The notes below the pieces were generated by a model. That model saw nothing but the letters and a program-made list of their open reading frames with translations, was not told where the DNA came from and did not search any database. A program made the position numbers and the translations under genes. A DNA stretch of 50,101 bases, from assembly GCA_036378675.1 (NCBI GenBank), contig DASUWA010000006.1, positions 1-50,101 of the forward strand. The letters run 5' to 3'. This document shows positions 1 through 50,101 of this stretch, in pieces. Origin of the DNA: Acidimicrobiales bacterium (lineage in GTDB: Bacteria; Actinomycetota; Acidimicrobiia; Acidimicrobiales; Palsa-688). How positions within the stretch are numbered: position 1 is the stretch's first letter; each line of letters starts with the position of its first letter.

Positions 1-1172
<1,172 letters not shown>

Positions 1173-1360
1173 GATCTGCGTTTCGGGCCATGAGCCCTCG
1201 ACGTAAATCTGTGTAAAGAGTGGTCGGTTTCTGGCGAGATCCCGACCAGTCACTGGCACAAGACAGACTTGTTGTCCGTCTCAATGCTGTACGAGGTTGA
1301 ACATCTCCGACACTCCAAATGGCGTGCCGTGATGCCCGCACTAGCTTTTGACTTCCTCTG

Positions 1361-1380
1361 TTCCGTTTTCAAGGAGCACT
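1361..1380 (-). promoter_or_regulatory. boxA-like rRNA antitermination site
   Basis: On the minus strand this reads TGCTCCTTGAAAAC, close to the bacterial boxA type (TGYTCTTTRAAAA) to which NusB/NusE bind in rRNA leaders. It lies ~190 nt before the 16S 5' end and downstream of the promoter, as expected. NusB itself is encoded at 46745-47182. Confidence 0.5.
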
Positions 1381-1511
1381 GCTGCGGGCCACACACAGGC
1401 CCCTGAAGAGGCCCGGCGGTGTGTCTCGCATTTTGGTCCCGCAGGCCGCAGCAGATCGCCGTAGCCGGTGGGACAGCCCCGCGTGCCAAAGGCCGTTCGG
1501 GGCGGCTTCTC

Positions 1512-1540
1512 AGCATACTGGAACCCGTGGAGGGTGTCAA
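1512..1540 (-). promoter_or_regulatory. rRNA promoter (sigma-70 type)
   Basis: On the minus strand, TTGACA (1535-1540) and TATGCT (1512-1517) are separated by exactly 17 nt, a near-consensus housekeeping promoter that reads into the 16S leader. Transcription would begin near 1505. A second, weaker TACGAT-like -10 lies further upstream near 1591 but has no convincing -35. Confidence 0.75.
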
Positions 1541-1661
1541 AGAACCTTGGCACTTGCTCCCCGGGGCAGGTCGCTTCGAAGCGAACGTTTATCGTACCAG
1601 GCCGGTCGTGGGACGTAGGCCGATCTGGCCGACCGGCTAACCCCCGACTGCCGCCGGCGAC

Positions 1662-2918
1662 TTATCCCCGAAGGACGACCCGCACGACGCCCGCCATGCT
1701 GTCCGTGGGGACCGGCACCACCTCGACGTTGAGCCCGGTGTGCGGGGCGACGACCATCATCCCGTTGCCGAGGTAGATCGCCACATGATCGACGAAGGTC
1801 GGGTCGTTTGGGTCATAGGTCCAGAACAGCAGGTCCCCCGGAGCGGCGGACGAGAGCGGGATGTGCTGCCCCGTCAAGAACTGCTCGGCCGCGGTCCGCG
1901 GCATCAGCACGCCTGCCTGGCGGTACGCCCATTGCACCAACCCGGAGCAGTCGAAGGAGCCAGGGCCCGCGGCGCCCCACACATATGGCTTGCCGACCTG
2001 GGAGAGCGCTGCCGCGATCAGGGAGGCCCGCCGCACGTTGTCGAGACCGGGACCGGTGATTTGGGGGATCTCGCTGAGGCGGAGCAGCTCGACGGTCGCT
2101 CCCGGGAGGGCCTGCTGGATCTCGTTGCGCAGCGTCACCCCGTCGACCGTCGGAGCGCTGATCACCGCGCCGGTGCGGGGCGCCAGCCCGAGGGGTGACG
2201 AGTAGTTCTGGTCGACCAGGAGGTCGACGCCCGGCAGGCCGAGCGAGGCGAAGGCCCCCATCCACCCCTGTACCGAGCCGTTGGTCCCGCCCGCCGGCGT
2301 TAGTGAGTCGAGCACGCCGAGCTGCAGCTTCTGGTCGGTCGCCATGTCGTACGACGAGACCAAGGCGCCGCCGGCGAGGTACTGCCACAACCGGTCGACC
2401 ACTGCGCTGGACTGCGGGGTGAAGGTCCTGAAGGTCGACGGGTTCACCCCGAAGGTGACTGCCTTGGCGCCGGCGAGGTTGACGGTGCCGGTGTCGACGA
2501 TCGTCGCGGCCTGAACGCCCCGCAGATGATCGAGCTTGCTCTCCGCGTCCCCGCTGATCGGGCTCTGGACCAACACAACCGCGTCGGGAGTGTGAACGGC
2601 TCCGGCGCTTCCGACGGCCGGCAAGTTGCCGGCGCTGGGCACCGGCAAGGCCTGGGGCGTCGGAGTGGGGGTTTGCGGGGCGCCCGTCGTGGTGGACGGC
2701 AACGACGAGTCCGTAAAGTCGCCCGAACCCGCCACCCGCAGCCCGGACGCTGCCGACCCTCTCGCCGCCGAGGACCCCTTACCGTTCAGTAACTTGCTGG
2801 AGAAGACGAGCGGTGAAGCGTCGGTCGCCCGGCGCCCTCCCGAAACGGCGAACGCGCTGATCGTGGACACGAGCAGCAGGAAGCCGACGCAGGCGGCAAG
2901 GACCTTCGGAAGTCTCAC
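1662..2918 (-). CDS. Secreted NlpC/P60 peptidoglycan hydrolase
   Basis: A probable cell-wall endopeptidase of 418 aa. The N-terminus (residues 1-28) is a signal peptide or membrane anchor, followed by a Ser/Thr/Pro-rich linker to about residue 110. The middle third (about 110-290) is not a typical lysin domain and loosely resembles the extracellular domains of FtsX/MacB-type permeases (inference). The C-terminal 123 residues are a complete NlpC/P60 domain, with catalytic Cys ~324 in FDCSGL, His ~378 in DHVAIYLGN and a third polar residue at His ~393. Start GTG at 2918 sits behind a GGAGG sequence. The gene lies between the DNA glycosylase and the rRNA promoter, all in the same direction. Confidence 0.9.
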   Translation of the reverse strand: MRLPKVLAACVGFLLLVSTISAFAVSGGRRATDASPLVFSSKLLNGKGSSAARGSAASGLRVAGSGDFTDSSLPSTTTGAPQTPTPTPQALPVPSAGNLPAVGSAGAVHTPDAVVLVQSPISGDAESKLDHLRGVQAATIVDTGTVNLAGAKAVTFGVNPSTFRTFTPQSSAVVDRLWQYLAGGALVSSYDMATDQKLQLGVLDSLTPAGGTNGSVQGWMGAFASLGLPGVDLLVDQNYSSPLGLAPRTGAVISAPTVDGVTLRNEIQQALPGATVELLRLSEIPQITGPGLDNVRRASLIAAALSQVGKPYVWGAAGPGSFDCSGLVQWAYRQAGVLMPRTAAEQFLTGQHIPLSSAAPGDLLFWTYDPNDPTFVDHVAIYLGNGMMVVAPHTGLNVEVVPVPTDSMAGVVRVVLRG

Positions 2919-3036
2919 CCGCCTCCGATCACTCGGGCCGGGTCACTCGGGGTCGGGCCTCTGGCGGCCCTCCGGGCGATGTATCACCCTTCCCGGTTCC
3001 CCTCCGTTCACCTGAATTCCTCCTAGCGGGGACGTT

Positions 3037-3669
3037 TCAGGCCCTTTTGCGTATCACAGAACGGGATAGGCCTGGGTGACCCTGGACCGTGAACCGCCAG
3101 GGCAGCTCGGTTGCCACCGAGATCCCGATGCGGGGGGTTCCGACGATTTCGGCCGGCGGGGGCGTCCCGTCGTCCTCGATCCAGAGCGGCGATGACCCGG
3201 TTGTCATGTCGATCCCGTCGAGCGACTTGTCGATGCCCATCGCCTGGCAAAGGCGTCCGGGACCGCGGCACAGGTCACGGTCGGACCGGTGGGCCTGCGT
3301 GGTCCATCGGGCGGCGCGCATCGTTTCAACACCCCGCTCAGGTGCCAGAGCCCGCAGTAAAACCGCCTGCGCCTCCCCCTCGTGCCCGCACACCACGTTG
3401 GCGCACCAGTGCATCCCGTAGCTGAAGTACACATACAGATGACCGCCGGCTTCGAACATCGCCTTGTTCCGCGGCGTCCTACCTCGAAAGGCGTGACTCG
3501 CCGGGTCCTGTTGTCCCCGGTAAGCCTCGACTTCGATGATTCGCCCGGCTCTCCCATCCGCCGCGACGAGGAGTTTGTTCAGCAACCCCTGAGCGACCAC
3601 CAGAGACGACTCCGAGAGGAAGGCCCGCCCAAGGCGCACCGGTCCGGCCGGCCGGCTAGGCGCCGTCAC
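3037..3669 (-). CDS. mpg: 3-methyladenine DNA glycosylase (AAG/MPG family)
   Basis: A base-excision repair enzyme that removes alkylated purines. The 210-aa protein matches the length and motifs of the monofunctional AAG family: EVEAYRG with the catalytic Glu (~48), YVYFSYGMHWCANVV, and CRGPGRLCQAMGI near residues 135-147. Start GTG at 3669 lies inside the end of argH (14-nt overlap), so it is probably the distal gene of the arginine operon and translated by coupling. It has no functional link to arginine synthesis that I know of. Nothing is missing from the fold. Confidence 0.93.
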   Translation of the reverse strand: MTAPSRPAGPVRLGRAFLSESSLVVAQGLLNKLLVAADGRAGRIIEVEAYRGQQDPASHAFRGRTPRNKAMFEAGGHLYVYFSYGMHWCANVVCGHEGEAQAVLLRALAPERGVETMRAARWTTQAHRSDRDLCRGPGRLCQAMGIDKSLDGIDMTTGSSPLWIEDDGTPPPAEIVGTPRIGISVATELPWRFTVQGHPGLSRSVIRKRA

Positions 3670-5050
3670 GAACGCCGAGTCGGCCCTCTACCTCGTCCAG
3701 GTGGGCAACGAACCGCTTCAGCTGCCGGGCAACCGGACGAGGTCCGGCTCCGCCGGGACTGGTGCGGCGGGTGACAGCCACGCCGGGGGCGAGCAGCTCA
3801 ACTGCTTCGGAACCGAGTGCCGGATGCGATTCGACCAGCTCGGCTAGCGGTACGTGCCTTTCCATCGAGTCCCGGACGAGACCGCCGACGATGCCGTGCG
3901 CCTGGCGGAACGGCATGCCGCGTTCGACGAGCCACTCCGCCAGATCGACCGCGGCCGCGTACGGGGTGTCGGCTGCCTCGCGCATCCGCTCCAGGTTCCA
4001 GGCGGCGGTTGACAGCAGCCCGCGGATAGCCGCGACGCCTCGGGTCACCTGGTCGAGCGCATCGAAAAGGGGCTCCTTGTCCTCTTGGAGATCGCGGTTG
4101 TAGGACAGAGGTAGGCCCTTCAAGGTGGCAAGCAGGCCGGTGAGATTCCCGATCAGCCTTCCGGACCGTCCCCTGGCCAGCTCAGCGATATCGGGGTTCT
4201 TCTTTTGCGGAAGCATCGAACTTCCCGTCGCGTAAGCGTCCGCGAGCGACATGAAGCCGAACTCGTCACTCGACCACAGGACGATCTCTTCTCCCAACCT
4301 CGAAAGGTGCACTCCGATAAGGGCCAAGTCGAACAGCGCTTCTGCGACGAAGTCGCGGTCGGAGACGGCGTCGAGAGAGTTCTCGAATCGCGACGCGAAG
4401 CCCAGCTCGGCGGCAACGAGATCCGGGTCGAGCGGGAGCGAAGTGCCGGCCAGCGCCCCGGCCCCGAGCGGGGATACGTCGAGTCGCCGGCGGGTGTCGT
4501 CGATCCGGTCGACGTCCCTCGAGAACGCCCACCCATGCGCCAGAAGATGGTGAGCCAGAAGGACGGGCTGCGCTCGCTGCAAGTGGGTGTAGCCAGGGAG
4601 GTAGGAGTCGCCCGCCTCCTCCGCCAGTTCGGCGAGGACCCGTTGCAGCTCGACGAGCCGCCGAGCCACTTCCTTCAGTTCGCGCTTGGTGAACAGCCGG
4701 AGGTCGGTGGCGATCTGGTCGTTCCGGCTTCGCCCGGTATGAAGGCGCGCACCGACTTCGCCGGCAAGTTCAGTCACCCGCCGCTCGATCGCGGTGTGGA
4801 CGTCCTCGTCTCCCGGCTTGAACGCGAACGAGTTGGACGCAAGCTCATCGGCAACCCGATCGAGAGCAGCAATCAGGATCCGCCCGTCCGAGTCGGTCAG
4901 GATCCCGGCCGATACCAGACCGCGAACGTGCGCGCGCGATCCCTCGACGTCATCGGATGCGAGCCGCCGGTCAAAGGCCAAGCTCACCGTGTACGAGAGC
5001 AACTCGTCAGCGGGGGTCTCGGCCCCGAAACGGCCCTGCCAAAGCGTCAT
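3656..5050 (-). CDS. argH: Argininosuccinate lyase
   Basis: Last enzyme of arginine synthesis: argininosuccinate to arginine plus fumarate. 464 aa from ATG 5050, typical for the fumarase/aspartase superfamily. Visible motifs are SRNDQ (~108-112), GYTHLQ with its catalytic-region His (~155) and the flexible signature loop GSSMLPQKKNPD (276-287) carrying the catalytic Ser. A TTG at 5059 would add three residues; the ATG is preferred because family members begin MxLWxGRF. The ATG overlaps the stop of a small upstream ORF (see 5047-5085), and no strong Shine-Dalgarno is visible, so coupling from upstream is plausible. Confidence 0.97.
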   Translation of the reverse strand: MTLWQGRFGAETPADELLSYTVSLAFDRRLASDDVEGSRAHVRGLVSAGILTDSDGRILIAALDRVADELASNSFAFKPGDEDVHTAIERRVTELAGEVGARLHTGRSRNDQIATDLRLFTKRELKEVARRLVELQRVLAELAEEAGDSYLPGYTHLQRAQPVLLAHHLLAHGWAFSRDVDRIDDTRRRLDVSPLGAGALAGTSLPLDPDLVAAELGFASRFENSLDAVSDRDFVAEALFDLALIGVHLSRLGEEIVLWSSDEFGFMSLADAYATGSSMLPQKKNPDIAELARGRSGRLIGNLTGLLATLKGLPLSYNRDLQEDKEPLFDALDQVTRGVAAIRGLLSTAAWNLERMREAADTPYAAAVDLAEWLVERGMPFRQAHGIVGGLVRDSMERHVPLAELVESHPALGSEAVELLAPGVAVTRRTSPGGAGPRPVARQLKRFVAHLDEVEGRLGVRDGA

Positions 5051-5085
5051 GCCACCCAACCCATCATTCAGGACGAATCAATCAT
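5047..5085 (-). other. Two micro-ORFs bridging argG and argH
   Basis: In the 57-nt argG-argH gap the minus strand reads ATG ATT GAT TCG TCC TGA (5068-5085), then with no gap a second ORF, ATG ATG GGT TGG GTG GCA TGA (5047-5067). The stop of the second overlaps the argH ATG as ATGA. This could hand ribosomes from one ORF to the next. Such short ORFs can arise by chance; the exact junctions are what is notable. Confidence 0.35.
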
Positions 5086-5107
5086 GCCAACGGAGACGAG
5101 GGAATGG

Positions 5108-6304
5108 TCAGCTGCGACCTTTCACCTGGCGGGCTGCCCAAGTCGACACCCCGAGACCCCACAGCCGGACAAATCCCTCGGCGTCCTGGTGGCGAAAACG
5201 ATCCGCCGCCTCGTATGTCGCAAGTGAATAGTCGTATAGACCGACATCGCTCCGGCGCCCTGCGACGATGCAACGCCCCGGCAGCTCGCACCGCAACCGC
5301 ACGTCACCGGTGACGTACTTCTGGCTCTCCTCCACGAACGCGTCGAGTGCCTGCTTGAGCGGTGAATACCAAAGGCCGTCGTAAACCAACTCGGCGTAGC
5401 GCGGTTCGAGACGCGCCTTCTCGTGGGCGAGGTCGCGTTCGAGGGTGAGATCCTCCAGGTCGGCGTGAGCCATCAGCAGCGCCAGCGCGCCCGGACACTC
5501 GTACACCTCACGGCTCTTGATCCCGACTCGCCGGTTCTCGATCATGTCGATCCGGCCCCACCCGTACGAACCAACGGTGCGATCGACTTCCGCGATCAGT
5601 TCGGTCAACGACATTGGTTTACCGTCGAGCGCAACCGGCAGTCCTCGCTCGAAGCTGATGACCAGCTCGGTCGGGCCGGTCGCGGTAGGAGTGGTCAGCT
5701 CGAAGACGTCTTCCGGCGGCTGCTCCCACGGGTCCTCGAGAATTCCGCACTCGATGGTCCGGCCCCAGAGGTTCTGGTCGATGCTGTACGGGCTCGACTT
5801 GGTGACCGTGATCGGGATGCCCCACTTCTCTGCCAGCTCGATCGACTGTTCACGAGTGATCCCCCAGCCCCGCACCGGAGCGATCACTTCCAAATCGGGC
5901 GCAAGAGCAGCGGTCGACACCTCGAACCGGACCTGGTCGTTGCCCTTACCCGTGCATCCGTGGGCCACCGCGTCGGCTCCGTGGGCGCGGGCTGTTTCGA
6001 CCAGGTACTTCACGATTATCGGCCGCGACAACGACGAGATCAGCGGATACTTCCCCTCGTACTTCGCGTTGGCCTTGAGCGCGGGTGCCACGAACTCGTT
6101 GGCGTACTCCTCGCGCAGGTCCAGAACGATCGACTCGCTGGCTCCAGCAGCGAGTGCGCGCCGCTTGATCGCATCCCAGTCCCCACCCTGGCCGACGTCG
6201 GCGGCGAGCGCGATCACCTCGACGTTCATCTCTTCGATCATCCAGCGGACCGCGACGGAAGTATCCAGACCACCGCTGTAGGCCAGCACGACTCGTTTTG
6301 CCAT
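5108..6304 (-). CDS. argG: Argininosuccinate synthase
   Basis: ATP-dependent condensation of citrulline and aspartate. 398 aa, the usual length for the type without a C-terminal extension. The N-terminus carries the N-type ATP pyrophosphatase P-loop AYSGGLDTS (8-16). GCTGKGNDQ (~114-122) and the GRTIECGILED segment are also intact. The ATG at 6304 abuts the argR stop with no spacer and has GGAAG just upstream. It is followed by a 57-nt gap to argH that holds micro-ORFs. Confidence 0.98.
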   Translation of the reverse strand: MAKRVVLAYSGGLDTSVAVRWMIEEMNVEVIALAADVGQGGDWDAIKRRALAAGASESIVLDLREEYANEFVAPALKANAKYEGKYPLISSLSRPIIVKYLVETARAHGADAVAHGCTGKGNDQVRFEVSTAALAPDLEVIAPVRGWGITREQSIELAEKWGIPITVTKSSPYSIDQNLWGRTIECGILEDPWEQPPEDVFELTTPTATGPTELVISFERGLPVALDGKPMSLTELIAEVDRTVGSYGWGRIDMIENRRVGIKSREVYECPGALALLMAHADLEDLTLERDLAHEKARLEPRYAELVYDGLWYSPLKQALDAFVEESQKYVTGDVRLRCELPGRCIVAGRRSDVGLYDYSLATYEAADRFRHQDAEGFVRLWGLGVSTWAARQVKGRS

Positions 6305-6793
6305 CTAGCTTCCTCTTCCTCCGTTGTACAAACCTGCCAGCCCGCCGAGTTGCCGTGCCAGCGCGGCGCCGCCAGTCTTCTCGGCGGCGACCACGATGAT
6401 GGTGTCGTCCCCTGCGACGGTTCCAATGATCTCTTTCAGAGCGGCCCGGTCGAGGGCGGACGCCACCACGTGGGCTGAGCCCGGCGGTGTCCTTACGACG
6501 ACAAGATTCGCCGACGAGACAACGTCGACGACCCAGTCACCGAGAACGCGACGTAAGTGCTCCTCTGGGGCCAAGCGATCCTTGGGAAGCTCGGGTACCG
6601 CGTATACCGGGTCCCCTCGTGCGGCGCGGACCTTCACGGCTCCGATCTCCTCGAGGTCCCTCGATACCGTCGCTTGAGTGGCTTCGACCCCCGCAGCTGC
6701 GAGGAGATCGACGAGCTGCGACTGGCTGGTCACCGCGTTCTGCTCGATGAGCTGCTCGATGCGATGCTGCCGCTGCGTCTTGGAGAGCTTCAA
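6305..6793 (-). CDS. argR: Arginine repressor ArgR
   Basis: Transcriptional regulator that binds ARG boxes with arginine as co-repressor. 162 aa. The N-terminal winged helix-turn-helix (about 1-70) ends in the family segment QATVSRDLEEIGAVKV, and the C-terminal hexamerisation/arginine-binding domain includes the GTVAGDDTI region. The start is TTG 6793: it overlaps the argF stop as TTGA, has a GGGGG Shine-Dalgarno about 6 nt upstream, and gives the family-like start MKLSKTQRQHRI. Upstream reading in this frame is argF antiframe. Its likely target is the palindrome before argC at 10794-10807. Confidence 0.95.
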   Translation of the reverse strand: MKLSKTQRQHRIEQLIEQNAVTSQSQLVDLLAAAGVEATQATVSRDLEEIGAVKVRAARGDPVYAVPELPKDRLAPEEHLRRVLGDWVVDVVSSANLVVVRTPPGSAHVVASALDRAALKEIIGTVAGDDTIIVVAAEKTGGAALARQLGGLAGLYNGGRGS

Positions 6794-7686
6794 CGGGTCC
6801 CCCGTTGTACTAGCCACCAGAGGAGGCCACGCGCCGCGTGCATCCTGTTTTCCGCCTGATCCCAAACGACGCTCGCCGGCCCGTCGATGACTCCTGCGCT
6901 GACCTCGAGCCCGCGATGCGCGGGAAGGCAGTGCAAGAAGATCGCGTCCTTCGCGGCCTTCGACATCAGTTCTTCGTCGACCTGGTAGCCGGCGAAAGCG
7001 TCTGCGCGCGATTGGGACTCCGATTCCTGTCCCATCGACACCCACACATCCGTGTACACAGCATCCGCTCCCTCGACGGCCTCGACCGGGTCTTTCGTGG
7101 CGAGAACCGACACTCCGTACGAAAGCGCTCCGTCGGCCGTCGTCGCGTCGAGCTCGTGGCCCACCGGGGTGGCCAGCCGGATATTCACGCCGGCCATCGC
7201 GCACGCCAAGGTGAGGCTGCGTGCCACGTTGTTTCCGTCTCCGACCCAAGCGACCGTCCGCCCCTTCAAGCTTCCCCAGTGCTGCCGCAAGGTCAGAAGG
7301 TCGGCCAGCGCTTGACAAGGATGTGACCAGTCGGACAGCAAGTTGACGACGGGCACCTCGCCGACACGCCGCATCGACTCGAGTAGACCATGCTCGAACA
7401 CCCTCGCTGCCAGGACGGCGTGGTACCGGGCCAGAACGCGGGTGACGTCCTCGACCGTTTCGCGCTCGCCGATCCCGATCTCGTCCCCCCGGATGGTTAC
7501 CGAATGCCCGCCGAGTTGGAATACCGCCATCTCGGTTGAGTTGCGGGTCCGGTTCGACGGCTTCTCGAATATGAGCGCGACGCCGCGCCCGGCAAGCACC
7601 GGTGGGGGCGACTTGGTTTCGGCCAGGTCAAGAACCGTCTGCAACTCTTCAGGGGTCAGGTCGTCTACTTCAAGGAAGTGCCGCAT
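6790..7686 (-). CDS. argF: Ornithine carbamoyltransferase
   Basis: Makes citrulline from ornithine and carbamoyl phosphate. 298 aa, slightly short for the family. The carbamoyl-phosphate loop is SNRTR (~45-49), where most relatives have STRTR. HPCQALADL, the DGNNVARS segment and the ornithine-binding HCLPAHRG loop are intact. I recall the Asn variant in some actinobacterial relatives, so it need not be inactivating. The gene starts 6 nt after the argD stop and ends in a 4-nt overlap with argR. The pathway's carbamoyl phosphate would come from carAB at 36201-40677. Confidence 0.96.
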   Translation of the reverse strand: MRHFLEVDDLTPEELQTVLDLAETKSPPPVLAGRGVALIFEKPSNRTRNSTEMAVFQLGGHSVTIRGDEIGIGERETVEDVTRVLARYHAVLAARVFEHGLLESMRRVGEVPVVNLLSDWSHPCQALADLLTLRQHWGSLKGRTVAWVGDGNNVARSLTLACAMAGVNIRLATPVGHELDATTADGALSYGVSVLATKDPVEAVEGADAVYTDVWVSMGQESESQSRADAFAGYQVDEELMSKAAKDAIFLHCLPAHRGLEVSAGVIDGPASVVWDQAENRMHAARGLLWWLVQRGTR

Positions 7687-7692
7687 CTTCAG

Positions 7693-8865
7693 TCAGTGAG
7701 TATCCGTTTGCTCCGCAATCGTGGCGATCGCGCCGGCGAGGATTGCAACTGCTTCGTCCATCTCGGAGTCGGTGACGAGGAGTGAGGGGGCCAGCCGCAA
7801 GGCGGACGCGGTCACCGCGTTGACGACCAGTCCCGCAGCGAGCGCAGCTGAAGCGACGTCCGACGCCTTTTTCCCCTCCTCGAGCTCGACCGCCAGGAGA
7901 AGGCCCATACCCCGAACCTCTTTCACACCTGGAACCTTGGACAGAGATTCGTTCAGGTGTGTACCGGCCCGCCGCGCACGAGCCGGGACGTCTTCGGACT
8001 GCATCACCTCGAGCACGGCACGCGCCGCCGCAGTAGCCAGAGGCTGACCGCCGAATGTGGTGGCGTGGTCCCCGGGCACGAACGCGGATGCCACGTCCTC
8101 ACGAGCCCAGCAGGCCCCGATAGGAACTCCGTTCCCGAGAGCCTTCGCCATAGTCACGACGTCGGGGCGGATGCCGTAGTGCTGGAACCCGAACCATTCG
8201 CCGGTCCGCCCGAGGCCTGTTTGGACCTCGTCGACGATCATCAGCAGCCCTCTCTCGTCACACAACTCCCTCACCGCCCCGAAATAGTCGGCGCCCGCCG
8301 GGTTCACTCCCCCCTCGCCTTGCACCGGTTCCAAGAGGATCGCGGCGACCGATGGGTCGACTGCAGCGGACAGCGCGTCGAGATCCCGCCAGGCGACGTG
8401 GCGGAACCCTTCGGGGAGAGGCTGAAAGGGCTCGTGCTTCGTGGGTTGGCCTGTTGCGTGAAGTGTGGCGAGGGTCCGTCCGTGGAACGAGCCGTACGCG
8501 CTGACCACGGCGTACCGGCCGCGCCCCGCCCACTTCCTGGCGAGCTTTATCGCGGCCTCGTTGGCTTCGGCACCGCTGTTGCAGAAAAAGACCCGGCCGT
8601 CTCCGGCGTTCACCAAACGGTCGAGAGTGGCCGCCACCTCGCGTTGCGGGATGGTGCCGAACAGGTTGGAGACGTGCAACAGGGTTCGAGCTTGGTCGCA
8701 AATAGCGTCGGCTACCGCGGGGTGCGCATGTCCAAGCGAGGTGACCGCGAGGCCGCTCAGAAAATCGAGGTATTCGTTGCCGGCGCCGTCCCACAGTCTG
8801 CTTCCCGCGCCGCGCACGAACGTGACCGGAGCCGGCGGGTAGGTATTCATGAGCCGGTCGCTCAT
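7693..8865 (-). CDS. argD: Acetylornithine aminotransferase
   Basis: PLP-dependent class III aminotransferase converting N-acetylglutamate semialdehyde to N-acetylornithine. 390 aa from ATG 8865, which overlaps the argB stop as ATGA and is preceded by GGTGAG. Key segments are NSGAEANEAAIK (~95-106), the DEVQTGLGRTG stretch and the Schiff-base lysine in MAKALGNGVP. An ORF extension upstream of 8865 is argB antiframe. A second ATG at 8850 is a less likely start. It could also act in lysine synthesis as DapC, as in some bacteria. Confidence 0.96.
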   Translation of the reverse strand: MSDRLMNTYPPAPVTFVRGAGSRLWDGAGNEYLDFLSGLAVTSLGHAHPAVADAICDQARTLLHVSNLFGTIPQREVAATLDRLVNAGDGRVFFCNSGAEANEAAIKLARKWAGRGRYAVVSAYGSFHGRTLATLHATGQPTKHEPFQPLPEGFRHVAWRDLDALSAAVDPSVAAILLEPVQGEGGVNPAGADYFGAVRELCDERGLLMIVDEVQTGLGRTGEWFGFQHYGIRPDVVTMAKALGNGVPIGACWAREDVASAFVPGDHATTFGGQPLATAAARAVLEVMQSEDVPARARRAGTHLNESLSKVPGVKEVRGMGLLLAVELEEGKKASDVASAALAAGLVVNAVTASALRLAPSLLVTDSEMDEAVAILAGAIATIAEQTDTH

Positions 8866-9743
8866 TGGGCGCTCACCATCGTTCCGATTCCCTCCCTGGT
8901 GAAGATCTCCAACAGGAGCGCGTGCGCTTCGCGCCCGTCGAGGATGTGCGCTTGACCGACGCCATTCCGGACGGCGCGAAGGCATGAGCGCGCCTTGGGG
9001 ATCATGCCTCCTGCGACGGTGCCCTCGTCCAGCATCGCTTCCAGATCGTCGGGCCCAGCGGAGGAGACGCGCGTCGCGGGATCATCCCGGTCCCGCCGTA
9101 TGCCATCGACGTCGGTGAGGTAGACGAGCTTCGCTGCTCTCACAGCTTCGGCGATCGCGCCGGCGGCCGTGTCGGCGTTGATGTTGTAGGCCTGGCCGGT
9201 TTCGTCGGTGCCGATGGTAGCGACCACTGGGATGAGATTCTCGGCTAGCAAACGGTTGAGCAGATCGGGATTCACCGATACGACGTCGCCGACGAAGCCG
9301 AGAGCCGGATCTCTCGCTTCCGCGCTGATCAGACCTGCGTCCTCGCCGGAAACTCCGACCGCGAGCGGCCCGTGAACGTTGACCGCAGAAACGATGTCCC
9401 GATTGATCTTGCCGACGAGGACCATGCGTGCAATGTCGAGAGTCTCTGCGTCGGTGACACGAAGCCCGTCGACGAACTCTGGCACCTTGCCGAGTCGCTG
9501 CATGAGCTCGCCGATCTGCGGGCCCCCGCCGTGGACGACCAGGGGCCTCATGCCCACCGATCGCATGAGCACGACGTCGCTCGCGAACGATGCAAGCGCG
9601 TCATCATTACGGTCTCCCGCGAGGGCATTACCGCCGTACTTCACGACGACCACCCTTCCCCAGAAACGCCGGATGTACGGAAGAGCCTCGATGAGGATCC
9701 CCGCTTTGAGCGAGGGGGAGACGTCGGCGATCGTTTCGGTCAT
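8862..9743 (-). CDS. argB: Acetylglutamate kinase
   Basis: Phosphorylates N-acetylglutamate, usually the arginine-feedback-regulated step. 293 aa from ATG 9743, which overlaps the argC stop as ATGA. Amino-acid-kinase motifs are VVKYGGNAL (~33-41), VHGGGPQI (~69-76) and YNINADTAAGAIA (substrate and phosphate binding). The N-terminal helix with ALPYIRRF is typical of arginine-sensitive hexameric enzymes. In most actinobacteria argJ sits between argC and argB; here the two overlap directly, so argJ is absent from this operon. Confidence 0.97.
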   Translation of the reverse strand: MTETIADVSPSLKAGILIEALPYIRRFWGRVVVVKYGGNALAGDRNDDALASFASDVVLMRSVGMRPLVVHGGGPQIGELMQRLGKVPEFVDGLRVTDAETLDIARMVLVGKINRDIVSAVNVHGPLAVGVSGEDAGLISAEARDPALGFVGDVVSVNPDLLNRLLAENLIPVVATIGTDETGQAYNINADTAAGAIAEAVRAAKLVYLTDVDGIRRDRDDPATRVSSAGPDDLEAMLDEGTVAGGMIPKARSCLRAVRNGVGQAHILDGREAHALLLEIFTREGIGTMVSAQ

Positions 9744-10771
9744 GGGTAAAGGCCCGCAACTGGCAGACCGGCGGTTTCGGGCAAGCCGAGCGCGAGATTG
9801 GCGCACTGAATGGCCTGGCCGGCGGCGCCCTTGGTCAGGTTGTCGATCGCGGAGAGAGCGACGATCCATCCTGTTCGCGCATCGTTGCGCGCGGTCAGGT
9901 GCGCGGCGTTGGACCCGAGGGTTGCTTTTGTCGACGGCGACCGCTCCGAGACCACCACGAACGGAGAGCTCGCGTAGTAGCTGGCGAGCGTCGACAGAGG
10001 ATCAACGTCTGTGGTTGCCGGCCGGGCGTAACACGTAGCGAGGATTCCCCGGTTCATCGGAGCTAGGTGCGGCGTGAACAGGATGCTCGCACCCGTCGCT
10101 TGCTCGATCTCCGGCGTGTGCCGGTGGTTGAGCAGCCCGTAGGCGGTGAAATCCTCATCGACCGCATTGAAGTGCGTGGTTGCCTTGAGGCTTCGGCCTG
10201 CGCCCGACACCCCGCTTGCTGCGTCGACGATGATCCCGGACGATTCGATGACCCCGGCCCTGACCAGAGGAGCCAAGGCAAGAGCGGCGGCGGTCACGTA
10301 GCAGCCGGCCACCGCGATCAGGGTGGCTCCTGGAAGTTCGTCGCCGAACAGCTCCGGAATGCCGAACACCGCCTCGCTCAGGAGCTCAGGGTGCTTGTGC
10401 TCCTCCCCATACCAGCGCGGGTAGAGGGCCCCGTCGCGTAAGCGGAAATCAGCGGCGAGGTCGACGACCAGGCCGACACGTTTTCGAAGGTCGGGCATCA
10501 GATCCTGGGATGCCCCGTGGGGCAGCGCCAGGAAGACGATGTCGAGTCCGTCCGCTGCGGCGGGGTCCGCGTTGCCGAGGACTAGCTGGGGGAAGCTCGC
10601 GGCAAGACTCGGGTACAGGTCGGCGACCTTTCCTCCGGCCCGGCTGTCCGCGGTCGCCATGACGACTTCGAGGTTCGGATGGCCCGAGGCAAGGCGGAGA
10701 AGCTCCGCCCCGGCGAAACCGGACGCGCCGAAGACGCCGGTCTTCAACTTGGGGGCGGGTCCGGGAGGCAC
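9740..10771 (-). CDS. argC: N-acetyl-gamma-glutamyl-phosphate reductase
   Basis: NADPH-dependent reduction of N-acetylglutamyl phosphate, first gene of the operon. 343 aa from GTG 10771. The Rossmann motif is GVFGASGFAGAELLRL and the catalytic Cys lies in VAGCYVT (most relatives have NPGCYPT). HFNAVDEDFTAYG and HLAPMNRGI are conserved. A TTG at 10780 would add three residues. Neither start has a Shine-Dalgarno. A TATAGT -10 box at 10780-10785 lies about 9 nt before the GTG, so a leaderless mRNA is likely. Confidence 0.95.
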   Translation of the reverse strand: MPPGPAPKLKTGVFGASGFAGAELLRLASGHPNLEVVMATADSRAGGKVADLYPSLAASFPQLVLGNADPAAADGLDIVFLALPHGASQDLMPDLRKRVGLVVDLAADFRLRDGALYPRWYGEEHKHPELLSEAVFGIPELFGDELPGATLIAVAGCYVTAAALALAPLVRAGVIESSGIIVDAASGVSGAGRSLKATTHFNAVDEDFTAYGLLNHRHTPEIEQATGASILFTPHLAPMNRGILATCYARPATTDVDPLSTLASYYASSPFVVVSERSPSTKATLGSNAAHLTARNDARTGWIVALSAIDNLTKGAAGQAIQCANLALGLPETAGLPVAGLYP

Positions 10772-10779
10772 ATCAAACA

Positions 10780-10807
10780 ACTATACAGGATGGTGCATAT
10801 TGATGCA
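10780..10807 (-). promoter_or_regulatory. arg operon promoter with ARG-box-like operator
   Basis: The minus strand shows TGCATCAATATGCA (10794-10807), a palindrome with one mismatched pair, just upstream of a TATAGT -10 hexamer (10780-10785). Its AT-rich centre stands out in this GC-rich DNA and resembles actinobacterial ARG boxes. Being in the -35/-10 interval of the argC promoter, ArgR binding here would block RNA polymerase. No good -35 is visible. Confidence 0.6.
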
Positions 10808-10838
10808 GCAAGAAAGCGTCCGACCGGTCTGCCGGGAC

Positions 10839-13313
10839 TCAGCCCCGAAGCTGCGCATCATGGCGTGACGTCACCGCGTCGATTGCGGCCTGGCGTAGAC
10901 CGGCGAGGTCGGCGTCGTCCAGGGTTCGGTCGTCTGCGCGGAACCTGAGCCGGAAGGCGAGGCTCTTGTTTCCCAGCCCGAGTTGCTCGCTGCGGTAAAT
11001 GTCGAACAGCCAGCAGGCCTCGAGCAGGTCTCCCCCGGCAGTGGCGATCGTGCTGCGGACCTCTCCGGCCGGCACATCTTCACGGAGCACGAACGCGAGG
11101 TCGATGTCTCCGGCGGGGAAACGGCTGACCGGTCTGGACTCGAATGGTGTACGGCGTTCGCGGGCAAGCGCGTCCAGGGACAGCTCCAGGTATCCCAGCC
11201 GCCCCGCAAGTCCGTATCTCGCGGCGACCTCGGCGTCCAACTCCCCGAGCGCCCCGAACGCGACCCCGTTCGAACCAACGATTCGGGCCGCGCGAGCGGG
11301 ATGCAAGCCAGCGACCGAGTCGCCTTGAACTTGTTGGCCTTCCAGCCTCAGCGCCTCGGACACCAACCTCCACGTGCGTGCGGCTGAGAACGCGGGTCTG
11401 GAATCGTCGTCGGAGTCCGGCGATCCGGCGGTTTGTCGGCGGCCGGTGGCCGGAACCGGGGCCATGATCACGCCGAGCATTTCCGTCTCGGTCGGGGTCA
11501 CCGTTCCTTTCGGAGGAATCGCGAAGACGTTCCCTATCTCGAACAGGCAGACGTCGCCGGCTTGCCGATCACGGTTGAACTTCACCGCTTTGAGCATGCC
11601 GGGGAGCAACGAGGTGCGCAGGATCGATTCCGATTGGTCGAGGGGATTTTCCACCTCGACCGCGGCTGGGTCGAGGCCTGCTCGTTCGAGATCTCCAGGC
11701 GCAAGGAACGTCGTCGTCCAGGCTTCGTCGTACCCGGCGCCGGCGAGGATGTCGCGAATCCGGCGGCATTCCTTCTGATGCGTGGTCAGTCCCCCTGCGC
11801 GCCCGCTCGTGCCGGCGGGGACCGTTCGGCGGATCCTGCTGTAGCCCCACATTCGGGCTACTTCCTCGATGACGTCTATCTCGCGCTCGGTGTCGAGCCT
11901 CCAGGAGGGCACGACGACGTCGAGGACCGAAGGGGTATCGGCGCGGTCGACCTGATCTTTTTCCGGGACCAACGCTTCGAATCCGATCGGTTCGATCAGT
12001 CCCGCAACGTCGAGCGCGGTCAGCTCCGTACCGAGGATCTCGTTCACCCGATCGGTTCGGACCGGTACGGTTCGCCGGGCCGGGAGGTGCTGCCGGTCGA
12101 CCACGTCGACGGTAGGCCCGCGGCGCACCTCGTCGATGCCGCTCACTGAAGAGAGAAGTCCGGCGAAACGCTCGACCGCGTGCGACGCGATTTCTGGGTC
12201 GACGCCTCTCTCGAAACGTACTCGGGCTTCCGAATGGAGCCCGAGCCGCTTGCCCGTGCGAGCGATGGCCATCGGTGAGAACCAGGCTGCTTCAAGCAAG
12301 ACCCGCCTCGTACCCTCGGCGATCTCGGCGTTGGCACCGCCCATGATTCCGCCGACTCCGACAGGGGCGCCCTCCGCGTCGCATATGACGCAGTCGTCTT
12401 CTTGCAGCTTCCTTTCGACGCCGTCAAGAGTTTCGAGCACCTCACCCGGACGGCCTCGACGAACCAGGATCCCTCCCCCGCCGAGGCGATGGAGGTCGTA
12501 GGCGTGGTTGGGTTGCCCGAAGTCGAGCATCACGTAGTTGGACACGTCCACGACTGCGTTGATCGGCCTCATGCCTGCGAGAGTGAGCCGGCGCGCGATC
12601 CAGGCCGGAGAAGGACCCTGCGGGGCTCCGTCGATGATCGTGCCGGTGAAACGAGGGCACAGATCACCAGACTCGACGTTGATGGGTGCAGTTCCGAGAG
12701 AGTCGTCGACGGGTGGCGCCCCAGGCGTGGTCGGCATCGACCACGGCTCACCGAGCCTGGCTGCGAGATCCCTGGCGACTCCAGCCATGCTCAGGGCGTC
12801 TGGGCGGTTGGCGGAGATGTCCAAGTCGAACACCACGTCCGGGTGCAGATCGAGTGCCTCTACGAGCGGAGTGCCGGGGGGTGCGAGGTGGGCAGGCAGG
12901 ATCATCAGCCCGTCCGATGCGCCAGCCTGCGGGAGCTCGAGCTCGGATGGCGAGCAGAGCATCCCGTTGGACAACTCTCCCCGCATTTTCCGACGCGAGA
13001 TCTTGTCTCCGTTCGGCAGGACGGCACCGACCGGGGCGAGTGGGACGAGATCGCCGACCGCGAAGTTCCATGCGCCACACACGATCTGCAGCGGTGAGCC
13101 GTTGCCGGCATCGACATCGACGAGCCTGACCCGGTCGGCGTTGGGATGGGGCCGAATGTCGAGGACCTTGGCGACGACCACGTCTTCGGGACCCGCTCCT
13201 ACCCGCTCGACTCCTTCGACGACGAGGCCGAGGTCCGACAAGGCGGCGGCGAGTTCCGCCGGATCGGCGTCAAGTGGCGCGTAATCGCGAAGCCAGGACA
13301 GAGGTGCACGCAT
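10839..13313 (-). CDS. pheT: Phenylalanine-tRNA ligase beta subunit
   Basis: 824 aa, the normal bacterial PheT length. It partners with PheS (immediately upstream) as an alpha2-beta2 synthetase. Domains in order: N-terminal and EMAP-like tRNA-binding OB domain (about 40-155, with HPNADRVRLVDVD), B3/B4 editing domain (about 215-400), B5, catalytic-like core, and a C-terminal ferredoxin-like anticodon-binding domain (last ~95 residues). ATG 13313 has AGGA 7 nt upstream and lies 9 nt after the pheS stop. The 67-nt gap to argC holds the arg promoter. Confidence 0.97.
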   Translation of the reverse strand: MRAPLSWLRDYAPLDADPAELAAALSDLGLVVEGVERVGAGPEDVVVAKVLDIRPHPNADRVRLVDVDAGNGSPLQIVCGAWNFAVGDLVPLAPVGAVLPNGDKISRRKMRGELSNGMLCSPSELELPQAGASDGLMILPAHLAPPGTPLVEALDLHPDVVFDLDISANRPDALSMAGVARDLAARLGEPWSMPTTPGAPPVDDSLGTAPINVESGDLCPRFTGTIIDGAPQGPSPAWIARRLTLAGMRPINAVVDVSNYVMLDFGQPNHAYDLHRLGGGGILVRRGRPGEVLETLDGVERKLQEDDCVICDAEGAPVGVGGIMGGANAEIAEGTRRVLLEAAWFSPMAIARTGKRLGLHSEARVRFERGVDPEIASHAVERFAGLLSSVSGIDEVRRGPTVDVVDRQHLPARRTVPVRTDRVNEILGTELTALDVAGLIEPIGFEALVPEKDQVDRADTPSVLDVVVPSWRLDTEREIDVIEEVARMWGYSRIRRTVPAGTSGRAGGLTTHQKECRRIRDILAGAGYDEAWTTTFLAPGDLERAGLDPAAVEVENPLDQSESILRTSLLPGMLKAVKFNRDRQAGDVCLFEIGNVFAIPPKGTVTPTETEMLGVIMAPVPATGRRQTAGSPDSDDDSRPAFSAARTWRLVSEALRLEGQQVQGDSVAGLHPARAARIVGSNGVAFGALGELDAEVAARYGLAGRLGYLELSLDALARERRTPFESRPVSRFPAGDIDLAFVLREDVPAGEVRSTIATAGGDLLEACWLFDIYRSEQLGLGNKSLAFRLRFRADDRTLDDADLAGLRQAAIDAVTSRHDAQLRG

Positions 13314-13322
13314 CGGGAATTC

Positions 13323-14462
13323 CTAAAACTGGGAGAGAAAACGGACGTCGTTGTCGAGCAGCCAGCGCATGTCCGCCAAGCCGACCCGCACCTGGGCGAG
13401 ACGGTCGATGCCGAATCCGAACGCAAACCCGCTGTACTCCTCGGGATCGATGCCGACTGCGTGAAACACGTTGGGGTCGACCATTCCGCACCCGCCCAGT
13501 TCGATCCACCCAGACCCGCTACAGGTTCGGCATCCCTCGCCTCCGCATATCGGGCAGGTGACTTCGAACTCAGCCGAAGGCTCCGTGAACGGGAAGTACG
13601 AAGGTCGCAACCTGGAATGGAAACCCGGGCCGAAAAACGCGTTGGTGAACTCCTCGATCGTGCCGGCCAGGTCGCCGAAGGTGATTCCCTTGTCGACGAC
13701 CAGGCCCTCGATCTGATGGAACACCGGCAGGTGTCGGGCGTCGGGAGTATCGCGCCGGTAGCACCGACCGGGCATCACCGCATAAATGGGGAGCTGCTTC
13801 GACTCCATAAGGTGGATCTGCACCGGAGAAGTGTGGGTGCGGAGCAGGACCGTCTCCGGCTCGCCGAGCTTCAAGTACAGCGTGTCCCACATGCCGCGCG
13901 CAGGGTGCGCCGGCGGCATGTTGAGTGCCTCGAAGTTGTACCAGTCGGTTTCGGCCTCGGGGCCTTCCGCCACGGCGAATCCCATCGATACGAACGTGTC
14001 CTCCAACTCGTCGCGCGTCTGGGTTACGAGGTGAAGGTGCCCGCGGGTTCGAGTGAGCCAGTCGAGCGGCGCGGCCGCCGGCTCGGCGAGCGGTTCAGTC
14101 AGATCGAGTCGCTCGGACTCCGCCCGTTCCCTCCGGTCGGCCTGCTCGTAGGTGGTCCGGAGCTGGGCGGTTATTTGCTCCAACCGGGTGCTCGCCGCGT
14201 TGAGAGTGGCGCCGGCCTGCCGCCGATCGCCGGAGGGGAGCTGTCCGAGCCTCGACTTCAGCGCGGCAAGCTTCGACCGCCGCCCGAGAACATCGCGCTC
14301 GGTTTCGCGCAATGCTTCGAGATCGCTTGCCGCTTCGAGACGGGCGCGGGCCTCGGCCTCGATTGCTTCAACTTCTGCTTGGAACGCCGAAAGCGAAACT
14401 TCTTCGTCGGTTCCGTTGGACGCGGTTGCGGTTGTGCTTTTCGGGGGGGTGGGTCCGGTCAC
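13323..14462 (-). CDS. pheS: Phenylalanine-tRNA ligase alpha subunit
   Basis: Catalytic subunit of PheRS, 379 aa. An N-terminal coiled-coil arm (about 20-120) is followed by the class II catalytic core. Motif 2 is seen as CYRRDTPDARHLPVFHQIEG and motif 3 near GFAFGFGIDRLAQ. The CPICGGEGCRTCSGSGW insert (four Cys) is the usual Cys-rich loop of many PheS proteins. GTG 14462 overlaps the stop of the upstream histidine kinase as GTGA, so kinase and synthetase are translationally coupled. Confidence 0.97.
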   Translation of the reverse strand: MTGPTPPKSTTATASNGTDEEVSLSAFQAEVEAIEAEARARLEAASDLEALRETERDVLGRRSKLAALKSRLGQLPSGDRRQAGATLNAASTRLEQITAQLRTTYEQADRRERAESERLDLTEPLAEPAAAPLDWLTRTRGHLHLVTQTRDELEDTFVSMGFAVAEGPEAETDWYNFEALNMPPAHPARGMWDTLYLKLGEPETVLLRTHTSPVQIHLMESKQLPIYAVMPGRCYRRDTPDARHLPVFHQIEGLVVDKGITFGDLAGTIEEFTNAFFGPGFHSRLRPSYFPFTEPSAEFEVTCPICGGEGCRTCSGSGWIELGGCGMVDPNVFHAVGIDPEEYSGFAFGFGIDRLAQVRVGLADMRWLLDNDVRFLSQF

Positions 14463-15697
14463 AGTTCCTGAAGCTTGTCCAAGTCGAGAAGAGGAAGCGT
14501 AAAGGTAAACGTCGACCCTGTCCCCAGATTTGATTCGGCGGTGAGGTCGCCTCCGTGGGACTCGACCAAGCCCCTACTGATCCACAACCCAAGACCTGAC
14601 CCCGTCGGGCGGCCCTCAGAGCGGCGGAAGAACTTGGTGAACACCTTCGGCAGGTCCTCAGGTGGGATCCCGTCACCGAGGTCGGAAACCGCTACCGAGA
14701 CCGATTCGTTTCCAAGCGATCCCTCGATCCGCAAACCGCGGGGCGAGCCGTACTTGCAGGCGTTCTCGACAAGGTTGGTGAGGACCTGCTCGACCTTGTC
14801 CGGATCTGCGTACACCTTGGGGAAGCCGTCTGGAAACTCGACCGTCGCCTCCAGCTCGGGGTATTCCAATCTGACCTTCTCGACGACGGTGGCCGCGAGC
14901 CTGGGCAGGTCGACCAGCTGCCGGCGCAACCGAAGCCGGCCCGTCTCGAGCCGGCTGATGTCGAGGAGCTCGGTGATCAGGCGTGTGACCCGGTCGGCAT
15001 CGTGGTTGACCTGTTCGAGCATCATCTGCTTCTGGTCGTCGCGGAGCCGGTCCCACCGGTTGATGAGAAGGCTCGTGTAGCCCTTTACCGAAGTCAGCGG
15101 GGACCGAAGCTCATGACTAACGGTGGAGACGATCTCCATGCCGCTGACGCCGGTCCTCGCCTGGCGGGCGGCATTCCGGAAGGTGACTACCGCGGTAGCT
15201 AGGTTTCCGGAGGCGTCGCGCTGGAAGGACCCGGAGAGGGAGGTGACCAGGTCGCGGCCGTCGCGTTTTCGGAGAACGATGGTCTGCTCCGCGATGCCAC
15301 TGACCGAACGGAGCCGGGTCGACGCATGCCAGCTGTTGCTCAGATCGCGGCCGTCCAGGTCGCGGGCGGAGAGCGTCTCCGAGCAAAACCGGCCGACAAG
15401 ATCGCTCTCGGCGTAGCCGGTCATTTGAAGCGCGACACGGTTGGCTCGGACGACTCGCATGTCTGAATCGAGCACGAGGAGGGCATCGGGCAGGAGATCC
15501 GCCATGCCGTCGGCGCTGATCTCGATGGGATCGCTTGAGGGGACGCCGGCGGGTGCGCCAGAAGGTGCGCCAGAAGGTACGCCGGCAGGCGTGCCCGCCC
15601 GGGTGGCGGCAGGCGCGCTGTCGGCCTTGCGGGCGTCAGGTCCCGATCGGGCGCTGGCGCCCACGGGGGTCTCCGGCGATGTGGCTGCGTCGGTCAT
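14459..15697 (-). CDS. PAS-domain sensor histidine kinase, no transmembrane segment
   Basis: 412 aa. An Ala/Pro/Gly-rich N-terminus with short repeats (about 25-55) leads into a PAS domain (about 60-180), then HisKA with the phosphoacceptor His195 in SHELRSPLTS, and HATPase with N box NLVENACKYGS, G1 DLGDGIPPEDL and G2 GSGLGLWIS. I see no membrane helix, so it is probably cytoplasmic. No response regulator is encoded in the window. It overlaps its neighbours by 4 nt on both sides (rRNA methyltransferase stop, pheS start), so it is embedded in the translation operon. The signal sensed is unknown. Confidence 0.93.
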   Translation of the reverse strand: MTDAATSPETPVGASARSGPDARKADSAPAATRAGTPAGVPSGAPSGAPAGVPSSDPIEISADGMADLLPDALLVLDSDMRVVRANRVALQMTGYAESDLVGRFCSETLSARDLDGRDLSNSWHASTRLRSVSGIAEQTIVLRKRDGRDLVTSLSGSFQRDASGNLATAVVTFRNAARQARTGVSGMEIVSTVSHELRSPLTSVKGYTSLLINRWDRLRDDQKQMMLEQVNHDADRVTRLITELLDISRLETGRLRLRRQLVDLPRLAATVVEKVRLEYPELEATVEFPDGFPKVYADPDKVEQVLTNLVENACKYGSPRGLRIEGSLGNESVSVAVSDLGDGIPPEDLPKVFTKFFRRSEGRPTGSGLGLWISRGLVESHGGDLTAESNLGTGSTFTFTLPLLDLDKLQEL

Positions 15698-16575
15698 GCG
15701 GCGCCTCTAACACTACGGGTGGCGCGAGCGGCCTGCGACGTCTGCGGCGCCCGCCCTGATTGGGCTGATTGGGCGGGAAGAGGTGCCTCACGGCGCTGGC
15801 GGGCTGCCTCGAAGCACAGAATCGATCCCGCAATGGCGGCGTTAAGGGATTCGGTGCCGTCGGACATCGGGACGGTCAGGAGCCCGTCCAGAACCCCCGG
15901 CACATGATCCGGGATCCCGTGCGCCTCATTGCCGAGGACAAGCGCGCACGGGCCCGACAGGTCGGCCTGCGAATAATCGATACCTCCGTGTGCCGCCGTC
16001 CCCCACACCGTCGTGCCCGCCTGCCGAAGGAAATCGAGCGCCTGGCCGAACTCGACATCGGTCGCTACCGGCACGTGGAAGATGGCGCCCGCGGTTGCTC
16101 GCACCGTCTTCGGGTTGTAGAGATCGACGGACGGCTTGCAGAGCAGGACGAGGTCCGCACCGGCGCCGGAGGCGCTCCGGATCAGCGTGCCGGCGTTGCC
16201 GGGGTCGCTGATGCCGGCAAGAACCAGGACAAGACTCGCCGATGTCTCCGCGTCCAGCGGTCGGTGAACGCTTTGGACGATCGCTGCGATCGGCTGTGGC
16301 GTGACCGTGTCGAGCACCCGGGCGAGCGCGTCGGGCTGAACTTCAATGACGCGTAGCCCGTCCTGCTCGCACTCTCGCGCGAGCTCGTGATCTACGGCCC
16401 TGGCGGATCCGGGCTCGAGAAACACCGTGTCGATGACTGCGCCGGCATGCCGCGCTTCGCCGAGAAGCTTGGCGCCCTCGACGACGAAGGCCCCTTCCTG
16501 CTGGCGCGCTTCACGCTGCCTGGCCAGGCGACGGAGGCGTTGGACCGCAGGATTGCGAAGCGCGACGGTTCTCAG
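15694..16575 (-). CDS. TrmH/SpoU-family 2'-O-RNA methyltransferase, probable CTG start
   Basis: SAM-dependent rRNA or tRNA ribose methyltransferase. 293 aa if started at CTG 16575. The knot domain shows LAGISDPGNAGTLIRSA, LVLGNEAHGIP and SLNAAIAGSILCFEAAR. The first canonical start, GTG 16425, would cut off 50 residues of a conserved N-terminal substrate-binding region, including RNPAVQRLRRLARQR and EGAFVVEGAKLL. No ATG, GTG or TTG exists between 16425 and the in-frame stop at 16594, but a CTG with GGGCGG 6 nt upstream does. It lies 18 nt after rplT and overlaps the kinase start by 4 nt. The last ~30 residues are a low-complexity tail. Confidence 0.9.
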   Translation of the reverse strand: MRTVALRNPAVQRLRRLARQREARQQEGAFVVEGAKLLGEARHAGAVIDTVFLEPGSARAVDHELARECEQDGLRVIEVQPDALARVLDTVTPQPIAAIVQSVHRPLDAETSASLVLVLAGISDPGNAGTLIRSASGAGADLVLLCKPSVDLYNPKTVRATAGAIFHVPVATDVEFGQALDFLRQAGTTVWGTAAHGGIDYSQADLSGPCALVLGNEAHGIPDHVPGVLDGLLTVPMSDGTESLNAAIAGSILCFEAARQRREAPLPAQSAQSGRAPQTSQAARATRSVRGAA

Positions 16576-16593
16576 GGGAGGCCGCCCCTGCTG

Positions 16594-16980
16594 CTAGCCG
16601 TTCACCGAACCGGAGCGATCGGCTCCGGATAATGCATCTTTGGCGACCGCGACGAGCGACGAGAACGCCGCCTCGTCCCTGACGGCGAGGTCGGCAAGGA
16701 TCTTGCGGTCGACCTCGACGCCAGCAGCCCTGAGCCCCGCGATGAGTCGGCTGTAGCTCATGCCGTTGGTGCGGGCGGCGGCGTTGATCCGCTGGATCCA
16801 TAGCTGGCGGAAGTCGCCTTTGCGCGCACGCCGGTCGCGAAACGCGTACTGGAGCGAGTGCATGACTTGCTCATGGGCCGCGCGGTAGCTCCGGCTCTTG
16901 TTGCCGTAGTAACCCTGCGCCTGTTCCAAGACTGCGCGGCGGTGCTTCTTGCTATGGACGGCACGCTTGACCCGGGCCAT
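16594..16980 (-). CDS. rplT: 50S ribosomal protein L20
   Basis: 128 aa, the usual L20 length. The N-terminal basic helix [20 protein letters not shown] is followed by [11 protein letters not shown] and the globular C-terminus with [16 protein letters not shown]. It is needed early in 50S assembly, and in several phyla L20 represses its own operon by binding the mRNA. ATG 16980 has AAAGGAG 7 nt upstream. The 83-nt gap to rpmI holds a 6-bp GC hairpin (17027-17045) with no U-run. Confidence 0.98.
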
Positions 16981-17063
16981 CGGGTGCTCCTTTCAGAGAA
17001 ATCCAGGAATATGGGGGACTGGTACGCCGGCGCTGCCACCGCCGGGGCGAGATCAGATCGAGA

Positions 17064-17258
17064 TCAGAGACCGAGCAGCCGCTTGACGGCCTTCACGTCG
17101 CCTGGAGCGACATCGACTTCGCGTCCGAGGCGCCGGGTGCGGGTGGTCGGCTTCTTCTCGAGAATGTGAGACCGGAAGGCCTGGCGGCGGCGTAGCCGTC
17201 CACTTCCTGTGATCTTGAAGCGCTTGGCGGCGCCGCGGTCGGTCTTCATCTTCGGCAT
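17064..17258 (-). CDS. rpmI: 50S ribosomal protein L35
   Basis: 64 aa, very basic, full length. It begins MPKMKTDRGAAKRFKITGSG, the family signature, and ends in KAVKRLLGL. ATG 17258 has AGGAG 7 nt upstream. It lies 26 nt after infC and before rplT in the classical IF3-L35-L20 order. Confidence 0.98.
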   Translation of the reverse strand: MPKMKTDRGAAKRFKITGSGRLRRRQAFRSHILEKKPTTRTRRLGREVDVAPGDVKAVKRLLGL

Positions 17259-17284
17259 CGATGGCTCCTGCTAGCGGTGTGTTA

Positions 17285-18151
17285 TCAGGGGTTGTTCTGG
17301 CTGAGGGAGGCCGGCACATCCTCGGGCAATGTGTCGGGGATGGCCGTGTTGCTGGTCGCAGCCTGTCCGCCGGAGGCGTCGTCGGCTGCGGGTTCTTGCG
17401 TGTCTTGCATCTCTTGCGTGTCTTGGTTGTCTTGCGTGTCGGGGCTTGGTGTGGCTGCCGGGGCTTCGCCGCCGGTGCGGGCTTCCGGGGTGGCCGCTTG
17501 TTCCGGCGAGGCCGGATCCGGTCGTGGCCGGCCCTGTTCTGCCGGTGAACTGCCCCTGGCCGAACGCTTGGACTGGTTGCCGGCCGGCGCGGCGCCGTTG
17601 GCGGAGGGCTTCTTCGTCTGCTGGGCCCGGCGATCCGGAGCAAGCACCATGACCATGTTGCGACCGTCGAGCTTGGGGGCCGCTTCCACCTTCGCAATCC
17701 CGCCGACGGTCTCGGCCACCTGATCGAGAATCCGCTTGCCGAGCTCTGGATGGCTCATCTCACGGCCTCTGAACATGATGGTGATCTTGACCTTGTGGCC
17801 TTCCCCGAGGAACCGAGCCACCTGGCGGGTCTTGGTGTCGAAGTCGCCGCTGCCGATCTTCGGGCGGTACTTCATCTCCTTGATCCCGGTGGTGGTGGCC
17901 TTGCGCCGAGACTCCTTAGCCCGCTGAGCCGCCTCGTATTTGAAGCGGTTGTAATCCATCACCCGGCAGACCGGTGGGTTGGCTTCTGCGGCCACCTCCA
18001 CCAGATCGAGGTCCAACTGCCGTGCGATGTTCAGGGCTTCCGGGAGAGGCTTGATCCCCAACTGCTTTCCGTCGGGATCGATCAACAGGACTTCCCGGGC
18101 GCGAATCCTCTCGTTGGTCCGGTGTTCGTTTTGGTCAGGTGCAGCGGCTAT
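17285..18151 (-). CDS. infC: Translation initiation factor IF-3, probable ATA start and long acidic tail
   Basis: IF3 binds the 30S subunit and rejects non-canonical start codons. The conserved body runs from EHRTNERIRAREV to NMVMVLAP (about residues 9-185). The first canonical start, TTG 18085, would delete 22 residues including part of the N-domain. Upstream, the frame stays open only to the TGA at 18158-18160, and the best initiator is ATA at 18149-18151, 9 nt after AAGGAG (18161-18166). E. coli infC uses AUU for autoregulation, so a rare start makes sense. About 100 extra C-terminal residues are Pro/Ala/Gln/Asp-rich with DTQ repeats. An attenuator-like terminator lies upstream. Confidence 0.95.
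   Translation of the reverse strand: MAAAPDQNEHRTNERIRAREVLLIDPDGKQLGIKPLPEALNIARQLDLDLVEVAAEANPPVCRVMDYNRFKYEAAQRAKESRRKATTTGIKEMKYRPKIGSGDFDTKTRQVARFLGEGHKVKITIMFRGREMSHPELGKRILDQVAETVGGIAKVEAAPKLDGRNMVMVLAPDRRAQQTKKPSANGAAPAGNQSKRSARGSSPAEQGRPRPDPASPEQAATPEARTGGEAPAATPSPDTQDNQDTQEMQDTQEPAADDASGGQAATSNTAIPDTLPEDVPASLSQNNP
17393..17439 (-). repeat. Short direct repeats in the infC tail
   Basis: Plus-strand repeats of CTTGCGTGTCTTG-type units encode alternating Asp/Glu, Thr and Gln residues (DTQ, DTQE) in the C-terminal tail of IF-3. The units are about 12-15 nt and imperfect, suggesting growth by slippage. Confidence 0.6.
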
Positions 18152-18191
18152 GCGACATCACTCCTTGCGTCGGGGGCCCCGTTCGAACGCG

Positions 18192-18223
18192 AAAAGGGCG
18201 AGCGTAGGAAGCAACGCCCGCCC
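18192..18223 (-). terminator. Intrinsic terminator in the infC leader (putative attenuator)
   Basis: On the minus strand a 9-bp stem (one G-U pair) with a 10-nt loop is followed at once by TTTT. It lies about 40 nt upstream of the infC start and downstream of any promoter in the 178-nt divergent region. No minus-strand gene lies upstream to be terminated, so an attenuator is the natural reading. Confidence 0.6.
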
Positions 18224-18329
18224 TGGCGGTCATTCGACCCGGTCGCACAGCCGGCATCACGCCGGGATGGCCGGGTGGGGGCCTGCAAGCCCCGCTTCCC
18301 GTATTCGGTTTAGAACATAGGGTAGCGGA

Positions 18330-18881
18330 ATGAGCAGCCTTTGGACGCCGGGGGGCGAGAGACCCATACGTCGCGATTCCCCCGCCGGAGAGCCGCCGGC
18401 GGAGCCATCGCGCGCCGGACCGGGTGCGGAGCCAAGCGAAGAGGAGATCCGTGCGCAGATGGCCGAGCTGCAACAGGAGCTCGCCCGAACCCCGGCCGAG
18501 GTAGTGATCGCCAACCATGCGCTCGGGCTGTTCAACCTGGCGAGCCTTCACCTATCGCAGCAGCCGCCGCAGCTGGAGCAGGCCCGCCTGGCCATCGACG
18601 CGATGGCTGCGCTGGTGGACGGGCTGGGAGACCGGTTGGGCGAGGATGCCCACGCCCTGTCGGACGGCCTCGCTCAGCTCAGGATCGCCTTCGTCCAGAT
18701 CCATGGGGCGCAGCAGGCGGGCGCCCGAGGCGGAGGCGGGGGTGGTGGCCCCGAGGCCGGAGGCGCTCAGGGGGCTGGCGGAGGCGGGGCAGGCGGAGGC
18801 GGGGCTGGCGGAGGCGGGGCCGGTGACCCTGAGGCCGGAGGGCCAGGGTCTGGCGAGCCCACGGAAAGTGACGACGCTTAG
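18330..18881 (+). CDS. DUF1844 family protein with Gly-rich tail
   Basis: 183 aa, function unknown. Residues about 38-130 form the helical DUF1844 core (PAEVVIANHALGLFNLASLHL, and a helix ending FVQIHGAQ). The N-terminus is Pro/Gly-rich. The last ~50 residues are Gly/Ala-rich with a repeated 15-nt DNA unit (18778-18825). It is divergent from infC. ATG 18330 has no clear Shine-Dalgarno, and TAGGGT just upstream could be a -10 box for a leaderless mRNA. I recall DUF1844 genes near infC in other actinobacteria, but their role is not known to me. Confidence 0.85.
   Translation: MSSLWTPGGERPIRRDSPAGEPPAEPSRAGPGAEPSEEEIRAQMAELQQELARTPAEVVIANHALGLFNLASLHLSQQPPQLEQARLAIDAMAALVDGLGDRLGEDAHALSDGLAQLRIAFVQIHGAQQAGARGGGGGGGPEAGGAQGAGGGGAGGGGAGGGGAGDPEAGGPGSGEPTESDDA
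18778..18825 (+). repeat. 15-nt tandem repeat in the DUF1844 tail
   Basis: Three near-identical units of GGCGGAGGCGGGGC plus one base encode the Gly/Ala-rich tail in frame (5 codons per unit). Copy-number change would not shift the frame. Confidence 0.7.
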
Positions 18882-18907
18882 GGCCGTGGCTCCCCGACCC
18901 GCCGTGC

Positions 18908-18948
18908 TGGGTAGAGAAAAGGCGCTATACGAACATTAAGTCTACCCA
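18908..18948. other. 8-bp inverted repeat between convergent genes
   Basis: TGGGTAGA (18908-18915) and TCTACCCA (18941-18948) form a perfect 8-bp inverted repeat with a 25-nt loop. It lies between the DUF1844 stop and the convergent cold-shock-like gene. It could act as a bidirectional terminator, but the loop is long and there is no U-run. Confidence 0.3.
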
Positions 18949-19008
18949 ACGCACCTGATACAGCGTGAAACGGCCCCAGGCACACCATAATACAACCACG
19001 TAGAGTGA

Positions 19009-19239
19009 CTAAAGCGCCGGCGGCTCCACCCGGATGTCGCCGGCCTCCCACCTGCCCCCCCGCCCGGGGATGACCACGAAACTGACGCTGGCACCGACGG
19101 GGATGGCCCGGGTTCCGCCGGCGATCTGGGTGCAGTGGAAGCCGTAGCGGTCGCCGGCGAGGGTCGATACGGTGCCCAGGCCGACGTGCTCGTCGAATTC
19201 GTCGACGACGCCCTCGAGCCTGCGCTCGCCGGCGCTCAC
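19009..19239 (-). CDS. Small cold-shock-domain-like protein
   Basis: 76 aa. The pattern GVVDEFDEHVGLGTV, then GDRYGFHCTQIAGG, then GASVSFVVIPGRGG resembles a divergent cold-shock/OB fold, with FHCT in place of the usual FHxS RNP-2 segment. It is therefore probably a nucleic-acid-binding protein (inference). GTG 19239 overlaps the hisG stop as GTGA, so it is co-translated with hisG. No histidine-pathway role is known to me. Confidence 0.75.
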   Translation of the reverse strand: MSAGERRLEGVVDEFDEHVGLGTVSTLAGDRYGFHCTQIAGGTRAIPVGASVSFVVIPGRGGRWEAGDIRVEPPAL

Positions 19240-20111
19240 GGGACGATCTTGGCGATGGGCAGCTCGATGATGTCAGTGGCGCCGTGGTCCTTGAGGGCCG
19301 GGATGAGGGTGTTGATGGTGTGCTTGGGCACGACCGCCTCGACGGCGAAGCCGTCCTCACCGAACAGCTTGGAGACCGTTGGCGACTTCATGGCGGGGAG
19401 CAGCTCGATCACCGATTCCAGCGCGGCCTCGACGACGTTCAGCTTGACCAGTACTCGTCCGCGGGCAACCAGCGTTCCGGTGAGCAGGCTCATGATCTGC
19501 TGCATCGCGTGACGCTTTGTGTCGTCGGCGAAGGACGACGGGTTGGCGATCAGCTCGGTGTAGGACTCGAGGATCGTGTCGATGATCCGTAGGCCGGCGG
19601 CCCGAAGGGCCCGGCCGGTCTCGGTGATCTCGACGACGGCATCGGCGATCTCGGGAATCTTCGCCTCGGTCGCCCCGTGAGAGCCACGGACCACTGCAGA
19701 AACACCCTGCGACTCGAGGAACCGGCGAGTCAGCTGGGGGTACTCGGTCGACACCCTCGTGCCGTCCGGGAGCTCACGAGCCGATTTGACCGGGGAATCC
19801 TCGGCCACAGCAAGCACCACCCGGACCGGCTGCGCGGTGGCCTTGCTGTATCGAAGCTCGCCCAGGGAAGCGACGTCGCTCGCCGTCTCCTCCACCCAGT
19901 CTCGTCCCGTGATTCCCAGGTCGAACAGGCCTTCCGCGACGTACTCGGGGATCTCCTGGGGGCGCAGGATCCGGACCTCCGAAATCCGCGGGTCGTCGAT
20001 CGTCGCCCGGTAGTCGACCGACGAGCTTCGCAGGACGGCGAGGTCGGCGCCCTCGAACAGCTCCAGGGTTGCCCGCTCGAGCGACCCCTTGGGAAGTACT
20101 AGCCGCAGCAC
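19236..20111 (-). CDS. hisG: ATP phosphoribosyltransferase (long form)
   Basis: First step of histidine synthesis, ATP plus PRPP. 291 aa, so the long, HisZ-independent type with a C-terminal ACT-like regulatory domain (about 215-291). LVLPKGSLERATLELF starts the protein, GITGRDWVEE lies near residue 69-78 and the VEITETGRALRAAGLRI stretch corresponds to the PRPP loop. GTG 20111 has no obvious Shine-Dalgarno. No hisE or other his gene is nearby; its only partner is the cold-shock-like gene downstream. Confidence 0.95.
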   Translation of the reverse strand: MLRLVLPKGSLERATLELFEGADLAVLRSSSVDYRATIDDPRISEVRILRPQEIPEYVAEGLFDLGITGRDWVEETASDVASLGELRYSKATAQPVRVVLAVAEDSPVKSARELPDGTRVSTEYPQLTRRFLESQGVSAVVRGSHGATEAKIPEIADAVVEITETGRALRAAGLRIIDTILESYTELIANPSSFADDTKRHAMQQIMSLLTGTLVARGRVLVKLNVVEAALESVIELLPAMKSPTVSKLFGEDGFAVEAVVPKHTINTLIPALKDHGATDIIELPIAKIVP

Positions 20112-20251
20112 CGGATCACAGCACCAAGCGAATCACAGGGCGGACGGAAGCACGAGCGAGAAACGGGCTGAGAAACCGATTCGGAAGAACCCAACGGGAA
20201 GACCCAACGAGGAGACTCGTCCGCGCTCTCAGCCCCTCAGCCCTCAGCCTC

Positions 20252-20728
20252 TCAGCCCTCGGCCTTAGGCAGCGACGCCATGAGATTGGCCATCTCGATG
20301 GCCGTCTGCGCGGCTTCGAAGCCCTTGTTCCCGGCCTTGGCGCCCGACCGCTCCACCGCCTGCTCGATCGTGTCGGTCGTCAGCACCCCGAAAACGACCG
20401 GCACCCCGGTGTCCAACTGCACCCGCTGGATCCCCGCAGCGCACTGGCCGGCGACGAAGTCGTAGTGACCTGTGGCGCCCCGGATGACAGCGCCCAAAGC
20501 GATCACCGCGTCGAAAGACTCGGACACCGCGAACTTCTGTGCGACCAGGGGAAGCTCGAAGGCTCCGGGAACCCACGCCACGTCGATCCGTTCGGGATCC
20601 ACGCCGTGCCGGCGCAGCCCATCGAGGGCCCCGTCCACCAAACGGCCGACGATCGCCTCGTTGAACCGGCTGGCGACAACGGCGAAACGAAGCCCCGCAC
20701 CGCCCAGGTGCCCTTCGAACACGGTCAC
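20252..20728 (-). CDS. ribH: 6,7-dimethyl-8-ribityllumazine synthase
   Basis: Penultimate riboflavin step. 158 aa from GTG 20728, which overlaps the ribBA stop as GTGA with GGAGG 6 nt upstream. Family motifs are [39 protein letters not shown] with the catalytic His, and [11 protein letters not shown]. The extension of this frame upstream of 20728 is ribBA antiframe. A run of TCAGCCC-like heptamers covers its stop codon (20228-20265). Last gene of the rib cluster. Confidence 0.96.
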
Positions 20729-21948
20729 AGCATCCCTCCGCCGTCGAGCAGGTGCCCCAGCTTGTCGCGCTTGGTCCGCAGGTAGCGGATGTTCTCGGCG
20801 TTCGGGGTCACCTCGATGGGCACCCGCTCGACGATCTGGAGGCCGAAGCCTTCGAGGCCGCCGCGCTTTGCCGGGTTGTTGGTCATGAGCCGCATGGTCG
20901 TGATCCCCAGGTCGACGAGTATCTGGGCCCCGATACCGTACTCGCGGCTGTCCACCGGCAGGCCCAGCTCGAGGTTGGCGTCGACCGTGTCGAACCCGGT
21001 GTCCTGCAGCTCGTAGGCCTGGAGCTTGTGGGCGATGCCGATGCCCCGGCCCTCGTGGCCGCGGAGGTACACCACCACCCCCATCCCTTCGCCGGCGATC
21101 ATCCGAAGCGCCTGGTGGAGCTGGGCGCCGCACTCGCAACGCTTCGAACCGAAGACATCCCCGGTCAGGCACTCGCTGTGGACCCGCACCAGGACGTTCG
21201 GCTCCCCCGCCGGCTCGCCCATCACGAAGACCAGGTGGGTCTCGTGGTCGATCACGCTCTCGTAGGCGACGCAGCGGAACTCGCCGAACTCGGTCGGCAG
21301 GCGGGCCTCGGCCGTCCGGCGGACCAGCCGCTCGGTCTGGCGGCGGTACCGGATCAGGTCGGCAATTGTGACCACCAGCAGGTCGTGCTTCTTGGCGAAG
21401 ATCTCCAGGTCGTCCCGACGGGCCATCCCGAGACCGTCCTCGGTCACCACCTCGCAAAGAACGCCAGCCGGCGACAGACCCGCCAGGCGGGCAAGGTCGA
21501 CCGCCGCCTCGGTGTGGCCGGCGCGCTTGAGGACCCCACCTTCTCGCGCCCGCAGAACGTGCAGGTGGCCCGGACGGGCGAGATCCTCAGGACGGGTCGA
21601 CGGATCCACCAGCGCCTGTGCGGTCCGGGACCGGTCCGCCGCCGAGATGCCTGTGGTCGTGCCCGCCCGGTAGTCGACGGTGACGGTGAAGGCGGTCCGT
21701 TGGGCCTCGGTGTTGCGCTCGACCATCAGGGGAAGGTCGAGCTGGTCGGCGCGCTCGGCGGTGATGGAGGCGCATATCAGCCCGGAGGTGTGGCGCACGA
21801 AGAACGCCATGGTGTCGGGCGTGGCGTGCTCGGCTGCGACGATGAGGTCGCCCTCGTTTTCGCGGTCTTCGTCGTCGACGACGACAACCATCCGCCCCGC
21901 GCCGATTGCGGCGATCGCCTCCTCGATGGATGCGGTAGGCACGTTCAT
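20725..21948 (-). CDS. ribBA: Bifunctional DHBP synthase / GTP cyclohydrolase II
   Basis: 407 aa fusion feeding both branches of riboflavin synthesis. The RibB domain (1-~205) has [26 protein letters not shown] and [16 protein letters not shown]. The RibA domain (~206-407) has the Zn-binding [18 protein letters not shown] and HEGRGIG. Both halves look intact. ATG 21948 follows the ribE stop with no spacer and the gene overlaps ribH by 4 nt. Confidence 0.97.
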
Positions 21949-22593
21949 CTACCTCCGTGTCGCGCCCTGCGAGGCGCTGGTTCGTTGAGCGCCCTGCAGT
22001 GCGCTGTATGGCGAGTCGGCTCCGGCTCTCAGTAGCCGCTCGGTGTATTTGGCAATGACGTCGGCCTCGAGATTCACGGTGTCCCCGGGAAGCTTCCGCC
22101 CAAGCGTCGTGACTGCGATTGTGTGCGGTATCACCGCGACGGTAAAACCGTCCGGCAGCACCGACACGACTGTAAGGCTGACCCCGTCGACGGTGACCGA
22201 ACCTTTTTCCACCACGTAGGCGAGGACGTCGTCGCCGGTGGAAACCTGCAGGTCGGGGGCCGGGCTGACCACCGTCCCGACGCCGTCGACGTGACCCTGC
22301 ACAAGGTGCCCGCCGAGCCGCCCGCCGAGTGCGACCGGGCGCTCGAGGTTCACGGGGTCCCCGGGCTTCAGGGCCCCGAGGTTGCTGCGGGCGAGGGTCT
22401 CGGCAACGGCATCGGCGGCCCACCAGCCCGGCCCGATATCGACGACCGTCAGGCAGCAGCCGTTGACGGCGATCGAGTCGCCGATCTGGGTGCCGTCGGT
22501 CACAACGCCCGCGGAGATGACCAGCCGGGCCCCCGCACCGGCGGCCTCCAGGGCGCTGACGGCCCCGAGCTCCTCTACTATCCCCGTAAACAT
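21949..22593 (-). CDS. ribE: Riboflavin synthase alpha chain
   Basis: Dismutates two lumazines to riboflavin. 214 aa with two lumazine-binding barrels. The first begins MFTGIVEELG and contains VNGCCLTV; the second contains GHLVQGHVDG and VDGVSLTV. ATG 22593 has GAGGGTGG just upstream and lies 7 nt after ribD. The last ~20 residues (after the KYTERLL helix) are a Ser/Ala/Gln-rich tail. An upstream extension of the frame is ribD antiframe. Confidence 0.96.
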   Translation of the reverse strand: MFTGIVEELGAVSALEAAGAGARLVISAGVVTDGTQIGDSIAVNGCCLTVVDIGPGWWAADAVAETLARSNLGALKPGDPVNLERPVALGGRLGGHLVQGHVDGVGTVVSPAPDLQVSTGDDVLAYVVEKGSVTVDGVSLTVVSVLPDGFTVAVIPHTIAVTTLGRKLPGDTVNLEADVIAKYTERLLRAGADSPYSALQGAQRTSASQGATRR

Positions 22594-22600
22594 TCCACCC

Positions 22601-23641
22601 TCAAGGTACGGCACGCCCTTCTTCACCAGCCAGGACATCGATCCGTACATCGGGACCGATCTGGCGCACCGAGGAGATTCGTCCCCTCCAGATGGCGTCC
22701 ATGGTGGCCGCTCCTGGCCCCCTGAGGAGGGGCACGCCATCGTCTCCGCCCATCAGCGCCGGGGCGAAGTAGACCACGTACTGGTCTATGAGCCGATGGT
22801 TGTGAAAAAGCCACGCAACTCTGGCGCCACCCTCCACCAGGAGCTGTATCACGTCGCGTTCTCCCAGGTCGTACAGGAGATCCTCGGGGTCGCCCGAGTG
22901 AACGAGGGCAGGCTCGACCCGCGCTCCGGGGGGTATTTTCCCGAGGACGACCCGCAACGGATCCCGGCCGGGTGTGGTCGCCACGTCCCTGACCGTCAGA
23001 GACGGATCGTCGGACCGGACGGTGCCCGCGCCGACCAGGATCGCGTCACTCTCTGCCCGGAGTTGGTGGACGTCGGCCCGGGCTTGGGGACCGGTGATCC
23101 AACGGCTCGACCCGTCGGGGGCCGCGATCCGGCCGTCGAGGGTGCTGGCCAGCTTGAGGACCACCCAGGGGAGCCCGGTCCGGCGGTGTTTCAGGTATGG
23201 CGCCAACGAGCTCTCGACCTCGCCGGAGAGCACCCCGACCCGGACGTCCAGCCCGGCCTGCCTGAGGAGCTCCACACCTCTCCCTGAAACGTGGGGATCG
23301 GGGTCGAGGACTCCTATTACAACTCGGCGGACCTCGGCGGCGATGACGGCTTCGGCGCAGGGGGGCGTTCGCCCGTGGTGCGCGCACGGCTCCAGGGTGA
23401 CGTAGAGGGTGGATCCCCTTGCCGAGTCCCCGGCCAGGCCGAGGGCGACGACCTCGGCGTGTGGGCCACCCGGCGGCTGGGTGGCTCCCTCGGCTACCGG
23501 CTCCTCGCCGGCGGGTACGACGACGGCGCCCACCCAGGGGTTCGGTGAGGTGATGGGTCGGACCTCGTTCCCGAGAGCGATGGCCTGGGCCATCCAGATC
23601 TCGTCGTCGCCGAAGCGTGTGTCATCAAAGTCAGTGGCCAT
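22601..23641 (-). CDS. ribD: Bifunctional riboflavin deaminase-reductase
   Basis: 346 aa. The N-terminal cytidine-deaminase-like domain (about 12-150) has SPNPWVGAVVV, the Zn motif HAEVVAL and PCAHHGRTPPC. The C-terminal reductase domain (about 160-346) has LASTLDGRIA, RWITGPQARADVH and VEGGARVA. ATG 23641 lies 9 nt after mogA. No FMN riboswitch is visible upstream of it, as it sits inside a longer operon. Confidence 0.96.
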   Translation of the reverse strand: MATDFDDTRFGDDEIWMAQAIALGNEVRPITSPNPWVGAVVVPAGEEPVAEGATQPPGGPHAEVVALGLAGDSARGSTLYVTLEPCAHHGRTPPCAEAVIAAEVRRVVIGVLDPDPHVSGRGVELLRQAGLDVRVGVLSGEVESSLAPYLKHRRTGLPWVVLKLASTLDGRIAAPDGSSRWITGPQARADVHQLRAESDAILVGAGTVRSDDPSLTVRDVATTPGRDPLRVVLGKIPPGARVEPALVHSGDPEDLLYDLGERDVIQLLVEGGARVAWLFHNHRLIDQYVVYFAPALMGGDDGVPLLRGPGAATMDAIWRGRISSVRQIGPDVRIDVLAGEEGRAVP

Positions 23642-23650
23642 GGAGGTGGC

Positions 23651-24154
23651 TCAGGGGTGGCGCGTCGGCTGCTCGCCGAGCAGGTCCAGCGCATGGGGCA
23701 ACACGTCGATGACGGCGGTCAGGCACTCGACCGCACCGGAAGGCGAGCCCGGAGTGTTCACGATGATGCAATGGCTCCGGATGCCCGCAACCCCGCGGGA
23801 GAGCCGGCCGAGCGGGCTGGCCAGGCGCATCGCTTCGGCTAGCCCGGGCGCGTCGCGCTCGAGGATTTCCTTGGTCCCCTCCGGCGTCTGGTCCCGGGGC
23901 GCGAAACCCGTTCCTCCGGTCGTGACGACCAGGCCGGCGAATCCGGCGCTGACACGCGCCAGCTCCCCGGCCACGGCCGCGACGCCATCGGCGACGACGG
24001 ATCGCTCGACGACCTCGAATCCGGAGTCGTTGAGAGCCTGCTCCAGCGCGCTCCCCGAGAGGTCCTGGCGGGTGCCGTTCATCACCCCATCGGAAACGGT
24101 GACCACCTTGGCTTGCCGCTTCGGCCCGTCGGGGTCGGGCTGGTTTGTGCTCAC
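23651..24154 (-). CDS. mogA: MogA/MoaB family molybdenum cofactor protein
   Basis: 167 aa, probably adenylates molybdopterin. Family motifs are VTVSDGVMNGTRQDLSG, TTGGTGFAPRDQTPE (~80-94) and NTPGSPSGAVECL. GTG 24154 overlaps the rpe stop as GTGA. No other moa or moe gene is in the window, so the assignment to MogA or MoaB is by family only. Placing it between rpe and ribD is odd functionally but clear in the sequence. Confidence 0.88.
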   Translation of the reverse strand: MSTNQPDPDGPKRQAKVVTVSDGVMNGTRQDLSGSALEQALNDSGFEVVERSVVADGVAAVAGELARVSAGFAGLVVTTGGTGFAPRDQTPEGTKEILERDAPGLAEAMRLASPLGRLSRGVAGIRSHCIIVNTPGSPSGAVECLTAVIDVLPHALDLLGEQPTRHP

Positions 24155-24975
24155 CGTGACACTGACCCGCCCGGGGCCCCATCCCCGGGCTCCTCCGGAG
24201 CGCGGGGGCCCCTACCCCACGCCCGGCCGGACACTGACCCGCCCGGGGCCCCAGCCCCGGGCTCCTCCGGAGCGCGGGGGCCCCTACCCCACGCCCGGCC
24301 GTTTTCTGCCGCGAAGGCGTCCTCGGCTGCCGACCGTATGGTGCGGGCGGCCTCGATGGGGTCGGGCTGGCCGAAGATGGCGTTCCCAGCGACGAACGTG
24401 TCGGCACCGGCGGCGGCGACCAGCTTGACCGTTTCGGCGTCGATACCGCCGTCGACCTCTATAGCGAGATCGAGCCCGTCGCGCCGCGAGATCTCCGCGA
24501 CACGGGCGATCTTCGGGATGGCGACGTCCATGAAGTGCTGCCCGCCGAAACCGGGATGCACCGACATGACGAGCATGACGTCGATCCGGTCGAGCCAGGG
24601 CTCGCAGGTCTCGATCGGCGTTTCGGGGTTGACGGCGAGACCGACCTTCATGCCCAGGTCTCGCGTCTGCTCGATGAGATCGGCGGTGCCCCCTATCTCG
24701 ATGTGGACGGTGCAGCTGTCCGCGCCGGCGTCGGCGAACGGTTTCAGGTAGTCCCCCGGGTTGGTCATCATCAGATGACAATCGAGGAAGTCGTCGGTGT
24801 GGCGACGGATCGCGGATACGACCGGCGGGCCGATGGTCAGGTTGGGAACGAAATGGCCGTCCATGACATCGACGTGCAGCCAGTCGGTCTCGGCGCGAAC
24901 CCTTTCGATATCGGCGGCGAGTTCTGCGAAGTCCGCCGAAAGGATCGACGGCGCCATTCGGAGCATCTTCGTCAC
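24151..24975 (-). CDS. rpe: Ribulose-phosphate 3-epimerase with repeat-encoded tail
   Basis: Pentose phosphate pathway epimerase. 274 aa from GTG 24975, which has GGAG 9 nt upstream; ATGs at 24966 and 24957 are alternatives. TIM-barrel motifs are APSILSADF, LHVDVMDGHFVPN, VMSVHPGFGGQ and EVDGGID. Family members end near residue 225. Here ~49 further residues are two copies of a 24-residue Gly/Pro/Arg-rich unit encoded by a 72-nt hairpin repeat (24158-24301). The stop overlaps the mogA start. Confidence 0.95.
   Translation of the reverse strand: MTKMLRMAPSILSADFAELAADIERVRAETDWLHVDVMDGHFVPNLTIGPPVVSAIRRHTDDFLDCHLMMTNPGDYLKPFADAGADSCTVHIEIGGTADLIEQTRDLGMKVGLAVNPETPIETCEPWLDRIDVMLVMSVHPGFGGQHFMDVAIPKIARVAEISRRDGLDLAIEVDGGIDAETVKLVAAAGADTFVAGNAIFGQPDPIEAARTIRSAAEDAFAAENGRAWGRGPRAPEEPGAGAPGGSVSGRAWGRGPRAPEEPGDGAPGGSVSR
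24158..24301. repeat. Two tandem copies of a 72-nt hairpin-forming repeat
   Basis: Units 24158-24229 and 24230-24301 differ at one base (24182 T, 24254 G). Each holds an 11-bp hairpin with one mismatch and a 3-nt loop (24183-24207 and 24255-24279) plus two GGGGCCCC palindromes. A third, diverged copy lies at 40674-40745. The period of 24 codons keeps rpe in frame. It resembles a REP-like element that has entered a coding sequence. Confidence 0.85.
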
Positions 24976-24998
24976 GCTATCTGTCTCCAGGCACGCTA
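24976..24998 (-). other. Micro-ORF bridging rsmB and rpe
   Basis: The rsmB stop and the rpe start are joined by TAG-C-GTG CCT GGA GAC AGA TAG-C-GTG: a 5-codon ORF (24977-24994) that starts 1 nt after the rsmB stop and ends 1 nt before the rpe start. TAGCGTG occurs at both ends with a 19-nt period. The Shine-Dalgarno for rpe lies inside it. Confidence 0.35.
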
Positions 24999-26264
24999 AC
25001 GGTCGCCCGTGCGCCGAAGGGCCAAGAGGAACATCCCGTCCGTACCCTCGGCTTGAGGCAGCAAAAGCGCACCTCGGCCTGCGGGTCGCCATGGCGAGGC
25101 CGGCGGCGGAAGCGGATGGAATCCAGGCTGGTGCGTTGCGAACCAACGGTCGATGCTTCCCGTCTCGTCGAACGTGAGGGTGCACACGCTGTAGGCGAGG
25201 ATCCCGCCCGGTTTGACGAGTGGCACCGCTGCCGCCAGGAGCTCTCTTTGAAGTTCCGCGAGTCTGTTGACGTCGCCGGGCTTGACCCGCCAACGTGCGT
25301 CCGGGCGCCGGCGCAGGACCCCTAGCCCGGAACAGGGCGCGTCGATCAGCACCAGGTCGAAAGCGCGGTCGCGCCAGGCCGGCCGTGTTCCGTCGGCGAC
25401 GACGGTGAGGACGTCCTGGGTCCCGAGCCGGGCAGCGTTGGCGGCGATGAGCGATGCGCGAGGGGACGAGATGTCCGCTGCGACCACCATTCCGCTGACC
25501 GCGTCGGCGAGTGCGGTCGCCTTCCCTCCGGGCGCGGCGCAGAGGTCGAGGATGCGGGCACCATCGGGGTCTGGGCTGTTCTGCTTCACGAGCTCGGCGA
25601 CATGAGCGGCGACCATCTGGCTGGCGGGGTCCTGGACGTACCCGTCGTGGCGGAAGGTCGCCGCGGCGGCGAGGTTCATCGTCTCGAGGGCTTCGCGCGC
25701 CTCGACCGAGCCGAGGTCCTTGGCCAAACGGGCAACTACCCAGTCGGGGTAGCTCAGCTCGGTAGGCGGATCGGGCCAGACGATCGGCCCCTTGTCCAGA
25801 AGCTCGGAGCTTCGGCGGAGCACCGCGTTGACGACCGACCGCCCGGGACCGTGCACCTCCTCAACCGTCGCCGCGACCGCCGCGTGTGCCGGGATGCGGG
25901 TCCAGATCAGTTGGTAGACGCCCATCCGGATCGCGGCTCGAACCTGGGGATCGACGGGCCCCCGCACGAACCTCTCCGAGACCCAATCACACGCCCGTTG
26001 CATCCTGCAGGTCCCGTAGACGAGCTCGGTGACCAGGTTGCGGTCCCTCTCGCTGAGCCGTTCGGTGGCGAGCAGGCGGGGAACCACGATGTTGGCGCGA
26101 CCGCCGTCGCCGACCGCGACGAGCGCCTCGAGCGCGACGCCCCTGGCCGTCTTCCCCCGGCGGCCCCGGGTTTCCGCCGGACGCCGGCGCCCCGGCGCCG
26201 CTTCTGAGCCTCGGGTTCTGCCGGGGGTCCGGCTTCCCGGCCGCCGCCGATCTGGGGCAGTCAT
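24996..26264 (-). CDS. rsmB: 16S rRNA m5C967 methyltransferase (RsmB/Sun family)
   Basis: 422 aa. A basic N-terminal stretch is followed by a NusB-like RNA-binding domain (about 40-165) and a SAM methyltransferase domain with LDLCAAPGGKATALA, the DAPCSG motif IV Cys and YSVCTLT, where the second Cys is the motif VI nucleophile. Start 26264 overlaps the fmt stop by 4 nt. The order def-fmt-rsmB-rpe is common in actinobacteria and groups initiation-related genes. Confidence 0.94.
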   Translation of the reverse strand: MTAPDRRRPGSRTPGRTRGSEAAPGRRRPAETRGRRGKTARGVALEALVAVGDGGRANIVVPRLLATERLSERDRNLVTELVYGTCRMQRACDWVSERFVRGPVDPQVRAAIRMGVYQLIWTRIPAHAAVAATVEEVHGPGRSVVNAVLRRSSELLDKGPIVWPDPPTELSYPDWVVARLAKDLGSVEAREALETMNLAAAATFRHDGYVQDPASQMVAAHVAELVKQNSPDPDGARILDLCAAPGGKATALADAVSGMVVAADISSPRASLIAANAARLGTQDVLTVVADGTRPAWRDRAFDLVLIDAPCSGLGVLRRRPDARWRVKPGDVNRLAELQRELLAAAVPLVKPGGILAYSVCTLTFDETGSIDRWFATHQPGFHPLPPPASPWRPAGRGALLLPQAEGTDGMFLLALRRTGDR

Positions 26265-27124
26265 CCGCCGAGGACCTCGCCGGCGATGGGCCTCGCCCCG
26301 CGCACCCAGTCCGCCGCAGAGACGGGGGCTCGGCCTTCGGGCTGCACCCTGACCAGGCGGAGCGTCCCGTGTCCGGTCGCTACCAGATCGCTTTTCAGGG
26401 TCCCGGGGGGCCCGTCGATCGTTGCGGGTGCGAGCTTGGCTTCAACGACCAGAAGGCGCCGGCCCCGCCAGGTCGTCCACGCCCGGCCGATCCTGACCAG
26501 GCGGTGCAGCTCGACCGCAGGCCGCTCCCAGTGAAGCTGCAGTTCCGCCGGCTCGAGCTTGGCCGCGTAGGTGGGTTCGCCTTCCTGCGGTGCCGGTTCG
26601 CCCAGCCCGTCGTCGAGCGCTTCGAGCAACATCCGGGCGCCCAGTTCGGACAGCCTCGAACGGAGTTGGCCTGCCGTCTCCTCCTCTCCGATCGGAATCC
26701 TGTCGCACCGGTAGACCGGGCCGGTGTCCAGCCCCGAGTCGATGGCCATCAGGCACACCCCGGTCTCGGCGTCGCCGGCGAGGATCGCCCTCTCCACCGG
26801 TGCGGCTCCCCGCCATCGCGGTAGGAGTGAGAAGTGAGCGTTGACCATGGGGACACGATCGAGGATGTCGTCCTTGATGATCCGGCCGAACGCGACGACG
26901 ACCCCCAGCTTCACGTCGGCGTCGACGACGTCTTCGATCCGGGTGGTAACCGGCAGTCCGAGTTGTTGCGCGGCCGCCTTCACCGGGCTGGGCGAGGGCA
27001 GGGCGTTGCGGCCCCGTCGTTTGTCGGCCCGGGTGACGACCACGGCCACGTCGTGGCCGGCGCCGGCTATAGCGCGCAGGGCCACCGCGGCCGGCTCGGG
27101 CGTGCCGAGGAAGGCTATGCGCAG
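26261..27124 (-). CDS. fmt: Methionyl-tRNA formyltransferase, probable CTG start
   Basis: Formylates initiator Met-tRNA. 287 aa from CTG 27124. The family N-terminus MRIAFLGTPE is present as CTG CGC ATA GCC TTC CTC GGC ACG, with GGAG 6 nt before the CTG and the def stop TAA just upstream. The first canonical start, GTG 27085, would delete 13 residues including the first beta strand of the formyl-THF domain. NAHFSLLPRWRGAAPVERAI and the AIDSGLDTGPV stretch are intact; the C-terminal OB domain follows (about 205-287). Confidence 0.95.
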   Translation of the reverse strand: MRIAFLGTPEPAAVALRAIAGAGHDVAVVVTRADKRRGRNALPSPSPVKAAAQQLGLPVTTRIEDVVDADVKLGVVVAFGRIIKDDILDRVPMVNAHFSLLPRWRGAAPVERAILAGDAETGVCLMAIDSGLDTGPVYRCDRIPIGEEETAGQLRSRLSELGARMLLEALDDGLGEPAPQEGEPTYAAKLEPAELQLHWERPAVELHRLVRIGRAWTTWRGRRLLVVEAKLAPATIDGPPGTLKSDLVATGHGTLRLVRVQPEGRAPVSAADWVRGARPIAGEVLGG

Positions 27125-27134
27125 CCGAGGCTCC

Positions 27135-27644
27135 TTAAAGAGGTTCGCTGCCGACGGTTTCCGCTCGCCGGCGGAGCTCGCGCATTGCCTGTTTGCGCTG
27201 GTCCTTGTCGAGGACGGATATCAGCAGGCGGCCGTCGAGATGGTCCAGCTCGTGCTGGAAGCACCGGGCTTCCAGTTCGTCGGCCTCGATGGAAACCTCG
27301 TTGCCGTCGAGGTCAAAACCGGTCAGGTGGACTTCCCTCGGGCGGACGATCGGGAAGAACAGACCCGGGATCGACAGGCATCCCTCGTCGTACTCCCACT
27401 CGCCCCGCGTCTCGCTGATGACCGGGTTGACGATCGCTACAGGGTCCTGGTCCTCCAGCTGGTAGACGAACAGCCGCTTCTGCACTCCCACCTGCGGGGC
27501 AGCCAAACCCACTCCGTGAGCCTCGTGCATGGTCTCGATCATGTCGTCGACCAAGCGCGCCAGCTTGCCGTCGATGTCGGTTACCTCGGCGGATCTCTGC
27601 GTGAGTACCGGGTCCCCAAATAGACGGATCTGGTAGGCGGCCAC
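27135..27644 (-). CDS. def: Peptide deformylase
   Basis: Removes N-formyl from new proteins. 169 aa with all three motifs: GVGLAAPQVG (~44-53), EGCLS (~87-91) and the metal site QHELDHLDG (~129-137). GTG 27644 has no Shine-Dalgarno, but a TACGAT -10 box ends 6 nt upstream (27652-27657), so a leaderless mRNA is likely. It is divergent from the methyltransferase at 27677, with 32 nt between them, and heads the fmt-rsmB-rpe-mogA-rib run. Confidence 0.97.
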   Translation of the reverse strand: MAAYQIRLFGDPVLTQRSAEVTDIDGKLARLVDDMIETMHEAHGVGLAAPQVGVQKRLFVYQLEDQDPVAIVNPVISETRGEWEYDEGCLSIPGLFFPIVRPREVHLTGFDLDGNEVSIEADELEARCFQHELDHLDGRLLISVLDKDQRKQAMRELRRRAETVGSEPL

Positions 27645-27676
27645 GTATTCATCGTACCGGTAGGTTCACTGGCAGC

Positions 27677-28276
27677 ATGTCCCCCGACCACTACTTCACC
27701 AAGGATCCGAACGCTCCATCGAGGCGGGCGGAGGTCCTGTTGAAACTGCCCGACCTCGAAGCCTCGCTCGTGGTGGACAGGGGCGTGTTCTCCGCCGGCG
27801 GGGTCGACCCGGGGACCATGGAGCTTCTTCGCGCGGTTCCGGTACCGCCGGAAACTGGGAACCTGCTCGACCTCGGGTGCGGGTACGGTCCGATCGCATG
27901 CGCTCTCGCCCATCGTTCCCCGGACGCGACCGTGTGGGCGGTCGACGTGAACGAGCGCGCGCTCGCGCTGGCCGCCGAGAACGCTTCACGACTCGGCCTG
28001 GCTGGGGTCAAGCCGGTGACGCCCGACCATGTTCCGGACGGGTTGGTGTTCGATGGGATCTGGTCGAACCCTCCGATACGCATCGGCAAGGCGGCGCTCC
28101 ATGATCTGCTCTCCGCATGGTTGGCCCGCCTCACCCCAACAGGGTCCGCTTGGCTGGTCGTCCACCGCCACCTCGGCGGAGATTCCCTCGCCGCGTGGCT
28201 CGCCTCCAGCGAATACACCGTGGAGCGGATCGCGTCGAAGAAGGGCTACCGGATCCTGAGGGCGTCGCGACCGTGA
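27677..28276 (+). CDS. RsmC-like class I SAM methyltransferase
   Basis: 199 aa. The fold matches the C-terminal half of RsmC (16S rRNA m2G1207): LLDLGCGYGPIACALA (SAM motif I, ~62-77), AVDVNERALALA, and motif IV SNPPIRIGK (~135-143) with NPP. Small single-domain versions are common in actinobacteria. The exact target base is not certain. Its TGA overlaps the first of three micro-ORFs (28273-28318) that lead into the next methyltransferase gene. Confidence 0.85.
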   Translation: MSPDHYFTKDPNAPSRRAEVLLKLPDLEASLVVDRGVFSAGGVDPGTMELLRAVPVPPETGNLLDLGCGYGPIACALAHRSPDATVWAVDVNERALALAAENASRLGLAGVKPVTPDHVPDGLVFDGIWSNPPIRIGKAALHDLLSAWLARLTPTGSAWLVVHRHLGGDSLAAWLASSEYTVERIASKKGYRILRASRP

Positions 28277-28327
28277 AGCAACCCAAATGAGACACCCCCA
28301 ATGAAACAACCCAAATGAAACAACTCG
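28272..28327 (+). repeat. Four 14-nt start-codon repeats making a micro-ORF relay
   Basis: Starts lie at 28273 (GTG), 28287, 28301 and 28315 (ATG), exactly 14 nt apart. The first three open 5-codon ORFs, MKQPK, MRHPQ and MKQPK, each ending in a TGA that overlaps the next start as ATGA. The first GTG overlaps the stop of the upstream methyltransferase as GTGA. The fourth start is the trmH-like gene, which begins MKQLG. No Shine-Dalgarno is seen before 28315. The repeat itself is plain in the sequence; its translation is inference. Confidence 0.7.
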
Positions 28328-28836
28328 GCCCCACGGACCTGAAAAGGCTCCACCGGGAATGGAACCGGCGAACCGCTGGGCGCGTGGCGCTCCTGCTCGA
28401 GAGCATCCAGTCTCCGTACAACGTCGGTTCGATCGTGCGCACCGCGGCCGCGTACCGGGTCGAGCAGATCTACCTCGCCGGCAACACGGTGAGCCCGGCT
28501 GGCGCGAAGTCCGGGAAAGTGTCCATGGGCACCGAGCGTTACCTGTCGTGGAGCAACTTCGAACGCGGACCCGAGGCGGCAGATGCTGCCCGCGAGGACG
28601 GCTACGCAGTCGTAGGACTCGAGCTCGCCGACGCAGCCGTGCCGATGCACCAGCTCCGGGCGGGTCCGGACGTCTGCCTTGCAATCGGCAACGAGGACCA
28701 CGGATTGTCGCCGGCCACCCTCGCGGCATGCGACGCGGTGACGTTCCTCCCGCTCCTCGGTCGGGTGGGATCGCTCAACGTCGCGACGGCCGCCGCGATC
28801 GCGCTTTACGAACTGCGCAGGCAGGAGTGGACCTAG
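28315..28836 (+). CDS. TrmH/SpoU-family RNA 2'-O-methyltransferase (short type)
   Basis: 173 aa, knot domain only, with a short N-terminal helix. Motifs: SPYNVGSIVRTAAAY (motif 1, ~33-47), LAIGNEDHGLSP (motif 2) and GSLNVATAAAIALYE (motif 3, SAM knot). Closest in form to tRNA Gm18 TrmH, but the target is not proven. Translation must start at the end of a four-fold 14-nt repeat. Its stop lies only 3 nt from the convergent priA stop, with no terminator between them. Confidence 0.9.
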   Translation: MKQLGPTDLKRLHREWNRRTAGRVALLLESIQSPYNVGSIVRTAAAYRVEQIYLAGNTVSPAGAKSGKVSMGTERYLSWSNFERGPEAADAAREDGYAVVGLELADAAVPMHQLRAGPDVCLAIGNEDHGLSPATLAACDAVTFLPLLGRVGSLNVATAAAIALYELRRQEWT

Positions 28837-28839
28837 CTT

Positions 28840-30615
28840 CTACAAACGCGCCGGATCGACCGCGATACGCAGGCGGCCGGCTGGCCGCGGCACCGCCGCC
28901 AACGCGTCGGCAAGGGTCTCGTAATCCGAAGCCTTGACGATCCACTCGCCGTCACGAGGCCCCAACACCTCCACGAGCAGGCCCGCCAGCTGGGTGACAT
29001 AAACCTCGGCGGCTTCGCCGGACACGACCGCCACTGCAGCGAACGGCGGAAAACGCAACGCCTCCCTCACACCGATCTCGGCCTCCACAAGCAGCCCGGG
29101 ATCGGCAACGAGCGCCGAGCGCACCACCGGGTGCTCGGGAACCCTCGTCTGAACGATGACCCGCCCGGACCTTCCACCGACGAGCCGCGACGCAGTTGCC
29201 AGGAGAGCCAGCGCCTCGCTGCCGGCCCTCACCCGAGGCGCGAGCAGCTCCTGGTCCAAATCGACGAACGCCACCGCCCCGAAACCGTCCGCCGGCGACA
29301 GCCGGCGGAGCAGCGCCTCCGTCCCAACCAGCACTTCGTCTCCGGGTAACCGGTCAGTCGCGGCGGTCACCTCGCCGACTGACCGTCCGGCGAGGACCTC
29401 CAGCTCCTCGCGGGCGCGCGTCACCCCGATTCTCAGCCGGCGCAGCACGGTCGAGCCGCAAGACGCGCACACCACCGGTCTCGACAAACCGCATTGGGGG
29501 CACTCCAGCTGCCCACCCGGTGCCTGCAGCAACGAGGCCCCGCACCGCTCGCACCGGGCAAGCTCGCCGCACGATTCGCAAGCGAGCAGCCGGGCCCGAC
29601 CGGTGCGGTTCAGCACGCACGCCGCCTTCGTCGTTGATCTCACCAACTCAACGAGCCGTTCCGACCACAGGCCCGACCTTGGGTCCTCCTTCCTCCGGTC
29701 GACGACCTCGAGCGCCGCCCACCCCTGCCGCTCCGCAGCCCGGTCGGGAAGGCGAACCTCTCCAAGGGCAACCAGTTCCGGGGTGGGGCAGGCTGTCAGC
29801 ACCACCAAGCCCGCGCCGGCCCGTTTCGCCCTTTCGGCGAGCACTTGCACCGCGTGCCAAGTGGGGACCTGCTCCTGGCCCAGCGCCTCGTCGTGCCCGT
29901 CGATGACGACAGCGGCGGCGAGGCCGGGGCAGGGCCCCCACGCGGCGGACCGGGTGCCGATGACCACGCCTGCGCCGGCGCGTGCCTGCGCCCACTGGTC
30001 CGGCAGGAGCGCCACACTCGCCCCGGCGCGGCGCAATCGCGCGGACAGTACCTGCGCCCGGGACGCGGACGGGACCACCACCAGCGTCGGACCAACCTGG
30101 GAAACGGCCGCAACCACGACGGTCGGATCGGCCGCCGGCGGGAATCGGACGACGACCGCCCTCCCTGCCGGAAGCGCTTCGACCGCGGGGGCGGTCCAGC
30201 CCGAGGCGGGCGGGGCGGCTCGCTGCAATCGGGGCGGCGGAAGTTCAGGCACCGCGTGCTCGGGAGACGCCGTTCCGAGGAATGCTCCCCTGCGGCTGGC
30301 CCAGCGCCACGCTGCCCACTCGGCGAGGTCGACCACCTCGGGTTCGGGTCCCCAGCCCCGGAGCTTGGCCAGCGCGCGGAGCTCCAGTCCGGCCGGAGGG
30401 TCTTCGCCAAGCCCGGTGATCCAACCGCCGACCCGCCTTCCGTGAAGGTCGACCCTGACCTCGGCGCCGACCGCCGCGGCGCCCAGCATCTCGTCGGGCA
30501 CCAGGTAGTCGAACTCTTTGTCGATGCCCGCAACCCCCGGCAGGACCCGGGCGACCGTCGCCCCGGCCGCAGGGAGGGAGGCCGGCAACGAGCGCCGGCG
30601 CCCCCGTTTTTTCAT
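28840..30615 (-). CDS. priA: PriA-like replication restart protein, ATPase motifs lost
   Basis: 591 aa. The N-terminal 3'-DNA-binding domain (about 20-105) is recognisable (FDYLVP, GRRVGGWI). The helicase core lacks a Walker A: the expected position reads VVVRFPPAADPT. The DEEH box is replaced by IDGHDEALGQ. Eight Cys of the Zn domain survive (CESCG, CERCG, CPQCG, CASCG; about 345-385). Actinobacterial PriA proteins are known to lack detectable helicase motifs, so this is a lineage trait. ATG 30615 is joined to metK by a micro-ORF. Confidence 0.92.
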   Translation of the reverse strand: MKKRGRRRSLPASLPAAGATVARVLPGVAGIDKEFDYLVPDEMLGAAAVGAEVRVDLHGRRVGGWITGLGEDPPAGLELRALAKLRGWGPEPEVVDLAEWAAWRWASRRGAFLGTASPEHAVPELPPPRLQRAAPPASGWTAPAVEALPAGRAVVVRFPPAADPTVVVAAVSQVGPTLVVVPSASRAQVLSARLRRAGASVALLPDQWAQARAGAGVVIGTRSAAWGPCPGLAAAVVIDGHDEALGQEQVPTWHAVQVLAERAKRAGAGLVVLTACPTPELVALGEVRLPDRAAERQGWAALEVVDRRKEDPRSGLWSERLVELVRSTTKAACVLNRTGRARLLACESCGELARCERCGASLLQAPGGQLECPQCGLSRPVVCASCGSTVLRRLRIGVTRAREELEVLAGRSVGEVTAATDRLPGDEVLVGTEALLRRLSPADGFGAVAFVDLDQELLAPRVRAGSEALALLATASRLVGGRSGRVIVQTRVPEHPVVRSALVADPGLLVEAEIGVREALRFPPFAAVAVVSGEAAEVYVTQLAGLLVEVLGPRDGEWIVKASDYETLADALAAVPRPAGRLRIAVDPARL

Positions 30616-30626
30616 CCGAGAATCAA
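30612..30626 (-). other. Micro-ORF bridging metK and priA
   Basis: TTG ATT CTC GGA TGA fills the 7-nt gap exactly. Its TTG overlaps the metK stop as TTGA and its stop overlaps the priA start as ATGA. No separate Shine-Dalgarno is visible for priA. Confidence 0.3.
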
Positions 30627-31816
30627 ACGCCGAGCGCCGACTTGAACTCCTCGAGCCGGCTGAGCTGCTCCCAGCTGAAGTCCTTCTCGTTGCGGCCGAA
30701 ATGTCCGTAGGCGGCGGTCTTGCGGTAGATCGGCCGGCGCAGCTCGAGGTCCCGGATAATCGCAGCAGGACGCAGGTCGAACACCTTGTTCACCGCCTCG
30801 CTGATCTTCGCCGGGTCGACCTGCTCGGTGCCGAACGTCTCCACGAGCAGCGACACCGGGCGGGCGACGCCGATCGCGTATGCGACCTGGATCTCGCAAC
30901 GTTCCGCTGCTCCGGCACCGACCACGTGCTTCGCCAGCCAACGGGCCGCGTACGCCGCGGACCGGTCGACCTTCGAGGGGTCCTTCCCGGAAAAAGCACC
31001 GCCGCCGTGGCGCGCAGCCCCTCCGTAGGTGTCCACGATTATCTTGCGACCGGTCAAGCCGGCGTCGGCGTGCGGGCCGCCCAACTCGAACTTCCCGGTG
31101 GGGTTGGCGAGGATCTTGTAGCCGTCGTCAGCGAACTGCGGCGGCACGAGGGGCGCTATCACGTGGTCGCGCAGGTCCGGGAGCAGGAGTGTCTCCAGGT
31201 CGATGTTCGGGTTGTGCTGCGTCGAGATGAGAACGGTCTTCAACCGGACCGGCCGTCCGTCCTCGTACTCGAAGGTGACCTGGGTCTTGCCGTCCGGACG
31301 GAGGTAAGGAAGCACCCCGGCCTTGCGCACCTGGGCGAGACGCTGCGCGAGCCGGTGAGCGAGCCAGATCGGCGTCGGCATGAGGTCGTCGGTTTCGTTG
31401 CACGCGTAGCCGAACATCATGCCCTGGTCGCCGGCGCCTTGCGCGTTGAGGATGTCCTCGCCGCTCGTCCCGGCTCGAACCTCGAGAGCGGTGTCGACGC
31501 CCTGCGCGATGTCGGGTGACTGGGAACCGATCGAGACGGTGACGCCGCACGTCCGGCCGTCGAAGCCCATCTCGGAGCTGGTGTACCCGATGTCCGTGAC
31601 GACTTCGCGCACCAACGTCGGGATCTCGACATATGCGGTCGTCGTGATCTCGCCGGCCACAACCACCAGCCCGGTGGTGAGCAGGGTCTCGCATGCGACC
31701 CTGGATTGCGGGTCCTCAGCAAGGAGGGCGTCCAGGACGGAGTCCGAAATCTGGTCGGCCATCTTGTCGGGGTGGCCCTCCGTGACCGACTCGGAGGTGA
31801 AGGTCCAGCGCCTCAT
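30623..31816 (-). CDS. metK: S-adenosylmethionine synthase
   Basis: Makes SAM from methionine and ATP. 397 aa, normal length. Key segments: [18 protein letters not shown] (~8-25), [12 protein letters not shown] (~126-137) and [19 protein letters not shown] (~268-286). ATG 31816 overlaps the coaBC stop as ATGA. SAM made here serves the several methyltransferases in the window. No SAM riboswitch is seen, as the gene is inside an operon. Confidence 0.98.
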
Positions 31817-33081
31817 GATTGCTCCTTCTGAGTTGTCTTCGAATTCGTTGCGCGCGCGGTGCCCAGCCGGGTGGAGATCGCGTCGACGACGGCGCGGGCG
31901 ACGTCTTGTTTCGAGGCGAGTGGCACGTCCACCTCGTTTCCGTCGGAACCGACGATGATCACTGCGTTCGTGTCGTGGGTGAAGCCCGCGCCGGGCGCGG
32001 CCACATCGTTGGCGACGATCAGGTCTGCGCCTTTCGAAGCGAGCTTCGACCGGGCGTAGTGCAGGACGTCTTCCCTTGCGGTTCCGGGACGGCCGGTCTC
32101 CGCGGCGAAACCTACGAGGATCTGGCCCGGACGGCGCGACGCGCCCAGTGCGGCGAGGATGTCCGTGGTCGGCTCGAGGACTATCTCCGGGATCCCGTCG
32201 GCCTTCTTGAGCTTTTCGGGTGCGACGGCCTTCGGGCGGAAGTCGGCGACCGCCGCAGCCATGACGACGACGTCCGAGGTCGGCGCCAGGGCGAGGACCG
32301 CTTGCTCCATGTCGGAGGCTGTCTCGACGTGCTGCAGGCCGACGCCAGGCGGTGAGGGGGTCGGCACCGTGCTGATCAACGTGACGTCGGCTCCACGGAG
32401 GGAGAGTTCGGCGGCGACGGCGTAGCCCTGTTTTCCGGAGGAGCGGTTGCCGACGAAGCGCACCGGATCGATCGGCTCCCTCGTTCCGCCGGCGGTCACA
32501 ACAGCTTTGATGCCGGCCAAGTCGCCGGTCGCCGTCTTCAGGAGGTGGATGGCTGCGGCGACGATGTCGGCCGGTTCGGCAAGGCGGCCCGCGCCGACGT
32601 CACCGCCGGCGAGACGACCTGCCGCGGGCTCGACGACGTTCACCCCGCGCCTGCGAAGGGTGGCGATGTTCTCGGCGACCGCGGGGTGCTCCCACATCTC
32701 GGTGTGCATGGCGGGGCAGATCATCACCGGTGCTCGGGTGGCAAGCAGAGTGGCGGTGAGAAGATCGTTCGAGATGCCGGCTGCGTACGAGCCGATCAGC
32801 CGTGCGGTAGCCGGCACGACAAGTATCAAATCGGCGGCCTGTCCGAGCTTGGTGTGAGGTATCGGTTCCGGTTCGTCCCAGAGCGAGGTGCGGACCGCCT
32901 CGGACGCGAGCGCCGAGAAGGTGACCTCTCCGACGAACCTCGTGGCGCCCCGCGTCATGACCGGCATCACGTATGCACCCGCGTCGATCAGCCTGCGGCA
33001 GACCTCGATCGCCTTGTAGGCGGCAATGCCCCCACAGACACCGAGCACGATCCGCCGGCCGGCAAGCTCCCGCGTCCCCAA
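31813..33081 (-). CDS. coaBC: Bifunctional phosphopantothenoylcysteine decarboxylase / synthase
   Basis: Two steps of coenzyme A synthesis in a 422-aa fusion. The CoaC flavoprotein domain (1-~190) has [11 protein letters not shown], the catalytic-region [10 protein letters not shown] and PAMHTEMW. The CoaB domain (~195-405) has [21 protein letters not shown] and [13 protein letters not shown] 33081 is the only reasonable start after the rpoZ stop, giving a normal N-terminus; GGGGCGAC upstream may serve as a Shine-Dalgarno. Confidence 0.96.
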
Positions 33082-33098
33082 GGCTGTCGCCCCGTTGG

Positions 33099-33389
33099 CT
33101 ATTGCGGAGCCTCCGCCTCCGGCTCGGCTTCATCGGTCTCGGTGCCGTCGCGGTGGTAGGTGATCTTGGTTGCGGAGATCTCCTCGAGAGCAATCGACAG
33201 CGGCTTCCTGGACACCGATGTCACCTGGGGCGGGACGATCGTCCCCAGGCCCTCGCCGAGTTGGTTGAAGTACGAGTTGATCTGCCGGCCTCGTGCCGCC
33301 GCCAGGCTGACCAAGGTGAACTTCGAGTCGACCTGGTCGAGGAGTCTCTCGATCGGGGGCTCTGTCATCGTCGGGTGACGGTCGGACAT
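33099..33389 (-). CDS. rpoZ: RNA polymerase omega subunit
   Basis: 96 aa. The omega core includes the IERLLDQVDSKFTLVSLAAARGRQIN stretch (about 13-38) and SRKPLSIALEEIS. An acidic C-terminal tail (Glu/Asp/Pro) follows. ATG 33389 is listed; an ATG 7 codons later (33368) is also possible. The gmk-rpoZ-coaBC-metK order is typical of actinobacteria. Confidence 0.95.
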   Translation of the reverse strand: MSDRHPTMTEPPIERLLDQVDSKFTLVSLAAARGRQINSYFNQLGEGLGTIVPPQVTSVSRKPLSIALEEISATKITYHRDGTETDEAEPEAEAPQ

Positions 33390-33486
33390 TTGGGGGGCTG
33401 CTCCAGAGGGTTGAGGATGACGGTGGGCGCTGGCCGCCCGATTGGCCGACCTCGTTAGCCGGCCCTCGATTGGTGGGCCGAGCCCG

Positions 33487-34044
33487 TCAGCCGGGGTCTG
33501 AGTACCCGGCGAGTATACCAGCGACCTCGTTGGCGGCCCTTTCGACGTCGTCGTTTACGACCACGTGGTCGGCGATGCGCTCCCCTATCTCGAGCTCTTT
33601 CGCGCCGACTGCGAGGCGGCGGGAGACCATCTCGTCGTCGTCACCCCGGTGGCGCAACCGTTTCTCCTGATCCTCGGTCGACGGAGCAACGATGAAGATC
33701 AGCACCGCTTCGGGATACCGGCGCTTAACCTGCTGCGCCCCGTCGAGCTCGATCTCCAGGAGAACGTCCGGGCCGCCGGGCTCGACGGCCGTCGGGTCAA
33801 TGAGAGGCGTCCCGTAGAGCGCCTGCGTTCCGGCGAACTCCGTCCACTCGAGGAATCCGTCCTCCCGGATCCGATTCTCGAAGGTGGGACGGTCCACGAA
33901 GACGTAGGCGTCCTCGGGCTCGGTCGGTCGTCTCGGGCGGGTCGTCCAGGATCGTGACAGCCAGAGGTCGGGCCGAAGCTCGAGGAGGCGCGTCACGACG
34001 GTTCCCTTTCCGACCCCGCCGGGGCCGGACACTATAAAAATCAC
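33487..34044 (-). CDS. gmk: Guanylate kinase
   Basis: GMP to GDP. 185 aa, P-loop GPGGVGKGT (~7-15), the SRSWTTRPRRP GMP-binding loop and ELDGAQQVKRRYPEA. GTG 34044 gives MIFIVSGPGG, a family-like start. It is the last of four start-like codons spaced exactly 14 nt apart (34086, 34072, 34058, 34044). The preceding three open 5-codon ORFs that end in 4-nt overlaps with the next. There is no clear Shine-Dalgarno directly before the GTG. Confidence 0.96.
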   Translation of the reverse strand: MIFIVSGPGGVGKGTVVTRLLELRPDLWLSRSWTTRPRRPTEPEDAYVFVDRPTFENRIREDGFLEWTEFAGTQALYGTPLIDPTAVEPGGPDVLLEIELDGAQQVKRRYPEAVLIFIVAPSTEDQEKRLRHRGDDDEMVSRRLAVGAKELEIGERIADHVVVNDDVERAANEVAGILAGYSDPG

Positions 34045-34086
34045 TTTGGAAAGATCATTCGGGGAAGATCATCGGGAGACGATCAC
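34041..34086 (-). repeat. 14-nt start-codon repeats making a micro-ORF relay into gmk
   Basis: Three 18-nt ORFs: GTG ATC GTC TCC CGA TGA (34069-34086), ATG ATC TTC CCC GAA TGA (34055-34072) and ATG ATC TTT CCA AAG TGA (34041-34058). Each stop overlaps the next start by 4 nt; the last leads to gmk GTG 34044. Encoded peptides MIVSR, MIFPE and MIFPK resemble the gmk start MIFIV, so the start region has been duplicated. The same 14-nt design occurs before the trmH-like gene at 28315. Confidence 0.65.
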
Positions 34087-34126
34087 GACGCTGCCCGGCG
34101 TGAGCTGCGAGCCGCTCTCGCAAGAG

Positions 34127-34444
34127 TCAGCTGTTGAGCCTCTCGAAGAGCTTCTTGCGCTGCTGGTCGCCCAACCCGTGCAGCCGGCGGGTCTCGCTTA
34201 TCCCGACCTCTTCCATCAGCCGCCGCGCCTTCACCTTGCCGAGCCCCGGAAGAGACTCGAGTACGGCGAGGACTTTCATCTTTCCGACCACGTCGTCCTG
34301 ATCGGCCTGCTGGAGGAGCTCCCGCAGGGTGATCGAGCCCATCTTCAGCTTCTCCTTCAGTTCTGCTCGCATCCTGCGAGCCGCAGCTGCCTTCTCCAAG
34401 GCGGCTTGTCGTTGGTCAGCTGACAGGGCTGGCGGCAAGGGCAT
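34127..34444 (-). CDS. mihF: Actinobacterial integration host factor (mIHF)
   Basis: 105 aa from ATG 34444; an in-frame ATG at 34456 adds four residues. Basic helical N-terminus (QAALEKAAAARRMRAELKE), then the segment KVLAVLESLPGLGKVKARRLMEEVGI, a helix-hairpin-helix-like S13/H2TH DNA-binding element typical of this nucleoid protein. It is found only in Actinomycetota as far as I know, and supports the assignment of the window. Its place between pyrF and gmk is the standard one. Confidence 0.94.
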   Translation of the reverse strand: MPLPPALSADQRQAALEKAAAARRMRAELKEKLKMGSITLRELLQQADQDDVVGKMKVLAVLESLPGLGKVKARRLMEEVGISETRRLHGLGDQQRKKLFERLNS

Positions 34445-34526
34445 GCCGCGCACCATAGCGCGGCTCTACGGGCGCTGCCGCCTTCCCCAACCCTCCGCCA
34501 CATTTGCCGCGATAGGGCCTTTTCGT

Positions 34527-35231
34527 CTAGCCGGCGATCGAAGCAGAGATGGCCGCGGCCGCGGCCTCGCGGTCAGGTGCGGCGGTGACGGCTCGCCCGA
34601 CCACGAGCATGTCCGCTCCGGCTTCGAGAGCCTCCTCGGGAGTTGTCGAGCGCAGCTGGTCGTGGGCCGGGCTGCCCGCGAAACGAACCCCGGGGACCAC
34701 GGCCAGCAGGCGGGGCGCGAGTTGCTTGGCCTCGCGCACATCGGACGCGGCGCATACGACGCCGGCGCAGTGGGCTTCCATCGCGATACCGACCCGCTTG
34801 CCGAGTATGTGGGGCGGCGCTCCGGAGTCGCTCGTGAGGATGGTCACCGCGAGAGCGGACGGCACGGGCAACCCGGCCCGATCCGCTCCTTCTGCGAGCC
34901 CCTCCACCGCGGTGCGAAGAACGACCGGACCTACGAACGCGTGCAGCGTCAGGTAGGAAACACCGAGCGCGCCGAGCACTCGCGCTGTCTTGCCGACTGT
35001 CGTCGGGATGTCCGCCAGCTTGAGGTCGAGGAAGACCTTGTACCCGTCGTCGATGAGCGTCTGGACTACCGCGGGCCCTTCGGCGCTGAACAGCTCCAGC
35101 CCGACCTTCGCGGTACCGAACCACGGCCGGAGTTGCCTCGCCAGCCTCTGCGCCTCGACGGCATCATCAACGTCGAGCGCGAGGATCAGGCGGTCCCGGT
35201 CGGTCCTGGGTGCTGGTTCAACGGCGGTCAT
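34527..35231 (-). CDS. pyrF: Orotidine 5'-phosphate decarboxylase
   Basis: Last step to UMP. 234 aa TIM barrel with LILALDVDD (~15-23), the catalytic FLDLKLADIP (~67-76, DxKxxD) and VVPGVRF. It is the short, class I type rather than the ~270-aa type seen in many actinobacteria. ATG 35231 lies inside the end of pyrD (14-nt overlap). The 70-nt gap to mihF has no clear terminator. Confidence 0.95.
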   Translation of the reverse strand: MTAVEPAPRTDRDRLILALDVDDAVEAQRLARQLRPWFGTAKVGLELFSAEGPAVVQTLIDDGYKVFLDLKLADIPTTVGKTARVLGALGVSYLTLHAFVGPVVLRTAVEGLAEGADRAGLPVPSALAVTILTSDSGAPPHILGKRVGIAMEAHCAGVVCAASDVREAKQLAPRLLAVVPGVRFAGSPAHDQLRSTTPEEALEAGADMLVVGRAVTAAPDREAAAAAISASIAG

Positions 35232-36204
35232 GGGCGCGTCCTTTCAGTTGCTCAATGCTTGTCACTTCGTTCGCCTCGCACCAGCGCGCCAGTTCTTCGA
35301 GGATTCGCGCGGGCGCGCGCGGATCGGCGAAGGTGGCCGTGCCCACCTGGACGGCGTCGGCCCCGGCGGCCAACAATTCTGCGGCGTCCTCCCCCGTCTG
35401 GACTCCCCCCACGCCGACGATCGGCACAGCGGGCAAGGCGGTTCGACAGTCGTACACAGCCCGAACGGCTACCGGATGGATCGCCGGGCCGGACAGCCCC
35501 CCTCCACCGGCGCCGAGCTTCGGGGCTCCTGTCGCCGGATCGATGGCCATCCCCATGACCGTATTGATGAGGGTCACCGAGGACGCCCCCGAGTCGATCG
35601 CTGCTCGGGCCATCTCGGTCAGGTCGGTCACGTTGGGGCTGAGCTTCGCCCACAGGGGAACGCTTCCTTGCAGGCCTTCGGCCGCCGCGGAGGTCGCGTC
35701 GCGGACTCCGGACGTGCTGTGGGCGAACATCTTGCGGCGGTCCTCGATGTTCGGGCAGGAGATGTTGGCCTCCACCGCGACGATCGAAGATGCGGGCCCG
35801 GTGCCCGAACTGATCGCCTTGGCCAGCACCGAAGCCGCGTCCCTGTACTGCGAAGCGGTGCAGCCCCAGATGCTCGCGACAACTCGTGCCCCGGTCGCGG
35901 CGAGGGACGGAAGCTCAGACTGAAGCCAATGGTCAACGCCCCGGTTCTGCAGCCCGACGCTGTTGAGCATCGCCGCTTCGAGAGGAAGCAGGCGCGGAGC
36001 CGGGTTCCCGTCCCAAGGGTCGATCGAAAGTGACTTGACGACCACCGCTCCGAGGCTTGAAAGGTCCATGTACGGCTCGAGCTCGGCGGCGTGACCCGAC
36101 GTTCCCGACGCGGTCATCACCGGTACGGGAAGCTCGACAATTCCGACTCTGGTGCGGAGATCGATTCCGGAAGACAGCCGGGTCGGTCGGGCGCGCCTGG
36201 TCAC
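35218..36204 (-). CDS. pyrD: Dihydroorotate dehydrogenase, class 1B-like catalytic subunit
   Basis: 328 aa, FMN TIM barrel. [11 protein letters not shown] and [19 protein letters not shown] are N-terminal class 1 features, the catalytic Cys is in NISCPN (~150) and the C-terminal glycine-rich FMN loop is [16 protein letters not shown]. Class 1B enzymes normally need the iron-sulfur flavoprotein PyrK, encoded next door in Firmicutes; no pyrK is present here. It lacks the N-terminal membrane helix of class 2. It overlaps carB by 4 nt and pyrF by 14 nt. Confidence 0.94.
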
Positions 36205-39200
36205 GTCAGCGGAAGCTGCTCCGACGCGTGGTACTCCTGCAGGCTTCTCACGGTGAGCGGATTGCTTGATCGCTCGGCGATGCCGGCGGCAGCGGCCCTG
36301 GCCGCGGCAACGGTGGTCAAGCAGGCGACCCGGTGCTGGTTGGCGGCCCTGCGGATGTACGCGCCGTCGGCGCGAGGTCCGCGGCCGCGGGGAGTGTTGA
36401 CGACCAGGTTCACCTTCCCATCCCGGAGCAGTCCGACGGCGTCCACTCCCGCGCCCGTGGGATCTATGCGGGTGCCGTCCTCCGCCGAGACCTTGTCTAC
36501 GACCGTCGAGACTGGAACGTCTTCGTCCTCGAAGAACTTGGCGGTCCCTGCCGTTGCAGCGATCGAGAAGCCCAGCTGCACGAAACGCCGCGCGACCGTG
36601 ACACCAGCGGCCTTGTCGCGGTCCGCGAGCGAGAAAAAGATCGTCCCGCTCGCGGGGAGCTCGTCACCAGCGGCCGATTGGCTCTTCGCGAATGCCAACC
36701 CGAAGCTTGAATCAATTCCCATCACCTCTCCCGTTGACCGCATCTCCGGGCCGAGCAAGGTGTCGGCTTCCGGAAAACGGGTGAACGGAAGCACGGCCTC
36801 CTTGACGCTGACATGCCCGCCGCTAACCGGAGGCGTCAGAAGCCCCTCGTCGCGAAGTTCGTCGAGGGTGGACCCGGTCATGACCCGAGCTGCGACCCTG
36901 GCGAGCGGAACGCCGGTGGCCTTGGAGACGAACGGAACCGTACGGCTGGCCCTCGGATTCGCTTCGATCACGAAGACTTGAGTCGCGCCGCCGGAAGGAT
37001 CGCCGAGTCGCTTAACCGCATACTGGACGTTTAGGGGCCCGACAACGTTGAGAGCACCGGCAATGTCGCGGGTATAGCTCTTGATCACCTTTATGGTTCC
37101 AGGGTCGAGTGTCGGGGGTGGAATCACACATGCACTGTCTCCCGAGTGGACACCGGCCTCTTCGACGTGTTCCATCACTGCGCCGATCACTACTTCTCCG
37201 GTGACGTCGCGGACCGCGTCGACGTCTACTTCGGTGGCGTCTTCCAGGAACCGATCGACTAGCACCGGACGCTCCGCCGAAAGACCTCCCTCCCGACCAA
37301 GCGATCCGAAACCGACGAGCTCGCTCATCGCCCTCCGGAGATCGGCTTCGTTGTAGACGATCTCCATCGCTCGTCCGCCGAGCACGTACGAAGGCCTCAC
37401 CAGAGCCGGGAACCCGACCCTCTCCACGATCGCCAGTGCTTCCTCGACGCTTGTGGCAGTGCCCCCGGCAGGTTGGGGGATCTCCAAACGGGCGCAGAGC
37501 GCATTCCAGCGCTCGCGGTCCTCTGCAAGGTCGATCGCGTCGGGAGAGGTGCCAAGAATCAGGTCTGCCGGCAGCTGACCGGCCAGCTTGAGCGGTGTCT
37601 GCCCGCCGAGCGAGACGATCACACCGGCAACGGTCCCCGAAGCCGACTCGACGTCGATGACATTGCTGACGTCCTCCCAGGTGACCGGCTCGAAGTACAG
37701 GCGATCGCTGGTGTCGTAGTCGGTCGACACCGTCTCGGGATTGCAGTTGATCATCACCGTCTCGAAGCCGGCGTCGTGCAACGCGAAGCTGGCCTGAACG
37801 CAGCAGTAGTCGAACTCCACGCCCTGCCCTATCCGATTTGGTCCGGACCCGAGGATGATGACCTTGGGACGCTGCCCGGGTCGGACCTCGTCCTCGTCCT
37901 CGTAGGTCGAGTAGTGGTACGGCGTTCGGGCTTCGAACTCTGCAGCGCAGGTGTCGACGGTCTTCATCGTGGCACTCACCCCGCAGGCCAGCCTCGCCGA
38001 GCGGACCTCGTTCTCCGGGACCCTCCAGAGCCACGCGAGCTGGCCGTCTGAGAATCCGAGCCTTTTTGCGCGGCGCCAGTCGACGCGGCGCAGCGCCGCA
38101 GGTCCGTCGAACTCCGCAAGCCTTGCCCGCTCGTCGACGACCAGCAGGATCTGATCGAGGAACCACGGGTCGACACCTGTGGCTTCATGGATCCTCTCGA
38201 CGCTGATTCCTCGTCTCAGCGCTTCCTCGAGCTGGAACGGTCGATCAGGAGTCGCGATGGCTGCCCTCCGTACCAGCTCCTCGTCGTCCCAGCTCGCGTA
38301 CGCACCTTCGCCGGGATCGCAGTTGAGCCCCAGGCGGCCTCGTTCGAGGGACCGCAAGCCCTTCTGAAGAGACTCGGTGAAGGTCCGCCCGATTGCCATC
38401 GCTTCTCCCACCGACTGCATCCGGGTACCCAGGACGTCCGAGATCCCAGGGAACTTCTCGAACGCCCATCGGGGAACCTTGGTGACGACGTAGTCAATGG
38501 TCGGTTCGAAGGATGCTGGGGTCTCGCGGGTTATGTCGTTTTGGATTTCGTCGAGCGTGTAGCCGACAGCAAGGCGCGCAGCGATCTTCGCGATAGGGAA
38601 CCCGGTCGCCTTTGACGCAAGCGCGCTAGACCTGCTGACCCGCGGGTTCATCTCGATGACGACCTGCTCACCGGTTGCGGGGTTGACCGCGAACTGGATG
38701 TTCGATCCACCAGTCTCGACGCCGATGCGCCGGATACAGGCAAAAGCGGCGTCCCGCATCACTTGGTACTCGGTGTCGGACAGCGTCTGCGCAGGCGCGA
38801 CCGTTATGGAGTCCCCGGTGTGAACGCCCATGGGGTCGAAGTTTTCGATCGAGCAGATGATGACGCAGTTGTCAGCGCGGTCGCGCATGACCTCCAGCTC
38901 GTACTCTTTCCAGCCGGCTATCGATCGCTCGATGAGGATCTCGGAGATCGGGCTGGCCGCAAGCCCCACCGACGCGATTCGCTCGAGGTCCTCGCGATCG
39001 ACTGCGATCCCAGTGCCGGCGCCACCGAGTATGTACGACGGGCGCACGATGAGCGGGTACCCGATGGTGTCGCCTACTTCGAGGGCCTCGTCGAGCGTGT
39101 AGGCGAAGCCGGACTCTGGCACGGTGAGCCCGATCTCGGTCATCGCGGATTTGAACCGCTCGCGGTCTTCTGCGGTGGCGATCGCCTCGCTGTTGGCGCC

Positions 39201-39548
39201 GATCATCTCCACCCCATATCGCTCGAGGACGCCGCGTTCGTGCAGGGCCATCGCCAGGTTGAGGGCGGTCTGCCCGCCAAGGGTGGGCAGAACTGCGTCT
39301 GGCCGCTCGCGTTCGACGATGGCTTCGAGAACGTCGGCGGTGAGTGGCTCGACGTAGGTCCGATGGGCGAACTCGGGGTCGGTCATGATCGTCGCCGGGT
39401 TCGAGTTGGCCAGGATCACCCGGTAGCCCTCGTTGCAGAGCACTCTGCACGCCTGGGTTCCCGAGTAGTCGAACTCGACCGCCTGGCCGATCACGATCGG
39501 CCCGCTGCCGATGACGAGGATGCTCTCGATGTCGTCCCGTCGCGGCAT
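36201..39548 (-). CDS. carB: Carbamoyl-phosphate synthase large subunit
   Basis: 1115 aa, slightly longer than usual (~1075). Two ATP-grasp halves: the first carries [19 protein letters not shown] (~10-28) and the second [17 protein letters not shown] (~575-591). The C-terminal MGS-like allosteric domain is present (last ~140). ATG 39548 is chosen for its family-like [16 protein letters not shown]; a long upstream extension is carA antiframe. It supplies carbamoyl phosphate to PyrB and to ArgF. It is linked to carA by a 4-codon micro-ORF. Confidence 0.98.
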
Positions 39549-39562
39549 CAGCGACCCGCCAT
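39548..39562 (-). other. Micro-ORF bridging carA and carB
   Basis: ATG GCG GGT CGC TGA fits the gap exactly: its ATG shares one base with the carA stop (TAATG) and its TGA shares one base with the carB start (TGATG). I see no separate Shine-Dalgarno for carB. Confidence 0.35.
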
Positions 39563-40677
39563 TATGAGGAACGCTCCATGAGTTTCCGGAACTCGTCGAA
39601 GAGGTAGCTGGCGTCGTGCGGTCCGGGGCCCGCTTCGGGGTGGTACTGGACGCTGAACGCGGGCAAATCTCGGCAGGCCAGCCCTTCGACGACACCGTCA
39701 TTGAGGTTTACGTGCGTGATATCGGCACTCTTGATGGTCCCGTCGGCGACCGCGTAGTTGTGGTTCTGGCTGGTGATCTCGACTGCGCCGCTGGACAGCC
39801 TTCGCACCGGGTGGTTCCCACCGTGGTGCCCGAACGGAAGCTTGTACGTCTCCGCCCCAAGAGCCGTTGCCAGGAGTTGGTGCCCGAGGCAGATCCCGAA
39901 GACAGGCACCCGCCCAATCAGATCTCCGATCGCTCGGGACGCGTACCCGACCGCGGCAGGATCTCCCGGGCCGTTGGACAAGAACACACCATCGGGCTTG
40001 CGCGCGAGCACTTCGGATGCCGGCGTCGACGCAGGCACCACCTCGACGGTCGCGAGGCGCCCGAGGTGGCGGAGGATCGTCCGCTTGATGCCGAAGTCAT
40101 AAGCCACCACCCCCAAGGGGCCATCCCCGATGGTGTACGACTCGCGTGTGGTGACTTCCGCGGCCAGGTCCCGGCCGTCGGTTCCCGGCTCGCGCAGCGC
40201 CGCTTCTTTGATCGCGGTCTCGTCGACTGCAGCAGGACCCTCGACCGGCGCGAACGCAGCCGGCATGGCGCCGGCCTCACGGATGTGGCGGGTCAACCGT
40301 CGCGTGTCTATTCCGGCGAGCCCGGGAAGGCGTTGCTCGATCAGGAACTCGTCAAGCGTCTGCTCGGAGCGCCAGCTGCTCGGGCGTGGCGAAACCTCCC
40401 TTACGATAAGCCCGCGGCAGAAGGCGCGGCGGCTTTCGTTGTCGGCTGGCGAGACGCCGTAGTTCCCGATGTGGGGATAGGTGAAGCAGATGATCTGGCC
40501 CGCGTAAGACGGGTCGGTCAGGACCTCCTGGTAGCCGGTGAGAGTCGTGTTGAAGACCACCTCGCCTGTGGCGGGTGCGGGCTCATCCGCATTCCACCAG
40601 CCGATCGCCTCACCCTCGAACACGCTGCCGTCCGCGAGGACGAGCAACGCCTCAACCAAACCGCTCAACTGTGACAC
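39562..40677 (-). CDS. carA: Carbamoyl-phosphate synthase small subunit
   Basis: Glutamine amidotransferase subunit, 371 aa. N-terminal CPSase domain ([30 protein letters not shown]) and a class I GATase domain with nucleophile Cys in FGICLGHQ (~250) and the His/Glu pair in YHPEA. GTG 40677 is the longest start; it lies right at the edge of a hairpin repeat and has no clear Shine-Dalgarno. TTG codons a few residues downstream are alternatives. Confidence 0.96.
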
Positions 40678-40745
40678 CTAGCCCGGCCGGGGCCCCAACC
40701 CCGGCCTCCTCCGGAGCGTGGGGACCCCATCCCCACGCCCGGCCG
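40674..40745. repeat. Third, diverged copy of the hairpin repeat, before carA
   Basis: This matches the two rpe-tail units (24158-24301) over almost their whole length, including the hairpin core (40699-40723) and the flanking CGCCCGGCCG, with small indels near one end. It fills most of the 103-nt pyrC-carA gap and ends at the carA start codon. A 39-codon ORF from TTG 40784 (overlapping the pyrC stop as TTGA) reads through it and stops at 40665, just inside carA. Confidence 0.8.
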
Positions 40746-40780
40746 TTGTAGCGCCTCAGGGTTAGTCAACTCGACTCCGC

Positions 40781-42082
40781 TCAACGCTGAGCCTCGAAGT
40801 CGATGACGACTGGTTCGCCGCGTAAGACGGTGTGGCGAACCTTCCCGAGGAGGGTCCGGCCGGCGAACGGTGTGTTGCGGGACCGGCTTGCCAAAGACTT
40901 CGGATCCACCACCCACTTGTGGGTTGGATCGATCACGCACAGGTTGGCCGGCCTACCGACCGCGATCGGTCCTCCGTGTTCAGCCGTTAGTCCGGCGATG
41001 GCCGCGGGCTGCCAGGACATCAACCCGAGCACTTTTTCCGTCGGGACCTCCAACTCGGTTAGGGCGAGCCCAAGCGCCGTCTCCAGACCGAGCATTCCCG
41101 GAGGCGCCTGATCGAAGGGAAGCTCCTTCGTCTCCTGGGCGTGAGGAGCGTGGTCGGTAGCAATCGCGTCGGCAGTCCCGTCAGCTATGGCGTCCTTCAC
41201 GGCCGAGACATCTGCACCCGTCCGCAGCGGCGGGTTGACCTTGAACACCGGGTCGTAGGTCGCGACAGCTGCGTCGGTCAGGGTGAAGTGGTGCGGCGTT
41301 ACCTCGGCCGTCACCTCGAGCCCGGATGCCTTCGCACCGCGGACCATGGCGAGCGACCCGGCGGTCGAGAGGTGAAGGAAGTGCAGCTTGGCGCCGGTGA
41401 GCCTCGCGAGGGCCAGGTCCCTCATGACCATCAGCTCCTCGGCCTCTGCCGGCTGGCCGGCGATGCCGAGACGGCTCGACCACTCACCCTCGTGCATGTG
41501 ACCGCCTCCGGCGAGCGACGCGTCCTCGCAGTGCTGCGCGAGGGTCACGCCGAGGGCGCCGGCGTACTCCATCGCCCGGCGCATGAGACGGGCGTCCTGC
41601 ACACCGCTGCCATCGTCGGTGAAGATCCGGACGCCCATGCCGGCCATCTCCGCCATGGGGGCAAGCTGGGTGCCCTTACGGCCGACCGTGATGGCCCCGG
41701 CGACGAGCACTTCGCAGCACGCCTCGTATCCGAGCTCCAGCACCTGCGCGACAACAGCAGCCGAGTCGATTGCCGGCTCGGTGTTCGGCATGGCCACCAC
41801 CGCGGTGTAGCCGCCAAGCGCCGCGGCCCGGGCCCCGGTCTCGACTGTCTCCGCCTCCTCCCGGCCGGGCTCTCGCAGATGGGAGTGCAGGTCGACAAGG
41901 CCTGGCGCCACGATGCAGCCCGACGCGTCGAGCACGACGGTCCCGGCCGGTACCGAGCTGACCTTCGATCCGACGGTCGAGATACGACCCTCCATGATGA
42001 GAACGTCCGCCGGGCGGGTCCCGGTAGCGTCGACGATGGTTCCGCCTCTGATGACGACTGCCGGTGGATTACGCCGCGACAA
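40781..42082 (-). CDS. pyrC: Dihydroorotase
   Basis: 433 aa, amidohydrolase of the larger class I type. Metal ligands: DLHSHLREPG (~56-65), a mid-protein His in AQHCED, LHFLHLSTAGS and the catalytic Asp in ATDHAPH. Start TTG 42082 lies within the end of pyrB (14-nt overlap) with GGGGG about 6 nt upstream and gives the start MSRRNPPAVVIRGG. Longer versions of the frame are pyrB antiframe. Confidence 0.96.
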   Translation of the reverse strand: MSRRNPPAVVIRGGTIVDATGTRPADVLIMEGRISTVGSKVSSVPAGTVVLDASGCIVAPGLVDLHSHLREPGREEAETVETGARAAALGGYTAVVAMPNTEPAIDSAAVVAQVLELGYEACCEVLVAGAITVGRKGTQLAPMAEMAGMGVRIFTDDGSGVQDARLMRRAMEYAGALGVTLAQHCEDASLAGGGHMHEGEWSSRLGIAGQPAEAEELMVMRDLALARLTGAKLHFLHLSTAGSLAMVRGAKASGLEVTAEVTPHHFTLTDAAVATYDPVFKVNPPLRTGADVSAVKDAIADGTADAIATDHAPHAQETKELPFDQAPPGMLGLETALGLALTELEVPTEKVLGLMSWQPAAIAGLTAEHGGPIAVGRPANLCVIDPTHKWVVDPKSLASRSRNTPFAGRTLLGKVRHTVLRGEPVVIDFEAQR

Positions 42083-43046
42083 GGTCGACCCCCGATCCGA
42101 GGAGCAGATAGAGGACCGCCATACGAACGGCGACCCCGTTGGCGACCTGGCGGGTGATGACCGAGGACGGGTCGTCGGCAACCTCGGCGGCGACCTCGAC
42201 CCCACGGTTGACCGGACCGGGGTGCATGATCAGGGCCTGGTCTCCGAGTTGCTGGCGTCGTTGTCTGGTGAGCCCGTAGCGGGCGGTGTACTCGCGAACG
42301 GATGGAAGCAGCGCCTCGGTCATGCGTTCTCTCTGGAGCCGCAGGAGGTAGACGACGTCGAGTTTCGGCAGCACCGCGTCGAGATCGTATGAAACCTCAA
42401 CCGGCCAACCGGCAAGCGAGGGCGGGAGCAGCGTTGGCGGGGCCACCAGGATGACCTGAGCCCCGAGTGCGTCGAAGGCGAACACGTCCGATCTGGCGAC
42501 CCGGCTATGCCGGATATCGCCGACTATCGCTATGCGAATCCCGTCGAGAGGCAGCCGCCCGGCTGCCGGGGGAGGATTGCCACGTGCTCTGCGTTCGGCA
42601 GCGATCGTGTAGCAGTCGAGAAGCGCCTGAGTGGGGTGCTCGTGCCAGCCGTCGCCGGCGTTGATGACACTCGGGCCGTCGACCCAGCGGGCCACCTGCC
42701 AGGGCACTCCGGCGCCGGAGTGGCGGACGATCACCGCGTCGATGCCCATGGCCTGGACCGTCTCTACCGTGTCCCGAATCGACTCTCCTTTATTGAGGGA
42801 GGAGCTCGAGGCCGAGAAGGTCATCACGTCGGCCGACAGCCGGCGTGCGGCGGTCTCGAAGCTCAGCCGGGTGCGGGTGGAATCCTCGAAGAAGAGTGAA
42901 GCAACCGTCTTGCCGCGCAGCGCCGGCACCTTCGGGATAGCGCGCGAGCTGACCTCGACGAAGCTGTCGGTGAGGCGAAGAACCTCTTCTATTCCTTCTT
43001 GTCCGAGATCGGTTACTGACAGGAGGTGGCGGGGCCTGGCGTTCAA
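42069..43046 (-). CDS. pyrB: Aspartate carbamoyltransferase catalytic subunit
   Basis: First committed pyrimidine step. 325 aa. FFEDSTRTRLSFE (~53-65) is the carbamoyl-phosphate loop, with HPTQALLD (~136-143) and the MHPGPVNRG loop near residue 274. No regulatory PyrI is present. TTG 43046 overlaps the pyrR stop as TTGA. Unlike argF here, it keeps the usual STRTR. Confidence 0.96.
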   Translation of the reverse strand: MNARPRHLLSVTDLGQEGIEEVLRLTDSFVEVSSRAIPKVPALRGKTVASLFFEDSTRTRLSFETAARRLSADVMTFSASSSSLNKGESIRDTVETVQAMGIDAVIVRHSGAGVPWQVARWVDGPSVINAGDGWHEHPTQALLDCYTIAAERRARGNPPPAAGRLPLDGIRIAIVGDIRHSRVARSDVFAFDALGAQVILVAPPTLLPPSLAGWPVEVSYDLDAVLPKLDVVYLLRLQRERMTEALLPSVREYTARYGLTRQRRQQLGDQALIMHPGPVNRGVEVAAEVADDPSSVITRQVANGVAVRMAVLYLLLGSGVDLVAA

Positions 43047-43612
43047 CGAGGCCTCACGTCCCCGATGACGACGCCCGCTTCGGTGGCATCGACCATCTCA
43101 TCCCGCCGGGTCGGAAGGTTCTTTCCGACATAATCCGGCCGGATCGGGAGCTCGCGGTGGCCACGGTCGACCATCACGGCCAGCTGGACCGACCGGGCCC
43201 GGCCATAGTCGGACAACGCGTTGAGCGCGGCCCGAATGGTGCGTCCCGTATAGAGGACGTCGTCCACAAGCACGACGGTCTTGCCGGTCAGCTCGACCGG
43301 GATCTCGGTCGTCGCTTCGGGCAGGACCGGACGAAGCCCGATGTCGTCGCGGTAGAAGGCGACGTCCAGGGTCCCGGTCAAGACGTCGGTCCCGGTCACC
43401 TCGCCGACCACCCTTGCCAGGTTCGAGGCCAGCCAGACCCCGCCGGTCTGCAGCCCGATTATGACTAGATGGTCCAGGTCATGGTTTCGCTCGATGATCT
43501 CGTGGGCCATCCGCCAGGTGGCCCGCCGGACGTCCTCGACGTCCATGACCGTGGTCCGGGCAACAAAAACGCCCCCGTATGGGGGCGCCAGAGCACGTTC
43601 GCGTTCAGCCAA
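43043..43612 (-). CDS. pyrR: Pyrimidine operon regulator PyrR / uracil phosphoribosyltransferase
   Basis: Binds UMP and a hairpin in pyr mRNA. 189 aa from TTG 43612, which has a perfect AGGAGG (43618-43623) 5 nt upstream. The alternative ATG 43546 would give 167 aa. Conserved: RMAHEIIERN, VVLVDDVLYTGRTIRAA (PRPP loop), AVMVDRGHRELPI and DYVGKNLPT. The N-terminal ~22 residues of the long form are encoded by DNA that also forms an intrinsic terminator (43565-43587). It heads a 13-gene run through priA. Confidence 0.93.
   Translation of the reverse strand: MAERERALAPPYGGVFVARTTVMDVEDVRRATWRMAHEIIERNHDLDHLVIIGLQTGGVWLASNLARVVGEVTGTDVLTGTLDVAFYRDDIGLRPVLPEATTEIPVELTGKTVVLVDDVLYTGRTIRAALNALSDYGRARSVQLAVMVDRGHRELPIRPDYVGKNLPTRRDEMVDATEAGVVIGDVRPR
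43565..43587 (-). terminator. Intrinsic terminator inside the 5' end of pyrR
   Basis: A perfect 7-bp GC stem with a 4-nt loop is followed by TTTTT on the minus strand. It lies 18 nt before ATG 43546 but inside the reading frame that opens at TTG 43612. It is the natural attenuator for the pyr operon. Confidence 0.8.
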
Positions 43613-43617
43613 TACAA

Positions 43618-43656
43618 CCTCCTCTCCGTACCGGCCTCACAGGACCGGCTTTACGG
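43618..43656 (-). promoter_or_regulatory. PyrR-binding RNA hairpin next to the pyrR Shine-Dalgarno
   Basis: The RNA reads CCGU-AAA-GCCGGUC-CUGUGA-GGCCGGU-ACGG (43626-43656): a lower stem, a purine bulge, a 7-bp upper stem and a six-base loop. The core GUCCUGUGAGGCC fits the known PyrR consensus ARUCCNGNGAGGYU except near the ends. AGGAGG (43618-43623) follows within 3 nt, so bound PyrR could cover the ribosome site. Confidence 0.82.
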
Positions 43657-43666
43657 TCGGAAGTTC

Positions 43667-43672
43667 ATACTA
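43667..43672 (-). promoter_or_regulatory. -10 box of the pyr operon
   Basis: TAGTAT on the minus strand would place the transcript start near 43660, just before the PyrR hairpin. No clear -35 is seen 17 nt upstream. Confidence 0.45.
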
Positions 43673-43717
43673 GCGCGAGGGGCGGGTTCCCGGAGATCTA
43701 CTGATCAGCGTCGATTC

Positions 43718-43778
43718 GGGGCGGATTAGGGCAAAGCGGTGCTTCAAGAGGACTGATACAAGATCCGCGGTAACCCCC
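43718..43778 (+). other. Possible structured RNA upstream of the pilin genes
   Basis: GGGGCGGAT (43718-43726) can pair with ATCCG (43763-43767) and CCCC (43774-43777), leaving CGGTAA bulged. Inside, AAGC-GGT-GCTT can form a small hairpin. The region lies within the 280-nt divergent gap between pyrR and the first pilin-like gene. The pairing is seen in the sequence; a function is inference. Confidence 0.25.
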
Positions 43779-43892
43779 CTTCAGCGCGATCTGCGATGTA
43801 ATGCGCGCAACGACTGTTGGGCGAAAGTTGTCAAGAGTCATTTCCCCCATCCCGACAGCCGAGGTGATGCAGTCTTCGGAGAAGGGGGACCA

Positions 43893-44564
43893 GTGATTGC
43901 CGCGGGCGACTGTCGCCACGGCGCGCGTCGCCTACTTCGCCGCGCCGAAGCTGGAATCGACAGGGATGCCGGCTTCTCAGTGATCGACCTGGTGATGGGG
44001 ATGACGGTAATAGCGATCGTGATGTTGAGTCTCACCTATGTGATGGTCAACTCGGTCGTCGACGTCGCCTTCAACCGCCAGCGCTCAACAGCCCTGACAC
44101 TCGCCAACCAGGCGACCGAAGAGGTTCGCTCACTCTCCCCCGGCGTCATCACGAACGGGATGAAGGGTGCCGCTGACGCAACCTGGTCCCAGGATCCCAA
44201 TGTCGCCGGAAACTGCTTCGAGCAGCAACCTCTTGATGTGAACGGAGCCAAGGCGGCGACAAGTTGCGGTACCACAACCTGGACCACCCCAACTTGCCCC
44301 ACAGTGGTGAACGGCCCCCCCACTGCGTCGAGCCTCGCACTCGGCGCTCCCCTCTCACCGCATCTCGCCTGCTATTCAGTCGGAGGTCGGACCTATGGGG
44401 TGGCCGTCTACCTCACCGGCGACCCGAATACCCCACCTCTGACCGCGTGGGCGGTGGTTTGGTGGCTCAACCCCGCGCGGACTGGTTTGGAGAACCACGT
44501 CGTCACCAACCTGTCGCTCTCGGACTGTCTACTGGTGGGTACGACCTGTGGGGCGACGTCGTGA
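43893..44564 (+). CDS. Prepilin-like protein (type IV pilin N-terminus)
   Basis: 223 aa, probably a secreted minor pilin or pseudopilin. After a basic leader, DAGFSVIDLVMG fits the prepilin peptidase site G|F with Asp at +5 in place of the usual Glu, followed by a ~22-residue hydrophobic helix (about 30-55). The rest is Thr/Pro/Cys-containing and unfamiliar (Cys pairs near 108-140 and at the C-terminus). GTG 43893 has GGGGG 5 nt upstream. It overlaps the next gene as GTGA. No pilus motor or prepilin peptidase gene is in the window. Confidence 0.82.
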   Translation: MIAAGDCRHGARRLLRRAEAGIDRDAGFSVIDLVMGMTVIAIVMLSLTYVMVNSVVDVAFNRQRSTALTLANQATEEVRSLSPGVITNGMKGAADATWSQDPNVAGNCFEQQPLDVNGAKAATSCGTTTWTTPTCPTVVNGPPTASSLALGAPLSPHLACYSVGGRTYGVAVYLTGDPNTPPLTAWAVVWWLNPARTGLENHVVTNLSLSDCLLVGTTCGATS

Positions 44565-45115
44565 TCGGCCGTCGCAGAGGATGCCACGAGGAGGGGTTCA
44601 CCCTCGTCGAGGTGGTGCTGAGCGCAGCCTTGCTGGTGGTCGTACTGGCGATAGTCGGCAATTACCTGATCAGCGCCAACAGAACCGTGTCTCAGAGCAC
44701 TGCGCAGCAGAACGACAGCGCCGCCGCCCAACGGGCGTTGGGCCTTCTCGAAGCCAACATTCGCTTCGCGTGCGACATGTCGATAAACGCCGGAACTCTT
44801 TACGTGGCGAACACCGGAGTCAACTGCACCAATTCGTCGCAGCCTGCGTGCGCCGAGTGGTCGACGTCCGCGGGACAACTCACTGAGAAGACATCGATCA
44901 CAGGAAGTGGAGTTGTAGCAAGCGGTGTAAGCGCCCTGTCATTTACACAAAGCAGTCAGTACAACGGGCTCGTCACTGTCCAGTTCACCCTCAAGCAGCC
45001 GCAAGACCAGGGCTCGGATACGTCGGGAGCCACGGTGAACCAAACGCTGACAGCCCGGAACATGTCGCACTCGGTACAGACGGGAACGGTGGTAAGCGCA
45101 TGCGTGGGAATCTGA
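44561..45115 (+). CDS. Prepilin-like protein with N-terminal methylation motif
   Basis: 184 aa from GTG 44561, overlapping the previous stop as GTGA. The leader MIGRRRGCHEEG is followed by FTLVEVVLSAALLVVV, a classic type IV prepilin site (G|F, Glu at +5) and hydrophobic helix. It resembles PilV/PilW-type minor pilins. The remainder has two close Cys (about 87 and 94) and Ser/Thr-rich strands. The longer frame to the left is shadow of the preceding gene. It overlaps the third gene by 16 nt. Confidence 0.85.
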   Translation: MIGRRRGCHEEGFTLVEVVLSAALLVVVLAIVGNYLISANRTVSQSTAQQNDSAAAQRALGLLEANIRFACDMSINAGTLYVANTGVNCTNSSQPACAEWSTSAGQLTEKTSITGSGVVASGVSALSFTQSSQYNGLVTVQFTLKQPQDQGSDTSGATVNQTLTARNMSHSVQTGTVVSACVGI

Positions 45116-46740
45116 GGCGTTCACGTCATCCCCGGAGTCGCGCAGATACCGGGATGGCGATGTTGGCCGCAGTCATCTGCATGTTGGTCATCATTAGCCT
45201 CACGGCGTTGGCCGTACAGCAATCGGTCGGGAGCCTCTCCGGATTCGCTCAGGGTCGCAAGCTGTTGCAAACCGTCGACGCGGCCGAAACCGGCTTGCAG
45301 AGCGAGATCAGCTCGATCCAACACTGGCTTTCGGCACCAACCGGCACCGTGCCTTGCCAGGGTGGCTCGCCGATCGCCGGTCTTCCGAGCGGAGGTTGGC
45401 TACCCGCCGGCTCGGGTCCCGCCGACTCGGTCAGAAACGCGGCAAGCCTGGGTTACTACACGCTTTCTGTCGCCACGTACACCACCCAACCTTCGGGCGC
45501 GTCTGCGGAGCTTCCCCCGTCTTCGGCCTGCTACAACAACTCGATTCCTACTCCCACAGGACTTACGTCCTGGTACGTCATCGCACAGGCCAAGGGAGTC
45601 ACGTCCGCAATTACCGGTGGGAGTGCGGCGATGGGCAGGACGCTACAAGCGCTACTGCTGGTGCACGACAACGCGTCGCTTGCGGGCTTTCATCGGCCTA
45701 ATGGCGGGCAGCGGGCCGCGAATGGGATCAGACTGATCGGCTTTTACAGCAGCGGATCCAGCACGTATACGTCGAACGCCTCGTCACAGGCGTTCAACCT
45801 CAGTTCCTCATTTTTAGGCGGAGCCTCGGCCCCGGTGAACCCTGCTCCGACGTCCGCTTCGTACAGCGGATCGGGTCCGCCCGACCAGAACGTCGTGTGC
45901 CCGAGCACCCAGGCAGGTTGCACCCCGGCATCGTCGGCGCAACCGTCTGCCAACCTTCTGTCGAATGAGTCTTGGTTGACCACGGGAGGTCTTGCGCAGT
46001 ACGCAGAGGCCGATTCGTCTGGCTCCTCGGCGTCTTGCTCGGGCTTGGTGGCTTCCCCGGGGTCAATTCAGGTCGGATCCTCCAATCCGTCCTGCACAAC
46101 TTCGGGAAGCCCGAGCGCTACTGGCGTGACGTTCGACCTTTCGAAGATTCCCTCCATTGGTCCCGCACTCAGCTCGCTCGCCGACGTAACCCTTGAAACG
46201 TCGGCGATCACGTCCTCTGCGACTATGGGGACGGCCGGAGCCTCGCCTGGCGGCACCGCCTCGCTCGGCAACCTCTACGTACGAGTATCAATTCCTCTGG
46301 GTGCGACAGCAACCATTGCGGTGAGCGTCGGCAGCGGGCCCAACCAGGACCTGATGGGAGCGGTGACCGCCGCCATCAGCAGCGATTCGGGAGTCCTGGG
46401 TCTGATCACATCAAACCTCGTCTCGACCCTCAAGACGACGCTCGCACTGACTTCCGACTATCAGTCGACCAACAACGGGATCTTTTCGGTGAGCGCGATC
46501 CACGTGACGGTCCTCAGCGGGACGGCCATCGGCGCCGCAGCAGACCTCGCCCTGAGCCAAGTGGGTCCGAACACCTTCACCTCGGGTAGCACGCCCACGA
46601 CGACGACGGTGCCATCTACGACTACCACCACAGCACCGAGCAGCACGAGCACGACGTCGGTTCCGTCGGCTACGACCACGACGACGGCCCCGGTGGTTCC
46701 GAACAGCCTGAGCATCGTTTGGATCCGGCAGGTCGCGTAA
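45100..46740 (+). CDS. Large secreted pilus-associated (PilX-like) protein
   Basis: 546 aa. An N-terminal basic leader and hydrophobic helix (GMAMLAAVICMLVIISLTAL, ~18-37) resemble PilX N-termini that precede the Cys-free coiled AAETGLQSEI segment. The central ~400 residues are Ser/Gly/Ala-rich beta-type sequence I do not recognise. Residues about 490-530 are a Thr/Ser/Pro linker, and the protein ends with NSLSIVWIRQVA, a hydrophobic strand. The layout suggests an exported tip or adhesin-like protein (inference). It converges on nusB with only 4 nt between stops. Confidence 0.8.
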   Translation: MRGNLRRSRHPRSRADTGMAMLAAVICMLVIISLTALAVQQSVGSLSGFAQGRKLLQTVDAAETGLQSEISSIQHWLSAPTGTVPCQGGSPIAGLPSGGWLPAGSGPADSVRNAASLGYYTLSVATYTTQPSGASAELPPSSACYNNSIPTPTGLTSWYVIAQAKGVTSAITGGSAAMGRTLQALLLVHDNASLAGFHRPNGGQRAANGIRLIGFYSSGSSTYTSNASSQAFNLSSSFLGGASAPVNPAPTSASYSGSGPPDQNVVCPSTQAGCTPASSAQPSANLLSNESWLTTGGLAQYAEADSSGSSASCSGLVASPGSIQVGSSNPSCTTSGSPSATGVTFDLSKIPSIGPALSSLADVTLETSAITSSATMGTAGASPGGTASLGNLYVRVSIPLGATATIAVSVGSGPNQDLMGAVTAAISSDSGVLGLITSNLVSTLKTTLALTSDYQSTNNGIFSVSAIHVTVLSGTAIGAAADLALSQVGPNTFTSGSTPTTTTVPSTTTTTAPSSTSTTSVPSATTTTTAPVVPNSLSIVWIRQVA

Positions 46741-46744
46741 GCCG

Positions 46745-47182
46745 TTAGCGTTCGCTGTTGTTCTGATCCTTTGTGCGAACGTCGCTGGCGATAGCCGCCA
46801 GAACCCCGTTCACGAATCGGCCCGACTCATCGGTGGAGTACTGGCCTGCTAGCTCGACGGCTTCGGAAATAACCGCTGCCGTCGGGATGTCGGGCCGATG
46901 GCACAACTCGTAGGTGGCGAGCCGGAGCAACGTCAGGTCCACCACCGGCATGCGGTCCAGGGCCCAGTCGATCGAGTGAGACCCGATCAGGGCATCCAGT
47001 TCGTCGAGCGACGAGTCGACTCCGCGCACTAGGTCGGCCGTGAAGTCGTCCGGCGGAACTGGCAGATCGTCGAGGACCGCTAGCGCCGGCAAACCCTTTG
47101 CTGATGCTTCATACAGTAGAGACAGCGCTCGCTCTCGAGCTTGCCGCCGGCTTCCGTGCGAAGGGGACGAGCCGGTCGTCAA
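46745..47182 (-). CDS. nusB: Transcription antitermination factor NusB
   Basis: 145 aa, all-helical RNA-binding protein of the rRNA antitermination complex, acting at boxA (see 1361-1380). Family stretches: SRRQARERALSLLYEA (~11-26), the DRMPVVDLTLLRLATYEL stretch and FVNGVLAAIA. TTG 47182 overlaps the efp stop as TTGA. The efp-nusB pairing is typical of actinobacteria. Confidence 0.96.
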   Translation of the reverse strand: MTTGSSPSHGSRRQARERALSLLYEASAKGLPALAVLDDLPVPPDDFTADLVRGVDSSLDELDALIGSHSIDWALDRMPVVDLTLLRLATYELCHRPDIPTAAVISEAVELAGQYSTDESGRFVNGVLAAIASDVRTKDQNNSER

Positions 47183-47748
47183 TCTCCTGCCCGGCCGAGG
47201 TATTCACCGGACCGGGTATCGACCTTGATCTTGTCGCCCGGATTGATGAAGAGCGGCACCTGAACCTGAATGCCTGTCTCGAGCACGGCCGGCTTGCGGG
47301 CGCCTGAAACCCGGTCACCTTGGACGCCAGGCTCCGTCTCGGTCACTGTCAGGTCGACTCCCGCCGGAAGGTCGACTCCCACGATCTCACCCCCGTACAT
47401 CTGGAGCACGACCGAGTTCCCTTCCTTCAAGTACTGCGCCGAAGACCCGAGGCTCGCCCGCGGCGCGTTCATCTGCTCGTAGTCGGTCGTGTCCATGAAG
47501 ACGAACGCGTCCCCGTCGAGGTACAGGTACTGCATCTCCCGCTTGTCGATCATCGCCTGCTCGAGCTTCTCGTCGGCACGGTAGGTGCGCTCGATGACGG
47601 CGCCGGTGCGCACGTTCTTCAGCTTCGTGCGCACGAACGCCCCGCCCTTGCCAGGCTTGACGTGCTGGAACTCGACAACAGAAAAAAGACCCTCCGGGAG
47701 GTCCAGGGACATCCCGTTCTTCAGATCATTGGTGGATACGGCGGGCAT
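47179..47748 (-). CDS. efp: Elongation factor P
   Basis: Relieves ribosome stalling at proline runs. 189 aa with three beta-barrel domains. The tip loop KPGKGGAF carries Lys34, the position modified in some bacteria; no modification enzyme is in the window. The C-terminal signature region is GVDLTVTETEPGVQGD and ETGIQVQVPLFINPGDKI. ATG 47748 shares one base with the pepP stop (TGATG). Poly-Pro stretches in proteins here (infC tail) are plausible clients. Confidence 0.98.
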   Translation of the reverse strand: MPAVSTNDLKNGMSLDLPEGLFSVVEFQHVKPGKGGAFVRTKLKNVRTGAVIERTYRADEKLEQAMIDKREMQYLYLDGDAFVFMDTTDYEQMNAPRASLGSSAQYLKEGNSVVLQMYGGEIVGVDLPAGVDLTVTETEPGVQGDRVSGARKPAVLETGIQVQVPLFINPGDKIKVDTRSGEYLGRAGD

Positions 47749-48869
47749 CAGGGCAGGTCCTTCGGAGTGCTGGTCAACGGTCTGCAGCCATCTTCGGTCA
47801 CCACGACGGTGTCCTCGATTCGGACACCCCCGAGTCCGGGAAGGTAGACCCCGGGCTCCACGGTGACGACGTGGCCGGCTTCAAGTGTATCCGTCGACGT
47901 CGCAGCCACAGATGGGGCCTCGTGGATGTCAAGCCCCACCCCGTGACCAGTCCCGTGAACGAAGGCATCAGCCCAGCCCGCTTCGGCGATCACTTCCCGG
48001 CAGGCCTTGTCCACGTCCGAGCACTTCACGCCGGGCCCCACGGCCACCACGCCGGCAGCCTGGCTCGCCATGACAACTTCGACCGCTCTGCGTAGATCGG
48101 GATGCCCGATGCCGCCCGTCCAAACGGTTCGGGTCATGTCCGAGCAGTAGCCATCTACCAGGGCGCCGAAGTCGAGGACGATCGGGTAGCCCTTCTCGAT
48201 CCTGTCAAGGCCTGGGCGGTGGTGGGGCATGGCGGCGTTCGGACCTGCTGCGACGATCGTCTCGAACGAGGGCCCGGTCGCACCGAGCTCTCGCATCTCG
48301 AAGTCGAGTATCCGGGCGAACTCCGCTTCGGTTGGGTTCTCTGACAGGCGCGGCCGGATTAGCGACAGTGCTTGGTCCGCGATCCGGCACGCTTCTGCGA
48401 TCCTGGCGATCTCGCCTTCGTCCTTGATTCGGCGGAGATCCTCGACCAGTCCGATAGTCGGCAGCAGTTCCGCGGACGGGAACCAATCGCTATCCAACGC
48501 GCGCTGCCGGGCCCAGCTGATGTGGGCCGCTTCGAGTCCAAGACTGCCAAGTCCCTGGGCAAGTTCCTGGGCGGCCTCCTTCTGCTTCGCGGCACCGGCT
48601 ACCACGACTCTCGCCGCCACGCCAGCCTTTGCGAGCTGCTCATGGGCTTGAGTGTCGTACCGCCCGTCGGTGACCAGCACAGTTTCGTCTGGAAGCACGA
48701 AGAGCATCCCAGCCGACCCGGTAAATCCGGTGAGGTAGCGAACATTGGTAAGGCTGGTGATGAGCAGCGCCTCCGGGGGGGCAACCACGGGACTGTCCCC
48801 CCCGACATGGCTCGCCATCGCCTGCCGGAGACGATCGAGTCGGCCTGCCTGGTCCATCGGCGCAAGCAT
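47748..48869 (-). CDS. pepP: Xaa-Pro aminopeptidase (M24 family)
   Basis: 373 aa from ATG 48869, which shares one base with the aroQ stop (TGATG). N-terminal creatinase-like domain (1-~140), then the pita-bread fold with metal ligands Asp in LDFGALVDGYCSDMTR (two), His in GTGHGVGLDIHE, Glu in VTVEPGVY and Glu in GVRIEDTV. The efp-neighbour M24 peptidase is conserved in many bacteria. Substrate assignment is by family. Confidence 0.93.
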   Translation of the reverse strand: MLAPMDQAGRLDRLRQAMASHVGGDSPVVAPPEALLITSLTNVRYLTGFTGSAGMLFVLPDETVLVTDGRYDTQAHEQLAKAGVAARVVVAGAAKQKEAAQELAQGLGSLGLEAAHISWARQRALDSDWFPSAELLPTIGLVEDLRRIKDEGEIARIAEACRIADQALSLIRPRLSENPTEAEFARILDFEMRELGATGPSFETIVAAGPNAAMPHHRPGLDRIEKGYPIVLDFGALVDGYCSDMTRTVWTGGIGHPDLRRAVEVVMASQAAGVVAVGPGVKCSDVDKACREVIAEAGWADAFVHGTGHGVGLDIHEAPSVAATSTDTLEAGHVVTVEPGVYLPGLGGVRIEDTVVVTEDGCRPLTSTPKDLP

Positions 48870-49336
48870 CAGGACGACTCGTTCTTGAGACGCTCCGCGA
48901 CGGCTTCTATAGCCAACCGGTATCCTTCGCCGCCGAACCCGGCTATCACCCCCGTTGCGACCGGCGCGACCACAGACGTCGAGCGCCACGACTCCCGTGC
49001 CGCCGGGTTCGAAAGGTGGAGCTCAACAACAGTTCCTTCGAAGGCCGCGAGCGCATCGTGAAGTGACCAGGCGTAATGGGTGAATGCGCCTGCGTTGATG
49101 ACTATCGCCGCCGCCTTTCCCCGGGCGGCGTGAATGAGATCGACCAGTTCTCCCTCGTGGTTGGACTGGTGATGTTCAACTGCGAGCCCGAGTCGGGCGG
49201 CGGTCGCTTCCGCTAGTCGGACGTGATCGGCCAAGGTGGCGGTCCCGTAGACGTCGGGCTCGCGTTCACCCAACAGGTTCAGATTGGGCCCAGAGAGAAG
49301 AAGGACAACCGAACGCTGGTCACCGGCCGAGGTCAA
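48869..49336 (-). CDS. aroQ: 3-dehydroquinate dehydratase, type II
   Basis: Third shikimate step. 155 aa. GPNLNLLGEREPDVYG (~16-31) carries the active-site loop with Arg and Tyr; QSNHEGELVDLIH, VINAGAFTHYAWSLHDAL and the general-acid His in ELHLSN (~106) are present. Downstream, NPAARESWR replaces the more usual NxHxREExR, a modest divergence. It overlaps aroB by 4 nt. Confidence 0.95.
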   Translation of the reverse strand: MTSAGDQRSVVLLLSGPNLNLLGEREPDVYGTATLADHVRLAEATAARLGLAVEHHQSNHEGELVDLIHAARGKAAAIVINAGAFTHYAWSLHDALAAFEGTVVELHLSNPAARESWRSTSVVAPVATGVIAGFGGEGYRLAIEAVAERLKNESS

Positions 49337-50101
49337 CTGGCGATCTCCTCCAGAGCAGCTCTGACATCTGGCTCTGGAACATTACGCACGACCTGAAGCC
49401 CATCGGGTCCGTCGAGAACAAAGGTAAGCCCGCTAGAAGTGACCTTCTTATCCTTCCCCATGATCGCCACCAATGCATTTGGGTCGGAGTCCGGAGGAAG
49501 CCTCGATGGCAGGTCATAGTCGCATATGAGTTTCTCGTGCTCCGCGACCCGGGCGTCGTCGATACGACCGAGCCTCCGGGCGAGGTGGGCGGCGTAAACG
49601 AGTCCAATTGCCACCGCCTCACCGTGGCGAAGGTTATAAACGCCGGCGGTTTCGATGGCGTGAGCCAACGTGTGTCCATAGTTGAGCAGGGCACGCTGAC
49701 CGCTCTCCCGTTCGTCCGCCCCGACGATCGCTGCCTTACACGACACGCAAGCCGCGACGGCATCATCGAGAGCCATATCACGTAGTCCTTCGACTCCGAG
49801 AAACGCATACTTGGCCATCTCACCCAACCCGCTCCGGTACTCACGGGGGCGAAGAGTGGTGAGGGTTTCGGTGTCACAGAGAACTGCGTCTGGCTGCCAG
49901 AAGGCACCTACGAGATTCTTGCCCTCGGGCAGGTTGACCCCCGTCTTTCCGCCGATCGCGGCGTCGACCTGGCCAAGCAGGGTCGTGGGGACGTGGATCA
50001 CGGCCAGGCCCCGGTGATACACCGCAGCAGCGAACCCCGCGACGTCGGTTACAACTCCTCCGCCGACCGCAACGACGACGTCCGCTCGGGTCAGCCCCCA
50101 C
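49333..50101 (-). CDS. aroB: 3-dehydroquinate synthase (5' end cut by window)
   Basis: Second shikimate step. The C-terminal ~256 residues are visible; the reading frame continues past the right edge. NAD loop GGGVVTDVAGFAAAVYHRG (50 nt from the edge), then PTTLLGQVDAAIGGKTG, GEMAKYA with a metal Glu, NYGHTLAHAIE with a metal His and the RHGEAVAIG His. A GTG at 50022 is not the true start, since the conserved NAD loop lies upstream of it. aroK and aroC probably follow outside the window. Confidence 0.97.
   Translation of the reverse strand, partial: WGLTRADVVVAVGGGVVTDVAGFAAAVYHRGLAVIHVPTTLLGQVDAAIGGKTGVNLPEGKNLVGAFWQPDAVLCDTETLTTLRPREYRSGLGEMAKYAFLGVEGLRDMALDDAVAACVSCKAAIVGADERESGQRALLNYGHTLAHAIETAGVYNLRHGEAVAIGLVYAAHLARRLGRIDDARVAEHEKLICDYDLPSRLPPDSDPNALVAIMGKDKKVTSSGLTFVLDGPDGLQVVRNVPEPDVRAALEEIAS

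Follow-up and report, generated by a model that had tools for sequence, protein, structure and literature searches.

The stretch of DNA analyzed here, hereafter the window, is 50,101 nt of contig DASUWA010000006.1 in assembly GCA_036378675.1 (Acidimicrobiales bacterium, Palsa-688). On its plus strand lie two neighboring genes, one for a 199-aa methyltransferase (small-domain, Pfam MTS; 27677–28276, with the stop TGA at 28274–28276) and one for a TrmH-like SpoU-family methylase (28315–28836), the nearest named matches of which carry the labels Acidimicrobiaceae or Actinomycetota. Between them is a 14-nt tandem array, extending from 28273 to 28328 on the same strand, which includes three diverged copies and the first 14 nt of TrmH. 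TRF reports a tandem repeat at 28274–28324, with a period of 14 and 3.6 copies.

The layout of the array is as follows. Read from the sequence, start codons are found at a spacing of 14 nt, as GTG 28273, ATG 28287, ATG 28301, and ATG 28315. The first three open 18-nt micro-ORFs on the plus strand, GTGAAGCAACCCAAATGA (MKQPK*, 28273–28290), ATGAGACACCCCCAATGA (MRHPQ*, 28287–28304), and ATGAAACAACCCAAATGA (MKQPK*, 28301–28318), which are linked via 4-nt overlaps. The first GTGA of the array overlaps the methyltransferase TGA, and an ATGA overlap joins micro-ORF 3 to the TrmH start. That is, the methyltransferase stop is joined to the conserved TrmH/SpoU start by three micro-ORFs, all via NTGA overlaps; both the relay and its linking of the two genes, as drawn in the original prediction, are confirmed in the sequence. 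The methyltransferase and TrmH genes themselves are 38 nt apart (+38 nt from the stop to ATG 28315), and along the chain a stop/start overlap on one strand is present at all four handovers, each at −4 nt.

The units of the array have diverged from one another; of their 14 positions, 9, 9, and 11 agree with the final (TrmH) unit. Their peptides, MKQPK, MRHPQ, and MKQPK, resemble TrmH's own start, MKQLG. The TrmH start had been placed at the end of the repeat, not downstream of it, and this placement stands: residues M1, Q3, and L4 (the M-x-Q-L beginning, here MKQL) are invariant across 10 aligned orthologues, which makes ATG 28315 very probably the true initiation codon. To our knowledge, ORFs of this length are below what gene callers report, and for this reason such relays go unseen in annotation.

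Further chains in the window and the geometry of the period

A second chain is found on the minus strand, upstream of the guanylate kinase gene (gmk, 33487–34044), with starts at GTG 34086, ATG 34072, ATG 34058, and GTG 34044. Its micro-ORFs, MIVSR* (34069–34086), MIFPE* (34055–34072), and MIFPK* (34041–34058), resemble gmk's own start, MIFIV. These units are also diverged, sharing 6, 7, and 8 of 14 positions with the final unit. The claim of an equal chain ahead of an unrelated gene on the other strand is thereby borne out. Runs of at least three equal linked steps occur twice in the 50 kb, against a null mean of 0.01 from 300 first-order Markov-shuffled windows, of which none (0/300) has two such runs. 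Runs of at least two equal steps, six in number versus a null mean of 2.8, are only mildly above the null.

The gmk chain does not begin at an upstream gene's stop and does not link two genes. The ORF scan has no ORF whose stop overlaps GTG 34086, and a mihF-like ORF (named by eye) ends 85 nt ahead of gmk. The gmk loci examined in the family have no comparable chain; five of those with an NTGA start, the present one included, carry an upstream start in the TGA frame.

Two further candidates are present on the minus strand. The one ahead of an NlpC/P60 gene (1662–2918) extends over 2915–3011 and consists of an AGGAGG (3024–3019), a 22-codon ORF from GTG 3011, and then MTRPE* and MIGGG* at 14-nt steps. 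This chain may be due to chance, since its units are mutually unlike and the gene start has a GGAGG. The other is an 11-nt single relay, TTGATTCTCGGATGA (30612–30626), between the ORFs at 30623–31816 and 28840–30615. A 72-nt GC-rich repeat in two nearly perfect copies is found elsewhere in the window, at 24158–24301.

Neither TrmH nor gmk has a GGAG, GAGG, or AGGA 4-mer within −20 to −4 of its start, and the SD expected before the final start in an SD-led bicistronic leader was not found for either gene. The first GTG of the TrmH array (28273) has one GAGG upstream. The leader RNA fold is not unusual (z +1.06). An Rfam scan of the window at the gathering threshold matched only 16S rRNA, and a riboswitch, attenuator, or thermometer leader is not supported. 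The rRNA match (RF00177) is a 16S gene on the minus strand at 1–1172, truncated by the contig end.

The two chains have in common a period, an ORF length, and a junction type, which the original prediction counted as separate agreements. They amount to a single fact: whenever a tandem repeat includes NTGA and its period is 3n+2, such a chain follows by itself, because the next TGA sits one base past the next NTG and is hence in frame.

A special role for the 14-nt period is likewise not seen in the genome at large, where an excess of 14-nt NTGA triples had been expected. The 4.14 Mb of the genome (75 contigs) were scanned for RTGA triples, with periods of 13 and 16 nt as controls that sample the same codon phases as 14 and 17; reversed-pattern counts were not taken as the principal control, since the two patterns, AGTR and RTGA, may differ in frequency. 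There is no raw excess: 7 hits at 5 sites for 14 nt compare with 11 hits at 5 sites for 13 nt, and 17 nt gives 0 hits compared with two for 16 nt. Three of the five 14-nt sites are within the window, and the other two are also at gene junctions.

At the first of these two junctions, between a ruvA-like and a ruvB-like gene (names by eye; L007 1501–1532, minus strand), there are two 14-nt micro-ORFs, MRQAQ and MREAP, which resemble the start of the ruvB-like gene (MREAP versus MREEG). At the second, two PEP-synthase-like neighbors, named by eye from their resemblance to parts of the enzyme, are joined through one micro-ORF, MKGLE; here the first GTG serves as one of the upstream gene's codons. 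Arrays of 13 nt stand at gene starts at 2 of their 5 sites. L370 has six 13-nt units ahead of a 313-aa ORF; a double unit of 26 nt is 2 mod 3, and the chain, read by eye, may run in double 26-nt steps. The 14-nt period is thus not special to this genome; it is the frame rule that recurs. Of the recurrent mechanism originally proposed, the recurrence of relays beyond controls stands, in this genome and in the order, and the tie to a single 14-nt period does not.

The reading frame at gene junctions

The frame rule was examined in 60 stretches plus the window, 1.106 Mb in all (27% of the genome), with 773 genes called; gene starts came from a simple codon-usage finder. The pairs were same-strand neighbors, from a 30-nt overlap to 60 nt apart. 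A relay-frame hit was scored when the frame opened by the NTG closed at a TGA that overlaps a candidate start of the downstream gene. For upstream genes that end in NTGA and lack direct coupling, the relay frame scored 16/37, versus 3/37 and 3/37 for the other two frames (Fisher p 2.8e-5 and 3.5e-5). With the window left out, the counts are 15/34 versus 2/34 and 3/34 (p 2.6e-5). When the upstream stop is not NTGA, the three frames score 14, 13, and 13 of 128 pairs. The 16 relays have steps of 14 nt (five cases), 17, 20, and 32 nt (two each), and 11, 26, 38, 41, and 56 nt (one each); with multi-link chains also counted, relays make up 19/255 pairs.

An earlier test in the same genome, which scored upstream NTGAs by distance mod 3 (34 versus 10 and 7 at 5–22 nt), was set aside as confounded, because an upstream gene that overlaps directly contributes its own in-frame GTG codons to the 2 mod 3 class. 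Apparently recent duplications at NTGA junctions of this genome were noted at L298 4540 and L303 9968 (14 nt, exact, and about 26 nt, near-exact). The same pipeline applied to 1.05 Mb of Nonomuraea gave 5/25 versus 0/25 and 3/25, a trend only (p 0.08). The record NZ_LT559118.1, 11.85 Mb in length, is a chromosome-sized Nonomuraea record filed as a plasmid.

The methyltransferase–TrmH junction was then followed through the order. A search of 397 genomes gave a TrmH match at E 1e-35 in 158, and 126 distinct junctions were examined: 103 are direct NTGA overlaps, 10 are relays, 3 are one-base overlaps, and 10 are other. The last class comprises L165, one NTGA stop inside TrmH with no chain, six non-NTGA stops, and two unresolved cases. 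L165 was left out of the relays, reducing them from 11 to 10, because its micro-ORF falls within TrmH coding sequence. The two genes are therefore coupled almost universally, the stop-start overlap being conserved directly at 103/126 junctions and via a relay at a further 10/126.

Wherever the NTGA stop lies upstream of TrmH and out of frame with it, a chain leads to an in-frame TrmH start (10/10). By frame alone, at about 1/2 per junction, the chance of this outcome is about 0.001. A value of (1/3)^10 was rejected as too generous; about 1/2 per junction is fairer because in-frame cases are classed as direct. The ten relays come from eight genera in four families and are unlike in micro-ORF length and sequence, with steps of 14x3, 20x2, 29, 14, 119, 17, 8, 17, 14, and 38 nt, each of them 2 mod 3 because the definition of a link requires it. 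Two relays, L167 and L181, end slightly upstream of the aligned M1. The frame rule is thus seen both in a quarter of the genome and in the order.

RTGA triples were also counted anywhere in 298 genomes of the order, where they occur at 14 nt in 218 and at 17 nt in 230, versus 157 at 13 nt and 177 at 16 nt; the p values, 1.6e-7 (14 versus 13 nt) and 2.1e-6 (17 versus 16 nt), treat genomes as independent though they are related. Period 17 is as enriched as period 14 across the order. In the phylum at large, the excess at 14 nt falls short of significance (62 versus 53 of 119 genomes for 13 nt, p 0.15). When one site of each period was taken from each of 20 genomes as a matched pair, an ORF of at least 100 aa began at the last RTG in 10/20 for period 14 versus 4/20 for period 13 (p 0.048). 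Arrays at one gene vary in copy number from species to species: 2 to 4 units are found ahead of a MTAVL gene in five species of one genus, and 2 to 4 units ahead of a MSxP(I/V)DL gene in three species of one genus. Among 20 array sites, picked mostly for between-species likeness and so illustrating the case, not testing it, 17 open an ORF of at least 100 aa. A 17-nt RTGA triple with a common GTGACNAAGGCNAGCTGGTGAG was seen in five genomes (G059, G143, G263, G173, G110) from two families; it resembles the conserved end of a gene, after which come an SD and a start.

Origin of the arrays and relation to known couplings

The arrays probably arose by tandem duplication of start regions and were retained where termination-reinitiation coupling survives. 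The scenario for TrmH would be as follows. An overlapping stop/start junction, the NTGA plus the first nucleotides of TrmH, was duplicated in tandem, and the copies then diverged; a duplication at this point would leave both proteins intact. A length of 3n+2 would turn one handover into a chain, and other lengths would break the chain or lengthen the protein. A ribosome would terminate the methyltransferase at UGA, reinitiate at the overlapping GUG, read five codons, stop, reinitiate at the next AUG, and so proceed to TrmH. The stop-start spacing would then stay at −4 nt per step, the gap without the chain being +38 nt. According to the cited part of PMC10666635, of three native E. coli pairs set 38 nt apart, two lost 80–90% of their coupling and the remaining one lost all of it; other work found little spacing effect up to +25 nt, and the studies disagree on steepness (review PMC12548453, section 6).

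The TrmH junctions, the frame test in the genome, the triple counts in the order, the resemblance of units to their own gene's start, the variation in copy number within a genus, and the lack of both an SD-like 4-mer and an unusual RNA fold favor this duplication-and-coupling reading, under which we infer that the micro-ORFs are translated. Duplication or slippage would provide the units, among which coupling, acting as a filter on reading frame, seems to choose the survivors. Several facts weigh against it. Passing through three handovers in a row would be expected to lower the yield of TrmH; no coupled gene stands upstream of the gmk chain, and the family's gmk loci examined show nothing like it; the genome's own 14-nt triples are not above the 13-nt control, with 17-nt triples absent; the phylum shows no significant 14-nt excess, and the frame test in Nonomuraea gives a trend only; and part of the literature finds little effect of spacing.

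A rather unlikely alternative, though one that shares the slippage duplications, is that 3n+2 copies persist because an upstream start followed at once by a stop is nearly harmless, with ribosomes mostly starting TrmH independently and the micro-ORFs having no positive role. Copy number does vary between species, TrmH relays differ or are missing between species within genera g4, g9, and g13, and gmk and several arrays in other genomes lack a long ORF whose end falls at the first unit, all of which fits mere tolerance. The 103 direct and 10 chained junctions among 126 point the other way, since with such numbers the coupling itself looks selected, and the TrmH and gmk starts have no SD-like 4-mer. 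It seems improbable that the array is a regulatory element, an attenuator or rheostat in which unit number or the micro-peptides set the protein ratio. The copy-number differences between species would suit this role, as would the proline next to last in MKQPK, MRHPQ, MKQPK, MIFPE, MIFPK, and the MTHGVPR of G016; however, the position of the proline was noticed post hoc, with no null comparison, and the ruvB-like (MRQAQ, MREAP) and MTAVL relays have no proline there. Chance or an assembly artefact is very improbable, despite the own-genome 14-nt counts that do not exceed the 13-nt control, given the Markov null, the frame test, the like arrays in other genomes, and an array length of only 56 nt, less than that of usual sequencing reads.

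On the duplicated-junction reading, the arrays vary a known theme, gene coupling, and do not constitute new machinery. Very short upstream ORFs also affect a downstream gene in cis in synthetic bicistronic designs. Mycobacterial interspersed repetitive units (MIRUs), reportedly described by Supply et al. in 1997, offer a further parallel. As reviewed in PMC12548453 (section 11), a MIRU is a start-codon repeat whose ORF is coupled at −4 nt, and because of this coupling its insertion spares expression, the same survival logic as for the present arrays. By geometry alone, the arrays share the start-codon repeat with −4 nt coupling. MIRUs differ in being, in that account, a dispersed and apparently mobile sequence family, whereas the arrays here each resemble their own gene's start; by inspection of these arrays, the TrmH, gmk, and ruvB-like units are unlike and form no common dispersed family.

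The same 4-nt stop/start overlap, with a presumed ribosome handover, is found in NTGA termination-reinitiation coupling; the cases described in the cited parts of that literature involve a gene pair or a single uORF with its gene, in contrast to the several five-codon ORFs in series here (PMC6728339, PMC10666635, PMC12548453). Mycobacteria have RTGA-coupled small ORFs (PMC4633059), and for uPPE2 of the M. tuberculosis uPPE2-ppe2 pair coupling was demonstrated by reporter (PMC11260477). In both, the stop of a short ORF overlaps the next start, as here, but the ORFs are single, and the cited parts describe no tandem arrays (PMC4633059, PMC11260477). The axe-txe minigene is likewise a very short upstream ORF acting in cis on a downstream gene; as presented there, it has two codons and ends 15 nt ahead of the gene, with no overlap chain (PMC8708949). 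Judged by titles and opening abstracts, no description of serial micro-ORF relays in bacteria was found in topic and MIRU searches of the open-licence literature.

A broader proposal, which we advance tentatively and think unlikely as it stands, is that the order has, throughout the lineage, a class of translation-initiation region made of tandem start-codon arrays, evolvable ribosome relays in which units of 14 or 17 nt are gained or lost and the relative output of neighboring genes is thereby tuned, with the proteins untouched. If the duplication-and-coupling reading is true, coupling would be strong enough to filter which junction duplications survive, and there would be natural series of 1 to 4 consecutive handovers in which reinitiation could be measured per step.
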